From Entrophospora sp. SA101 (taxonomy: Eukaryota > Glomeromycota > Glomeromycetes > Entrophosporales > Entrophosporaceae): a stretch of DNA of 64,000 bases. The first letter of the stretch is position 1; each line of letters starts with the position of its first letter. The stretch spans positions 36,169 to 100,168 of the forward strand of contig CAUDNR010004511.1 in NCBI GenBank assembly GCA_958430865.1. The letters run 5' to 3'. The position numbers and the translations under genes were made by a program. The notes beneath the pieces were generated by a model. The model made no database searches. It was not told the DNA's origin and saw only the letters and a list, made by a program, of their open reading frames with translations. Positions 1 to 64,000 of the stretch are shown here, piece by piece.

Positions 1-118
1 TGAATCTTAACAACGTAAAAATTATAACCAACAATAAAAAATAAAGATAAATATAAGATGAAGTAAAAAAAGTTAAAGAGATAAATGAAGTTATCAAAGA
101 GCCGAAGAGCAAATACAG

Positions 119-3010
119 CCTATTTACTCTATTTTCTATTTAAAATAAAATGAAAATCAATCAACTGTTAATATTTTTTTCAAAAAAATTAACTGTAATA
201 ATGGTAAATGATGAGAATACTTGCCTATTTATTATTTAAAATAAAATGAAAATCAATCAACAGTTAATATGTTTACAAAAACAATGGTAATGGTAGTAAA
301 TAATAAAAATACTTACCTTTTATTTATTATTTAAAATAAATGAAAATCAACAGTTAATATTTTTCAAGAATAATATTCCATGTAATAATAATGATGAGAA
401 TACTTACACTCTATATTTATTATTTAAGCTAAAGCGAAAATCAACAGTTAATATTTTCAAAAAAACAATTATATTGACTGTAAAATGATGAAAATACTTA
501 CAGAGGAATTCTATATTTATTATTTAAGATAAAACGAAAAATCAAAAGTTAAATATTTTCAAAAAACAATGATATTGGCTGTAATAATAATGATGAAAAT
601 ACTCACCTACACTATTTATTATTTAAGATAAAACGAAAATCAACAGTTAATATTTTCAAAAAAACAATTATATTGACTGTAAAATGATGAAAATACTTAC
701 CGATGGAATTCTATATTTATTATTTAAGATAAAACAAAAATCAACAGTTAATATTTTCAAAAAACAATGATATTGGCTGTAATAATAATGATGAAAATAC
801 TCACCCTACACTATTTATTATTTAAGATAAATCGAAAATCAACAGTTAATATTTTCAAAAAAACAATGATATTGACTGTAACAATAGTGAAATGTTGAGA
901 AAGAATATTTACAGTCTATATTTATTATTTAAAATAAAATAAAAGCCAACAGTTAATATGTTTTCAAAAACAATGATATTGACTGTAATGATGAGAATAC
1001 TTACCACCTGCCCATTATTTAAAATAAAATGAAAGCCGACAGTTAATATGTTTTCAAAAACAATGATATTGACTGTAGTAATAATAATGACGAAAATACT
1101 TACAGCCTATATTTATTATTTAAGATAAAACGAAAGCCAACAGTTAATATGTTTTCAAAAACAATGATATTGACTGTAATATAATGATGAAAATACTTAC
1201 CATCTATTTATTATTTAAGATAAAACGAAAATCAACAGTTAATAAATATGTTTTCAAAAACAATGATATCGACTGTAGTAATAATAATGATGAGAATACT
1301 TACAGCCTATATTTATTATTTAAAATAAAACAAAAATCAACAGTTAATATGTTTTCAAAAACAATGATATTGACTGTAATAATAGTGAAATGATGAGAAT
1401 ACTTACATGCTATTTATTACATAAAATAAAACAAAAATCAACAGTTAATAAACAATGATATCGACTGTAGTAATAATGATGATGAGAATACTTACCGCCT
1501 ATATTTATTATTTAAAATAAAACGAAAATCAATAGTTAATATTTTCAGAAAAACAATGATATTGACTGTAATAATAGTGAAATGATGAAAATACTTACTT
1601 CCTATATTTATTATTTAAGATAAAACGAAAATCAACAGTTAATATGTTTTCAAAAACAATGATATTAATAGTGAAATGATGAGAATACTTACAATCTATT
1701 TATTATTTAAGATAAAACGAAAATCAACAGTTAATATTTTCAGAAAAACAATGATATTGACTGTAATAATAGTGAAATGATGAGAATACTTACCAACTAT
1801 TTATTATTTAAGATAAAACGAAATCAACAGTTAATAAATATGTTTCAAAAACAATGATATCGACTGTAGTAATAATAATGACGAGAATACTTACATCCTA
1901 TATTTATTATTTAAGATAAATCGAAAATCAACAGTTAATATGTTTCAAAAACAATGATATTAGTAGTGAAATAATAAAAACACTCACACACTATTTATCA
2001 TTTAAGATAAAACGAAAATCAACAGTTAATATTTTCAAAAAAACAATGATATTGACTGTAACAATAGTGAAATGATGAGAATACTTGCATCCTATATTTA
2101 TTATTTAAAATAGAAAATCAACAGTTAATATGTTTTCAAAAACTATGATATTGACTGTAACAATGATGAGAATACTTACCACCTACCCATTATTTAAAAT
2201 AAAATGAAAGCCAACAGTTAATATGTTTTCAAAAACAATGATATTGACTGTAGTGATAATAATGATGAGAATACTTACGTTCTATATTTATTATATAAGA
2301 TAAAACGAAATCAATAGTTAATATTTTCAGAAAAACAATGATATTGACTGTAACAATAGTGAAATGTTGAGAAAGAATATTTACAGTCTATATTTATTAT
2401 TTAAAATAAAATAAAAGCCAACAGTTAATATGTTTTCAAAAACAATGATATTGACTGTAATGATGAGAATACTTACCACCTGCCCATTATTTAAAATAAA
2501 ATGAAAGCCGACAGTTAATATGTTTTCAAAAACAATGATATTGACTGTAGTAATAATAATGATGAGAATACTTACGTTCTATATTTATTATATAAGATAA
2601 AACGAAAATCAATAGTTAATATTTTCAGAAAAACAATGATATTGACTGTAACGATAGTGAAATGATGAGAAAGAATACTTACAGTCTAATATTTATTATT
2701 TAAAATAAAATGAAAGCCAACAGTTAATATGTTTTCAAAAACAATGATATTGAATGTAATGATGAGAATACTTACCACCTACCCATTATTTAAAATAAAA
2801 CGAAAATCAACAGTTAATATTTTCAAAAAACAATAATATTGACTGTAATAATACTACAAAAAATACTTACTTGACTATTTATTATTTAAAATAAAATGAA
2901 AACCAGTAATTAATATTTTTTCAAAAACAATGATATTGACTATAATAATAGTACAAAAATACTTACGGGCCTATTTATTATTTAAAATCAAATAAAACCC
3001 AATAGTTAGT
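119..3010 (-). repeat. Tandem array of ~29 intron-like units, ~90-110 bp each
   Basis: On the minus strand each unit reads: donor GTAAGTATT (variants GTGAGTATT, GCAAGTATT, GTAAATATT), a short A/T-rich stretch, the branch-site-like ATTAAC about 40 nt before the acceptor, a pyrimidine-rich stretch, and acceptor AAATAG or AAATATAG (GGGCAG or GGGTAG in five units). The intron body is strongly conserved between units while the bases between acceptor and next donor vary. A higher-order repeat is visible: a three-unit block with core codons GTG, ACT, AAC recurs at 2776/2683/2576 and 2477/2385/2279, and a two-unit block recurs at 810-701 and 611-502. The conserved units show repeated local duplication. 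The splicing reading is inference from splice signals. Confidence 0.9.
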
Positions 3011-3168
3011 AATTTTTCAAAAACAATTATACGAATATATTTATTGTAATAGTAAATAAATAATAATAACAAAGTACTTCGCCTCGCCAAATTATTGTTA
3101 TGAGTTGGGCTTGCTAAAGCCATGGCAGCGAAGATAATCAAAAAGAGAAGAGAAATATTGAATTTCAT
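607..3168 (-). CDS. Candidate secreted peptide gene built from single-codon microexons
   Basis: Exon 1 (3168-3078) starts with ATG and encodes a signal peptide (MKFNISLLFLIIFAAMALAS) then PTHNNNLARR, with a dibasic RR that could be a Kex2 site. Its best donor is GTACTT, leaving phase 1. Two 4-nt exons follow (2970-2967 GCCC; 2874-2871 TCAA), returning the frame to phase 0. Then come 20 consecutive 3-nt exons with left ends at 2776, 2683, 2576, 2477, 2385, 2279, 2180, 2089, 1988, 1895, 1794, 1693, 1599, 1496, 1407, 1304, 1201, 1104, 1005 and 913. Phase 0 is the only phase without stops across them (it starts V-T-N-V-T-N). Exons of 6 (810-805), 10 (710-701) and 5 nt (611-607) lead to a TAG at 609-607, giving about 59 residues if all exons are used. 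Units further left (510-502, 410-408, two zero-length sites, terminal exon from 119 down) may serve other isoforms. No family recognised; expression unknown. Confidence 0.45.
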
Positions 3169-4637
3169 TTTGATTTGTTCAGATAATTTTTGTCAAGTTT
3201 TTCTTGATTTTCAAATTGTATACTGTAAGAGTATTTATAAAAAAAATGAAAGCGAATTTTTGTTTTCAAATTGCATGCAGTTGTTATTGGAATTAGGATT
3301 TAAAGCTGATTTGTTGGTCGAAATACCCTAATTCCGAATCGAATCTTTTTGTTTCTATTTATATCTTTATTTATATCTTTATTTATTTATTCCTTATATT
3401 TCTTATTTCATTTCTTCTTTTATATTATAATAATAAACGTCATTTAATACTTAATATTAATATTAATATTAAATTTAGGGAATTTTTATTCGCACCCCAC
3501 GCGACTAAGTGTAGTAATATGACCAATGAATGGCTTAGTCAAATACATCGCTTAGCAAATGTCTTGATCAAATAAATCGTTGGTACTAATACTAAGCTTG
3601 ACGGTATTATTATTACTACTATTATCGTTATTATTATTTACTACTACTATCGTTATTATTATTACTATTATTTACTATTGTTATTATAATATCTCGCATT
3701 TAATGGTTCAAATTATTTGTTTTTTTTCATTATGAATTTGAGTATTCGAATTATATTGAAAGTTTTATTCGAATAAACGAATAGAACGAATAATTCGAAT
3801 AGAACGAATAATAATAATTCGAATTAAAATATGACCTTTATCCTGCTACGATATACATTTTGTTTTTGTTTTTTGAGCAAATGTATGTTTTTTTGCCATT
3901 CTAAGTAATGTATGTGGACCCACCTCAACTAAATGTCTATGCCATTGAATTCTGCACTAAAATCCCAGACGTAAAATGAATGTCAAGAAAAAATTCACTA
4001 TCTGCAACTTTAAATACTCAAGTTTAGAAAATGGTGTAACTTTTATTATTATGTGCTAAAAAAGGATCAGAACGGGCATTATTATCATCAACTTTTAAAT
4101 GATCTAAGTGTTAGTATATTAATATGATTTTGAACACAGTCTCGCCGTGTATATATATTCGAGATATCTTAAATGGACTTACTTAATCCATGATTCAACA
4201 AAGTTTTGAAGTTTTTTACTAAGCTCAAAGGTTTCATATTCATAAAAATCACGGGATTTTTTGTCTAATTTAAAGTTTTCATTAATCAAAGAAAGAATAT
4301 GATGAATTTAATTTAGTGTATTTAACTTTAAAAAGGAGATTTCCGATCATTTTTCATGTAGAATTTGTTTAAAACTAGGATACATATAATCAAATATGTA
4401 TATAAGGAATGAGAATTCGCTGTAATTGAAAAATAACTTTGTAACAAATTAACTTAATAATAAGTTAATAATTAGTTTCGACTAAATACAAAATTAAATA
4501 AATCATTTTTATCAAATCACTAAAACAAAATTATTCGCTAATAAATCTAATTCGTTAGTATTAGCCTATTCATTCTGATCCACATAAAATAATAAAAATT
4601 TGTTATCATCAATTAAAATACGCTCTCCCAAAAATAA
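3169..4637. other. Intergenic, no gene seen; upstream region of the microexon gene and microsatellites
   Basis: The first 100-200 bp should hold the promoter of the leftward microexon gene. From about 3590 there are TTA/ACT-rich microsatellite stretches and GAATAAACGAATAG-type repeats. I see no convincing coding signal until the helicase remnant at 4638. Confidence 0.6.
3590..3830. repeat. Dispersed repeat, inverted copy at 47.94-48.17 kb
   Basis: The stretch containing ACTAAGCTTGACGGTATTA, the (TTATTAC)-like tract, ATTATAATATCTCGC and the GAATAAACGAATAG block reappears reverse-complemented at about 48165-47940, with matching order of landmarks and some small indels. It is probably a fragment of an unclassified transposon; no ORF survives. 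Confidence 0.6.
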
Positions 4638-5456
4638 TTGGTGACACAAGCAACGATAGCATGTGTCCAAAGGAAATCCCAAACATGGATTCTCAAACAT
4701 AAAAAATCGGACGGTGGGTTATACTTTGATATGGGACCTAATTTACTCCTTGCTAAATTTACAATTAATATAATAGAACTTGGAGGGGAAGCAATAAAAT
4801 TAACATCGCTGATAAATCACGCTCTTATTAGTCATGTAATCCGTTATACTGAAATTGATTTCATACCATATCCTCCAAATGTTATCCCACAAAGAAATAA
4901 TATCTTTAACCTTTTCTTAGGGTTCAAGGCCAAGCCAGTATCTCAAATTAATTATGACCTTGTGAACCCAATTATTTGGCATATAGAAAATATCTGGTGT
5001 AATGGAGATAAAGTTCTTTCCACATATATTCTCAAATGGTTTGCGTTTCTAGTCCAATATCCAGCAATAATTCCTGGAACTATTCTTGTTTTGCGTTCAC
5101 CACCACGATGTGGGAAAAATATCATTACTGATTTTATTCGAAAAAGTTTATTTGGTCCAGAACTTGTATATTCAACATCCGATCTCGGAAAAATATTAGG
5201 AAAATTCAACAGTCCTATTCAAGGACGCAAACTTATTATTATGAATGAAACAGGAATGGTTAGTGGAGAATGGCATAAGGCAAATGACCACTTAAAGTCT
5301 TTAATCACAGAAGATTATGTCTCGATTGAACGTAAAGGAATGGAATCAATTGATTGTGGTCATTTTCCTGGATTTATAGTATTAAGTAATCACGATGCCC
5401 CAATTCGCGTTGAACAAGGAGATGGTCGTGTTGTGTGTTTAGATGTCTCACCTTGA
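4638..5456 (+). CDS. D5-like superfamily 3 helicase, N-truncated, ends at in-frame TGA
   Basis: The open frame begins with TTG and has no ATG before residue 32, so the 5' end (where a primase domain often sits in D5-type proteins) is probably missing. Visible SF3 motifs: Walker A-like SPPRCGKN (K160), Walker B-like KLIIMNET (about 198-205), sensor-1 LSN (N251) and a downstream GDGR with a candidate arginine finger (R264). The family unwinds DNA at replication forks in large DNA viruses and plasmids. The frame stops at TGA 5454-5456, but the same frame continues with expected D5 C-terminal sequence in the next entry, so the stop splits one protein. Family call from motifs is fairly firm; whether it is active is not known. 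Confidence 0.75.
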   Translation: MVTQATIACVQRKSQTWILKHKKSDGGLYFDMGPNLLLAKFTINIIELGGEAIKLTSLINHALISHVIRYTEIDFIPYPPNVIPQRNNIFNLFLGFKAKPVSQINYDLVNPIIWHIENIWCNGDKVLSTYILKWFAFLVQYPAIIPGTILVLRSPPRCGKNIITDFIRKSLFGPELVYSTSDLGKILGKFNSPIQGRKLIIMNETGMVSGEWHKANDHLKSLITEDYVSIERKGMESIDCGHFPGFIVLSNHDAPIRVEQGDGRVVCLDVSP

Positions 5457-6746
5457 TGTAAGGGTAATTTTAAATATTTTGGTCAATTGGGGAAAATTAT
5501 TAACCATCCCGATACACCTGGATCTTTTATGACCTACCTACTTGATCAGGACCTTTCAAATTGGAACCCACAAGAAAATATTCCTAGCACCAAAATGAAA
5601 ACAGAAACAATGCGTGAGCATCTTCCCAATCCCATTCGATTCATAATCGACCATATTTCGTCATGGTTTGAGGATAGAGTTGAGAAAACAAGCTGTACCA
5701 TGTTATATCAAGAGTATCGTACATGGTGTGAAGCTAATGGTGAGAAATCATTCAGTAGCAATATTTTAGGAAAGAAGTTTTCACAAATTGACATTGAAAG
5801 AAAGCAGATTCGAATCGATGGGAAAAGAGAATGGGTATATATTTTCGACCGACCCAAAATCGTTACCAAACTTTGTGAATCATTAGGTAATATCGAGGAA
5901 TTTTCTGACTTGTCTCAAGCCAATTTAGCTATTGATACCTCCACGAATATGCCCATATTTAACGTACCTGAAATTGTAACCCCAAGACCAGAGAAAAAAA
6001 TAAACTCCGCCTCATCAAACACCGATCACATCAAAAAAGGTAGGGATTCATCACCTCCACCCATCACTAACATAACCCAGGATCTCTCCAATTTAATAAT
6101 AGATCAACCAGAATATTCAGTTGCTTCGTCATCCAAGTCTATTGCAAAGCAATGGGACTTTGTCCCTACAGATATATCTCCGCCTCCTGAGATCGAACAC
6201 ATAGAATCAGTGGACGATGAAGTTGAATCTCCAGAAATTATCGAATTAGTGAATGATGAGCCAGAGATATCTCTTGACTTATCCACGAATGATGAGGAAG
6301 CAAAGCTTCGAATTTCCAATTCACCAAAAACCAGTAACGAAGAAGAGACAGAGTCTCGAATCTCCGATTCAACTCCCACCCAGATATCATATCCACCTGG
6401 ATATCAAACCAGGGAGCAACGAGAGATACATCTTAGAGAATGTGCAGTTAAACGTGGCGAAAACCCAGATAAGTTCATTACTATTACTGAAAAAGATAGA
6501 GATTTGGCAAGAATTTATTATGATAAAATAATGGCAGATGCGGAAATAATTGAATTTGCACGAGGCGATGGGGCTGATCCAGAGAAATATATGGAATTAT
6601 CCAGACGAGAAAAATTAATATGTATGGAGATTGATCTTTGGATGTATGAAGATAAAGGCGAACCCCGATCATATACATGTATTTATAATGATGAGGACTG
6701 GGCAAAAAATATAGCGATACTCCAGGAAAATGGGTATCTATGGTAA
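5457..6746 (+). CDS. C-terminal part of the D5-like helicase, in frame after the TGA
   Basis: This frame directly follows the TGA at 5454-5456 without a shift and has no nearby ATG; it starts CKGNFKYF and continues with D5-type text (NHPDTPGSFMTYLLDQDLS, then IPST), as expected after the helicase core. A charged, Ser/Pro-rich linker follows (about 130-320 of the piece) and then a conserved module (ECAVKRGENPDKFITITE) also seen near the C terminus of the protein at 19455-20336. It ends TAA. Either a decayed helicase gene, a readthrough protein, or two pieces with the second started at a non-ATG codon; the single-protein view is best. Confidence 0.7.
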   Translation, partial: CKGNFKYFGQLGKIINHPDTPGSFMTYLLDQDLSNWNPQENIPSTKMKTETMREHLPNPIRFIIDHISSWFEDRVEKTSCTMLYQEYRTWCEANGEKSFSSNILGKKFSQIDIERKQIRIDGKREWVYIFDRPKIVTKLCESLGNIEEFSDLSQANLAIDTSTNMPIFNVPEIVTPRPEKKINSASSNTDHIKKGRDSSPPPITNITQDLSNLIIDQPEYSVASSSKSIAKQWDFVPTDISPPPEIEHIESVDDEVESPEIIELVNDEPEISLDLSTNDEEAKLRISNSPKTSNEEETESRISDSTPTQISYPPGYQTREQREIHLRECAVKRGENPDKFITITEKDRDLARIYYDKIMADAEIIEFARGDGADPEKYMELSRREKLICMEIDLWMYEDKGEPRSYTCIYNDEDWAKNIAILQENGYLW

Positions 6747-6863
6747 GGTTACTATATATATTAAGGAGTGAATAGGTGAGTTTTGTAGGTAGGAGCTTCG
6801 ATATAGGAGATTTTTTTTTGCTCCTACAAACTAGTTAATATAAAAATTTCCAGATAAAAATAT

Positions 6864-7337
6864 TCAATCCCCACCCGAAGTATAATCTTTAGTATCTTGC
6901 TGTCGCTTCAAAAAAGCCTGTACATCTTCTAACATTTTCCTACTGGTATTTTCAATCTGCTCCCTATTATAGGGTATTTTTAATAATTTACGAAGATCTT
7001 TGAGAGATAATTTTCTGTAATCGTCAACTAATACAACAGGCCCTCGAATTGGTGGTAAATCATCCCGTCCCATTCGTTGATATATAAGACGAGTCGCTAA
7101 TGGATTCTGAGGTAAAGATTTAGCATAACCATCATCATCATATAATATAGCAAGATCATAATTATCCAAGTCGCAAATGGTAATATGCTGATTATAGGTA
7201 CATTCTAGTAGGCGACAGATTTCTTCACTAGTATTATTAATTCTTTTTACTTCCGGAGGACCATTTACAGGAATATATATTCCACGATATATTGTCATGA
7301 TAGATTGATTCGGTAAAATTTTAATCTTAATACCCAT
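6864..7337 (-). CDS. DUF3846-like small protein
   Basis: 157 residues from ATG 7337 to TGA 6866-6864. The pattern is close to what I know of the DUF3846 family of phages and large viruses: an N-terminal strand region, then DLAILYDDDGYAKSLPQNPLATRLIY, which resembles a D-x-h-hhh-x-D-E/D-G-hhh-K-x-h-P-x-N block (quoted span split by residues 60-85), then RGPVVLVDD, then a helical Lys/Arg-rich tail. Function of that family is unknown. It is convergent with the helicase pieces (117 bp apart) and divergent from the zinc protein at 7408 (70 bp shared upstream region). Assignment is from memory of the family pattern only. Confidence 0.5.
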   Translation of the reverse strand: MGIKIKILPNQSIMTIYRGIYIPVNGPPEVKRINNTSEEICRLLECTYNQHITICDLDNYDLAILYDDDGYAKSLPQNPLATRLIYQRMGRDDLPPIRGPVVLVDDYRKLSLKDLRKLLKIPYNREQIENTSRKMLEDVQAFLKRQQDTKDYTSGGD

Positions 7338-7407
7338 CCTCAAATTTAATTTTAAATATGAAAGTGAGAATAGAATAATATAACCACTTTGCGATTACAA
7401 ATCGAAA

Positions 7408-7650
7408 ATGCCTTGTAATTGGTTATTAGTCGGGGATATCCATTTCTGCAAGACCCCAGCAAAAGGGCAATATTGCGCTACCCATGCATTCAAAATTCGA
7501 AAGGGTGTAATAATTCCACAACCCTGTAAAGGATGTGGTCGAGGGACTAAATCGAGCCTTCAGCTTTGTGTCCCGTGTGGCCAAGGTAGGGAAAGAGCGT
7601 ATAAATATTATAAACAGAAAAATAACCAATTAAACTTATCATTTACATAA
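7408..7650 (+). CDS. Small Cys-rich zinc-binding protein, 80 aa
   Basis: ATG 7408 to TAA. Cys/His pattern: C3, C14, C22, H25, then PCKGCGRG and a CVPC pair, followed by a basic YKYYKQKN tail. The same layout (Cys pair, C..H, PCxxCGxG, C..C/H, aromatic-basic tail) occurs in the 98-aa proteins at 8782 and 25148, so the three are paralogues. Probably two small zinc knuckles with a nucleic-acid-binding tail; specific function unknown. Shares a divergent intergenic region with the DUF3846-like gene. Confidence 0.65.
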   Translation: MPCNWLLVGDIHFCKTPAKGQYCATHAFKIRKGVIIPQPCKGCGRGTKSSLQLCVPCGQGRERAYKYYKQKNNQLNLSFT

Positions 7651-7709
7651 GTAACAATCAACTATTATCATTTTCATAACTATATACCACATTGATACTA
7701 TAGACAATA

Positions 7710-7802
7710 ATGTATACCAAAGAGCCGGAATATAACAAAGAAACGATTACCTCAGATGAGTTATTCAAATTAGCTAGGCAATCGAAAAAACCAAAAATAT
7801 AG
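7710..7802 (+). pseudogene. Inverted fragment of the 8006-8548 gene
   Basis: Thirty codons from ATG 7710 to TAG 7800-7802 match the first 30 residues of the protein encoded at 8548-8006 on the other strand (MYTxExExNKExITSDxLFKLARxSKKPKI). The upstream DNA (about 7680-7709) also matches the reverse complement of about 8549-8575. This is an inverted partial duplication, broken where it joins the next fragment. Confidence 0.75.
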
Positions 7803-7925
7803 AAGACATCAAAGAGGATATAGCTTTACTTAAAGAGGTCATGGAAAAAATAATCGATATATGCCAAGCACATGATACACGTTAATGCCTTGGGTCAGTC
7901 TGTCAATTTGAAATTTACCAATACA
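7798..7925 (+). pseudogene. Fragment homologous to the 71-aa ORF at 24297
   Basis: The frame NIEDIKEDIALLKEVMEKII then DICQAHDTR ends at TAA 7885-7887 and aligns with residues 34-65 of the 24297-24512 ORF; DNA similarity runs on past the stop into the hairpin. The N-terminal part is missing because the inverted fragment of another gene is joined here. Confidence 0.65.
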
Positions 7926-7946
7926 TGGTATATAACGAAAAAAATT

Positions 7947-7978
7947 TATAGCTTCGAGTTGTGGCGACTCAGGCTATA
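7947..7978. terminator. Conserved hairpin between convergent genes (copy 1)
   Basis: Stem TATAGC/GCTATA, then T-G and T-A pairs, a bulged C, then GAGT/ACTC, with a 7-nt loop. A matching hairpin at 24548-24577 keeps the shape with different paired bases (see findings). Position downstream of a rightward and a leftward ORF suggests an RNA 3'-end signal; inferred. Confidence 0.5.
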
Positions 7979-8005
7979 TTAACATTCACGATTCATTTTT
8001 ATTTT

Positions 8006-8548
8006 TTATTGTAGTGTTCTCGCTATAGCAAGTATATGTTCTGGACCTAGAACATCTGCTTTACTGAATGCATCATATAAGGCATTTGGCCTATATTTCG
8101 ACGGAGTTAAATTTGGGTGATGGAGGAAATTCATGAGAATATTATTTCTCCATTCCCGAGTTTCTCTACCATTCCAGCACAATTTTAACAAATTGCATAT
8201 AACGAGTTCATTCCAGTTTGCTTTGAGTAGGATGTCTAATAAGGTTAATTTCCCATCGATTTTTGTAAGAAGACTTTTTTCTGCAACAATATTCCAAATT
8301 TTATTAGATGCAAAAGATAGACATTTTCTTAGTATTGGCATTTCATTGAATGGCGGAATCAAAAGTCTTTCTTCTCTCCAATGTATATATTCATCGCGTA
8401 ACAATTGATTATATGCGGGCCCATTGATTGCAATCATACGATTAGTTTTTGGATTATATATTTTTGGTTTTTTCGATCGCCTAGCTAATTTGAATAACTT
8501 ATCTGAGGTGATCATTTCTTTGTTAAATTCTGTTTCTTGGGTATACAT
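8006..8548 (-). CDS. 180-aa protein with 2-cysteine-adaptor-like motif
   Basis: ATG 8548 to TAA 8008-8006. Residues about 30-55 read YNPKTNRMIAINGPAYNQLL, close to the layout of the 2-cysteine adaptor domain of large DNA viruses (N-P-x-T-x-R-x-I-x-x-x-G-x-x-Y-x-x-L), though the flanking cysteines are absent. The rest is helical and Trp/Leu-rich with no recognised domain. A divergent relative at 24613-24906 occupies the same place beside the second cassette. The 40-bp motif (8575-8614) lies 26 bp upstream of the start. Function unknown. Confidence 0.6.
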   Translation of the reverse strand: MYTQETEFNKEMITSDKLFKLARRSKKPKIYNPKTNRMIAINGPAYNQLLRDEYIHWREERLLIPPFNEMPILRKCLSFASNKIWNIVAEKSLLTKIDGKLTLLDILLKANWNELVICNLLKLCWNGRETREWRNNILMNFLHHPNLTPSKYRPNALYDAFSKADVLGPEHILAIARTLQ

Positions 8549-8574
8549 TTTTGTCTATAGTATCAATATATAAT

Positions 8575-8614
8575 CGATTATATTATTACAATATAGTTTG
8601 GAAAAGTTTAAATT
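8575..8614 (-). promoter_or_regulatory. 40-bp shared upstream motif (copy 1a)
   Basis: Core TAGTTTGGAAAAGTTTAAAT preceded by an A/T-rich stretch beginning CGATTA. The same 40 bp with only a few changes is at 12879-12918, 24941-24980 and 29244-29283, always 26-44 bp 5' of the ATG of a leftward gene. Here it also lies in the region upstream of the rightward gene at 8782. Likely promoter or operator. Confidence 0.6.
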
Positions 8615-8781
8615 GATTTCCTTTATCTCTCAGAAAAAAGATATATACGTTCCAGTGTATGTTATCTACTTTCTGACTTCGAATAGACTATGTGAAGGCG
8701 GGATTTAAATTAGTTTTATATTAAATATATTCACATAAAAAGTGAAACGGGTTTTATACGTTATACATTAAAACACTTTGA

Positions 8782-9078
8782 ATGGAGCGTTTAACCGATC
8801 AATACGTTAAAAGAGATAGTTCGAGACGTTTTACCTGTCCATATATTAAAAGAGATGGTTCGATTTGCAGAAAAAGTTGCTGGCAACCTGAAGGGTGTTC
8901 GTTGCACTGGAAATTATATGAAAAAAATGTGGCAAAAAATTTAGCAAAAATTCCTTGTGGTATCTGCGGAAAAGGAAACAATTCTGGGACAGGATACTGT
9001 CCTAAGCATGCGAAGAGGGTTTATTTTCGAAATTGGTATGAGAGACAAAAGGCGCAGAGGATAGAAGCTGATGCGTAA
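8782..9078 (+). CDS. Small Cys-rich zinc-binding protein, 98 aa (copy 1)
   Basis: ATG 8782 to TAA. Cys/His ligands in order: CPY...C (about 19-29), C34, C39, H42, then PCGICGKG and YCPKHAKR, followed by an aromatic-basic tail (YFRNWYERQKAQR). Same arrangement as the 80-aa protein at 7408; identical protein at 25148. Probably a two-knuckle nucleic-acid-binding or regulatory protein of the cassette. It converges with the 9243 ORF, 164 bp away. The ORF is conserved between copies although third-position changes occur near its end (TCTGGGACA versus TCCGGGACG, synonymous). Confidence 0.7.
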   Translation: MERLTDQYVKRDSSRRFTCPYIKRDGSICRKSCWQPEGCSLHWKLYEKNVAKNLAKIPCGICGKGNNSGTGYCPKHAKRVYFRNWYERQKAQRIEADA

Positions 9079-9242
9079 TTATACTCACTTTTGCCGAAGG
9101 TAGTCACTATATAACTATAGATATCAATTTTAAGCGACACAAAAATGGTCTTCGTAATGGATTTTTTTTTTTTACAAGTATCAATTTTAAGCGTCACAAA
9201 AACCCCCTTTGTAAAATATACCACGGACTCTAAATACATATT

Positions 9243-10169
9243 TTAAACGATATCGAATAAGTCCTGAGTATTTTGTGAGATAGAATTAGGAGGTGGTTCT
9301 AATTCATCAGGTGAGAGTTTACTATACCCGTATCGTATATCTTCTCCATTCTCGTAAAAAGGTCCTTCATTCGTTTGGTATGGTGGTAATTTTGGGGCGT
9401 GTACACTATTGAATGATCCAACTAGATGATAATGGATATTTTTTTTATTACTTGCTTTAAGTTTTATTCCATAAGTTGTTGAAAGTGCTGAATTTAATAA
9501 ACCAAGTTTTGCCTTATCAGATTTTAAACCAGACTTTTTAGCGCGCCAGGATGAATCTGTATTATCAAAAACTCGAGCCATTTTTGGTACTAAATTTTGG
9601 AGGTATTGTATCGATTCTGATGAGTTTAAGCATGCTCTAACCTCATCTACTTTGTAATTATTTCTATCATCAATATCTTTAACTGGTGTACAAGTCTTTA
9701 GTAATTCCAGACAAATTCGATGTTTTTCAGCTTGGGTAACGGTTATGAGTCTATCATTCCTATAATCTTCACGGACAATAGCCTCAACTGCTGTCCCATT
9801 ATCAGTACCTGCATCTCGTAGTTTCCGGAGATTTCTAAACCATTTCATTTCATCGTATCTACCATAATCTGCGATAAATTCCTCTGTTAAAGATTCAGAT
9901 GGTAATCCGTAACATTCTGCTATATGGAACCGCTTTAAAGCTCGCATCTCTTCTAAAGTTTTTTTTGGTTTATTTTCTAGAACCTCGGCTGTTTCGTGAT
10001 TAATAATATTAGCATTTGCAATTTCTTTTTCTTCCTTCGCCTTACAAACTATAGAATGTACATCCACTTTATTTTTTAATGAATTTAGTTTTTCTTCTAC
10101 ATCTTTAGGTAATGGTACTGAGTCTAGTATATCGATCAACATTCCTGCCTTTCGGAGGAAATCAACCAT
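9243..10169 (-). CDS. C-terminal ORF of the OBP-like helicase, in frame after TGA
   Basis: 308 residues from ATG 10169, ending TAA. It is in the same frame as the helicase ORF to its right, separated only by TGA 10196-10194 and eight sense codons, so it is probably the helicase C terminus. It has a central module (RALKRFHIAECYGLPSESLT, then EKHRICLELLKTC) that resembles in layout the ECA...TEkdR module of the ORFs at 5457 and 19455. The tail contains KKNIHYHLVGSFNS. No enzymatic domain recognised. Identical in the second cassette. Confidence 0.65.
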   Translation of the reverse strand: MVDFLRKAGMLIDILDSVPLPKDVEEKLNSLKNKVDVHSIVCKAKEEKEIANANIINHETAEVLENKPKKTLEEMRALKRFHIAECYGLPSESLTEEFIADYGRYDEMKWFRNLRKLRDAGTDNGTAVEAIVREDYRNDRLITVTQAEKHRICLELLKTCTPVKDIDDRNNYKVDEVRACLNSSESIQYLQNLVPKMARVFDNTDSSWRAKKSGLKSDKAKLGLLNSALSTTYGIKLKASNKKNIHYHLVGSFNSVHAPKLPPYQTNEGPFYENGEDIRYGYSKLSPDELEPPPNSISQNTQDLFDIV

Positions 10170-10193
10170 TCTCCATCCAAACAGATGGCGGGA

Positions 10194-11741
10194 TCAGAAT
10201 TTTTCCAACATATAGGCAACCCATAATCGGACTGTTGGAATATCTTTATTTCGAATAATTGATTCTACATCCGGAAATATACCCCTATTCTGTAGTTCTT
10301 GGGGGAGACATTCGCGCTTAGCTTTTAATAACCAGTGGAATAACCCTTGTTCTGTAATTGGGAGATTCGATGATCTTTGTTCAATGTGACATGTATATTC
10401 TTTAATACACCTCATGCGAAATAGCATCTGATTCGTCCCAGCATTTGTTTCTATATTACTTTTGAAAAGACAAAATGCTCGCTCAAATTTGGTATTAGTA
10501 CATGAGACTCCTATTTTTAACGTACTGGTGTATGCTACTATATCGACATCTTTCCACGCTTCTTCAACATCGCTAAAATCCTGTGCTTTCTCAACGGGAT
10601 CAGATTCGCCATGATATTCCTTAATACGCAATTCTGGGAAATCATCTCTAAGGGCACTAACGATTCCTTTTAAATCGTATCTAAGATGACATATAACTGA
10701 TGCACTCTTTCGCTCTTCAGGTTTCAATGCAGACATTTTTCTAGCCCAATTCCAAAGTTCGGATAATAAAGTCTCTTTGTTAGGTGACAGGTGAAACAAT
10801 TTACCTTTTTGGGGTTGATAGGTATTATGGATAACTGAAAATTGCTTACCTTTTCGAAGTGATTTAATCCAGTCTATATTGAGATCTGTTAGATCATTAT
10901 CCATAACAATAATACGTCTTGCTTCTTGAATTAACTTATATAACTGCTCTCTCGATTGCCCTGCTAAGCGAGTGTGGGCTTGACTATTCACGGATACTAC
11001 CTCATCAAGCCATAAATCATATGGAATTGGAGGACACTTACATTTTTTCTCACATTTACATTTATTAATAATGCGGTGTAAACTTTCTATTTGACATACT
11101 ACTCTTTGATGATCTGGAAGATTTATATCTTTAGTATCGATATCACAGTATGATTTGAGATTTAACCTTGTAGTGACGGCACTAGAATAAGTATGTCGTG
11201 TAGATAAAGCAAGTAGATTTACACCATCAGGGATAGTAAGATGTTCTAAAGTATAAGTCTTTCCCGTTTCCCAAGGTGATCCTACATATACATCGCCTTC
11301 TTTAGGTAAAGGTTCTACATATTGCTTTTCATACACTTCTCTTGCGGTAAGGGGGGAATCACAATTAACCCAAGCTGGCATTTCTAAGAAAGGCCATGGA
11401 AACTTTGGACCCTTCACCTTACGTATAACGGGTGGTGGAATATTATTTTTATTTTTTCGCTGGATTTTTTCTGCAATAGATGGATCATTGAAAATTTCCC
11501 CTGATTCGTCACGATTTTGCTGGAAGCATTTCACAATAAATGAGCCATTACCATATGCATGACCATACCACCTCTGATCTTTTTCGTGTAGGCGTTTACA
11601 TTGTGGACATTCTAGATATGCTTTCCAGTTAAAATATACATACCATTGAGAATTTTTTTCTTCGATATCCCAACTCCCAAGATATTCAGAATACTTCTGC
11701 AAAACTAGATTTGCATATTTTTTTAACTCATCATGATCCAC
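10194..11741 (-). CDS. Origin-binding-protein-like SF2 helicase
   Basis: 515 residues. N-terminal zinc module CPQCKRLH (C45, C48, H52) with C72 after an aromatic-glycine stretch; then SF2 helicase motifs: Walker A GSPWETGKT (154-162), motif Ia/Ib with CQIESLHR (216-223), DE box LWLDEVVSV (D246, E247), then TSTLKIGVS and a terminal NQMLFRMRC motif VI. CQxESLhR and the RMR motif are typical of the herpes/asfar-type origin-binding family. The frame has GTG, not ATG, at its start (11741) and the first Met is near residue 121, after the zinc module. It lies in the -1 frame of the primase ORF, whose stop overlaps its start, which fits a primase-helicase fusion. Role: origin melting or fork unwinding of the element. 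Confidence 0.8.
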   Translation of the reverse strand: MDHDELKKYANLVLQKYSEYLGSWDIEEKNSQWYVYFNWKAYLECPQCKRLHEKDQRWYGHAYGNGSFIVKCFQQNRDESGEIFNDPSIAEKIQRKNKNNIPPPVIRKVKGPKFPWPFLEMPAWVNCDSPLTAREVYEKQYVEPLPKEGDVYVGSPWETGKTYTLEHLTIPDGVNLLALSTRHTYSSAVTTRLNLKSYCDIDTKDINLPDHQRVVCQIESLHRIINKCKCEKKCKCPPIPYDLWLDEVVSVNSQAHTRLAGQSREQLYKLIQEARRIIVMDNDLTDLNIDWIKSLRKGKQFSVIHNTYQPQKGKLFHLSPNKETLLSELWNWARKMSALKPEERKSASVICHLRYDLKGIVSALRDDFPELRIKEYHGESDPVEKAQDFSDVEEAWKDVDIVAYTSTLKIGVSCTNTKFERAFCLFKSNIETNAGTNQMLFRMRCIKEYTCHIEQRSSNLPITEQGLFHWLLKAKRECLPQELQNRGIFPDVESIIRNKDIPTVRLWVAYMLEKF

Positions 11742-11743
11742 AA

Positions 11744-12835
11744 TTATTTTTTCTGATTATTTATTTTTTCTATGCTAAGTATACGAGGCCTTACTTCATA
11801 TTTCAAACTAGTAGGTGGTTGTACTCTTGCATGATCGAGCTCATCCCATCCATTATCTAGTGAGAATTGGAGTATACGCTTTACACGATCTTTTTTTGCT
11901 GATCCAATAAGACGGAGATTAAAGTTTCGACCAGGCACCCCCCTATCAATAAACTTACCATATTTTTCTCCCGTCAATTTGTATACTAGCTCTGTAAATT
12001 CTTTAAGTTCCAAATAATCAGTAAGAAGAGCTGGAGCATATAAAATATGGTAACTGCATTTATTAGAATTAGAAGATGTTGCAATTACTAATCCTTTGAG
12101 AATTTCCTCCCAACTGCAGTCAAGGATTTTATACAATACTCTTACGAAAGAAAAACAGATACGAATAAATACCCCTCTCGCATTGACTTTATCAACCTCC
12201 ATATTTTCTCGTGATGCATCGATGTCGATTACTGGTCTTAGAGGCCTTTGCCCATTAATGGATTCATGCACTCCAGGTATTCCATATACTTCAGAGATAT
12301 TATCTATAACTGAGAACTTTTTATACTCACCTTGTTCTACCTGTATAACTAATTTATCTACCAACTCCTCTCGTGTATACGCATCGAGTAAACTGATTCC
12401 TTCTTTTGCCCCATCATTAGGTAAGAGATAATCCCATAAATATACATCTTCCAGTGAACCTTTTTTATCTAACAAATCTCTGGCAGGTGGGGAAGCAATT
12501 TCACGAATTTTATTTAGCAAACCCTTTGAGGTAAATTTATCATCGAATTTTTCTTGTCTCTTAGTGAAAGCAGTCTTGGTGAAACCAGGATATATGGAGC
12601 TCACTTGATCTGTAGAATTTGTCGAATTAGACATTTGATTTTCTATATTAGGGGGTTGGGATATTGGTGACTTAATAGTACTTGTTTCGGTATCTGATTC
12701 ATAGTCGGAACCATAGTCACTGCAATTCTCTGATCCACTTTCGGATATATTATCACTATAAACATCTGAGTCACTTGAATAGTCATCGGTTTCCCCACCC
12801 CCGTACCTGATCACTTGTGTGTTTTGTTTGCTCAT
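11744..12835 (-). CDS. Archaeo-eukaryotic-type primase (copy 1)
   Basis: 363 residues from ATG 12835 to TAA. Acidic, Ser-rich N terminus (1-80), then the primase core: motif I VIDIDAS (D204, D206, metal-binding), motif II NKCSYHIL (S261, H263) and motif III FIDRGVPGRNFNLRL (D297), followed by Arg-rich strands. These are the three signature motifs of the AEP superfamily, in the herpes-pox/PrimPol style. Expected to make primers for the element's own replication. The last codons (CAG AAA AAA TAA) hold an A6 run where a -1 slip would enter the helicase frame. The 40-bp motif is 44 bp upstream, and the hairpin repeat array beyond it. Confidence 0.8.
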   Translation of the reverse strand: MSKQNTQVIRYGGGETDDYSSDSDVYSDNISESGSENCSDYGSDYESDTETSTIKSPISQPPNIENQMSNSTNSTDQVSSIYPGFTKTAFTKRQEKFDDKFTSKGLLNKIREIASPPARDLLDKKGSLEDVYLWDYLLPNDGAKEGISLLDAYTREELVDKLVIQVEQGEYKKFSVIDNISEVYGIPGVHESINGQRPLRPVIDIDASRENMEVDKVNARGVFIRICFSFVRVLYKILDCSWEEILKGLVIATSSNSNKCSYHILYAPALLTDYLELKEFTELVYKLTGEKYGKFIDRGVPGRNFNLRLIGSAKKDRVKRILQFSLDNGWDELDHARVQPPTSLKYEVRPRILSIEKINNQKK

Positions 12836-12878
12836 TTTTGGTATTTGGTTTTTTTATTGGTATGTTTCAATCTTTGTT

Positions 12879-12918
12879 CGATTATTTTATTAGAATATAG
12901 TTTGGAAAAGTTTAAATT
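12879..12918 (-). promoter_or_regulatory. 40-bp shared upstream motif (copy 1b), primase promoter candidate
   Basis: Same 40-bp motif as at 8575-8614 with a few substitutions in the left half and an unchanged core (TAGTTTGGAAAAGTTTAAAT). It lies 44 bp 5' of the primase ATG. Confidence 0.6.
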
Positions 12919-13011
12919 ATTTTTTCGGTCGGTGATATCAAAAAATGCATCGTTTTTAGTCGAATGGACAACAAAAATCGTGAACTCGATAGATAAATAT
13001 TTTTGGGCCTA

Positions 13012-13463
13012 GGTGTAGTAACCTGCAGTAATATATTATGAGAATTATGGCAGATTACTACACTTTTTAATGTCATGTTTTCGGGTATGTATTCAGGGTG
13101 GGTAAGTGCGGTAGTATATTATAAGAAAAACGGCAGAAGCCTACCTGTTCAATGGTATGTTATGGGTATATACTCCGGGTATGCTTTCGGGGTAGGTAAG
13201 TGCGGTAATATATTATAAGAATTATGGCAGAAACCTACCCATTTCGATGGTATGTTTTAGGGTAGGTAACTTCGGTAATATATTATAATAAAAATAGAAG
13301 AAGCCTACCCGTTTCAATGGTATGTTTTTGGATATGTTTTCGGGTATATATTTGATGACATGCTTTTGGGGTAGGTAAGTGCGGTAATATATTATAAGAA
13401 TTATGGCAGAAACCTACCCATTTAATGATATGTTTTCGGGTATGCTTTTGGGGTAGGTAACTT
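13012..13463. repeat. Array of five hairpin repeats plus a partial sixth (copy 1)
   Basis: Units at 13012-13063, 13096-13146, 13189-13240, 13260-13310 and 13368-13419, partial at 13450. Typical unit: GGGGTAGGTAAGTGCGGTAA, then TATTATAAGAATTATGGCAG, then AAACCTACCC, so the ends GGGTAGGT and ACCTACCC can pair. Spacers contain GGTATGTTTTCGGG-type runs. Located 177 bp upstream of the primase. Candidate origin or helicase-binding iterons; inference from position. Confidence 0.65.
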
Positions 13464-13956
13464 CAGATTTATTTATAGTTATATATCCACCTTCTTACAT
13501 ATATCACGAATGAAATCGAGTTAGATAACATGTTTTTAACATAGGCGAAATTGGAACATATTTCTAATGTTAACTAATGTCAAAAATTCTGGCAATCGAA
13601 ATTGGTATACATATTTGGTTGCATTAATCGATAGCATAACCAGATAGTGTGTATATAGTATATGCAATAGCAATTAGATAGCGTTAATTGATAGCAAATA
13701 CGCCACCTTGGTGCGTGTCATAAAAAGCAAAATGCACGTCACTCGAGCCGTGACCTAAAATGCAAAACGCACGTTATACCGACGCATGACTCAGCGGTTC
13801 TCAATCGGCAATATTAAATTTAGGATTCTAAAGGAAATAGAACTCAATATACAGTGCGGATCATCTATACTCAAAAGTCAAAATTTTTGAAATATTATGT
13901 GATCCACACATTAGATTTTAAAAAACTTACCACCATTCAATTCAGCTTTAAAAGGG
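13464..13956. other. Noncoding end of cassette copy 1
   Basis: No ORF. Contains short repeated words (GATAGC, ATTGATAGC), a small hairpin GTCAC/GTGAC near 13736, and CACGT/GCACG words. It is repeated at 29829-30321. Confidence 0.5.
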
Positions 13957-13966
13957 NNNNNNNNNN
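13957..13966. other. Assembly gap (10 N)
   Basis: Ten Ns directly after the sequence CTTTAAAAGGG; the second cassette ends with the same bases before its own 10-N gap. Confidence 0.99.
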
Positions 13967-15345
13967 GAAAAGACCACCTTTCACATGGAAAAAATTCGAA
14001 ATATTTGATATATGGGATATTTTCAGTGTTTTCTCGAACGAGGCAGATAGAAGTATTAGACATATTTTGTGTTAGCAATTATTTGCAAGGAAAATATGGT
14101 TGAAAATCACTTACAGTCTATAAAAATCAAGAGACGCGTTAAATCCACTAAAAACGCGTCTTAACAATCAGATGGTCGTACAGTTATGCATACAGAATAC
14201 CTATTCCAGTTGATGAAGATGATGTAGACATGTTTAGTGATTGATTTGTTAGTAAATGTAAGAGTATATAAAAATATGAATAAAAAATTGTACACAGTGA
14301 GTCTTGGTACTGGATATTGTGAAAATAGGGAAAGGAAATGTTAGCGGATCTCTAATAAAAGTCTCGGTTTAACGGATAAATACTCAGAACCGCCTATAAG
14401 TAAATCGTCTCGGTTTAACAGATTTACTAATTAAATCTTGAATTAATCTCGGTATAACGGATTTTTGAAATTTTTGTTATAATTGCCCAAATTGTCCGTT
14501 AAACCGAGATTCACTGTGTAGCAAACAAAGAATATTTCGTAAAGTTTTCATGAAATCGATATACTGTCCTTTTTAAACCGTTTTCGTTCATCTCTTTCTT
14601 TTGGATCTATAGAATGAGTAATGTAGAGGAATAAAAAATGTAAATGCATTTACACCAAGAATCATCTAATAGTGTGACTTTGTGTGACACCCTTATGATA
14701 TTCATGAATACAAACCCTAATGCACGAGGTAACGCAAACAGGTTGTGCATAATTTATATAGTCGCACTACATATTTCGGAATCAGATTTCCTCATTACAC
14801 TATAATAAGATTTTTTTTAAGATAAAAAAATTTTGGTCCCTACATAGTATGTGGTAATCAAGATCGTAATGCACAATACAGAAGATTACCACACAAACAA
14901 TTCTAAAGATTAATAAAAGTCCTAATATTGAAAATTTAAATATAAAACCCAAGGATGATTTATTAGGAGAAGAAGAATCAAATATATAATTAGATTTTAG
15001 CAGAAATGTGCCATTATTGTTTTAAACACAATCAATAAAATACTTTATGGTGAATTTTAAATTATAAAATTGTGTTGTGATTTTTCATTGGTTGATCTTA
15101 CTTGATTTTCTGTGCTACGATAATAACCAATGATAGGATTTTTATCTATGCTGAAATACCCTTAATCGAAAATGTGAAGAGTTTAAGGGATACAAAATTT
15201 TTAAAAGAATTCGTTGATAATAAAAAGATACAAGAATAATTAATATTTTTTTTTACGAAAACTGGCAGAGTTGCAAGGGAGAGAACGTACGGCCCCTAGA
15301 CCATTTAATGTACGTCCCTATACTTTGGCTCTACCAGATAAAAAA
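13967..15345. other. Intergenic, no gene seen; MITE and hairpins
   Basis: No supported ORF. Holds a 9-bp-stem hairpin (AGACGCGTT 14132-14140 with AACGCGTCT 14153-14161), a TA-flanked MITE (separate entry) and A/T-rich DNA. Confidence 0.6.
14293..14518. mobile_element. Tc1/mariner-type MITE, 226 bp
   Basis: Flanked by TA on both sides (14291-14292 and 14519-14520). Imperfect inverted ends: CACAGTGAGTCTTGG on the left and CCGAGATTCACTGTG on the right. Inside, TCTCGGTTTAACGGA-like words recur three times in direct and once in inverted orientation near the right end. No coding capacity; depends on a transposase in trans. Confidence 0.75.
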
Positions 15346-16220
15346 CTATTTATTATTACTATTATTATAATCTATTTCTTCCTCATCACTAACTTCATCA
15401 ATATTATTATTATTATTATTATTATTATTGCTAGATGCTGATTTATTTTTTCCTTTAGTCTTGAGCTCGATCCAAGCTTTGATTGCTCCTATAATCCTGG
15501 TGTCGGGTTTCGTTGTTTGATTATAATAATTTTCTACCGCTTTGTTCGATATAACCTTTATTTTCTTCTCCTTTTTAAGATCACTTACAACTTCGGCAAT
15601 CATATCGGCTTTAGAATAATCCTTCTCTCGCATGGTCTCGTCGAAAAGGGTTTTAAATTCCTGGAAGAGTGGATCTGAAAACGAAGTACGTCTTGAACCT
15701 AATACGATACAAAAATATTAATTCACTATAAGTCTCTCAAAGTGATAGATATTTATTTATACATTGAAATAGCGGAGCTAGCACGGCTAATCTTACCTCG
15801 AGAACTGCTTGAACTATTATTACTTGAAAGATTTCTTGAATAATTAGTTAGGGTATCTTCTTCCTGGAATCTTTGTTGGATCTCTTCACTGAGCGAAGAA
15901 ATTTTTTCGGAAAGTTCGTCTATTTTATTATTAAATTCTTCAATTTTATTATAAAGCTCATCAATTTTGTTATCAATTTCTTCAAATTTATTATCAATTT
16001 TTTTAGATTCGTTTTTTTGTTTCTCCTTCAATAAATCAAGATCCATATCGATCCGTTGTTTAAATATATAGAGAATGAAGCATATAACAGTAATGAATAG
16101 GTACACGAAAAACCTTTCCCCAATGAAAAAAATTACGATAAGTATCAGGACAGGGATGATGAGAAAATAACTCTCTAATGGCATTTCTGCTAGAGCTTTG
16201 AAAAATTCAATTGGTGTCAT
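15346..16220 (-). CDS. Membrane-anchored coiled-coil protein, two exons
   Basis: Exon 1 16220-15797, intron 15796-15699 (GTAAGATT...ATTAG), exon 2 15698-15346; 258 residues in frame. Two adjacent hydrophobic segments (about 18-34 and 37-48, SYFLIIPVLILIVIFFIG then FFVYLFITVICFILYIF) are followed by a heptad-rich coiled coil (about 55-115, repeated KIDELYNKIEEFNNKIDEL) and a Ser-rich stretch; exon 2 adds a helical domain and an Asn/acidic tail. Looks like a protein with a short membrane hairpin and cytosolic coiled coil. Such designs occur in many fungal multigene families; no specific function claimed. The intron carries a short TAGC-GGA-GCTA hairpin (15770-15780). Confidence 0.7.
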
Positions 16221-16932
16221 CTATGGGTAAAAATCAGTTAGTCCAATTGCGCTACATCTATAATTTTATAGCAGATACAAGTGTATTAACATACCTTTGA
16301 TTTGACAAATGTAAGAACGATATTTAATATGATTTATATTTTATATGGTTTTGATTGATTTACGACGTTTTGTTAATTTGATGATGTTTTATTGATTTGG
16401 TTATTAACGTGGTTTTTAATTTATTTATTAACGTGGTTTGATTTAACAAATTTTTATTGTATTTATTCGAATGTTATAGTTATGAAGTAGAAAAATTATT
16501 GAGAAATTCGAACTGTTTTTATACGTATTTCAGAATCTCTCTGGTGTTGATTGTCGATCTGCTACGGACACACGCTATTAAAGTTATCAACAATCATTGG
16601 TTTTTTTCGAATTACACGGCCGACTCATTGAAAATTTATCTACTATGGACGATCTATTACCTGCGCCGATCATAATTATTTGTAGATTTATTTTGATAGG
16701 TGAAATCGAAAACTTTGGCACATCTCATACGACGACGCACAGGCCCTAATTCGATGTCAAAAAATAAGCTTAATCGTTTTTATACAACAACAATAGATGT
16801 CTCTTATTTATTCGTAAAACAGAGAAGATCTAATGATCGCATAATAACACACGACATTAGATTAAAGACACTCTGTATTCTACGTAGTGTGAGTGGTTAA
16901 TATATATATATAGATTTTCAGTGAAACGTCGA
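16221..16932. other. Intergenic, no gene supported
   Basis: A/T-rich. A stretch at about 16750-16815 (GATGTCAAAAAATAAGCTTA, then ACAACAATAGATGTCTCTTA) resembles one at about 17715-17825 in front of the 17943 gene, suggesting a duplicated promoter-type segment. Short rightward ORFs here lack any recognisable feature. Confidence 0.5.
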
Positions 16933-17346
16933 TTACCCGCTTTGGAAAATTGGGATTGCAAAATTATCATGTATAGAAAGTTTGTTATTACACATATCAA
17001 TCGTTGCACCATTTTTTTGCAACCATGGCTTTCCTAACACTAAATCAGGTCCATGCCAATCTGGTCCAACAACCAAGAATTCAACGGGATCGGTACTTAA
17101 GTGCCTCCCATCAACATTAAAACTAGTTTGCAGTTCAACCTTTCCTAGTACGGAAAATGATCCACTAGGAGTTTGTAATTCGATGCCATTGCTTTCATTT
17201 ACATGATGTACTAAACCCAACTCGTTAATAAATGTTTGGGTAATTAAATCCGCGTTAGCGCCTGTATCAATTAATGATTCAATAGATTTTTCTATTGTGT
17301 AACAATGAGGCTCCGCCTCTTCGACTGCGCAATTTACAAACAACAT
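16933..17346 (-). CDS. Retropepsin-like aspartyl protease
   Basis: ATG 17346 (an upstream TTG-initiated extension is unlikely), 137 residues, TAA. Contains the catalytic-type SLIDTGANADLI (DTGA) near residue 37, and the C-terminal LVLGKPWLQKNGATID, matching the ILG-x-x-(W/F)-L flap-end strand of single-domain retropepsins. No reverse transcriptase or integrase lies next to it, so it is a stand-alone protease of the island rather than part of an intact retrotransposon. The paralogue at 21739-22512 shares the MFVNC start and the strand pattern. A double-hairpin element (17294-17319) lies inside the coding region where this protein has about eight more residues than its paralogue. Confidence 0.7.
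   Translation of the reverse strand: MLFVNCAVEEAEPHCYTIEKSIESLIDTGANADLITQTFINELGLVHHVNESNGIELQTPSGSFSVLGKVELQTSFNVDGRHLSTDPVEFLVVGPDWHGPDLVLGKPWLQKNGATIDMCNNKLSIHDNFAIPIFQSG
17294..17319. repeat. Double-hairpin element DHE-1, 26 bp
   Basis: Two adjacent perfect hairpins: stem ATTGT/ACAAT with loop gta (17294-17306), then stem GAGGC/GCCTC with loop tcc (17307-17319). It sits inside the retropepsin coding region. Confidence 0.8.
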
Positions 17347-17413
17347 TTTGATTATATTATTATACACTATATCTTTTACCGAGAAAAAAATCAAATCGGA
17401 ATTAATTACTTAT

Positions 17414-17439
17414 GAGTCACTGACTCTGGGCTCCGCCCA
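17414..17439. repeat. Double-hairpin element DHE-2, 26 bp
   Basis: Stem GAGTC/GACTC with loop act (17414-17426), then stem TGGGC/GCCCA with loop tcc (17427-17439). Intergenic. Confidence 0.8.
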
Positions 17440-17601
17440 TTCTCTACTACGAAGCACCATTATCTGTAACCCACGAATTGTGAAAATGAGGAAGAATAGG
17501 CGTACTGACCTGTCTAAGATAATTATTAAATTTTCAATTCTGGTTTTTCTTTACTGTGTATTAATAGCGGAGCTAATCGTATAACAACTTTTTGGTTATA
17601 T

Positions 17602-17627
17602 GGCACTATGTGCCTATGCTACGCATA
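17602..17627. repeat. Double-hairpin element DHE-3, 26 bp
   Basis: Stem GGCAC/GTGCC with loop tat (17602-17614), then stem TATGC/GCATA with loop tac (17615-17627). Intergenic. Confidence 0.8.
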
Positions 17628-17752
17628 TTCTATACTACAATATTTATTATAGCGGGAAGAATATGAAACACATTTAATACAACCGGAAATATCTTTACCA
17701 TCTCTCTTCCTGGATTGACGTCAAAAAAAAGCTTAATGCATGGAGTTCACTT

Positions 17753-17778
17753 GAGTCAGAGACTCGAAGCATTGCTTC
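17753..17778. repeat. Double-hairpin element DHE-4, 26 bp
   Basis: Stem GAGTC/GACTC with loop aga (17753-17765), then stem GAAGC/GCTTC with loop att (17766-17778). Intergenic, 165 bp before the 17943 gene. Confidence 0.8.
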
Positions 17779-17942
17779 TCCGAAAGGTCTTTTTTAACAA
17801 CAATACACCTCTTATTTCGGAAGAAATGGTATTCGTGAAGTCATGAATTTTTTTCTTTCTCCGTTCCAAATTGGAACGCACGTGATATTTTTTACGATAT
17901 TTTGAATATATCTATTTCTTATATAAAAAAATATTAGCGAAC

Positions 17943-19121
17943 ATGAAAGCCGAATTAGATTTGTTAAGACAAGAGAATGCCAGACTTATGGCTAGGATCA
18001 CAGAATTAGAACAAAGTCAGATGAGGGAAGCAAAACTTACCGCTAGAATTGCAGAATTAGAACATGCTATTGAGGAAATCAAAAAGCAAACCAATAATTG
18101 TGTAACTACTAGCATTATCCCTGAAACTATTCCTGTGGAACAAACTTCTGAGCAAATAGAAAATACATCTGATAACGCATCTAATTCTGATGTATGTCAG
18201 GAGTTGAAAATTCGATGCTCCACATCTCCTATCCCTACAGAAACTAAATCATCAGAAGATAAAGTGGTTGATGATTTTATGGATCGGAAAGAAAAAGAAA
18301 GAGTTAGTAATATAATAAGAAAGAGAAATAAGGGAAAGAAAATCCAAGATCAAAAATTAATACAAAAAACTATTCAATCGGAATGGGCAGAGCCTAAGGT
18401 TGGAGACTCATCTCAAACTTCTGCTGAATCGGAGCAAGTGTCCATTGATCAGAAAATTCCTTATAATCAGAAAGTAGAACAAGGCCTAATGCATGAGTTA
18501 TCTGTTTGTGCCGAAGACAATGATATCGAAAATAACGCAATACACGGACTTTCATCCGATAAACCATTTGATATTCAAATTCCTGAATTATCTTTAGAAG
18601 TAATTCTAACAGAATCTAGTAGAGTTACGGCACAAAATATAGCTGATTTATTTAATATAGCAATGAAGGTTAGACAAAAGGAGATTTTATACTGGTATTG
18701 TTATTATAAAACATATGAGGATAGAATCGGGAATATTAGGTCTATAGAAAAAATTGACGATAAATCTGCAAGGACATCGGTATATAATGAAATCAAATCA
18801 CTTCTACCTGACATTACTGATGTAAACTTGCGTAAAATAACTTTTAGAGCTAAAAAAATCTATATATTGTTTGAAGGAATTGGGATGGATAGAATCAGGC
18901 AAGTAACCTATAGTGCAAGTGCTATTTCAAGTCTAAAAGATATTCAAATTCAAAATATTATAAATCGTTTTCCAAAAAAGAATGCACACGTGATTGAACC
19001 ATCTATCTCAAATGATTCAGAAAAATTACCGGAAACTGAGGTAAGTGCATCGTCTAATCCAACTCGTGACCATGCTTATTTTCGTAATAAAACATTAAAA
19101 CAATATCCTAATTTATGTTGA
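17943..19121 (+). CDS. Coiled-coil protein, ends at in-frame TGA
   Basis: ATG 17943. Residues 1-50 are a repeated coiled coil (ARLMARITELEQ, ARIAELEHAIEEIKKQ), then a Ser/Thr/Glu-rich linker with a basic patch (RKRNKGKKIQDQK, about 121-135), then a helical region (about 215-330). The ORF stops at TGA 19119-19121, but the same frame stays open to a second TGA at 19314-19316 and encodes a CPLCKLDH zinc module (next entry). The protein was probably one piece. No family recognised; the zinc module links it to the proteins at 19455 and 10194. Confidence 0.6.
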   Translation: MKAELDLLRQENARLMARITELEQSQMREAKLTARIAELEHAIEEIKKQTNNCVTTSIIPETIPVEQTSEQIENTSDNASNSDVCQELKIRCSTSPIPTETKSSEDKVVDDFMDRKEKERVSNIIRKRNKGKKIQDQKLIQKTIQSEWAEPKVGDSSQTSAESEQVSIDQKIPYNQKVEQGLMHELSVCAEDNDIENNAIHGLSSDKPFDIQIPELSLEVILTESSRVTAQNIADLFNIAMKVRQKEILYWYCYYKTYEDRIGNIRSIEKIDDKSARTSVYNEIKSLLPDITDVNLRKITFRAKKIYILFEGIGMDRIRQVTYSASAISSLKDIQIQNIINRFPKKNAHVIEPSISNDSEKLPETEVSASSNPTRDHAYFRNKTLKQYPNLC

Positions 19122-19316
19122 GAAGGTAGTGATGGAAATGTCGATTATTATGGAATTACTGATGAATCTTCGTGCCCACTATGCAAGTTAGATCATGATG
19201 ATGATAGTGGTATAGAAGGCAGATATGAAATTGGAGAATCGGAGATTCGATGCTCTGCATCATCTTATTATATTAAATGTGAACAACGTGGAATTGAAAT
19301 CGAGATAACAGCATGA
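19122..19316 (+). pseudogene. In-frame continuation of the 17943 ORF with zinc module
   Basis: Sixty-four sense codons follow the TGA without frame change. They contain CPLCKLDH, then a Gly/Glu stretch and YYIKC, the same C-x2-C-x3-H ... Y-x-x-(K/N)-C layout seen in the ORFs at 19455 and 10194. This part has no ATG of its own, so it is expressed only by readthrough or is dead. Confidence 0.6.
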
Positions 19317-19394
19317 GCTTTATCTTATGCTAATGCAATTGGCTAAAGTCTTTATGACCTTTCTGGGTATATTTATTTTTTTGTTAGTTATTGT

Positions 19395-19418
19395 ATTGTG
19401 AAACAATGAGCTTCGCTC
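19395..19418. repeat. Double-hairpin element DHE-5, 24 bp
   Basis: Stem ATTGT/ACAAT with loop gaa (19395-19407), then stem GAGC/GCTC with loop ttc (19408-19418). First hairpin shares its stem with DHE-1. Intergenic, just before the 19455 gene. Confidence 0.75.
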
Positions 19419-19454
19419 TAATTTAAAGAGATATGTATTATATAAAATGGAAAC

Positions 19455-20336
19455 ATGAATACACAAGAAAAGGCCAATAAAACATTAACTCCCGAATATT
19501 TGGAGTGGGAAGCTAAATTAACAGAGTTACCGAACATTTTGACGGATAAAATTCGTCTCAAGTTATATAAAAGATATAAAAATAAAACTGGTCTTGATCC
19601 TTGGATAAATTCTGAAACTTCTGAAACTCCTAAATCTCCTAAAATTGAAGGTAATTACATCTCACAGGATTACATTATCAAAATTTCCAAGTTCCCGGAA
19701 GAAAAAAATGTGATCATTGAAACTGTACATAAGCATTTTCCTTTTCTATTATATACTAATTCAAATGCATGGCACCGGGATGTATTTAAATATACCGATT
19801 CAGAAGCTAAATGTCCTGTATGTAAAGAGGTACATACAAGTCGAGGTATATGGGGCGATTGGAGCTGTCTCGGTAAAAATGATCACTATTTTCTTAATTG
19901 TCCTTTTCGTATCGATCAAAAGAAAGTTATTATTGCTGTACAGAACTTACCAGAAATTCAAATAAGGGTACCAAACAAAATTAGTAACTCACCAATTCAT
20001 CCAAACAAAACCCGCCTTTATCAATATGCTGTTGAAAATGACCTTGATCCCGAGAAATTTTCTGTCATTACTGAGGCTGAGAAAAACAGGTGGACTATGG
20101 GATGCTTCCGTGAAGACTTGGAGAGAGATATACGCTTTTACCGTGGTGGAATAGAAAGGCAGGAAGATACCAGAAAATATCGTAAATTTTTAACAGATCG
20201 GGATAGGCTGGTTGGTGAAGAGTTATTACGTCACAGTATACTAAAGAGTGGTTTAAGTACTTCATGGCTAGACGATCTGATGAAAGAATGGGAAGAAATC
20301 CATACTCAATTCGTACAAATTTTCAGCCAGGCATAG
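19455..20336 (+). CDS. Zinc-module protein with element C-terminal module
   Basis: ATG 19455, 293 residues, TAG stop. N-terminal helical region, then zinc module CPVCKEVHTSRGIWGDW ... YFLNC (about 117-155), like the one N-terminal in the OBP-like helicase. The second half has RLYQYAVENDLDPEKFSVIT-E followed by charged helices, matching the module near the C terminus of the D5-like helicase frame (ECAVKRGENPDKFITIT-E). It thus joins two modules found separately in the replication proteins of the island. Function unknown; DNA or RNA binding is plausible. It follows the coiled-coil gene on the same strand, 138 bp after its final stop. Confidence 0.65.
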   Translation: MNTQEKANKTLTPEYLEWEAKLTELPNILTDKIRLKLYKRYKNKTGLDPWINSETSETPKSPKIEGNYISQDYIIKISKFPEEKNVIIETVHKHFPFLLYTNSNAWHRDVFKYTDSEAKCPVCKEVHTSRGIWGDWSCLGKNDHYFLNCPFRIDQKKVIIAVQNLPEIQIRVPNKISNSPIHPNKTRLYQYAVENDLDPEKFSVITEAEKNRWTMGCFREDLERDIRFYRGGIERQEDTRKYRKFLTDRDRLVGEELLRHSILKSGLSTSWLDDLMKEWEEIHTQFVQIFSQA

Positions 20337-20453
20337 AAGTTTTCTACATATGTCAGGATACTAGCTCCACTACAAAGCTCGATAATTAACTTTACTCTTT
20401 ACTTTACGCTTTAGAATGGGGCGTTTCTTTTGCATATGTGTAACTTCTATTTC

Positions 20454-20844
20454 CTAACTAGATGTGGAAGAATTACCTGAATCGTTATCGGAAGAAGTAT
20501 CGGAGTCAGAAGTAAAGTTATGTACATCATTAATTATTTTATTAACAGATACTATAACCCTCCCCCCTTTCTTGGTTTTAAGATCCTTGATACGTAGGGT
20601 AGTTCTCACCCAGGCGTCCTCTGTGTCGGTCACAATTTCGGGTATGTATGTTTGGAGTTCACCATCATTATATTTTCGACCATAGAACCAATTCTCTGAT
20701 TAAATCATTGATTGCAGAAATTAAATCTGTTCTATCTATTGGACCTGCAAAGACTGGAACAAGTGGAGGTAGATCTGAATCTGAAAATTCATCATCAGAA
20801 TAATCTGGATGTTCGATTTTAATTTTTGAATCAAGTTTTTTCAT
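20454..20844 (-). pseudogene. Small acidic protein, frameshifted
   Basis: From ATG 20844 the frame reads MKKLDSKIKIEHPDYSDDEF and continues to about ISAINDLI, then runs into TAA in frame; shifting by one base near 20697 restores an open frame (NWFYGRKYNDGELQTYIPEI ...) ending in an acidic Ser/Asp-rich tail and TAG 20456-20454. The ATG overlaps the stop of the F-box ORF (TGATG). Reads as a recently broken gene or a sequencing indel. No family recognised. Confidence 0.5.
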
Positions 20845-21470
20845 CACTCCTTCGCTAATCCCATTACATCTTCCAAACTAAGATATTTCAAATTAGTACA
20901 GTTGCGGGCTATTTCCTCGATAGTTTCATTACCAATCGAACAATTACCAAGCTCAAGATGTCTAAGTTTTGGACAAGAACGCGCTATTTCAGTGATACAT
21001 CGATTAGTAAGGCATATACGTGAATTAAGACTCAGGTGTAATAGCTTTGGGCAATACCTCGCAATTTCTATAATTGGTATGTTAGAGAAACCCTTACTTT
21101 TATCAAGAATAAGAGTGCGTATACCTGGACACGAGCGTAGAATCGTACTAATCAATACATCTGAGATTTTTAAACCTTCTAATCTGAGATATATCATCTT
21201 GGCGCAATAGAGTGGCTTTATTTTTCTACATATAACTCTTTCAAAGTTTATCAATTGCCGAGTAAGAACTCGAGGCATCTTACGACCATGCCGACCTCTC
21301 TGATAATCTTTTTCTGTAAAAAACTCAATGCGACGCCATAGAATAGGAGCACCGCAGTGATACCAAAAGTGGTTGACGAATAAAGCGGGATAGAGGGATT
21401 GATTGATTTCTAAAAAATATAAGATCTGTTCTAGTAATTCTGGTAAATCAAAAATATTTAGTCGTGTCAT
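20844..21470 (-). CDS. F-box/leucine-rich-repeat protein, short
   Basis: ATG 21470, 208 residues, TGA. The start (NIFDLPELLEQILYFL) is an F-box-like helix region, followed by VNHFWYHCGAPILWRRIEFF, the usual second F-box half (W-x-x-x-APxLWR). From about residue 105 there are leucine-rich repeats with the CPKLxxLxLxxC / IxEIARxCPxLxxL cadence of AMN1/Fbxl proteins, four visible. F-box proteins recruit substrates to SCF ubiquitin ligases. The protein stops after few repeats, shorter than most of its kind, so it may be truncated. Host multigene family member caught in or next to the element. Confidence 0.7.
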   Translation of the reverse strand: MTRLNIFDLPELLEQILYFLEINQSLYPALFVNHFWYHCGAPILWRRIEFFTEKDYQRGRHGRKMPRVLTRQLINFERVICRKIKPLYCAKMIYLRLEGLKISDVLISTILRSCPGIRTLILDKSKGFSNIPIIEIARYCPKLLHLSLNSRICLTNRCITEIARSCPKLRHLELGNCSIGNETIEEIARNCTNLKYLSLEDVMGLAKE

Positions 21471-21738
21471 ACTCAAGTAATATATATATCTTTAATCAGA
21501 AAACAACTAATGTTCGGATAATTAATTTTAGGCTGATATACTATGCATTTTCCGGATATTCTCAAACTCATTCAGCTTTTCTACCAGATTATCTGATGAC
21601 AGGACTAGACGAAGTATCAGAGTTAGTATCCGATTCCAATTCTATGATGCAACAGTTGACCTTATTTTTCTTGCTCTTATTTTGATGTAAGCGAGAATTA
21701 GAAGGATATGACTCATTATCCTTTAGCCGTACCAACTC

Positions 21739-22512
21739 TTATATCTTTACACACCTCAGTTCATTCTCAATATTGGAAAGTCTTTTAAAAATCCCATAAT
21801 ATATATCATCTTCTATAGAATGAATCGACTTCCAAATATTATTGAGGTGCGTTTTAATTGAAAGGTTTCCACACCCATCACCTAAATCTACTTTAGGATA
21901 TTTCTTAATCTTGCTAGCTCCGCTATTTTTGGAAACATCATCATTTAATCTTCCGGGTGTTGGAGATACAGGAGATATGTTGCTGTGATACCTCTTCCGT
22001 TGCTTATTATCCTTGCTTCTGAGAGATAATTTCTTGAACATATCCACAAGTTCATCCAGAGTTATATCGGACTCAGGTGAGTTATTTTTAGTGGAGTTGG
22101 CTTTGTTAAAATCTTCATCGGTTAATGGGATACTCATACCATCTATTACAATTTTAGCACGGTGTTCACAGGTTTTAGAAGAAAATTCGAAGCTTATTTT
22201 TGCTTCACGCACCCATAACCAATCTTGTCCTAACACTAGATCGAATGATGGATTTTTGCGAATTTGAAAGTCTATTACTTCAGTACCATCTAAGCTTTGC
22301 CACTTTCCGTTATACTGAAATTGCAAATCTAAGCATTTTATTTCACCTATTGCATCTTTATAGATTTTTTCAGCACCAACAGATACAAACCCTATACCAT
22401 ATTCTTCACCAAGGCTGTCGAATAACTTCTTGCTAATAGTATTAAACTTTGAGGATGTATTAATTAATGCTTTAACTGGAATTTTCCCTTCTACAAGACA
22501 ATTCACAAACAT
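21739..22512 (-). CDS. Retropepsin-fold protein lacking the catalytic Asp
   Basis: ATG 22512, 257 residues, TAA. Residues 1-125 align with the protease at 16933-17346 (MFVNC start; VLGQDWLWVREAKISF), but the DTGA site is NTSS (ALINTSSKFN). The active-site Asp is thus Asn, and the protein is probably not a peptidase; it may be a dimerisation or binding domain, like other catalytically dead retropepsin folds. A Ser/Lys-rich linker and a C-terminal helix with NIWKSIHSIEDDIYYGIFKR follow. A TAGC-TCC-GCTA hairpin (21915-21925) lies in the coding part. Confidence 0.65.
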   Translation of the reverse strand: MFVNCLVEGKIPVKALINTSSKFNTISKKLFDSLGEEYGIGFVSVGAEKIYKDAIGEIKCLDLQFQYNGKWQSLDGTEVIDFQIRKNPSFDLVLGQDWLWVREAKISFEFSSKTCEHRAKIVIDGMSIPLTDEDFNKANSTKNNSPESDITLDELVDMFKKLSLRSKDNKQRKRYHSNISPVSPTPGRLNDDVSKNSGASKIKKYPKVDLGDGCGNLSIKTHLNNIWKSIHSIEDDIYYGIFKRLSNIENELRCVKI

Positions 22513-22600
22513 TGGTAAAATATTATTTAATGATGTATATTATAACCAAAAAATAATTATTATTTATTCTGAATTTTATCATGTATTAATAAATAATATT

Positions 22601-22777
22601 ATGGCATCAACAACGACTAAAGCTACTATTGATTCAGACACTAACTGGTCAACTATAACTGAAGAAATTATAAACTCGATAGCAAACCCGGATATTTCTC
22701 AAAGAAACCGTACACCATGTAAGGCTAAAAGAAAAAAGTTAATTTTAAATGATACCGCATCTGAGTCCTCATCCTGA
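22601..22777 (+). CDS. Small Ser/Thr-rich ORF, in-frame TGA near its end
   Basis: ATG 22601, 58 residues to TGA 22775-22777. Composition: Thr/Ser-rich start, basic CKAKRKKLIL and an acidic Ser tail (SESSS). After the TGA the same frame reads SSSGSDSESV then TAA, clearly continuing the acidic Ser tail. It is convergent with the recombinase gene. Divergent from the 22512 gene. Could be a truncated partner of the small acidic gene at 20454-20844. Weak evidence. Confidence 0.4.
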   Translation: MASTTTKATIDSDTNWSTITEEIINSIANPDISQRNRTPCKAKRKKLILNDTASESSS

Positions 22778-22858
22778 TCTTCATCTGGGTCCGACTCTGA
22801 ATCCGTCTAATGGTGATAAAGATTTTACTGTGATTGTGGCAAAAGTAAAGAAGCGTAA

Positions 22859-24142
22859 TTAGTTATCATCATCATAAAGGTGGAATGGTCTTGCCTGCTC
22901 CGGAGTCTGCCCTTTTTTCCGATAATTTACTACAACATAATTTTGCACAGGTGAAGTATGGTTGTCGGGGTTATGGCGTAGACATTCTCCAGCAATGGTA
23001 TAAGCATGAGCTATATTCTCGGCCTCATGTACTACGACACCATAAACAGCACCTATTTTTCGTAAGTATTTGGGAACTAAATTATAATCTTTTAAGAATC
23101 TATTGAACCATTTAACTCCTGGCTTACCTGGATCACCCATTCGTCCAGATGATATAGTGCTCTGAATCCAAGTGAGTAGTTCTTTGGCTCGTTCTTGATT
23201 CTTTTCCATAGATCTAAATTTTCTAGGAATATCTGGCTGACCCCGATTCTTTGCATATCCTGTTACTCCAGCATCTGTAATACGTAAAGTTGTAAGTTCA
23301 GCAGGGCGGATACAAAGCATCACCATAACATCAGCAAGAGCCTTACAATCAGGTAAAGTTTTAACATTATACGCATCTAATCTTTCTTTGACTGATTCTA
23401 ATGTAAATTCATCTGGATAATCAATTGTTTTAGCCTTTTTCCGATTGTCCATTTGGATTTTGTTAGCATCTTCTGTAATATCTGGGAATTTCGTGGCCTC
23501 AATTATATCAAATGATGCACCAAGCTTTTTTAATTCTCTTCTAAGCCATGAAAGACGTGATGAACCAGCATTGGCATTTTTTGCTGATAGGGCTAAGGCA
23601 TAAGCTTCAGCTCTTATATCCCTAATACTAAGCTTATCTCGTAAAAACCGATGTGCCATCTCTCCAATAGTTTCTTGTAAGACCTGATCTTTCGAAGAAT
23701 GGAGACTTTGTCTCTTAGAAATAACAATGTTTACTGTAGAACAGGGCACGTTCTCCTTGGTCTTATTTTCGTTTTCCTGGGCAGAGAATAAGGCTTCCAC
23801 TTGATCCTCACTAAACCCATATCTATTTTGCAAGATTCGTTTTGCTTTCTCTCTGACAATCTCTTCTTCCAAACTTTTTGGAGGCTTGGTTATGGCTATT
23901 CTACAATCACCTTCGACAATATTTATGTTTTTGGTTTTACCAGCTCTCTGATTAGGTATCAATATACTTACCTGCTCATTGCTAAATTTGAATCCTTCCC
24001 GAAGGCGTCTGCGCGCCTGATTTCTTTTTCTATCATCTGTAAGATTCTCGAGAAACTCAGAGGTACATTGACTAAGTTCAGATAGACTTGTCTTGGAGCT
24101 GAGATTATATTTTTCTACGATTTTAGTTGCGATGGCTGACAT
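22859..24142 (-). CDS. Tyrosine recombinase-like protein
   Basis: ATG 24142, 427 residues, TAA. N-terminal half helical and basic, with two similar segments (RRRLREGFKFSNEQVSILI at 44-62; AKRILQNRYGFSEDQVEALF at 100-119). C-terminal half has the YR signature: MLCIRPAELTTLRI (Arg I, R279), a beta-hairpin Lys candidate GYAKNRG (K298), YLRKIGAVY (Arg II, R361), CLRH / DNHT (H390, H395) and NYVVVNY (Y402 or Y407 as nucleophile). The His normally three residues before Arg II is Lys here (K358). Such enzymes cut and rejoin DNA through a Tyr-DNA intermediate in Crypton, Starship and other elements. I could not place it in a subfamily. Likely the integrase of the island. Confidence 0.7.
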   Translation of the reverse strand: MSAIATKIVEKYNLSSKTSLSELSQCTSEFLENLTDDRKRNQARRRLREGFKFSNEQVSILIPNQRAGKTKNINIVEGDCRIAITKPPKSLEEEIVREKAKRILQNRYGFSEDQVEALFSAQENENKTKENVPCSTVNIVISKRQSLHSSKDQVLQETIGEMAHRFLRDKLSIRDIRAEAYALALSAKNANAGSSRLSWLRRELKKLGASFDIIEATKFPDITEDANKIQMDNRKKAKTIDYPDEFTLESVKERLDAYNVKTLPDCKALADVMVMLCIRPAELTTLRITDAGVTGYAKNRGQPDIPRKFRSMEKNQERAKELLTWIQSTISSGRMGDPGKPGVKWFNRFLKDYNLVPKYLRKIGAVYGVVVHEAENIAHAYTIAGECLRHNPDNHTSPVQNYVVVNYRKKGQTPEQARPFHLYDDDN

Positions 24143-24296
24143 GGTTGAATGTTTTAATAGGTCAAGTAGTTTATGAATAATTCTTTAGGTTATATACACT
24201 ATAAAAAATATTTTTTCAAATCGAAATTAATTATCCCAGGTCAGTATATATACCCAAAAATTGAATGGGTGGCGATTAATGTAATTCTATCGAGAA

Positions 24297-24512
24297 ATGG
24301 ATGCAGATAAAACACGATATCGATCAGACACGAAGTGTCATTTCTCCCGAAATAAAGCCTTGGAATCCGTAGCTTTACGTAATAAAATCACTAAAAATAT
24401 CAATGGGATCAAAGAGGATATAGCATTACTTAAAGAGGTTTTGGAAAAAATAATCAATATATGTCAGGTATACGATACACATCAATGCCTTGGAACTGAT
24501 CTGTCGATTTGA
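24297..24512 (+). CDS. 71-aa hypothetical protein
   Basis: ATG 24297 to TGA. Basic N terminus with MDADKTRYRSDTKC, then amphipathic helix DIALLKEVLEKIINIC likely to form a coiled coil. Its second half is repeated, degraded, at 7798-7925, next to the equivalent hairpin in front of the first cassette. Function unknown. Confidence 0.45.
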   Translation: MDADKTRYRSDTKCHFSRNKALESVALRNKITKNINGIKEDIALLKEVLEKIINICQVYDTHQCLGTDLSI

Positions 24513-24547
24513 AATCTTACTAACATATAGAATACAACAAAAAAAAA

Positions 24548-24577
24548 TATAGCTTCGGAGTTGCGATCCAGGCTATA
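24548..24577. terminator. Conserved hairpin between convergent genes (copy 2)
   Basis: Stem TATAGC/GCTATA, T-G and T-A pairs, bulged C, then GGA/TCC, loop of 7 nt. Same design as 7947-7978 with compensatory stem changes. Lies between the rightward 24297 ORF and the leftward 24613 gene. Confidence 0.5.
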
Positions 24578-24612
24578 GTAATATCATTTGGTTTTATCGT
24601 TTTATTTTTTTT

Positions 24613-24906
24613 TTACAATGCTTGGAATAGTTTCCAGTATGTTTCTATACTTATGGACCATTTTTTGTAAATATCAGGTCTGTTTTCCATTATTTCAATC
24701 GGTGGTACCATAGCTGGATAGGACAGAGCATTCATGAATCTAATTTGCTCAGGATAGTAATAATCCATAGCATCTGGAAGCTGTAAAAACTCTGACAAAT
24801 CTTTTACGTACCTAAATCCATTGCGCATTAGTCTGCGGAATGTTGACCCGTTGTGATCAATCTCTCTCTTGGTTAATAAGTTGACTATTTTCTGGGATGT
24901 TTCCAT
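24613..24906 (-). CDS. 97-aa relative of the 2-cysteine-adaptor-like protein
   Basis: ATG 24906 to TAA. Residues about 12-33 (TKREIDHNGSTFRRLMRNGF) align with RMIAINGPAYNQLLRDEY of the 180-aa protein at 8006-8548: same R-x-I-x-x-N-G-x-x-(Y/F)-x-x-L spacing. It sits at the same place relative to cassette 2, with the 40-bp motif 35 bp upstream. No adaptor cysteines. Function unknown. Confidence 0.5.
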   Translation of the reverse strand: METSQKIVNLLTKREIDHNGSTFRRLMRNGFRYVKDLSEFLQLPDAMDYYYPEQIRFMNALSYPAMVPPIEIMENRPDIYKKWSISIETYWKLFQAL

Positions 24907-24940
24907 TGGGTATGCGGTATATGTAGTACCAATATATATT

Positions 24941-24980
24941 CGATTATATTATTACAAAATAGTTTGGAAAAGTTTAAATT
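24941..24980 (-). promoter_or_regulatory. 40-bp shared upstream motif (copy 2a)
   Basis: Same motif as 8575-8614 with a C-A-A-T to A-A-A-T change before the core; 35 bp 5' of the ATG at 24906. Confidence 0.6.
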
Positions 24981-25147
24981 GATTTTCTTTATCTCTCAGA
25001 AAAAAGATATATATGTTCCAGTGTATGCTGTCTACTTTCTGACTTCGAATAGACTATGTGAAGGCGGGATTTAAATTAGTTTTATATTAAATATATTCAC
25101 ATAAAAAGTGAAACGGGTTTTATACGTTATACATTAAAACACTTTGA

Positions 25148-25444
25148 ATGGAGCGTTTAACCGATCAATACGTTAAAAGAGATAGTTCGAGACGTTTTAC
25201 CTGTCCATATATTAAAAGAGATGGTTCGATTTGCAGAAAAAGTTGCTGGCAACCTGAAGGGTGTTCGTTGCACTGGAAATTATATGAAAAAAATGTGGCA
25301 AAAAATTTAGCAAAAATTCCTTGTGGTATCTGCGGAAAAGGAAACAATTCCGGGACGGGATACTGTCCTAAGCATGCGAAGAGGGTTTATTTTCGAAATT
25401 GGTATGAGAGACAAAAGGCGCAGAGGATAGAAGCTGATGCGTAA
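25148..25444 (+). CDS. Small Cys-rich zinc-binding protein, 98 aa (copy 2)
   Basis: Protein identical to that at 8782-9078, with two synonymous differences near GNNSGTGYC. Ligand pattern C...C-x4-C-x2-H, PCGICGKG, YCPKH. Synonymous-only change between copies hints at constraint on the protein, although two changes are few. Confidence 0.7.
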   Translation: MERLTDQYVKRDSSRRFTCPYIKRDGSICRKSCWQPEGCSLHWKLYEKNVAKNLAKIPCGICGKGNNSGTGYCPKHAKRVYFRNWYERQKAQRIEADA

Positions 25445-25606
25445 TTATACTCACTTTTGCCGAAGGTAGTCACTATATAACTATAGATATCAATTTTAAG
25501 CGACACAAAAATGGTCTTCGTAATGGATTTTTTTTTTACAAGTATCAATTTTAAGCGTCACAAAAACCCCCTTTGTAAAATATACCACGGACTCTAAATA
25601 CATATT

Positions 25607-26533
25607 TTAAACGATATCGAATAAGTCCTGAGTATTTTGTGAGATAGAATTAGGAGGTGGTTCTAATTCATCAGGTGAGAGTTTACTATACCCGTATCGT
25701 ATATCTTCTCCATTCTCGTAAAAAGGTCCTTCATTCGTTTGGTATGGTGGTAATTTTGGGGCGTGTACACTATTGAATGATCCAACTAGATGATAATGGA
25801 TATTTTTTTTATTACTTGCTTTAAGTTTTATTCCATAAGTTGTTGAAAGTGCTGAATTTAATAAACCAAGTTTTGCCTTATCAGATTTTAAACCAGACTT
25901 TTTAGCGCGCCAGGATGAATCTGTATTATCAAAAACTCGAGCCATTTTTGGTACTAAATTTTGGAGGTATTGTATCGATTCTGATGAGTTTAAGCATGCT
26001 CTAACCTCATCTACTTTGTAATTATTTCTATCATCAATATCTTTAACTGGTGTACAAGTCTTTAGTAATTCCAGACAAATTCGATGTTTTTCAGCTTGGG
26101 TAACGGTTATGAGTCTATCATTCCTATAATCTTCACGGACAATAGCCTCAACTGCTGTCCCATTATCAGTACCTGCATCTCGTAGTTTCCGGAGATTTCT
26201 AAACCATTTCATTTCATCGTATCTACCATAATCTGCGATAAATTCCTCTGTTAAAGATTCAGATGGTAATCCGTAACATTCTGCTATATGGAACCGCTTT
26301 AAAGCTCGCATCTCTTCTAAAGTTTTTTTTGGTTTATTTTCTAGAACCTCGGCTGTTTCGTGATTAATAATATTAGCATTTGCAATTTCTTTTTCTTCCT
26401 TCGCCTTACAAACTATAGAATGTACATCCACTTTATTTTTTAATGAATTTAGTTTTTCTTCTACATCTTTAGGTAATGGTACTGAGTCTAGTATATCGAT
26501 CAACATTCCTGCCTTTCGGAGGAAATCAACCAT
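25607..26533 (-). CDS. C-terminal ORF of the OBP-like helicase, in frame after TGA (copy 2)
   Basis: Same 308-residue protein as 9243-10169; the TGA separating it from the helicase frame is kept at 26560-26558. Since the copies are almost identical, this is not independent evidence for the stop being functional. Confidence 0.65.
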   Translation of the reverse strand: MVDFLRKAGMLIDILDSVPLPKDVEEKLNSLKNKVDVHSIVCKAKEEKEIANANIINHETAEVLENKPKKTLEEMRALKRFHIAECYGLPSESLTEEFIADYGRYDEMKWFRNLRKLRDAGTDNGTAVEAIVREDYRNDRLITVTQAEKHRICLELLKTCTPVKDIDDRNNYKVDEVRACLNSSESIQYLQNLVPKMARVFDNTDSSWRAKKSGLKSDKAKLGLLNSALSTTYGIKLKASNKKNIHYHLVGSFNSVHAPKLPPYQTNEGPFYENGEDIRYGYSKLSPDELEPPPNSISQNTQDLFDIV

Positions 26534-26557
26534 TCTCCATCCAAACAGATGGCGGGA

Positions 26558-28105
26558 TCAGAATTTTTCCAACATATAGGCAACCCATAATCGGACTGTT
26601 GGAATATCTTTATTTCGAATAATTGATTCTACATCCGGAAATATACCCCTATTCTGTAGTTCTTGGGGGAGACATTCGCGCTTAGCTTTTAATAACCAGT
26701 GGAATAACCCTTGTTCTGTAATTGGGAGATTCGATGATCTTTGTTCAATGTGACATGTATATTCTTTAATACACCTCATGCGAAATAGCATCTGATTCGT
26801 CCCAGCATTTGTTTCTATATTACTTTTGAAAAGACAAAATGCTCGCTCAAATTTGGTATTAGTACATGAGACTCCTATTTTTAACGTACTGGTGTATGCT
26901 ACTATATCGACATCTTTCCACGCTTCTTCAACATCGCTAAAATCCTGTGCTTTCTCAACGGGATCAGATTCGCCATGATATTCCTTAATACGCAATTCTG
27001 GGAAATCATCTCTAAGGGCACTAACGATTCCTTTTAAATCGTATCTAAGATGACATATAACTGATGCACTCTTTCGCTCTTCAGGTTTCAATGCAGACAT
27101 TTTTCTAGCCCAATTCCAAAGTTCGGATAATAAAGTCTCTTTGTTAGGTGACAGGTGAAACAATTTACCTTTTTGGGGTTGATAGGTATTATGGATAACT
27201 GAAAATTGCTTACCTTTTCGAAGTGATTTAATCCAGTCTATATTGAGATCTGTTAGATCATTATCCATAACAATAATACGTCTTGCTTCTTGAATTAACT
27301 TATATAACTGCTCTCTCGATTGCCCTGCTAAGCGAGTGTGGGCTTGACTATTCACGGATACTACCTCATCAAGCCATAAATCATATGGAATTGGAGGACA
27401 CTTACATTTTTTCTCACATTTACATTTATTAATAATGCGGTGTAAACTTTCTATTTGACATACTACTCTTTGATGATCTGGAAGATTTATATCTTTAGTA
27501 TCGATATCACAGTATGATTTGAGATTTAACCTTGTAGTGACGGCACTAGAATAAGTATGTCGTGTAGATAAAGCAAGTAGATTTACACCATCAGGGATAG
27601 TAAGATGTTCTAAAGTATAAGTCTTTCCCGTTTCCCAAGGTGATCCTACATATACATCGCCTTCTTTAGGTAAAGGTTCTACATATTGCTTTTCATACAC
27701 TTCTCTTGCGGTAAGGGGGGAATCACAATTAACCCAAGCTGGCATTTCTAAGAAAGGCCATGGAAACTTTGGACCCTTCACCTTACGTATAACGGGTGGT
27801 GGAATATTATTTTTATTTTTTCGCTGGATTTTTTCTGCAATAGATGGATCATTGAAAATTTCCCCTGATTCGTCACGATTTTGCTGGAAGCATTTCACAA
27901 TAAATGAGCCATTACCATATGCATGACCATACCACCTCTGATCTTTTTCGTGTAGGCGTTTACATTGTGGACATTCTAGATATGCTTTCCAGTTAAAATA
28001 TACATACCATTGAGAATTTTTTTCTTCGATATCCCAACTCCCAAGATATTCAGAATACTTCTGCAAAACTAGATTTGCATATTTTTTTAACTCATCATGA
28101 TCCAC
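26558..28105 (-). CDS. Origin-binding-protein-like SF2 helicase (copy 2)
   Basis: Identical 515-residue frame to 10194-11741: zinc module CPQCKRLH, Walker A GSPWETGKT, LWLDEVV, RMR motif. GTG at the start and -1 frame relative to the primase end, as in copy 1. Confidence 0.8.
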   Translation of the reverse strand: MDHDELKKYANLVLQKYSEYLGSWDIEEKNSQWYVYFNWKAYLECPQCKRLHEKDQRWYGHAYGNGSFIVKCFQQNRDESGEIFNDPSIAEKIQRKNKNNIPPPVIRKVKGPKFPWPFLEMPAWVNCDSPLTAREVYEKQYVEPLPKEGDVYVGSPWETGKTYTLEHLTIPDGVNLLALSTRHTYSSAVTTRLNLKSYCDIDTKDINLPDHQRVVCQIESLHRIINKCKCEKKCKCPPIPYDLWLDEVVSVNSQAHTRLAGQSREQLYKLIQEARRIIVMDNDLTDLNIDWIKSLRKGKQFSVIHNTYQPQKGKLFHLSPNKETLLSELWNWARKMSALKPEERKSASVICHLRYDLKGIVSALRDDFPELRIKEYHGESDPVEKAQDFSDVEEAWKDVDIVAYTSTLKIGVSCTNTKFERAFCLFKSNIETNAGTNQMLFRMRCIKEYTCHIEQRSSNLPITEQGLFHWLLKAKRECLPQELQNRGIFPDVESIIRNKDIPTVRLWVAYMLEKF

Positions 28106-28107
28106 AA

Positions 28108-29200
28108 TTATTTTTTCTGATTATTTATTTTTTCTATGCTAAGTATACGGGGCCTTATTTCGAATTCTGCATTAGATGGTGGTTGTACTCTTGTGTGATC
28201 GAGTTCATTCCACCCATTATCTAGTGAGAATTGGAGTATACGCTTTACACGATCTTTTTTTGCTGATCCAATAAGACGGAGATTAAAGTTTCGACCAGGC
28301 ACCCCCCCTATCAATAAACTTACCATATTTTTCTCCCGTCAATTTGTATACTAGCTCTGTAAATTCTTTAAGTTCCAAATAATCAGTAAGAAGAGCTGGA
28401 GCATATAAAATATGGTAACTGCATTTATTAGAATTAGAAGATGTTGCAATTACTAATCCTTTGAGAATTTCCTCCCAACTGCAGTCAAGGATTTTATACA
28501 ATACTCTTACGAAAGAAAAACAGATACGAATAAATACCCCTCTCGCATTGACTTTATCAACCTCCATATTTTCTCGTGATGCATCGATGTCGATTACTGG
28601 TCTTAGAGGCCTTTGCCCATTAATGGATTCATGCACTCCAGGTATTCCATATACTTCAGAGATATTATCTATAACTGAGAACTTTTTATACTCACCTTGT
28701 TCTACCTGTATAACTAATTTATCTACCAACTCCTCTCGTGTATACGCATCGAGTAAACTGATTCCTTCTTTTGCCCCATCATTAGGTAAGAGATAATCCC
28801 ATAAATATACATCTTCCAGTGAACCTTTTTTATCTAACAAATCTCTGGCAGGTGGGGAAGCAATTTCACGAATTTTATTTAGCAAACCCTTTGAGGTAAA
28901 TTTATCATCGAATTTTTCTTGTCTCTTAGTGAAAGCAGTCTTGGTGAAACCAGGATATATGGAGCTCACTTGATCTGTAGAATTTGTCGAATTAGACATT
29001 TGATTTTCTATATTAGGGGGTTGGGATATTGGTGACTTAATAGTACTTGTTTCGGTATCTGATTCATAGTCGGAACCATAGTCACTGCAATTCTCTGATC
29101 CACTTTCGGATATATTATCACTATAAACATCTGAGTCACTTGAATAGTCATCGGTTTCCCCACCCCCGTACCTGATCACTTGTGTGTTTTGTTTGCTCAT
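28108..29200 (-). pseudogene. Primase, frameshifted in a G run (copy 2)
   Basis: ATG 29200. Identical to the copy-1 primase through motifs I and II, but a run of seven C on the plus strand (28312-28318, six in copy 1) shifts the frame right after FIDRG, ending the ORF at 28283 after 305 residues. The remaining C terminus is open in another frame (28326-28108). The last part also carries clustered substitutions (NELDHTRV, SNAEFEI instead of DELDHARV, TSLKYEV). Either this copy is dead or the homopolymer length is a sequencing error. Confidence 0.75.
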
Positions 29201-29243
29201 TTTTGGTATTTGGTTTTTTTATTGGTATGTTTCAATCTTTGTT

Positions 29244-29283
29244 CGATTATTTTATTAGAATATAGTTTGGAAAAGTTTAAATT
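29244..29283 (-). promoter_or_regulatory. 40-bp shared upstream motif (copy 2b)
   Basis: Identical to 12879-12918; 44 bp 5' of the ATG at 29200. Confidence 0.6.
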
Positions 29284-29376
29284 ATTTTTTCGGTCGGTGA
29301 TATCAAAAAATGCATCGTTTTTAGTCGAATGGACAACAAAAATCGTGAACTCGATAGATAAATATTTTTGGGCCTA

Positions 29377-29828
29377 GGTGTAGTAACCTGCAGTAATATA
29401 TTATGAGAATTATGGCAGATTACTACACTTTTTAATGTCATGTTTTCGGGTATGTATTCAGGGTGGGTAAGTGCGGTAGTATATTATAAGAAAAACGGCA
29501 GAAGCCTACCTGTTCAATGGTATGTTATGGGTATATACTCCGGGTATGCTTTCGGGGTAGGTAAGTGCGGTAATATATTATAAGAATTATGGCAGAAACC
29601 TACCCATTTCGATGGTATGTTTTAGGGTAGGTAACTTCGGTAATATATTATAATAAAAATAGAAGAAGCCTACCCGTTTCAATGGTATGTTTTTGGATAT
29701 GTTTTCGGGTATATATTTGATGACATGCTTTTGGGGTAGGTAAGTGCGGTAATATATTATAAGAATTATGGCAGAAACCTACCCATTTAATGATATGTTT
29801 TCGGGTATGCTTTTGGGGTAGGTAACTT
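29377..29828. repeat. Array of five hairpin repeats plus a partial sixth (copy 2)
   Basis: Same units and spacing as 13012-13463, with GGGTAGGT ... ACCTACCC pairing ends. No differences noticed by eye. Confidence 0.65.
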
Positions 29829-30321
29829 CAGATTTATTTATAGTTATATATCCACCTTCTTACATATATCACGAATGAAATCGAGTTAGATAACATGTTT
29901 TTAACATAGGCGAAATTGGAACATATTTCTAATGTTAACTAATGTCAAAAATTCTGGCAATCGAAATTGGTATACATATTTGGTTGCATTAATCGATAGC
30001 ATAACCAGATAGTGTGTATATAGTATATGCAATAGCAATTAGATAGCGTTAATTGATAGCAAATACGCCACCTTGGTGCGTGTCATAAAAAGCAAAATGC
30101 ACGTCACTCGAGCCGTGACCTAAAATGCAAAACGCACGTTATACCGACGCATGACTCAGCGGTTCTCAATCGGCAATATTAAATTTAGGATTCTAAAGGA
30201 AATAGAACTCAATATACAGTGCGGATCATCTATACTCAAAAGTCAAAATTTTTGAAATATTATGTGATCCACACATTAGATTTTAAAAAACTTACCACCA
30301 TTCAATTCAGCTTTAAAAGGG

Positions 30322-30331
30322 NNNNNNNNNN
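30322..30331. other. Assembly gap (10 N)
   Basis: Ten Ns after CTTTAAAAGGG, as in copy 1. The sequence to the right (TAAAACTTATCGG) differs from that right of the first gap. Confidence 0.99.
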
Positions 30332-30662
30332 TAAAACTTATCGGTTAAATTTTTTAAAATGATATAATTTTTTTTTGTTTTAGTATTTTGAAGTTGACCA
30401 ATTGTTACGATAAGCAATTAATGATTATAGATGATCTGCACCGTAGAAGGAACGCGCAGGGGTAGCATAACCTACCTCAGTTATTTTATTGGAACGGAAA
30501 TTGGATGGGAACGATAAGCCAGCATATGATATCAAATGACGTATAAAATATGTTTGACCCATCAAACTCGCGATGAGGCCAACCCGGTTGCATAACCTAA
30601 CTCACTGAGCGCCTTGTATTTTAAATCACCCGGGATCACCAATTTGATATACAAAAATTTAT

Positions 30663-30798
30663 CTCGAATGACTTGAGTTTTATGACATACCCATCACTCA
30701 AATGACTTGAGTTTTATGATCAACCCATCACTCAAATGACTTGAGTTTTATGATCAACCCATCACTCAAATGACTTGAATTTTACGATCTACACGTCA
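30663..30798. repeat. Four tandem 34-bp repeats
   Basis: Units start at 30663, 30697, 30731 and 30765, each reading CTCAAATGACTTGAGTTTTA followed by TGATCAACCCATCA with small variation in the first and last unit. The CTCAAATGACTTGAG part is itself a palindrome (CTCAA/TTGAG). Confidence 0.85.
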
Positions 30799-30825
30799 TA
30801 GCTGAGGGGGAATAACCTAGACTAA

Positions 30826-30855
30826 GTGGAAATAACATGATTATGTTATTTCCAC
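30826..30855. repeat. Perfect 13-bp-stem hairpin
   Basis: GTGGAAATAACAT at 30826-30838 and ATGTTATTTCCAC at 30843-30855, loop GATT. It lies just beyond the last recognisable exon of the truncated transporter. Confidence 0.85.
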
Positions 30856-30912
30856 TGCATTATTAGTATTAGAATTATATGATTTTCACAAAACAAATAA
30901 TTATATTCTAAC

Positions 30913-32916
30913 CTTGGAAATGCCCAAAAAAAATTCCAGAAATTAAATTAGAAGCTCCTTGAACAATCAATTCATGATCTATATCTATTTGATGGCCATA
31001 AATTGAAGCTTCAAATTCAGTAATCTTTATATGGGTGCTCAACATCATAAAGAAAATGAGAGTAAGCATTGTAGAGATAGTTTTTCCAATTGCTCCCCAA
31101 CTGATTAATCTAAAATCTATACAATCAACATATATTGTTGATAAATTAGTATATTATATTTATATTAATCAGTAAGCAGATTTATATATACTCATGCTTA
31201 CAAAAATTAGAGTAGAATTCGGATATTGTGATTTGATTATCTAAAGCAAATATCCAACCATTTTCAATCAATGATTCCAAAGAAATACTCCAAAAGTGTT
31301 TTATGAAATAGAAACTCGAGAAAATTGATAAAATACTTAAAGTGGTGATTGGAACATAATTATTTTTAGCTTCGTGTCTAACAAAGACTGCAAGACTTGA
31401 TGCCAAAATAGAGGCCAAAGCAAATAATAATAAATTGTTCTTATGAAAAAATACTCTATAGTTATAATCAAAAGACTCGGAATTTTGTACTGAAATCTTT
31501 ATAGCAGTCCAAACTAAGTAACTGCCGATACTACCGAGTACTCCATTATAAATGTGTTTTGGGAAGATATCCAAAAGGAAACGAAGCTAGGTTTTTTTAC
31601 AGATGTTAATATACATGATATATTTGTTAATAATTATAAATAATATATATAATAGATTACCTTGAATCGTACAAATAATAAAAGCCCTACACCAGTTAGT
31701 ATGGCACTTAGAGCGTAAGCAAATAATATTGTGCAAACCACATAATCAGATTTTGCAGATGCAAGATGTTCTTCAATTATTTCCGCTCTTTTTTTTTTAA
31801 TATTAAGCAAATTATTATTAGATATTATTCCTTTAAAATACAAAAAAAATGTAGTTGTTGAAATATTTACTTACATCAAATGTAAAAATGGCAATACTAT
31901 TATTATTATTTAAAAATCAAGGTGAAAATTTTATTTATTAGATTATGAATAATTTTGATCCCTAACTTTTTTTCTAAAAATACTTGCATTGTATTATCAT
32001 TGTATTTCCTCCGTGAAGGTTACCAAAAATTGAATTTACGACTTTCGAAATAATACAACTTTATTGATAAAGGATCATTAGCCAATTAAACAAAATTCGA
32101 TTAAAGTGAACGATTATTATTATATAATTTACCTCGTAAAAAACATCGTCATTCCAATATATTTATAAGCTCCAAATAATTGCTCGTTACTGTTGTTATT
32201 GTGATCATGAGTAGGAAATAATATAATACCTAATTTGTTTTTCGTTTTTTTAAAAAAAAATTAAATTAGCAGGTTTATATTTATTTAACTCTTTATTTTT
32301 AAATATACTAGTGTTATTATTAATTACCAAAAGCTACTCCGTATACGGTATTTAATAGTAGAAACATGAATATGCTTGAAACTACGTTGTAAATTTGCAA
32401 TAGAAAACAACATTCATCTTCTTCTATAGGTCTTGTTATTTCAGTACAATCAGTGTGCCCAAATGAATGATTTGATAGTAATGAGCTGTCATCTGTAAAA
32501 TCTATAATTGACTCAGTTGTACACGTTATTCTATGTTGTTGTTGTTGTCGTAGTCGTTGTTGCTGTTGCTGTTGCTGTAATTGTTGCTGTTGCTGTGGCT
32601 GTGGCTGTGGCCGTGGCTGTATTAGTTGTTGTTGCTGTATCTGTAGCTGTAGTAGCAGTTGTTGTTGTTGTTGTTGTTGTTGTGAAATTTGGAGATAAGG
32701 ATCTACTCTTTGTGGTAGATTACAGTGCGGCCTTGTGTTTAATTGTTGTCCAAAGACAGGTATATGAGGTCTTGATTTCTGTTTCCGAGTCATTTCATTA
32801 AGGTTTCTCGTATCATAGTTATTGTTGTTATTATTATTACAGTTGTTATAAATGTGACAATTGCAACAGCAGTTCGGACGGTTTCTCGCTGCCGCGCTAG
32901 TTTCTCCTAAATACAT
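30913..32916 (-). pseudogene. SulP-family (SLC26/YGR125W-like) transporter, 3'-truncated
   Basis: Exons that keep frame: 32916-32328, 32229-32133, 31896-31871 (26 nt), 31830-31661, 31586-31202, 31116-30913, all with GT-AG introns; 490 codons and then no continuation. The first exon has a Cys/Asn- and Gln-rich cytosolic stretch (poly-Q near residues 80-130) and the first membrane helix (IFMFLLLNTVYGVAFG). Later exons give SulP hallmarks: GIILFP, SAILTGVGLLLFVRFKLRFLLDIFP (across a splice), HIYNGVLGSIGSYLVWTAI, and IDHELIVQGASNLISGIFFG, matching the conserved D-x-x-R/H-E-L-I-x-x-G-x-x-N block. Remaining helices and any STAS domain are missing, the break being next to the element island and its gap. 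SulP proteins move sulfate or other anions; the yeast relative is vacuolar. Confidence 0.7.
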
Positions 32917-34571
32917 AGTGATAGATTATTAATATTTTATTTATTATTATTGGATATTTTAGAATTAAAGATTTTTACCAAGAAAATTTAAATTGTTGTT
33001 ATTCATGTTTTTTATTGAAAAAGTTAATTTTTTTAGAAGAGTTATTGAATTGATTCATTTAACGAGAACTATAAGAAGAGACTGTATGTATATATAAAGT
33101 AATTTTCTTATATATCACGGAAAATAAATTGAAAAAAATCGGAATTTTTTTTTTACTATTACGATCGACTAATTAATTTTATTTTTCCTGGGACGATTAA
33201 TATTTAATATGGATAAAATCGGCTCTTTCATTTTGCTGTGGGGATTACATAAGATGCATATGTGTATATATTTTCCAATAATCCGGTTTTTAACCAGAAA
33301 AATTGACTTGACCAATTAATTTATCCAAGGGATCATCGACTGCGGTGTAACATGGCCTATGTAGATCAAAACGTTAATACACTCCCCTGCCAAAAGTATC
33401 CAAATACTTTTAGCAGGGGAGTGTATCATAATAAAATTACTAATAAAAAAAATTGTATCTCCTCCTTCAAAAAAAAGATGAAACTATGAAATTAAGAGAG
33501 AAATTGTAATAAATGTAATGATAAACATGCTGACAGGGAGTTTTTTTAAATTTTATTAGTAAAAAAAGGAATTATAAGGATCTGAAGTTGTGCGTTAAAA
33601 ATTTATCGATTTTTTCTTTTGAAAATCTTTTCCTTTTAAAGAAACAGTCATTAAAAAAAAAAGAATCGCATGTAGAAAATCTCCAAATTTTAAGAATTAA
33701 AAGTTTTTAAATAAATTTTATAGAATGCAGGACATCTATAACTATCAATGATTATCACATGACTTAAAAGCCTATAACTCCTTATTAAAAAAGGAAAAGA
33801 AAAAAAAGTAAACCGATAGAATCAAAGCTAAAGACCTAAGCTTCATTTCCATCTGTTTCTATATGTAAATTGTAAAATTTCGGGATGATCTAAAAGCCTT
33901 ATGATCAGTGTATAATAATAAAATTCAATGCGTGTGTAACCGTACATTAGTAGTTTTCTGCAGATAGTTTCTAAATTTTTAAATTCCGGGCTGTGATATT
34001 TATACGTAGATGAGTTTGAACCATATAGTTTTATTTGGTGATTGAATTCATGAAATTCAAGAATATTCGTTAAGGTTAAAAATAACTGATTTGATACATA
34101 TAGTAATTTGTTATAATGATGTGATCTATGCTTGGTGATCTACAAGAATGGAACGCCCCAATCATCGATGAACCATGTGGGATTGACCAAATGTTGATGT
34201 GATCAGGTGATTAAGTTTCACCAGTTCCGCCATAGTTTAGATAGAAGAATCTCTGTTTGTATAAATTAGGAAGATAATTGCTTTTTTCTCGTATATATAC
34301 TATTTGGGAAATCAATTTATTAATAGAAAATATTAGTTAAATGTTTCACAATTAGAAATTAGATGAAGAAAGCTGTTTTCGGAAATGAAAGAAAAAGGAA
34401 TAGCACACTACCAATTTGTCGTTTTAAAAGATTTTTCGTTTAATGTACGACGTCACACTAGAATTTTTCTCATGGTATAATAGTTGTGTGTCTACTTTTT
34501 TAAAATTAAAAAAAAAAATTTTTTTTTTGAAATAATAAAATATCGAAAAACAACCAAAAATAATTTTCACA
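32917..34571. other. Divergent promoter region of the SulP and RINGv genes
   Basis: A/T-rich with poly-A/T tracts; one 44-bp inverted-repeat element (33380-33423). No other gene seen. Confidence 0.5.
33380..33423. mobile_element. Minimal 44-bp TIR-only Tc1/mariner-like element
   Basis: Between TA dinucleotides (33378-33379 and 33424-33425) lie CACTCCCCTGCCAAAAGTAT and, after a CCAA loop, its reverse complement with one mismatch (ATACTTTTAGCAGGGGAGTG). CACTCCC-type ends and TA flanks fit Tc1/mariner; both terminal repeats are joined almost without internal DNA. Confidence 0.75.
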
Positions 34572-35942
34572 ATGGATAATAAAAATAATAATAATAGTGA
34601 TTACAATCACAATAACTTCACCAACAATGATTCTAGTCACTATATAAAACCTATTAGTAGAAGCAATTCAGCAGCGTCGTCATTATCATCAAAATCAAGA
34701 ACATACATCGATACACAACCATCATATGCACAATACCATGCTATTGCTACTACTACTGCTGCTGCACCGCAACCTCCACCGCCACAATTTCACTATACCG
34801 CCAGAGATAACAATAATTCACAAATTTCAATTTCAAGTAATTACAACGACAATAACTTCACCAACAATGATTCTGTTCACTATATAAAACCGATTAATAC
34901 AAAAAATTCAGCAGCGTCGTCATTATCGTCATTATCATCAAAATCAAGGACATACATCGATACACAGCCATCATCTATGCAATACCCTACTACTACCACC
35001 ACCACCACAACGCCACAACCGCCGCCACCACAACCTCACTATACCACCAACGATAACAACAATTCACAAATTTCAATTCCAGTTAACAACTACAATGATG
35101 TTGAAAGAAGAGAAGAAAAATTTTGCAAAATATGTCATGAATCATCATCATCATCACAGACATTATCTCCAACGCAACCATCTATAAATTCTACGAATTC
35201 ATCATTTAAGTCATCATTTTGGTCAAACCTTTTTGCAAAAAAGCACAAAGAAAAGAATAAATTAATTTCGCCGTGTAGATGTAAAGGTTCATTGCAATAT
35301 GTACATTTGGAATGTTTGAATAAATGGCGTAAATCAAACACAAGAAGTGATTCGGCGTATCAATGTGAAGTGTGTAAATATAGATATAAAATGTATAGAC
35401 CGTTCATAATACACATAATTGATAGTGAAATATTTTTGCATTTGATGACAATGATCGTATTCCTTTTACTGGTATATTTGCTATCTTTTCTGATGAAAGT
35501 GATTGATTTTAAATGGATTACTCCGGGTGGGCCGGCTGGTGAAGAAAAAAACGATTGGAAATATACCACAGTGTTGAATTTATACCTGGTTCACATCATA
35601 ATAAGTTTGTGTATAATTTCGTGTTGTGGATTGCTATTTTTGCTTTGTAAATATATATTTGGACAAGATACAAGTATGGGCGGTCCTTTAGGTTGTTCTT
35701 GTTGCGTTGGTCCAAGAGGTGTCGGTGGTAGTAGCACGTATTTTTGCTGCGCTGCTTGTATGTTTGATGACGCGGATGGATGTGGATCGTGTGTTTGTAT
35801 TTTATTTATAATATTAGCTTTTTGGATTTTTCTATTAGGAATATTTGGAATTTTATTGATAAGTTACTTGATAATCAAAAACATAAATAATTATTTACTA
35901 GATCATGTCAAAGAAACCATTCTAGAAGTAAAAAAAAATTAA
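34572..35942 (+). CDS. RINGv (MARCH-type) membrane E3 ubiquitin ligase
   Basis: ATG 34572, 456 residues, TAA. The first 170 residues are Asn/Ser/Thr/Pro-rich with an 80-residue internal duplication (YKPI-type block NNFTNNDSxHYIKPI and SKSRTYIDTQPS appear twice, DNA offset 240 bp). A C4HC3 RINGv zinc domain follows: C185, C188, C235, C237, H245, C248, C264, C267, with an unusually long insert (46 residues) between the first two ligand pairs. Then three hydrophobic segments (about 285-315, 335-365, 410-440). RINGv proteins attach ubiquitin to membrane proteins in the endomembrane system. Single exon. Between helices 2 and 3 is a Gly/Cys-rich loop. Family call firm; substrate unknown. Confidence 0.85.
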   Translation: MDNKNNNNSDYNHNNFTNNDSSHYIKPISRSNSAASSLSSKSRTYIDTQPSYAQYHAIATTTAAAPQPPPPQFHYTARDNNNSQISISSNYNDNNFTNNDSVHYIKPINTKNSAASSLSSLSSKSRTYIDTQPSSMQYPTTTTTTTTPQPPPPQPHYTTNDNNNSQISIPVNNYNDVERREEKFCKICHESSSSSQTLSPTQPSINSTNSSFKSSFWSNLFAKKHKEKNKLISPCRCKGSLQYVHLECLNKWRKSNTRSDSAYQCEVCKYRYKMYRPFIIHIIDSEIFLHLMTMIVFLLLVYLLSFLMKVIDFKWITPGGPAGEEKNDWKYTTVLNLYLVHIIISLCIISCCGLLFLLCKYIFGQDTSMGGPLGCSCCVGPRGVGGSSTYFCCAACMFDDADGCGSCVCILFIILAFWIFLLGIFGILLISYLIIKNINNYLLDHVKETILEVKKN

Positions 35943-36361
35943 TCCGATTATTTATATAGACAATAAAAGAGAGAAAGAACACAAACTTTTATTGAATTTA
36001 AAAAGTTATTTCATATTTTTCATATTTATAAATAAAGGACCCATTTTTTACTAGTAATTTCACGTAAAAAAAAATTAACATTATAAATAATAACATAGAT
36101 AGATATGTCTGGTACATTATAATATATAAAATATAAAATATAAAATATAATATATAATATATATAATATGTGTAAATAATATTGTCCGAATGATGACATA
36201 ATGAATAATGACATGATGAATGAAATAAAATAATTAAATGAATGTAAAAATTTGGGACCTATACAAAATAATAATAAGTGGTAATATAATAATAATATTT
36301 ACATTACAAATGATAATAAAATAAAAATATATCTACAAAAGTCAAAATATGAATAATTTGT

Positions 36362-36800
36362 TCACCACGATAGTTGATAATTTATTGAAGAATTGGTTAT
36401 TTGAACTTGTTGTATTTCTCTTGCGATCTCGTTAAATCGTTGATAAGATAAAGATGTTGATGCTAATGATGTACTATAGTTATCATATCCATCATTATGA
36501 ATAATATTGGTGACATCAACGCCACTACTAATATTTCCACCGTTATTTCTTCTTCTTGTTGGCAAAGTGATAAACATTGGCATTTGTCTTTCATCGATAG
36601 TGGATGAAATGTTACAGGAAGATTGCAACCTCTCTATCCACGAGACACATTCTTCTTTGTCGTCTGCCTGAATTAAATATTGATGACCTGTCTTGAACTT
36701 TATCCTTAGAACGTGCTTGCGCTTTGGATAATCAATTGCCAACTCTACTTGTGCGTCTTGCATGCTAAATCGATTTAGAGGTTTTGCAATCTATAATTGT

Positions 36801-36832
<32 letters not shown>

Positions 36833-37334
36833 AAAAGAATTAATCAATTAATTATTAATTCATGGAAATAAACAATTTCAAAATTTTAAAAAACACTCAC
36901 GTTGATGTTGTCTGGTTCATGTGCATAAATACGTAAAAAAGTTCCCCATAAATATAAATATCTTCTTTGCCATGATCTTTTTGTTGCTTTTAATCCTTTA
37001 CGTGTAAACTCTTTCTTGATCAGTACAAATCCTGAATGATTTACAGTACACGAATATTCAGGCAATAATTCATTTTCTTCATTGTCACAATCAACATTAT
37101 ATTTTGATTTGTCGTCGATAGATTGATGATCGTTTTTCTTATCTTTATAGTCGTCAACAACTATATCAAAATATGATGGTGGCGATGATGATTGGGCTGG
37201 TGATAATGGTGATGAAGTTAACAATGATGATATGGACGGTATAATAGGCATTGAATGGCGCCAATTCTTTGGATTAAGTACACTTTGATGTTTTCTTTTA
37301 TTTTTACTCTTATTATTAATATTACTCGTAATCA

Positions 37335-37370
<36 letters not shown>

Positions 37371-37822
37371 CGTTGTTGTTATTTGAATCCTCGCTTTCTA
37401 CTATAGTGAGACCACCACCACCACCACCATTAAATATTCTAGATGATAATGACAATTTGGTTAATCTGGATGATTTGGATGATTTGGATGAATTTTTTGA
37501 TTGTGTTCTTAATAATGTAGATGTTGCGAATGGTGTATAAGACGGTAATGTTGTTATTGATGCAGATGTAGCTAATGTAGATGATGATATGTTGGATTGT
37601 GGATTGTGGTAAAAGTTATGGGTATTATTATCATTAACATTGATTTCATTAATGTCATCATGGTTTTCATCATTATTACGTTGTGTATTTATTAAGTCTA
37701 TTTCAGAATATTCTGGAATCGGCACGGTGCTGTCGTAATCGGAGACTTGTGTGGTAGCGTTATTAAGGATAATACCAACATCACTTTTACTATCATCACC
37801 ATCATCACCATCACCATCATCA

Positions 37823-37862
<40 letters not shown>

Positions 37863-38304
37863 AGAAAAAAGATGATCCATCACTATCTTCTTCAGTTATT
37901 GGTGTTAAAAGTTTCTTATTGTTATTCTGAACAGTTTCTAAAATTAATTGTTCATCAATTATTATCTGATCATCATCATCATCATCATCATCATCACCCT
38001 CTTCTTCTTCTTCAACTCCTCCTTCTTCGTCATAATTTTTATCATCATTATTAATCTCTGATAACAATTTTTTTGTATTTATTGCAAGTGTAGAAATATC
38101 ATTATTGTTGTTGGTTGAAGTTAATAATAATTGTTGGAGTTTTTTGATCCATAAAATCAATATTTTGCGATGTGATTCATTCTTGATTCCGATAATTTTT
38201 AATGTTTGTTCGTTTAACGTTAAAAAAATGGTAAAGTCAATATCATGTTTTTGAAATGTTGGTAGATATTGTTGAAGATGAAGTTGAGTTAAAATTGATT
38301 TCAT
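36362..38304 (-). CDS. SAM and PH domain protein (Boi-like)
   Basis: Exon 1 38304-36901, intron 36900-36791 (GTGAGT...TATAG), exon 2 36790-36362; 610 residues. N-terminal SAM domain (about 1-60: LHLQQYLPTFQKHDIDF, LKIIGIKNESHRKIL), then a long low-complexity region of Asp/Glu, Asn, Ser and Gly runs, then a PH domain split by the intron (GFVLIKKEFTRKGLKATKRS, WQRRYLYLWG, ending EECVSWIERLQSS). SAM plus PH with a disordered middle resembles Boi1/Boi2-type polarity proteins of fungi, though no SH3 domain is visible. PH binds phosphoinositides at the membrane; SAM mediates oligomerisation. Poly-Asn and poly-Asp runs come from GAT/AAT-type microsatellites and may vary in length. Confidence 0.8.
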
Positions 38305-40199
38305 GGTAGTGGCTATTAATTATTAAAAAATTGAGAAAAGAAAGTGAGAAAATTTTAACAAAAATAAAAAATAACAAAAATTAACACGTGTAAATTATTT
38401 AATTTTATTTATTTATGTTATTTATACTTGCCTTTATTACTTTTCGATATTCTCGCAACCATTTTGTTGAAAAAGAGCAATTAAACTTAAAATATAAATT
38501 ATTTATAAAGCGTATTTATTTATTTTTTATTTAGAAGTGAAAGTAAGAAGCAAGAAAAATTCTTAATTTTATTTTTATTTTTTATTATTATTATTATTCC
38601 AACTATATAGTTAATAGTTAATAATACGATAATAGAAAAAAGGGGAACCTTATTATTGAAAATTGTAATTGCATGTGACTGATAAAATTTTTAGAGGAGT
38701 AAGAAAGAAGTTAATAATAAATAAATGATTTAACCAAATTGAAATTAATTAAATAGTAAAATGCAAATAAATCCCTTGATAAATTTTGACAAGGTTTTTG
38801 AAAAATAAATTTTCGATTTTGGGGAAAAGAGAAAACAAAATTGCACTTATTTATATACCTAATACTCACATACATTTATGTGATAATATGTAATGTCTAC
38901 ATTAGAGAAATTATTACCACACACTTAAACATTTGGCTTTTTTTATTTATTTCTATTATCTCATCAGCTAACTTTGTTAACTAACTAATTTAATTATTAG
39001 GTAGGCCAGTTAATCAATCAACTAGTCAATTTAATTGATCAAGTAGCCACTAAACCAAATGCAACAAATAAATGTTGATGGTATGATGTTAATGATTTAT
39101 TTATGGTAAGGTTCGATCCTCTAATCTATGATCGATCTCCTATGCCAATTTATATATGAGTGCATGTAATGTTGGTATTTCACATTCATGCATGATCTTT
39201 ATTGAATAAAGATTTTCATAAACAATTATTTTTTATTTATGGCAAATAAATAGATGGAAATTTTTGTCCATTAATTTAAATTTTTGGTCATTAATGACGT
39301 TGATCAATATTTCTAAGAACGGTGGTGTCATCATCGGATAATAAATAATGCGTCATAAATCACATGCATTCGTAGAATTCTGTAGAATTTTGTACATTTG
39401 TAATTTAAAAAAAATGTCTTTTTCAAAAATTTTTAGGGTAAGTTTTTGTATTAAAAATCATACATTAATGATCAAAGAAAGTTTGTACTATATAGTAATA
39501 GTACTAGTGTTAGTGGCAGGCGATTGTGGATGAGATTAGCGTTACACGAGGTGGATTTATTTATTTTAACTATGACTAAAATTTATTTGACAAGTCAACA
39601 ACAATGGTAAATAATTTTTAGATAGACGGCAAAATAAAAATTTTATATATTAAATGACAATCTTTGACATCCTAGATATTATTTTTTGACTCTTTTTTCA
39701 CGAAACAATTTGGCAAAAACAGTGAATGAAAAACAAAAAAAAAAAGGTGACAAAGCAGTAGTTGCAAACTAATAATAATTTAATATTCAAGTATAAAGAT
39801 CGTGTTGCGTTTTTCTCCAGGGATTCATTTAATTATAAAATAGATTAGTTGATATCCTCTACAAGTACAATTGTTGTGGAAATCTCTTTTCTCTCGAGAG
39901 AAATTGTGTTTGTAGTTCCAATATTTATACATATTACAATCCTATTGAGCTTGCCAAAATCCAAAATCAATGTTAAATTACAACAAGGGATCATGAAAAA
40001 AATTAGTGTATATGGGATAGACTAGTGACCCTTATAGTTTTAATCTTCACCAAGAAGCACAAACGCTAATAGTAAATAAAATTAGTACTAGCATGAATTT
40101 TATCAAAAGAATCTACTAAATAAAATAGATGGATGGACCAAAATGCTGTTATTTTCATCTTAACCACTACCACTCATTCATTCGTCGCAATTTAAAAAC
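38305..40199. other. Intergenic, no gene seen
   Basis: A/T-rich upstream region of the SAM-PH gene, then unique-looking noncoding DNA. Palindromic AATTAATTG/TAATCAATC words occur but no defined element. Confidence 0.5.
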
Positions 40200-41200
40200 A
40201 TCAACAACATTAAGAATTCTGAAGAATGCTGGTTTAATCAGAAGCAATTGAATACTATAAGCTCTCGTGGTTGCTAAAGGATCCTGGGACAAAAGAAAAA
40301 ATTAATTCGCCTCCCCCCAAAAAAAAATATATAATAATATACAACGAATGTTGAATAAAATTTTCTTATATGGGGCCTGGACAATAGAAACGGACCATGT
40401 TGTGAAAATGATGTTTTGAGAAAATTTAAAAAAAAGATCTGCATTTCAAGTAATTTACTATTGTTTTTAAAACTTTAATGGAGGGTATCTCAAAGTTTTA
40501 TTAAGCAAAGTGGGTATGGTTTCTAAGCCAAAAATGTTCTACATGAGGAATTACATATAATAGTGATACTAACTCAAAATTGCTTTTTTCACAACATGGT
40601 CCGTTTCTATTGTCCACACCCCATATGTCCAGCCACTTTGTTGAAACAAAGGCAGACTGTAATAGGGGTTCTTCGTACAACACGCCATGCGCCTTAATAT
40701 TAATAAAATGCTGGTTCATCAGAAACAATTTAACACTAGAAGCTCTCGTGGTTTTTAAAGGACAAAAGAAAAAAAATCCTTTGTATAACACACCTTGCGT
40801 CTTAATATTAATAAAATTCTGGTTCATCAGAAACAACTTAATACTAGAAGCTCTTGTAGTTGCTGAAGGACCTTGAAACAAATGAAAAAAAAAAAATTAA
40901 TTCGCGTCCCAAATAAAATAATAGGAGAGTTCTTTGTACAACCCACAGTGCGCATTAATATTAACAAAATGCTGGTTCATCAGATGAAATTTAATACTAA
41001 AGCTCTTGTAATTGCTAAAGGAAGATAAAATCTTTGTACAACACCATGCATACATCTTAATTTGTGTCTCAAAAAATAAAATAAAATATAGTAATAGGAG
41101 ATTCTTGGTACAACACCACGTGCCTTATTATTAACAAAATGCTAGTTCATCAAAAGCAATTGAATACTAGAAGCTTTTGTGGTTGCTAAAGAATTATGTG
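40200..41200. repeat. Five degenerate ~55-bp repeats and an inverted pair
   Basis: A segment like GCTGGTTCATCAGAAACAAT, TTAATACTAGAAGCTC, TTGTGGTTGCTAAAGGA recurs near 40228, 40710, 40819, 40972 and 41141, each followed by TCTTTGTACAACACCA-like sequence. A 40-bp block at about 40369-40408 (GGACAATAGAAACGGACCAT) is inverted at 40586-40625. A 126-codon leftward ORF across it merely reads the repeats twice. Probably a decayed nested repeat. Confidence 0.6.
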
Positions 41201-41430
41201 ATAAATTAGATTAGAAGAAATGTTTCCTTGAAAAGAATGTCATGATATTGCAAGCTCTTAATCATCATTATTACAAAGTGAGGTAATGTTTTTTCGGCAA
41301 AGTTAGTTCTTCTATAATATTCTTCATAATCTAAAAAAAAACTGACACTGTCAAGACAAGAACGTTTCCCTCTATCTTCTTTTCAAAGGTCAAGCAAGCT
41401 CTCTAAATAAATTTATAAACAATGTACATA

Positions 41431-42626
41431 CAGTAAAAAATGGCAAAAAAATTGAAGTTGTTCGAAAACGTATAACTTACCTAATTTGATTTAATTTTGT
41501 TTTGTGTTTTTTTTACGTTTTGATACAAACAATAACTTTTATTTTTTAACTTCTTTAAAAAAGTTTTTAGCCGTTTTCTAGTTCATTTTTAGCTTTTTTC
41601 TTGAATTTGATCACGAAATGACTAAATCAAGTTTGAATATGCAACATGAGACCACTTTGCATTGTTGGAACATCGGAATGCGCTCAGTTAAGGAAAGTCA
41701 AACGACCACAAAGATCCCATGCAAACTATTTATAATAATCTCAAAAAATTAGAACAAAATAATGGAAGATTGGATTGGAAAAAGGGAGTGGCCGAAAAAA
41801 AAAATAACGCCTATTATTGCAAAGACAATTGGCCAGTCTATACGTCGAGATTCTGCTATTTCACTGAGAATACTTGGAACAAAGTTATCAAATAAAGGTT
41901 ATCAAGTTTCGCACATGGCTATTTCGAGGCATCTTTTGGGTCTTGATTGCAAAAAGAAGCTATCAAAGGCCACCCCGATGTTAACTGAAGACCACAAACG
42001 AAAATGAGTAGAATGTGCACAAAATCATCTGAATGACAACTGGAACAAAACCGTTTTTACTGATGAGGCAGCTTTTCAGCTCTTTCGTAATACAATAGAA
42101 CGTTGGTACAAGAGAGAATGGCCCACTCGTCGAATTCCAAAAGATCGTCAAAAAATTATAAATGGTAAAACTAGTCTTTTTTGCTTCACGAGAATAATGA
42201 ATGCAGAATTTTATGTCGAAATCCTGGACACGAGTTGTCTTGCTCAGTCATTTCTTAGGAATAACGTTCCTCAACTAATGGACTGGCCCGCAAATAATCC
42301 AGTCTTAAATCCCATTGAGAATTTATGGCATTTAGTCAAGACAAATGTAGAAAAGAGAATGCCAAAAAATTGTGAGGATTTAATGCAATTGATGGTTCAG
42401 GAATGGAATTCCATTCCCAATAGCATATTAATCAATTTAGCAAGATCAATCAGGCGAAGATGCGAGCTAGTTATAGAAAGTAATGGTGAAAGAATACCAT
42501 ATTAAATTTTTGTCAATAAAACTACTATGCATTGATTGTTAAATAAAATATAAAGCACATTGATTACTATAGCCGTTGTTGTACAATGATCAATAATTCA
42601 ATTGCCATTTTTTTCGTGACACACTG
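41431..42626 (+). mobile_element. Degenerate Tc1/mariner element
   Basis: TA at 41429-41430 and 42627-42628. Left end CAGTAAAAAATGGCAAAAAA; right end, inverted, CAGTGTGTCACGAAAAAAAT followed by GGCAATTGAATT; the AAAAAATGGCAA part is shared, with an indel of about nine bases near the tip. Contains the transposase remnant at 41618-42505. Confidence 0.65.
41618..42505 (+). pseudogene. Tc1/mariner transposase remnant
   Basis: One frame from ATG 41618 carries an N-terminal HTH-like part, a TAG at 41750-41752, a second HTH part (RDSAISLRILGTKLSNKGYQ), a TGA at 42005-42007, then the DDE region: VFTDEAAFQLF holds the first Asp; the block with the second Asp is deleted (frame jumps from INGKTSLFCF to RIMNAEFYVEIL and loses the N-A-P-x-H segment); NPVLNPIENLW carries the last acidic residue, with V where D is usual. 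Not active. Relatives normally have Arg where the TGA stands, suggesting CGA-to-TGA decay. Confidence 0.85.
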
Positions 42627-42831
42627 TATATAAATATGATTGATTTGGACTGAGATTAATGTATTGAAAAAAATTTTTTGCAACATTAAACTTTATACAT
42701 TTAATGATATTATTTTGAGTAAATTCTTAAAAACAATGCTGTTTAAATTGACTACCTATTACTTGTGTGATTGATTCAATTATTAACACCAAAGGAACAA
42801 AATTAATTTTTTCGCAATAAAAGCTGTTTGT

Positions 42832-43325
42832 TTGTTTGTTTGTTTGTTTGTTTGTTGTTGTTTTTTCTGATTTTAATATTAATGCATGGTTTCTATTTGT
42901 AATACAAATTTATCTTTATTCGTTATTCGTTTTATTTGTTTTATTCGAGTTATTCGTTTTGTTCGTTTTATTCGTTTTATTCATTTTATTCGAATTCTTC
43001 TTTTATTAGCTTTTATTCGAATTATTCGCTTTATTCGTTTTATTCGTTTTCATTTTATTCGTTTTATTCGTTTTATTCGTTTTATTCGAATTATTCGCTT
43101 TGTTCGTTTTATTCGGATTATTCGAATTATTCACTTTATTTGTTTTATTCAAATTTTCGCATTTTTTGTTTATTCAAATTACTATTATTTGTTTTATTTG
43201 TTTTATTTGTTTATTCGCTTTATTCGCTTTATTCGAATTGTTCAAATTATTTTTTGTTCAAATTATCCGCTTTATTCAAATTATTATTACTCGAATTATT
43301 TTTTCTATTCTATACCTTATTTGAA
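42832..43325. repeat. (GTTT)n and TTCGTTTTA-type microsatellite
   Basis: A (TTTG)n run at about 42829-42855, then about 400 bp of TTTATTCG / TTCGTTTTATTCGAATTA words. All three forward frames stay open here, which explains long Phe/Ile/Tyr/Ser-rich ORFs with no coding meaning. Confidence 0.9.
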
Positions 43326-43879
43326 TAGAAAACCCTAACTGCTACTCAATATTATTTTAGTACAAAGAGCTTTAGAAATATTTAACCAATAACTTAATTA
43401 CAATATAAAGAGCTATTGGTTTATTAAACTAAGCCAATAATTAACTAAAAAATAGGGATTAAAATTTAGAAGAATATCTGATAAATATTTGGCACCTTCA
43501 ATATTTACTAATAGGCTTTTAGACTATATGATAAAAATATTATTAACTTATCAGTATGCCAATACCTAAATTATTTTTTTAAAAAATATTGGTCAGATAT
43601 CAGATTCTGATATTTATTGATACCCCATTATCCAAATTTGGCATCATTTGACCAGTAAAAAGAGAACCAATAGATTATATATAAGCAAAGGAAGATGGGA
43701 CCCTAAATTAGCATAAAAGAATTTTAAATCATGCACAAACATAATAGCATGATTGACATAGTGGTACAGTCTTGGATTCTATGCAATTTTTTTATTGTAT
43801 ATTTTAAATATAATTAATCATTTGTCTTTAACAAAACAAACATGATTTAGCTATTTAATCATTCCCTTGTATGTGAATG

Positions 43880-44020
43880 CCTTCATACATCAAATATTCA
43901 TGATAGTCATGATTATTATTCAATACATTTGATATCATCATTGACATAACAAACAATTGCATCACCCAAGTAGTAATAATACAAAAGCCATGCAAAAATG
44001 AAACTTTTAATAATGCGTGT
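43880..44020. repeat. ~130-bp repeat, inverted copy at 46185-46320
   Basis: TTCATGATAGTCATGATTAT ... CAATTGCATCACCCAAGTAG ... GCCATGCAAAAATGAAAC matches the reverse complement of about 46320-46185 with scattered differences. Confidence 0.65.
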
Positions 44021-44860
44021 CTACCCAGGTCTCTGGGATTCACAATAATAAATTATTATCAATTGTAGTTCCTTATGAATAATAAATCTGATATTGATCA
44101 CAGGTGTCAGATTTAGTTAAATTTCCTATCACAAACATTGGTTGAGTGCTTTCGCACACCTCATAACTATGGATTTTTTTCCACAGGTAAAGCCCCCAAT
44201 GCTGGAAGGCTTTGGACAAAACTTCCCTTATCTCCCACTCAGACCAGGTTTGGCTGTTTCCATATGGAGCATTGATTGCTGATGAGAGTTGACATTTGTG
44301 TGATGATCACTTTGTGTTATACCCCTCACTCACTAGAATAAAGTTGGTGTTAAGACTGGCTTGAAAATTCTGCAACTCGGAAGTTGCAACCTGGGTTGTT
44401 GTTTTTACCCTAGAGGTAGGATTGTTGCAGGAAATTTTTTGTCTAACATGTTGGCAGCCTTCTCTGGTCTGGGTGAGGTTAGTGAAAATATCTTGACAAT
44501 GATGCAGTTTTGGTAAACTCCAGAGCCACGCCCTCCCCCTGAAAATTTAACAACACCAATGTATCATCCGGAGCACACCAGTCAGTTTAGCCTTATGTAC
44601 ACGAGGAAGATGTGAGAATGACTGTAAAGTGTTCAAGGTAGCATGCATGCTCAACAACTGCCAATTTCCGATACTCAAACGTCACATATTGAAATGTTTC
44701 TTTTTCAACAGTGTGTTGCCTTGACATCTTGTAGTTAAATTATAGTAATATTAATATTATTAACAATTACGAAAAGCAAAATACCAATCATTCGTTGTTG
44801 ATAAAGATTTTATAGATTCCAATTAAAATATTTATAAAAATATCAATACAAGTAAAAAAT

Positions 44861-45170
44861 AGTGCCTCTGGTTAGTTATTAACACATCTTCAGAACCAAA
44901 TAACAACACTCGTGTGTTTTGGCATCTAAATTGTTTTTCCAAGAAAAAAAAAATCTATCGTGTCAACAAAAAAAAATCTGTGCAACACCAAGTGCCAATA
45001 AATAAATTTTCTTTAATATTAAAAATTTAATAAAAAAAAAATTTCTGCTGCCGTAAGCAAGAAAATAAGAAAATAAAAAGAAAATTCCTGGGAAGATGTC
45101 ACCAGATAAGTGTTTATCGTAAGGATGGTGGTGGCTATCGCCACTCTAGTTAGAAAAAAAAATTTTTTGA
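44861..45170. repeat. ~300-bp direct repeat, second copy at 46785-47080
   Basis: Both start AGTGCCTCTGGTTAGTTATT followed by AACAxxTCTTCAGAACCAAA, and include CAACACTC, a Gly-codon-like GGTG(G/A)TGGC stretch and CACTCTAGTTA near the end, with indels between. Probably two copies of a decayed element. Confidence 0.6.
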
Positions 45171-46184
45171 CATTTTTTATTTATTATTATATTTAGAAAA
45201 AAATTTTTGGTCGCGTATATACCAAAAAAATAAATTGGCTTTCATTGAAGAAGGTATGTTAAAATTTTATTTTTTATTTTTACATAATAGCCTAAATATT
45301 ATGTATAAACACGAGAAAAATCCAGTCTTTACATAATCATAAATGATTGGTATACTTTTGTCCATAAATAAGAAATGTCAAAGGAAAAAGACAACATGAC
45401 TGTGGAGATCTCTCTCTCTCTCTCCCACACATATGGAAACCTGCACGAACTTGGACAACTTGGAAACACCAAATAATTCAATATACAGTATTTGGAAACT
45501 TTTAGATGTTGAAATATATTGTTCAACAATTATTCTTATGTTCCTCGAGAATGTACAAAAAGGCTAAGCTTACCTCGCCCCCCCGATGATAATATGATGC
45601 AAGTAATTCTCAGGGGTGGGGAGTGGGGCCCTGAGGTTGCATGAAATTGTATCATTGTCAAAGAGACTGCTAAAGCCGGCGTTGGCCATTGATTATTTGT
45701 GGAAAATTATTTATTTAAAAAAAAGATCTCTCATTATCTTGGCTGATTAATGACCAATTGCCAACACTGGCTAAAGCTTTCACTTTTCCAAAGCCTTCAA
45801 ATATTTGGGAGCCTTCGTCTGTGGGAAAAAGTTCCATGGTCATGCTGGACTCAACTTCAATGTTTGATGCAGGAAATTTTATTAAATCTGCACCCGTGAT
45901 AATATTAGTCAGATTTATTTTTTGGGAATGGTCACTAGTAAGGGTTACACCTGATGAACCAACCTACACAACATCTACAACACACGTGCACAAAAAAGGG
46001 AGACTTGACCATCCACTGCCATTATCTTACATTGAAAGAAATCACGGGTTAAAATCAGCAAAAACGTCATGGGTTTGATTTATTCTCCACCATTCAGTAT
46101 CATTGATTTTTAGGGACAATCGAAATTACTACCCTCTCAGATTTTCTCATTTTGTTTGTCAGGACATTACGTGACTTTACCAAA

Positions 46185-46320
46185 AGTTCATTTCTGCATG
46201 ATCTTAGTATTGTTATTACTTGGATGATGCAATTATTTGTTATAACAACATCAAATGCATTGGCATAATCATCATGAATATTGTAATAGACATGATACAA
46301 TAGTGATGGCAAAAGATTAA
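46185..46320. repeat. Inverted partner of the 43880-44020 repeat
   Basis: See the entry at 43880; similarity runs through TGCATGATCTTAGTATTG, GATGATGCAATTATTTGTTA and CATCATGAATATTG. Confidence 0.65.
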
Positions 46321-46784
46321 ATAATAGCAGAAAAGTTAAGTAATGTTTTATTTATTTGTTTCAATTAAGAGAAAATACATAATGATTTTAATTTATATTA
46401 AATATTAAGATAAAAACACCAGAGCAATTGCATTGGAGAAAAGATAATTATAAATTTCAAGGATAGCAATTATTTAAGCATAAAATTAAAAAATTTGGTC
46501 TTTTTTTGAATTTTCTTTTTCTCGAGGTTTGAAGTTTCTGTGAAATTGAGGTGTTATTAATTTTAGAGATGGCGTGTTCATTATGATGTGGAAACAGGGA
46601 TTGGAATCTTCCACGGTATGTTGAACACCAATAGTAGTTAAATCGAGTAGGTTTGTGTATACCAGAGTGATTTTTTCTTCGATTTTACATATACGAGTGA
46701 CACTGATATGTAGGACATGGAGATTTTGAGTATCAAAGAAACTACAAATAAAAAAAAGTAAAAATATATATATCAATGCAAATA

Positions 46785-47080
46785 AAAATAGTGCCTCTGG
46801 TTAGTTATTAACATGTCTTCAGAACCAAACCATGTCATACCAAACAGCAACACTCACGTTTTGTCATCTTGGAAAAATCAGTTCGCGTCTGTCCTCGAAA
46901 AAAAAATCTTCGTGCAACATCAACTGCCAATAATAATATTAATTTTTTTTAAACATGTCTCTTTTTCTTAAAGAAAAAAAATTAATTTTTTCAAAATGTC
47001 AAAAATGGAGAAAAGAAAATGAAATGTTTGATGCTTACCATAAAAATGGCGGTGATGGCGTCGTCACTCTAGTTATTATA
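46785..47080. repeat. Direct partner of the 44861-45170 repeat
   Basis: Begins AGTGCCTCTGGTTAGTTATT at about 46790 and ends near CGTCACTCTAGTTATT. Confidence 0.6.
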
Positions 47081-47939
47081 GTCAAACAACGACATATCAA
47101 AAGAATCAAGTTGTCATACAATTTTTTCTCACAAGAAAGTCCAAATTTAATTTTTTTTCTTCTAGATCCTAAACATTCTTGTGTGTAAAAAATTCTCGCA
47201 TTTTCTTGACTTCCAAAATAAGTATTCCATAACTATAATTCACAACAATATAAAGATTATTAAAAATAAATAAATCGTATGAAGTCTTTAATCAAATAAT
47301 ATTTATTTGCAAGTTTTTTATTATATATAAAAATCTAATTATTCTAAAAGAAATCATTGTAATTGATCCCAAGTAATCCTTTACTTTTGATGTACTTATG
47401 TCTTAGCATGAACAACAAATTATTGCCTCTATGATAATTGTGTTTATTTTTTCTTTATTTATTTTTTATTTATTTATGATTGTAAAACGGTTAAGACTTT
47501 TCATAATAAATTTACATCCATACTTAACATTAACTTAATAGATTGAATGTTGCACCGGATTGATTTTGTTGTTTTCTTACTATTTATTATATTAAATTTA
47601 TTCGGTCATTTATCCGAACTTTATCTATTCTATTAATTAATTTTTATCCAAACATTATACATTTATTAATTAAAATTATTCAGTAAATGCTCAGTCATTT
47701 ATCCGAGCTTTATCCATTTTATTAATTAAATTTATTCAGTAAATATCAGAAACCTCTATTGTTTATTATTATGAGAAACGGAACTATAGATTTCGTGAAT
47801 ATAATACATTTATTATTATTATTATGTGAAAAAAAAAACACGGAAATGTATATTTTAATTTATTTTTATTAATATTAATATAAAACACCGAATTTAGCAA
47901 AAACACTAATTACGGAGTAAATTTTTACAGGTTGGAATA

Positions 47940-48165
47940 ATTTGTTTTATTCATTTATTCGAATGAACTTTTAATGTAATTCAAATACACAAATTCATAA
48001 TAATAATAATGACGAATAAAACAAATAATTCGAATGAACCTTATTTGAACCATTAAATTAAAGACGAGATATTATAATAACAATGGTAAATAATAGTAAA
48101 TAACAATTATGGTAATAATAACGTTAGCAGTAGTAATAGTAATACCGGCGAGCTTAGTACCATCT
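47940..48165. repeat. Inverted copy of the 3590-3830 dispersed repeat
   Basis: Carries TATTCATTTATTCGAATGAA at its left and GAGATATTATAATAACAATG, then GTAATACCGGCGAGCTTAGT at its right, matching the reverse complement of the copy at 3.6 kb. Confidence 0.6.
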
Positions 48166-48523
48166 GAAAACTTTTTCATCAACTGGGATTTATTTAAGTT
48201 CTTAACCGGCTAACATCGTTAATTAATTGATTATATACAGCATTAACGCGAACTTTTTTTTGTTGTAAAACTGATTATAGGGATATTCAGTATGATATAA
48301 TTAAAATAAAAAAATATACTAATATATAATAGCATAGTGGGCATTTGATTTCATGTTTCGAATTGATAAAAAATAAAAATATTAATATAGTATTTCTTTA
48401 TCTGAATGTTTTTAATACATAGGCTTGATTTTTCGTTATACTGCCTAATATATTATTTACTTTTCAACTTTTCATCGACTTCATCAAATCAATATTTTAT
48501 CTTCAATCATCCATTATACAATA

Positions 48524-48564
<41 letters not shown>

Positions 48565-49512
48565 AATGCAAAAATAAATAAATGTAATATAAAAAATATA
48601 AATATAAATATATGTTTTAAATACACTTCTAAATTGTATACATCATTCTATAATTATACCGTGAGTATATCTGTTATTGTTGTTTAAAAATCATTATTTG
48701 TTTTTTAAGTGCGTCATAAAAAAATCAAAGATATATGTGATCTTTGTGCTATTGGAAAAAGTTTAATAGAAGTTATAAGTTAAACAAATATATAAAAATA
48801 AAAGTATAATAATAATGAGAATATAGAACAAATTTTTACCTGCAAGTATAATAATGACTTATTAATAGTAAAATGTTATCATTCATATTTTAAAAAATAA
48901 ATAAATATAACAATGACATACAAGATCATAGTAGCCTTAAACTTTTACTTTAAGGCAACTTATTGAAATCAATTTGATCAATTTGATCAAGTTTTACCCA
49001 TAAAATGGGTTTTTTTGCGCAGTCACGCGATTTTTTTCTATTTTAAAAACTAGCAAGTTTCACACGGTAGAGAGAAATTCAGTATGGTAAAGATGTATGG
49101 TATAGTATGATATGGTATGGTATAATATGGTATGGCCCATCCTTTTTGGGGGAAGCGTGTTAGATTTAAGCATTGGTATACAAACGTTTTATTACACTTG
49201 TACCACACCATACCATGCGTTCTGCAAGAGTTATATAAGATTAGTTATTGATAAACTAAACTGTATTATTACAGGACCGCCAACATTACGATTTAAAATT
49301 TAGAAATGTCTCATTAACACTTATAAAAGATTGCTCAAATCCCGTAACACTGCTTTTTTCCTTACTTAGGATATATTGTATGGTTTTGGTTTTGATCTAT
49401 ATACTATTTTTTTTTTTTTTGTAATAAATTAAATTTGTTGTTTGGCTATATTTGTAAATAAACAGTGGTACGGGAAATAAGACGTTGTAGAAGAGTGCTC
49501 ATTATACATGAG

Positions 49513-49543
49513 CGAACGAACGAACGAACGAACGAACGAACGA
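49513..49543. repeat. (AACG)n microsatellite
   Basis: About seven uninterrupted GAAC/AACG units. Confidence 0.9.
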
Positions 49544-51280
49544 TCAAACAGATCGAGTGAGTATTGATCTGATAAAAAAATCAATTTTTACTACTTACTA
49601 AACACAATTTTTTGGGAAGCATGAGATGAAAAATATGAGACGTTTCTTTGATTTAGTTAAATTTTTTTTTTTTATTTTTATTTATTTATTTTATTAATTT
49701 ATATACTATTTATTACTAATTACTAATTATTTTCACTATTCATTCATCTGATGTTAAAAAAATTGATTTTTCCTTCCTTACCTTTTTGGTTTTATTTTTT
49801 TTTTGTTTTTTTTTATCTACCACGTCCATCTATCAGAGATGTTTCTTTTCTTTTGTTTGCTGCGGTTTAACTTTTGATCAACTAACTCCAGAAATAATCA
49901 ATCACCAATAATAACTAAAAATAACATACAATAATAATAAATAATTGTTTGTTTATGTCGCAAAGAAAGTAGTCTATCTATATATATACAACAAACAAAA
50001 ATTACGCTAGTACTAAGTGTATGATTATTAAGTAAATACAGTCCTTGCGTAATAAAAATCACATTTGGTCAATGAATGAATGTGCCGTTGCAAAGTTTTT
50101 GTTCTATTCGCGAATTAGTCATTTTTTTTCGATTGTGATTTTTGATTGTGATCCTTCTTACCTTTGAGTTATTTATTTTTTTGATTGATATATAAACTGT
50201 TTGTATTTATCGATCGAGCAAAATTCTTTTCAATTCAACAACTCTCTTTCCGATAAAACGATAAATAAAAATAACACAATAATACTTTGGCTTATCTTTT
50301 CTTTATGACTTTTTTTTTTTTCGGAAAAAATGCCATCGATCAATGTGCGTCATTTGATTTTTTTTTTTTTCCCACAAGCTCACTTGAACAGGAGACCGTC
50401 CTATATAAGGAATGAATTTTCACAATTTGATTTCAATTTTTTTTATACAGTTTAAAATACTTTTACAAGGGTATTACATAGCCCATTCTTGACAATAAAT
50501 CATGTGTAAATAATTACACAAATTTGATTGAAACTTTACTATTACACTTTTTTATCATCATATCTTTTGAATCCCTTTGAATCTCACAGCTTCCATAATA
50601 CGATTTGCTCGAAGAAAAATTGTCTGAAATTAAACATTACACGGAATGTAAAACCATCAAATCAACTAAATTTCATCAACTGAAAGGCAATAAATGGAAA
50701 GAAGCTGTGAACAACAACTTAGTGAAGGTAACGTGGGCAGAAAGTGTTGTTTATGCAACATTTGTTTGATTTTTCATGAATTGTTCATTTTCCATCTCGA
50801 TCGTGTACCTTAATTTCGTTGTGTTTACGATCATTTCATTGATATTCATTATGTTAAGGCAATTTTGATTATATCGAGAGAGAAGAGTTAGGAAGAGAGT
50901 TATTCTTCAACCAAGTCAAAAACCAATCCTTTAAATACATTTTCGAGTAGTACGATTTAATTTATTAGACTGTTTCAATGGTTTGTCGTGTGGTTACTTC
51001 CAACTTCTTAAATTCGTTAACAAAATAATTGTTGGTGAAGTGATTGTTGACAAAATGAATCAATCCCATATTTATTTCTACATTATCAAATTCACAATTT
51101 TAATTGGTCAATCAACAAATTGCGTGGGTTAAAATTTTGTGTTCCCAGAATGGTCTCCCTGCTCACTTGCACATCCTCGATTACAAAAACTTGTTATTAT
51201 TATTATTAATAATAGAGAAGAAAAAAGGTCTCCGGCTACACTATTTTTATGTTACACTTATTAAAAATCAGGTTATAATA

Positions 51281-51462
51281 TAGTGAACCCTCCCTAAGTG
51301 CACGCACTATGTATACCCTCCATAAATGCACGGCTCATTTCATCACCAAGCTTATAGAGAGCTTATAAAATCACCTTTCATAAATGCACACCCTCCATAA
51401 ATGCACGCTCACAAGAAATAGCACTATGTTTCCGAGGGGGTGCACTTATAGAGGGTTCACTG
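51281..51462. mobile_element. Tc1/mariner-type MITE, 182 bp
   Basis: TA at 51279-51280 and 51463-51464. Inverted ends: TAGTGAACCCTCCCTAAGTG on the left; the right end reverse-complemented reads CAGTGAACCCTCTATAAGTG. The word CCTCCATAAATGCAC recurs inside. No ORF. Confidence 0.8.
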
Positions 51463-51698
51463 TAATAAGGCCTTTTTATTGAAATTAGTCGAGGAATTTC
51501 GTTCCCCGTATTTTTTTTTAAAAATAGAAATTTTTGTTATGCCAAATTTATAGAAAAGCCTCATTTTAATGGACGGTTTTCTTGAAAAAAAAAAAAAAAT
51601 CGTATAAATAAAAGTGCAATCGTCCGTTTCTTTGACATAAAGTTTCTCAAAACATTTAATAATATTATTATAAAAAAAAAAATAATATATAAAAAAAA

Positions 51699-52154
51699 AT
51701 GTTGTCAAAATCTTTTAGATTCTTAACATTTGCTCTTTTAATTATTACGATTTTATCGAATGTTTTTATCAATGCATCGCCAATTCTCTCAGAAAAACGT
51801 AAAGCAGGTGCTGTTGCTTTCGCAACATTTGATAGCGATGGTGATGTAAAAAGAGTTTCTGGTGAAGTCCATTTTACACAGAGTTCAAAAACATTCACAT
51901 ATATAACTGGACAATTCAACACTGGTTTTATAAGCAGAGATAGAAATGATTATGAATTCTTAATTATTGATAATAGTAATAATGTAATATTTGATTTTAC
52001 TAATCAAATTAGAAATCAATTGTCTTTTAATCGTCCTGGAACCGGACCATTCAAATTTAACGAAAGACTCCAAGTTAGAGATTTAAAGGGTTTAATTATC
52101 ATTGTAGTATTCGGTAACAAAGAAATCGGAGATGCTAGAATCAAACTTGTATAA
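51699..52154 (+). CDS. Small secreted protein, 151 aa
   Basis: ATG 51699 to TAA. Signal peptide about residues 1-27 (FRFLTFALLIITILSNVFIN-ASP), then SEKRKAG with a dibasic KR as possible Kex2 site, then a beta-rich domain of about 115 residues (VAFATFDSDGDVKRVSGEVH, FTQ, then YITGQFNTGF and YEFLIIDNSNNVIFDFT) with no cysteine. The strand pattern is reminiscent of CHRD/SOD-like or lipocalin-sized beta domains, but I cannot assign a family. Single exon. A degraded copy of its 3' end lies about 260 bp downstream, so the locus has undergone tandem duplication. Candidate effector or wall protein. Confidence 0.7.
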   Translation: MLSKSFRFLTFALLIITILSNVFINASPILSEKRKAGAVAFATFDSDGDVKRVSGEVHFTQSSKTFTYITGQFNTGFISRDRNDYEFLIIDNSNNVIFDFTNQIRNQLSFNRPGTGPFKFNERLQVRDLKGLIIIVVFGNKEIGDARIKLV

Positions 52155-52365
52155 TTAATACAATTAATTGTTATTGTATATTATGTATTATGATTTTAAT
52201 GTATTAATATTATTAGTTCTTCTAAAATTAATCTTTCTTGAGAATTAAATCATGTATTTTTCTTTAAAACAATTTGTATTAATATTTTCGAATAAACAGA
52301 CACGTAGATGATTTTAATGATTTACAGTGGCTGTGTGTTGTAATTTTTGATTTCATTGTAAACTT

Positions 52366-52510
52366 AAAGGCCCAGAAATCGAAAGAGCTCAAATCAAGCT
52401 TGTATAATTAATTCGATTATTACGTGGAATGTGATTTATGATAATTTTTAACGTATTGATATTAATATTATTGATTTTCTAATATAATACTTCTTGAGAA
52501 TTAAATCATT
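52366..52510 (+). pseudogene. 3' remnant of a duplicated secreted-protein gene
   Basis: Frame KGPEIERAQIKLV with TAA at 52405-52407 matches the last residues of the upstream gene (GNKEIGDARIKLV), and the following 3' noncoding DNA (TTCTTGAGAATTAAATCAT) also matches that of 51699-52154. The rest of the copy is gone. Confidence 0.7.
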
Positions 52511-54992
52511 TTCGCATTTTCTTTATTTTTAATACTTGGCAGCGGGTTGTGTGTTACAATTTTTTAAAAAGCAATTTACTATAAATAGTGATATAAAGAC
52601 CTTGGCTGACTGAGCCGTTTAAAATTTCTCATCCGGTACTATATTTCCTAAATTTATATTTACCTTTTTGAAAACTACTCGTCATTTTTACAATATTAAA
52701 TTGAAAAGGGCTTTTTAGTTTATCAGTTTTCTCTGATGGATATCAGCATTTGTTGAATGTCTCAATAATTACAATGCTAATTTTTCACAATAATTTCTAA
52801 CAAAAGAACTCGAAAATCTTTGTAAGGTGTACTTTTATATTCTTGTTCAGAGTCTTTATGTTTTGTTCTACAACAGATTTTTCATGATTTTATAGTATGA
52901 TTCCAAAAACGATATAGCAATATAAATAATTACGGTAAGTAATGATTTTGCTTCATAAATAAAACCTTTTTACATTCTTTAATTATTTGTTATAGTAAAA
53001 TTAATAGTAGTAGCAACATTTTTATTTTTTATCCAGAAGATTTCCGACAAATATCATATACTAAATATGCAGCTAACTATATATATAATATGAAATTCTT
53101 ATCGTGTTGATTTAAGGATTAATGAATGTAAGTTAATCAGTATCGAGATTAGTCAAAATTATACTCGGACAAATGAATTAATTATAAAAATTGTTGAGAA
53201 ATTAAATGGTAAAGCAAGTCGACAATAATTCTTCGTATATTTCATAATAATAGATGGGAAATTGCTAATTCAGTGCATTTTTTAAATTTTATCAAATAAT
53301 AACATAATTATACATAGATGAGTGATTCTGCTTAAATAAAAAAAATTTTTTTTATATATTTAACCGGTTAATTAACCAGCTCCAATCTCTACACAATTTT
53401 ATATTGTGCGAATCAGAAAACCTATCTTTTATGCGAAAAGTGTTATTATGTAATTAATAGAAGATATAAAAAATATTTTTAAGGAATTAAAACTTATCAT
53501 TACTCGAGCTATAAAAAAATTTTTTATTGTAATAATTCAGATGGCGGTCTGATTGGATCCGTGGTTGTCCTTAGGATAACTGTCATTAATTAATGAAGTA
53601 TCATATAGATTTCATTTCATCTCTGTTGTTTGGATTCGAGGAAAATATTTTGGTATAATGGTAATATTAGCAAATTCCAAAAACATTTTTTTTAAAAACA
53701 TTATTTATTGTATTCGGATTTAAGACTAGAATGATCATATCAGTTATATAATACAGTGGAAATTATTATACGAATGTCATAATGATGATTTTGTTTGATC
53801 CCATCATTGATTAAAGGAAATCTCCTTTAGATAAACTGTTATAATTCATCATATAGTTAATGCTTCATCTGAAAAGAGGTTTAATTAAATCTTCAAACAA
53901 AAATGAAGCTGAAAATTTTTTATTCGAAATTTATTAAAATTTATTACGAGATTCAAAACAAAACAATCCTTGATGTTTTCCAGATGTAGTAGGTGTATTT
54001 GCGTTTGACAATGCAACCAGCTATTATATTGTGATGCTGATGTTTTTTTGATTGCTATTCGGATGATTTTTTTTTCCTCTTGACGTTCATTTATTTACTT
54101 GGAATGGCAAAGTAAAAGACCTACCATTCATTTGCCACAAAAGACACAATATTCATAGCAGAATAAAAGATAATAATAAAAGTAATAATAATAAAAATGA
54201 CAACAGTAATAATAATAATTTGTGGTGAACCTTTTGATCATGAAAGGGATTTTGAAGGGATTATGATCAAAATATATCTAATACGACTATTGATCTATTT
54301 CATCTGATGTTTTGGATAATGCTAGCTTTACATCCGTCTAAGTTCAATTTCAACCAACTCAAATAATAATACAATTATTCAAAAAAGATCTTGCTTAAAC
54401 TTGTAATATATTATTAAAACATGTAGAATTTATAAAATAATATTCATAATGCTCTCTTTTTAAAAGTAAGTTCAAACCCTTTTTAATTTATTTTTATTTA
54501 TATAGATTTTTGTTAAAATTGTTATTTTTTAGTGAATTCATTCATACAAATATATTATTTGTCTTCTATTATTTAATACCTTTTTTTTATAAAAAAATTT
54601 ATAGACTGAAATTAAAACCATGTAAATTTATTTTTGTTGGTTGATATAAATTGGAACAACGTGCTTTGACATTATGTATATATTAAAATAATTTCTAAAA
54701 CTAGTTTACTACTTTTACTGATGTGAAAATTCTATTTTATTTTTATATAATTTTAAATACTATGTTAATTAAAACCTATTTATTATCATAAAAAAATCAC
54801 ACATATATTATACTAAATATATTATATTATCATTAACTAATTAATTATATTAATTCTATTAATATATAATTGTTTGATTACTATAAATTGATTTTGCACG
54901 TTGAATCAACAGAGAGAATTGAAAATTGTTTCTTTTTTTATTTATACAATTATGGATATTAATGCCTCTTATACGCCTAGTTTAGGTTTTCG
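52511..54992. other. Intergenic, no intact gene
   Basis: A/T-rich. At about 54222-54330 lies a degraded inverted copy of the ORF at 58717-58914 (EPFDHERDFE then frameshift). Otherwise nothing recognised. Confidence 0.5.
54222..54330 (+). pseudogene. Fragment related to the 58717-58914 ORF
   Basis: GAACCTTTTGATCATGAAAG encodes EPFDHERDFE, matching that ORF, and the DNA further on (TTTCATCTGATGTTTTGGAT) still matches after an indel. Opposite strand to the other copy. Confidence 0.65.
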
Positions 54993-56204
54993 CTAAACTG
55001 CCGATTCTATTATATCTTTGTCATCAATTTTTTTGTAACCTATATTATTGCTATTAGAAGATGACAATGATAAAAGCGTTGTTGATGATAATAATGACGA
55101 CTTTGAAGGTGAATTATGATCATGATGACTATTAATTATAGTACTGTTGCCATCTGATTTTGGTGAAGATAAAAAAGAGGAGGAAGGCGATGATGATGAT
55201 TTATTTTCTGGTTGACTATACATATAAGTTGCAATCAATACAAAAGTTGAACCAACCAAAAATTTAAAAGTGACAACAAAATCAAATAAGAAAACAGATG
55301 CCAAGAATGATATTATGATAGAAATGGAGGTTGCAAACCCTTTAAGAATATTATCAGCATATTTTACAACCATGGCTACTATGATACCGCCCACAGCTTG
55401 ACAAGTTATGGCACCAACAACAATCATATTGTAACCATGGAAGAAACCTTTTTCCCAAACTCCCTCACCATCTTTCCACCAAACTCCTATAATCAATGCT
55501 GGAAATAAAGAAAAGAATGATAATTGTACATTGCGTGTCCATATGGATGCTTTTGATCCCTTCAACACCATTTCAAAATACACCCCGGCTATACCTGAGA
55601 TGATACATGCTATAGCAACTGATAACAAACCAAGCATTCTTTCAACCATGATTTGTTTTTCCTCCAATAATGGTTCTTCAGCTATTAAATTTTCCACATC
55701 ATCGTCACCATTATCCTCACTTACAACTGTAGTATTAGTTCTTAATTGTACCAATATGACACCAAATGTCAGTAACCCTAGAGAAATCCATTTAGAACCA
55801 CTCAATGATGTTCTCAACATTATCACTGAGCATAAAGCTGTTGTTAATATTTTTAATTGATAAGTTACTTGAAAAGTAGCAGCATCCAGTAAACTTACTG
55901 CTATGTATTGTAAATTATTTTGGATTGTGTACAAAATGGCCGGTATTGCTAATTTCCATGCATCTTGTGCAAACACTTCATTGAAAAGCTCTCGTAGGTT
56001 GAAACGACCATTTGTCTTTATTTGATTTTGTATAGCCATATAAACAGAAATGATTAGTTTGGATAATTCCGATAGGAAAACTGCCGTAGATGTGAAATAC
56101 AATGCATCTTTATCTTGAACAAGCCTAGAATATCTCATCACGATTACCAGCGTACTATTCTGAATGCATAACGTTAATAAACTTATATATTTTAATGATA
56201 ACAT
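54993..56204 (-). CDS. Nucleotide-sugar transporter (UDP-galactose/UDP-GlcNAc type, SLC35A)
   Basis: ATG 56204 (a TTG four codons earlier is not needed), 403 residues, TAA. About ten membrane helices. Typical SLC35A text: MLSLKYISLLTLCIQNSTLV, YSRLVQDKDALYFTSTAVFL, AILYTIQNNLQYIAVSLLDA, ATFQVTYQLKILTTALCSV, GVYFEMVLKGSKASIWTRNV, and VKYADNILKGFATSISIIIS. These motifs (QNNLQY, TYQLKI, KGF.TS.SI) are strongly conserved in Golgi UDP-galactose/UDP-N-acetylglucosamine/CMP-sialate carriers. It brings nucleotide sugars into the Golgi lumen in exchange for the monophosphate. The Ser-rich C-terminal tail (about 345-395) is lineage-specific. No introns. Substrate cannot be decided by eye; UDP-galactose is the usual fungal annotation. 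Confidence 0.9.
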   Translation of the reverse strand: MLSLKYISLLTLCIQNSTLVIVMRYSRLVQDKDALYFTSTAVFLSELSKLIISVYMAIQNQIKTNGRFNLRELFNEVFAQDAWKLAIPAILYTIQNNLQYIAVSLLDAATFQVTYQLKILTTALCSVIMLRTSLSGSKWISLGLLTFGVILVQLRTNTTVVSEDNGDDDVENLIAEEPLLEEKQIMVERMLGLLSVAIACIISGIAGVYFEMVLKGSKASIWTRNVQLSFFSLFPALIIGVWWKDGEGVWEKGFFHGYNMIVVGAITCQAVGGIIVAMVVKYADNILKGFATSISIIISFLASVFLFDFVVTFKFLVGSTFVLIATYMYSQPENKSSSSPSSSFLSSPKSDGNSTIINSHHDHNSPSKSSLLSSTTLLSLSSSNSNNIGYKKIDDKDIIESAV

Positions 56205-56789
56205 TTTTATTTGCAAATTATATTGATGATGTATGTATGTATGGAGGATTTTGATGATGAAATGGGATATAATATGATGATGATGTTGAAAGTTTAATAA
56301 TTTTTATTGATAAGTTTTTGAATTTTCTTTATAAAAAATAAATTAAAAAAGAGTTTTTTATTTTTTTTTTTTTTTTGACAAATCAAAAAGAATGATCCAA
56401 ATACAAGTGCATAAAAATTTTTATTATACTATTTTTATGTGATATTTATTTAATTCATTGCCAAATTAGTGTTTTTTATCAAGCACAAAAAACCTGTTCT
56501 TCAAATTGCGTTTGATTAATTCATTTTGTGAATAAATCATTATTCAGATGCATATTTATCCTTTTTATTTTTTAGTTTTTTTTGGATTACGTGTAACAAA
56601 CAATAAAACGCGGAAGTGGCGTTTAGCAAATTTCATTCATCACAATGTCTCTCTTACCCATATTTATTCTTTTCCTTCCCATAAAGTAAATGTTACAAAG
56701 AGCATATCGACGAAAAGGAAAAGAGGGGAAAAAAATATAACCATTTTCACAAAGAAATTTTTGTAATAATCTGCATTAATAATTTTTTT

Positions 56790-57130
56790 TTAATTTTTAC
56801 TCTTTTGTCTGAGTCATATTTTGGATGAGCTACGTAATCCACGTTTCTTCTGGTTTTTCTAACTAATTTTTGAGAATTATTATCATCATCTTCATTTGTA
56901 ATATTTCCAGAATTGTTATCATAAGAATGTTATTAATGTCAATATCATAACATTCTTGTTCCAAGTAATTATTTCTATCAGTTTCATTAACTTTACAATA
57001 TTCACGAAAACAACTATTTTCCGAATTATGTTCACTTTCAAATTCATCTTCAACAAAGATATCTTTTACTAATCTCTTGGATCATAATTATTATCAGAAA
57101 ATTTGTAAATTGATTCATCTTGATTAGTTT
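56790..57130 (-). pseudogene. Degraded acidic ORF
   Basis: Minus-strand pieces in three frames read DESIYKFSDNNYDPRD, then KDIFVEDEFESEHNSENSC and NETDRNNYLEQECYDIDINN, then EDDDNNSQKLVRKTRRNVDY. They look like one protein with two frameshifts. No family recognised. Confidence 0.4.
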
Positions 57131-57411
57131 TGACTATTAATAAGTTTTAAATTTAAAAGAAAAATTTTGTTTAAAAAATTTTTTTTTTAGAATTGTTTAT
57201 AATATCTCCTTTCCTCCATTTTTCTCTTTTCGTCACCAAATGTGACGAAATAATTTCCCCCTACAAAAACATTTCGTCGGGTATCATTAATTCAGTGAAT
57301 ACAAGTGAGTGATTATCTGTTTCGCTTGATGTCGCTTTGTGTGCATCGCGAGTGTATTTTGGTTGTAGTAAAAAGACAAGACAAATTATCGATTATAATA
57401 ACACAAAAGCA

Positions 57412-57558
57412 ATGTTGATCGGATGTTTATTGACTTTTACAGGAATCAATTTTTGCCCAATAATCTTGTCATATCTTCCGTTCGGTTTGATTCCTCATCC
57501 TCCAGGAGCTCAAAGGCTCGTTTACCTCTTGAAAAAAGCGCATAAGATTGGATTATAA
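57412..57558 (+). CDS. Possible 48-aa membrane microprotein
   Basis: First ATG 57412, TAA. One hydrophobic segment (MLIGCLLTFTGINFCPIILS) followed by PHPPGAQRLVYLLKKAHKIG, a proline turn and basic helix. The frame is open 25 codons further upstream but without ATG. A small single-pass organelle or ER protein is plausible; could also be chance. The upstream region has a perfect TTTCGTCA...TGACGAAA inverted repeat (about 57228-57250). Confidence 0.4.
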   Translation: MLIGCLLTFTGINFCPIILSYLPFGLIPHPPGAQRLVYLLKKAHKIGL

Positions 57559-58716
57559 TACAGATGATATATAGTACTTAAAAAAATAGCTAGCTTTTTG
57601 ATACTCCTTCCCTCGTAACCGAAATTCGCGTAACAAAAATTTTTTTTTTACTATTACTATTACGCTCTAAACATGTATTTTCCGGTCGTTACCAAATATA
57701 ATTATAATATTTATAATATGTACGCCCATTGATTATTTAATCAAAAAATCCTTCAATCCCACCAAATTACAAATTAATAAAAAAAAGGTAATTCTTATTG
57801 CTTTTTGACCAAAAAAACAAATTAAATTGGACCAAATATTTTTTTTGTAAAACTTTTGCCGCGACTATCACCTGACTTTCTCAAAATACTTTATTAAATT
57901 GTACGTACTAATAAATTTAAATTAGATCATTTCATAGCTACCAAAAACTATTCCTGGCAAACTTAACTTACTGTCAATGTAATTTAAAAAAATGGAAGAG
58001 GTAATTCAAGAGTTAGACGAGAAATGTATTCAAGCATCTATTTGATTGTTTGTCTAATAATATAACTTTATATTTTGAAAAAATGTTCATACCTTCTTTT
58101 AGTCTAGCGCCTTAACATTATTACGTTTCATCCACTATAAGAATGAACATGAAGAAACAACCTATTTTAGTTTAAATAATTTATTAATGAAAATTATAAA
58201 AAATAAATCTTTGTCCAAAGTGTTTCGGTAATTTCGGCTACTAGTGAAGGTAGTTACAGCCGGATGTTATTTAAAGTTGGCAGCGAATTCGAAGTATCTC
58301 GACAAGTACTATTATCATTCTTATTATTAATTATTTGTATTTAAGTAAAAAAATTTTTTTTTTTAAATTTTCTCTTTTAATAAAAAATGCCTTCTATCAA
58401 GCAAGAGTGCAAGTGGCAAAAATGTCTGTACAGGTATACAATGTCAATTTCATCACAATAAGTTTTAATTTCAGAAAATATGAGCCAATTTATTAAATAA
58501 ATATCATGTCAATAGTGGAAAATTCCTTAACGTTGGGTTGGAATTATTCGTAAGAAATTTTTTTAACATACCAAACTATTATAATCCAATTTTTGTGATT
58601 CTTCAAATACGAACCCGGGTACTCTCTTTATATTTTCGACCTGTCAACCCTTTTCTGTAAGCATTCATATATACCAAATAATTTTCTTGCAAATCTCCTA
58701 TTTCATTAACTGATTA

Positions 58717-58914
58717 CTAACTAATATTATCCAAAACATCAGATGAAATAGATTCAATAATTGTATTAGAAACCTTTATATCACTGTCAGATATATTTTG
58801 ATAATCATTATTTAAAAATTTATTAATCCATTCAAAATCCCTTTCATGATCAAAAGGTTCATTACTATCTAATGGTTCGCTATTATTATGCAATGATATA
58901 CGGTATCTCTTCAT
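58717..58914 (-). CDS. 65-aa acidic ORF, repeated family
   Basis: ATG 58914 to TAG. MKRYRISLHNNSEPLDSNEP, FDHERDFEWINKF, then acidic tail with ISDSDIKVSNTIIES. A degraded copy exists at 54222-54330, so it belongs to a small repeated family; protein role unknown. May be a single exon of a larger gene. Confidence 0.4.
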   Translation of the reverse strand: MKRYRISLHNNSEPLDSNEPFDHERDFEWINKFLNNDYQNISDSDIKVSNTIIESISSDVLDNIS

Positions 58915-59199
58915 TATTATTATTTTATATTCTGCTACGAGTATTGTGTTTTTGTCATTCAAAGTAATGAAAAATTGAGGTTAAATTTTTTATTTGTTAT
59001 CATCATCATCATCTAAATTGATTAATTTTTCTTTTCAAATTTTTTTATTTGAAAATTAATTATGGATATATTTATATCGAATTATTATTTTTATTCACAC
59101 AAAATTTATTATTGATTCTTTCATTTCAGCCATTGATTTGTTCATTTCCTTCATCTATTATCTGACTTGGCACTTCATCTATTATTTTGCGCAGCATAA

Positions 59200-59900
59200 C
59201 TTGAGTTATTGTTGTTGAAGTAGCTAGAAAGTTATCAGGTGCTGGCTCCTTTTCTGCAAAGAAGGATACCTTTCTTGTTAAAGAGAGAACCAGTATGAAC
59301 ACGCATGACTTGACAAAATAAAAATCGATTGGCCATTTGTCGCAATTTCTTTAAGCCACAACACTCACTAAGACAATATAATATTAAAAAAATGAATGTT
59401 GGAACTAACAACATCCCAAATAATGCAAGAAATTACGATGGTTAGTTGTAATAATAACAGTCCAGAATGTTGGAATGACTATAGCTGGGAATAATATCAA
59501 GAATAAGCAGATATAAATAAAAAACAGATAGCTCTTTAAAGACTATTCCAACTTTTTCATTATTGCAGCTACTGCGTAAATTAAATGCAACCCCATGTTT
59601 ACAATTGAAAATATCTTTATGCTCATCAAATCATCATAGGCAAAAGAAACTATTAGCGGAATCACCCAAATGACCGAATTGTATTATAAGTCATCCATTA
59701 ATGACAGCAGCACACTTTTTATGCGTCCAGATTCCCCTGAAACATTCAACAGAAAGGCAAAAAAGACTGGAAAGAATGTGTTAATAATTGCATCATATAA
59801 TCCTCTTCGGATTTATACTTTTCGTTAACAATAGATACAGTCACAAGTGGAAGGAGTGTAAAGAAAATGATTTTTCACAAGATAAACTTCAATTTCACTT
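59200..59900 (-). pseudogene. Degraded multi-helix membrane protein gene
   Basis: On the minus strand, broken frames give hydrophobic text: SVIWVIPLIVSFAYDDLMSI, FSIVNMGLHLIYAVAA, LFLILFPAIVIPTFWTVIIT, and LILYCLSECCGLKKLRQMAN. Several stops and frameshifts separate them; short introns could explain some. I cannot name the family. Confidence 0.4.
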
Positions 59901-60154
59901 GCTTGCTTTGGTTAAGAGAATAATTGTTCATGTTGAATAATTGGAAAAGTTTCATCCATAGAACTTATTTTATAGAATCAATAATTGACAAAAACGAATG
60001 TATAACTCCAAAATTCAAAAAAAATAATTTGGGCATGTGATTAATAATTGATATTATTATGATACATATTCTTTTTATGAAAATATGAATCTTAAAAATA
60101 TAATAAGAATGTTCAGTTGTTAGAAAAGGTGAAGTTTATAAATTATCAATGCTA

Positions 60155-60264
60155 TTGTCAGTAAAGAAAAATTTGTAATACCATGAAAATATTAATTTAG
60201 TAAGAATGGTTGTCAGTAAAGAAAAATTTGTAATACCATGAAAATATTAATTTAGTAAGAATGG
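60155..60264. repeat. Perfect 55-bp tandem duplication
   Basis: TTGTCAGTAAAGAAAAATTT ... TAAGAATGG occurs at 60155-60209 and again directly at 60210-60264 without visible differences, so it is recent. Confidence 0.9.
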
Positions 60265-60523
60265 TTAGCATGCATGATGATGACAATTCCTATTTGATAC
60301 TATATAAGGTATTAATGTCAGTTCCAATATAATAACATTGTCATTAATAAATTTAGAAAAAAAAAATCTTGCCTTATATAATAGATTTAATTAATAAATA
60401 TATAATAATATAAAAATAAAAGTGTATAATTATTTGATTAAACCTGACGGATAATATTGGAATTAATTTATAAATTCCACCAAATTTAACAAATCTATTT
60501 TAATTCATAAACAAAACTAATAA

Positions 60524-62001
60524 TTAGAGAGGATTTGGTTTGACTACTCCTTTAGATAGAAAGAAGTTGTTTAATATTGAAATTAATTGTTGTGCAATTG
60601 TGAAAGAGAAAACTAATTTAGGACCAACAATGATCATTTTAGGTGTTATTCCTTTAAAGAATGCACTTGTGCCTAAAAAAACAACGATAATAATATTATT
60701 ATTAAAAAAAAAAAAAAAGTACATGTGTAAATTTTAATTTTAAAATTATTACCTTCTTTGAGTATCATTTTGCGAATAATTTTGTGTTTCAGTTTCAGGT
60801 GAATCAAAAGGTCTATTTTGGATACGAGTTTTAATTACATCAAGTGGTTGAGCGACACTTATAGAAGCAATAGCACCACCAATTGATGCGCAAAAAGTTT
60901 GAAAAAATGTTGCTTTAGAATAATCTTTTAATCCAAATAAATATTCTTCAACAAAAGCTGATCCACCAAACTAACATTAATATTATAAATTTGAATTAAA
61001 TTAAATTGTAATATAATAATAATATTTGTTAATATTATGATAATGTATGAAATGGCTTTCTTACTAATGCAAAACTTCCTGGTGCATTACGTGCTGCTGT
61101 CCAAAGGCCACCTCTGAATACATATATATATTTATAAATCGATTATTATTATAGATTTGTTCTTTGGTCATATATAATTAATCAATTATTATATGAGCGG
61201 ATGTTTATCTATAAAGTCCAAGTCCTTCATCCCAAAAAATTTTGAAAATGTTTCTGTCTTTTAATGTTTCAGGATTTGTTTGACGTTTAATTTTCATTAC
61301 ATCTAATGGTAAAAGTGCCACCTCTCCGATCCCAATTAAACTATCAATAATTATTTATTTTTAAAATTAAATTCATCCTACTAATTACATCGTAACATCC
61401 ATTCCAAACATATTTACCTTCCAGCAGTGGCATGTATTATAGTTTTGCCACTTTTTTCACCGAATAATTTATAGAATACATCTTGATGATTGCTGTTGAT
61501 ATAATCTCTTACATATGGTTGACCACCATATTTATAAATTCTTTGGAGTACTTTGTATCCACCTGCATAACCTAATCCTGGAAACAATGATATGTATTTA
61601 TGTAAAAGATTTGCGGAATGCTTATCCTATAATAATAATATTATTTATTCACTAGAGAATTTTGTACAAAAAATTTTACCGAAAAAAAATAAATCAGATT
61701 TTTTACTTTAAATATGGCTCGCTCTAAATTATTAGGAATTTGAGATAATGGTGCACCAGGTATAAAAACCTAATAAGCAAACTAATTAGCAAAGCAAAAC
61801 AAAAATAATTTTTTTATCATTCCATCCACCATAAAAAAAAATCCAATATTTATTTACTTTTTGTTGATTAGTCATTAAACGTTTTGAAATAGTATCAACA
61901 GGATGAAATATAATTAATTCAAATACTCCTGAAGCTCCAGAACCCAATACACGAGCAAGTCCTGATTCCTTTTGTTTTACTAAATTAGCTGGTGGCGACA
62001 T
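60524..62001 (-). CDS. GGC1: Mitochondrial GTP/GDP carrier (Ggc1-like), seven exons
   Basis: Exons 62001-61858, 61769-61707, 61626-61418, 61340-61209, 61113-61065, 60970-60753, 60665-60524 keep frame and give 318 residues. Start SGLARVLGSGASGVFELIIF then HPVDTISKRLM (first carrier signature P-x-D), LLPLDVMKIKRQTN (second), QPLDVIKTRIQNR (third), and end FFKGITPKMIIVGPKLVFSF. These match the fungal Ggc1 GTP/GDP carrier closely, in which the signatures and GPKLVFSF end are conserved. It exchanges cytosolic GTP for matrix GDP across the inner membrane and influences iron balance. Introns 1-3, 5 and 6 are GT-AG; intron 4 (61208-61114) begins AT rather than GT. Exon 7 needs the acceptor CACAAG, seven bases past a better-looking TTTTTTTAG. 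Confidence 0.9.
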
Positions 62002-63875
62002 ATTGTTATTACTATTATTATTTATAAATTTAGCAATAAAATTTTTTTAACAATAAATAGTGGAGAAAATTCATCTTTTTAAATTTTTCATCAAGATATT
62101 AATATTAATATCTGGAAAAAAAAAAAGCGGAAAATTTTCCCGAATGTGAATTAGCTAATAATAATAAATAATTTTCCTTCCGGAAAATTTTTTTTCATTT
62201 GTAATAAAGTTTTTTATTTACTCTAAAAATTTCTAAAGGAGAATTCGAATTTTTAAAGTACAATTTCCAGAGTGATAGTAATAGTAATAGTAATAGTAAT
62301 AGTCCATTTTTTCGGTTCGAATTTCCTTTTTTGGATTTAATATTAAAATTAATTCACTATTAACCCGAATTATAGATAATGCTTGCAGCAGTCACATTCA
62401 AACCATAATGTTGACAGCCACATTCAATAGAATTTTCTCAGTCCTTAATGTTACTGTGGACTGCGAGATCGAGCATTACTCTTCTACTCATTTGGGTCTC
62501 TTTATTCTGTTGAGAAAGCGAAGTCACACATGAACACACATACGCTAGCATTGGTACAACTGGTACAAAGCTGGTACAAAGATAATAATTGCATCAAAAA
62601 TATTACCCAAACATATCTAAAACAGTATAAATTATATCAAAAACAATACAAATACTGAATTTTATTGGTACAATGGTACAAGGACCATTTTACTATTCAT
62701 TAATTTCCTTCTAGTACCTCAAATTTGATACTTTTTCGGTACAAAGCCATCTTTAAAATGTGATCTTTTTTACTTTTTTTATTTGTTCAATGTTCGTATG
62801 CATTCTCAAAATTAAAACCTCAATATCTGAAAGAATATTTTTAAAGATAATGATTTTTTTATGCGGTGAATCGAGAATATGAGTAATTTTTGATTTTAAA
62901 TTTATCACAAGTTGTCAAGCAGTTTGTTGTGGACAAGTTATAAGAGCAGTCACAACCCTGCTCTTTTGAAGAGAGTGAAAGGGTGTTAATGAACAAGGCA
63001 CTGAATACATATATTATAAATTACCAATTAAAATCAATTACTATATACGTATTGATTAATATAACCGCATTTTCGTTGTCAAAACATATTTTAGTCACTA
63101 AAAATTACGTATTCAAACCTATTTTTAAGTACTGAAAGTGAGTACTTTACACACAGGTACTAGTACTACTTTAATACTAATATAATAAATATAATAAATA
63201 ATAATAATATGCAAGCAATTGTATCATATTTTATTACAAACATACACAATATTATTATTCATCATTTACAAGTGTTACACGGAAATTAGTTTTTTCAATA
63301 TATACAAAGCTCGAAAATCAACGCATTGTAAAGAGAAAACTTTTTTTCTTTATATTATTAATGGCAATAAAAATACATGAATATGTTCTTATAAAAGGTT
63401 ACTTACTGATTAGTGTTTCTTCCCCGCGCATCACTAACACTCATTGATTCATAGACAGATCATCAATTGAATTTCGTCAATTAATTTTAATTGATAGTAA
63501 AAATAGAAGAAGGTGAAGTAGTAGAGGGAGGAATAGCATGGAAATGGCTGTTATATGGTTTACATTTCTAATCCTAATCATCATCATAATAATAAATATA
63601 TGTTTTTTATTCTTTACCATCAAAACCTTTACCCGATATAAATAATTCACTATTTAACGATTTTACTACTACTCTTACCATCACCAACACTCCTACTCTA
63701 TTACTTTTACTATTTTAAGTGGAATCTTTAAATGTCACAGGACGTTGATCGGCCCGTATTATATTATATATAGACTAAATGATTGATTACACCAAATAAA
63801 TAAATTGAAAAAATAAATTGGCAATTAATGTTAGTTAATATTTAAATTCTTTTAAAAAAATTTTTTTTCTTTGAA
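62002..63875. other. Intergenic, no gene seen
   Basis: Contains a (TAG/TAA)n run (AGTAATAGTAATAG, about 62275-62303), GGTACAA-rich stretch near 62550-62750 and ordinary A/T-rich DNA. Probable promoter of the rightward gene at its right end (poly-T just before the ATG). Confidence 0.5.
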
Positions 63876-64000
63876 ATGTCTAATAATAGTTTCTCATCCT
63901 TGGAAAATATTACATACTTGCTTAAAAACCTTAACATTAATAATGCTTCACCTTTAAATTATATTAATAAGCTAGTAATTGATTTTTCAAATTTGTTAAA
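63876..64000 (+). CDS. 5' end of a gene running off the window
   Basis: ATG 63876 followed by 41 open codons to the edge: MSNNSFSSLENITYLLKNLN, INNASPLNYINKLVIDFSNL. Hydrophilic, Asn/Leu-rich, no domain recognisable. Preceded by a T-rich stretch, as in other genes of this window. Confidence 0.5.
   Translation, partial: MSNNSFSSLENITYLLKNLNINNASPLNYINKLVIDFSNLL

Follow-up and report, generated by a model that had tools for sequence, protein, structure and literature searches.

Arrays of predicted one-codon exons in a family of putative secreted-peptide genes

A gene on the minus strand of the window (the whole 64,000-nucleotide stretch of DNA analyzed; gene at 226-3168) very probably encodes a small secreted peptide through a spliceosomal array in which most later exons hold a single codon. 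It belongs to a family within the one genome assembly studied, and as judged from sequence, its members are genuine genes for secreted peptides in which each predicted exon holds about one codon. A leader is followed by chains of very short, frame-keeping exons, an architecture like that of micro-exon genes (MEG), with some exceptions in frame. The predicted features of the window gene were as follows, in transcript order, with the repeat array as a whole given last.

3078..3168, minus strand: exon 1, 91 nt, leader MKFNISLLFLIIFAAMALASPTHNNNLARR plus 1 nt (phase 1)
2967..2970, minus strand: exon 2, GCCC, 4 nt
2871..2874, minus strand: exon 3, TCAA, 4 nt, restoring phase 0 (91 + 4 + 4 = 99)
913..2778, minus strand: core array of 20 consecutive 3-nt exons, peptide VTNVTNVDCDLIEAHAMAVT, with homologous introns between them
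805..810, minus strand: exon TGTAGG, 6 nt, coding for C R
701..710, minus strand: exon AATTCCATCG, 10 nt, N S I plus 1 nt
607..611, minus strand: exon TGTAG, 5 nt; with use of the GTGAGT donor, V is completed, followed by an in-frame TAG
502..510, minus strand: exon AATTCCTCT, 9 nt, resembling 701-710 and lying 3' of the stop if TGTAG is used
408..410, minus strand: exon AGT, 3 nt
316..317, minus strand: zero-length junction AAAAG/GTAAGT, a ratchet-like site
224..225, minus strand: zero-length junction AATAG/GCAAGT with a GC donor, a ratchet-like site
1..129, minus strand: presumed terminal exon region
226..3031, minus strand: whole tandem-repeat array, period about 101 bp

By eye, the leader in exon 1 had a signal-peptide-like hydrophobic stretch and an RR dibasic end (Kex2 type). 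The core array ran from GTG (2778-2776) to ACT (915-913) on the minus strand, which confirmed the 20 consecutive 3-nt microexon candidates of the initial annotation, and the same triplets were recovered (1 to 10, GTG ACT AAC GTG ACT AAC GTG GAT TGT GAT; 11 to 20, TTG ATT GAA GCG CAT GCT ATG GCT GTG ACT). Introns across the gene were 86-107 nt long, and a three-unit period of 295 bp extended across 130-3031. Joined triplets contained 0/4/4 stops in frames 0/1/2; therefore, the sole open phase is that set by the 91 + 4 + 4 nt upstream, as had been claimed for the phase-1 leader exon and the two 4-nt exons. The features 3' of the 20-triplet core (the 6-, 10-, 5-, and 9-nt exons, AGT, and the zero-length junctions) were absent from that annotation. 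At 607..611, a later parser called a 1-nt T exon as an alternative, with which the frame would continue, and the AGT exon at 408..410 is probably 3' untranslated region. In genes arriving in frame 0, AGTAAATAG following an AAAATAG acceptor would yield S-K-stop. No RNA gene was detected in the window (0 Rfam matches at gathering score).

Across the genome, about 60 leader-exon matches were found (63 matches to a family leader at E<=10; weakest E, 0.05), and 37 loci were modeled. The large family initially suggested as the possible output of one locus is better described as this set of leader-exon matches, with many loci encoding different peptides. Exon 1 was 85, 90, 91, 94, or 115 nt long (1 mod 3 in 35 of 37 models), and exons 1 to 3 totaled phase 0 in 29 of 37. 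Leaders ended in KR or RR in 33 of 38 cases by eye, the others being L014, L021, L029, L031, and L033. Non-redundant later units (n=481) comprised 420 of 3 nt, 28 of zero length, 14 of one nucleotide, and 19 of 2-12 nt, as called by a chain parser that mildly favors 3-nt exons (the pattern searches below do not). The longest modeled run had up to 46 one-codon exons in one gene, and one modeled gene had 53 introns. Median intron length was 98 nt, and core introns (n=541) were distributed 132/184/225 by length mod 3. Intron pairs were mostly 75-95% alike, and triplets were far more variable than their flanks, differing almost at random, which bears out the earlier picture of conserved introns around variable gap bases. 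Upstream of the acceptor, at a distance of 36-40 nt, 278 of 375 units had a branch-like T[TC]AAC; in 61 of 375, no such motif was present within 70 nt of the acceptor.

The pattern AATAAATAG-N(0-12)-GTAAGTATT occurred 334 times in the genome, versus 4 for the reversed pattern, and AAATAATGAATAG-N(0-12)-GTAAGTATT occurred 65 times, versus 0 reversed (near-identical loci counted separately). Among 100 listed of the 334 matches, the gap was 3 nt in 89, 1 nt in 5, 4 nt in 4, and 7 nt in 2; for all 65 matches to the second pattern, it was 3 nt in 62, 4 nt in 2, and 12 nt in 1. Combined, 151 of the 165 sites listed (out of 399) had a gap of exactly 3 nt, and the other 14 had 1, 4, 7, or 12 nt. The acceptor-gap-donor arrangement is not chance.

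No stops occurred in 375 non-redundant phase-0 triplets from 29 loci, whereas the position-specific composition of these triplets predicts 17.6. The 435-triplet set (minus seven near-identical loci) also had 0 stops (shuffle mean, 19.5; minimum, 7), and zero was reached in 0 of 20,000 shuffles. When the first triplet runs of 22 genes were joined in order, stops in frames 0/1/2 numbered 0/13/78. The frequency of T at exon positions 1/2/3 was 0.26/0.10/0.64 in phase-0 genes and 0.56/0.22/0.11 in three phase-2 genes, whose triplets best fitted the phase-0 codon model under the leader-predicted shift (log-likelihood, -194.5 versus -232.4 and -246.1) and included TGA in 3 of 45 (Fisher p=0.0012). 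Where the leader gives a different array phase, the codon-position signature is displaced by the same amount, and TGA occurs among the triplets. Stop avoidance and this tracking of the upstream phase support the proposal that the units are one-codon exons of a secreted-peptide gene, with splicing predicted.

Eight of the 37 models did not have exons 1 to 3 in phase 0; three of them form the phase-2 subfamily, and L032, L041, and L042 are incompletely modeled. The other two, L012 and L013, carried a 1-nt leader deletion and soon reached a stop. In 18 of 37 models, there were later exons with a length not divisible by 3, often near the stop. Six of these had only a final 1-nt call at the terminal acceptor, and in L009, L011, L012, L016, L019, and L047, such exons lay mainly around the stop. 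In L018, GA replaced the donor GT in two units and the raw parse left the frame, the irregular exon of L036 was a parsing slip, and L029, L030, L043, and L044 had 1- or 4-nt exon calls. An earlier parse of L022, L023, and L026 had AAA exons as 10-nt exons starting TAA. No terminal exon was recognized by the parser in L010, L014, or L015.

In profile searches across 5.8 billion proteins, P0001 and P0002 were the sole matches. P0001, from a 1,024-base contig, joins a family-type leader directly to a Cys/Trp-rich peptide (RLPTVWCWDEQWAQWYDCRDPYVSE), as a spliced transcript would give, and is the nearest evidence for splicing of such genes; its leader has no exact counterpart among 57 leader matches in the genome studied, and it may stem from an intronless copy. 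In P0002, the reading passes from the leader into intron-1-like sequence.

It is quite improbable that the array is a non-coding tandem repeat in one long intron, or dead, with an mRNA joining the leader to the terminal exon. The units do repeat in tandem with a period of about 101 bp, their introns are mostly 75-95% alike in pairs, and splice motifs would therefore be copied passively; triplet content should then be unlinked to the reading frame, whereas in-frame stops were 0 (0/13/78 by frame), the codon-position signature followed the upstream phase, gaps were nearly always 3 nt while intron lengths were free mod 3, triplets varied far more than flanks, and in P0001 the leader is followed by a Cys/Trp-rich peptide. 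The frame, phase, and stop tests led us to reject passive copying of splice-like motifs. Misassembly of a long tandem repeat is hardly credible as the source of the array: assemblers can miscount tandem units, and near-identical copies (L024, L025, and L027) lie at different places, but the units differ, carry ordered, different codons at many loci, and keep phase, and avoidance of stops is not expected from random misassembly. Even so, near-identical loci could owe part of their differences in unit number to assembly error.

Within the favored reading, a spliceosomal gene with mostly one-codon exons, the coding units might be mostly alternative, with mRNAs that keep variable subsets of triplets and a locus that acts as a peptide library. 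We consider this rather unlikely. A 3-nt exon could be skipped without a change of frame, its adjoining introns are similar, and the two L018 units without donor GT could be skipped; against this, codon runs common to different genes (CYPGCDELCPQAS in L018 and L020; CDLIEAHA in L009, L010, and L015) suggest that defined peptides matter.

Nearly identical paralogs differed by whole units with 0 mismatches elsewhere (one additional CGG between L024 and L028, 4 units between L022 and L026, and 3 units between L026 and L023), in support of the initial suggestion that units are gained or lost without a frame change. Almost every codon of the mature peptide appears to lie in its own exon between similar introns; therefore, gain or loss of a unit would mean one amino acid gained or lost.

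In the proposed spliceosomal gene, the leader exon would encode a signal peptide and a short propeptide, usually with a dibasic Kex2-type end, and splicing would connect it with one or two short exons that set the phase (1, 4, or 7 nt), followed by mostly one-codon exons. The short introns have standard signals (GTAAGT donor, TTAAC-like branch, and AATAAATAG acceptor), would presumably be recognized by intron definition, and probably leave stepwise, in a recursive-splicing-like manner, because acceptor and next donor are only 3 nt apart; zero-length junctions near the 3' end fit stepwise removal. Intron-intron recombination may insert, delete, or reassort single codons with the frame intact, because each unit is one codon between homologous introns. 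Codons would diversify while introns stay similar. The predicted products are numerous and diverse secreted peptides, frequently Cys-rich, which could plausibly act on a host as effectors or signals. We tentatively suggest that each locus might be a codon-by-codon peptide generator, in which single residues are inserted, deleted, reordered, or skipped without frameshift via intron recombination and possibly alternative recursive splicing; dozens of loci might then form a rapidly diversifying secreted-peptide library, with codons changed by selection or a dedicated process.

With almost every codon in its own exon, such genes would reach the lower size limit for exon recognition. They would offer a natural test of how the spliceosome copes with acceptor and donor sites separated by 3 nt and repeated by the dozen in one transcript. 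They would also provide a route of peptide evolution in which unit gain or loss changes whole residues without frameshift and codons diversify between introns that remain similar. Such genes would probably escape standard gene finders, and therefore, a whole secreted-peptide family with about 60 leader-exon matches could be absent from current effector catalogues. Among the matches listed from open-licence PubMed Central titles and abstract starts (preprints and most subscription papers lie outside this set), we found none that describes one-codon exons arranged in arrays within a gene.

The 35 MEG described in Schistosoma have exons of 3-81 bp and varying length, 10 to 20 of them very short, and introns up to almost 5 kb (PMC10526429). 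They are described as secreted families with a signal peptide, many very short exons, and high protein variation, as seen or predicted here (PMC10526429). Unlike in those genes, most exons after the leader here are exactly one codon, the introns are homologous and of about 98 nt, up to 53 introns occur in one gene, and the organism is probably a fungus. Recursive-splicing ratchet points, described in Drosophila and vertebrates, subdivide long introns and leave no sequence in the mRNA. The arrays resemble them in that the acceptor is directly followed by a donor, stepwise removal is expected, and zero-length junctions occur at the 3' end, but here each of dozens of successive junctions leaves one codon behind; true zero-length acceptor-donor junctions made up only 28 of 481 non-redundant later units, and core junctions hold 3 nt. 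Aphid bicycle effector genes share the feature of many micro-exons, but their exons are longer and are not known to lie within a tandem intron repeat. The aphid genes are an effector family whose common origin was revealed by exon-intron structure (PMC11333574), in which they resemble the putative effector family here. SP7-like effectors of arbuscular mycorrhizal fungi are described with a conserved intron preceding the first repeat and 6-11 imperfect hydrophilic repeat units (PMC11333574), and SP7 relatives with dibasic Kex2-type sites (PMC5293756). The family is like them in being multi-copy, repeat-built, and predicted as secreted, with a signal peptide and dibasic site by eye; no SP7-type 6-11 hydrophilic repeats were seen by eye in the predicted products, and the part of the SP7 description covered has no one-codon exons (PMC11333574). 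Fungal Kex2-processed repeat proteins (KEPs), described by repeated motifs in the protein (PMC6339444), share the secretion leader and dibasic cleavage site; here, however, the introns carry the repeats, and the majority of predicted peptides show no repetition.

PF08354 (type I fatty acid synthase) had 0 matches in the genome, an absence in line with Glomeromycotina but weak as evidence in a draft assembly. To our knowledge, Glomeromycotina are without cytosolic type I fatty acid synthase. The small-subunit primer sites AM1 and AML2, used for Glomeromycotina, had 0 matches with up to 1 mismatch, and the rDNA may be unassembled. An actin gene of the same genome (L048), read by eye, had GTAAGT donors, its introns measured very roughly 80-200 nt, and the array introns matched these housekeeping introns in GT-AG boundaries and short length.

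The source genome comprises 101 Mb in 2,123 contigs, and the window is C2004:36169-100168. The gene near its 5' end was modelled as follows:

3168-3078, minus strand: exon 1 (leader), coding MKFNISLLFLIIFAAMALASPTHNNNLARR plus one base
After the leader, minus strand, in order: exons GCCC and TCAA, then 20 exons of 3 nt in a row, separated by similar introns
3' part of the gene, minus strand: exons of 6, 10, 5 and 9 nt, AGT, and two zero-length junctions

The predicted run of 20 single-codon 3-nt exons after a leader and two 4-nt exons, proposed in the initial annotation, is present on this strand. With the exon TGTAG used, the predicted product is the leader followed by SPQVTNVTNVDCDLIEAHAMAVTCRNSIV and a stop; a 1-nt exon in its place, as called by a later parser, would keep the frame open. 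Tandem Repeats Finder reported the array region as a repeat (periods, 101 bp and 295 bp).

At least 64 matches were found in the genome by DNA search (40 of 106 candidates scored), and two leader-peptide queries gave 57 and 63 leader-exon matches (E<=10, at which the weakest may not be family members). We sampled 39 stretches around matches, some overlapping or near-identical, and a further array that lacked a visible leader. Of the 39, 38 contained a leader and 37 gave a modelled exon chain. The leader-exon loci form a gene family, with three subfamilies (labels coined here): A, with leaders SPTHNNNLVKR and similar and many Cys-rich bodies (for example, SVNCEADCNFPGCYPGCDELCPQASLKFLAEL in locus L020 and NPGVCWACGGCISCCCAECCTKEELAALRAALREKFLAEL in L021); B, with leaders SPMGDNNNLEKR and similar and bodies rich in Pro, Lys and Gly; and C, with leaders PFDHSLKKR and similar and the array in a different codon phase. 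By eye, 33 of 38 leaders ended in KR or RR. Locus L050 (C139:43300-46700), whose upstream part is N in the assembly, has another type of array, with single-codon exons reading IALAAALAAAAAASHHE (Ala-rich and leader-like by eye).

Exact-motif patterns with a gap of 0 to 12 nt gave 334 and 65 matches genome-wide, versus 4 and 0 for the reversed patterns. The gap was 3 nt in 151 of the 165 matches listed and otherwise 1 nt (5), 4 nt (6), 7 nt (2) or 12 nt (1); the 1-, 4- and 7-nt gaps, where placeable, were phase-setting exons close to the leader. Past these exons, 420 of 481 non-redundant units in the modelled loci were 3 nt, the other 61 being 0 (28), 1 (14), 2 (1), 4 (1), 6 (4), 7 (1), 9 (3), 10 (5) or 12 nt (4). 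Core introns (n = 541) divided 132/184/225 by length modulo 3, so the length constraint lies on the exons and not on the introns. Later exons departed from multiples of 3 in 18 of 37 models: in six the sole exception was a 1-nt exon called last, at the terminal acceptor, in another six the departures lay mainly near the stop, and in L036 the exon was a parsing slip; L029, L030, L043, L044 and L018 are also among the 18. Two units of L018 have dead donors (GT to GA), and skipping both would preserve the frame. The terminal exon was not recognised in some modelled genes. Besides three phase-2 genes, the phase rule was broken in 5 of 37 models, by leader deletion (two) or incomplete modelling (three).

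The triplets were also stop-free in the frame set by the leader and the phase-setting exons, as first read in the window gene. Phase-0 genes had no stops among 375 non-redundant triplets (29 loci), with 17.6 expected from the triplets' own position-specific base composition (P ~1.5e-8; related copies are not independent, so P values are indicative only). Counting triplets only where neighbours differ gave 0/363 (17.7 expected), removing seven near-identical loci gave 0/435, and 20,000 column shuffles of this last set gave a mean of 19.5 stops and never fewer than 7. Joined triplets from the first uninterrupted run of each gene (22 genes; runs of fewer than four triplets left out) contained 0 stops in frame 0, 13 in frame 1 and 78 in frame 2. 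Near the 3' end of L022, L023 and L026, AAA triplets were the parser's choice over 10-nt exons starting TAA. These stop tests include L012 and L013, whose leaders carry a 1-nt deletion leading to an early stop and whose phase-0 triplets are nevertheless stop-free; they are either recent pseudogenes or the result of sequencing error. Codon usage in the arrays was skewed, with T at 64% of third positions and TGT, GAA, GAT, CCT, AAA and GCT making up 199/375 triplets.

Were the arrays passive repeats, a codon signature that shifts with phase would not be expected. L031, L036 and L046 have an 85-nt leader exon and a single phase-setting exon (7, 4 and 4 nt, respectively), so each triplet is expected to straddle two codons. 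Among their triplets, 3/45 were TGA, versus stops in 0/375 elsewhere (Fisher p=0.0012), and T was most frequent at exon position 1, versus position 3 in phase-0 genes. The phase-0 position model fitted them best at the predicted shift (log-likelihood, -194.5, versus -232.4 unshifted and -246.1 at the other shift). Joined, L031 reads DPPIQHDFPICCSGDPISGCDPRW and L036 reads CDPDPHSIDPCPVFTTPPPPN. The remaining frame is open in both, and L031 has a second AG whose use could trim its 7-nt exon down to 3 nt, selecting that frame; the codon signature argues against this. The intron between two CAC units of L036 contains an insertion whose ends are inverted (CTAAAGACTAGTGCCGTAA ... TTACGGCACTAGTCTTTA), resembling a small DNA transposon tolerated within the array.

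Near-identical loci differ by whole units, which fits the earlier proposal that unit gain or loss changes the peptide by whole residues with the frame kept. L028 has three CGG units where L024, L025 and L027 have two, and L024 and L028 show 0 mismatches; L022, L026 and L023 show four- and three-whole-unit differences with 0 mismatches. Recent gain or loss of units could explain this, as could allelic variation or the assembly, and assembly error could partly account for unit numbers among near-identical loci. Blocks common to otherwise different genes point to reassortment (CYPGCDELCPQAS in L018 and L020, KFLAEL ends in L020 and L021, LANDCAEF in L013 and L016, and CDLIEAHA in L009, L010 and L015). 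Variable gap bases between conserved introns, noted initially, were also seen in unit comparisons: where the introns on both sides were 85 to 90% identical, triplets agreed at 36% of bases (34 to 35% with less similar introns), rising to 45% at 90 to 95% intron identity and 71% at 95 to 100% (40 pairs). Codons have thus diverged far more than introns, through either strong diversifying selection or intron homogenisation sparing the codons. Entropy was 1.4 to 2.0 bits at exon positions versus 0 to 1.3 in adjoining bases, which the parser chose by motif.

A profile of the predicted products matched two of 5.8 billion proteins, and a second profile search found no protein beyond these. In P0001 (source jgi, 1,024-base contig), a leader of the family is joined directly to RLPTVWCWDEQWAQWYDCRDPYVSE, which is what a spliced transcript would encode. 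In P0002 (source ena), the leader runs on into intron-1-like sequence (STSFIIIF...), as genomic DNA would give. The P0001 leader had no identical match among the leader-exon matches in this genome and so probably comes from another strain or species.

The array introns carry ordinary splice signals; in an actin gene of this genome, donors are GTAAGT and introns measure very roughly 80 to 200 nt (by eye). At ~98 nt, the array introns are presumably recognised through intron definition, a mode that sets no lower limit on exon length. With only 3 nt between them, an acceptor and the next donor should not be able to bind their factors at once, so the introns would be removed one after another, much as recursive splicing does, and zero-length junctions are the extreme case. 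From the leader and by analogy with fungal effectors (PMC5293756, PMC11333574), we predict secretion, dibasic cleavage and a host-directed role.

The closest kind of gene is the schistosome micro-exon gene, and among the fungal secreted families considered SP7-like effectors come nearest; in the sources consulted, neither is described as having coding regions with most codons as their own exons between homologous introns. Such genes were not found among the matches listed from the open-licence literature. We rate the architecture as categorically new, although it could also be seen as micro-exon genes taken to their limit.

The genome is AT-rich and gave no match to PF08354, the fungal FAS domain; as absence of fungal FAS is a trait of arbuscular mycorrhizal fungi, this suggests that the source may be one, but two SSU primer sites had no match either. 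Within the window, the tandem repeats of 8788-13455 recur at 25154-29820 (offset, ~16.37 kb). Two ORFs are identical in both copies (9243-10193 and 10194-11756; 25607-26557 and 26558-28120), and a third (11744-12853) has a shorter counterpart in the second copy (28283-29218). Matches in and near the duplicated region were:

10194-11756: ORF with a Herpes_ori_bp-like helicase match
4638-5453: DUF5906, near the duplicated region
22859-24181: Tc5 HTH match, just sub-threshold, near the duplicated region

Together, these look like large mobile elements.
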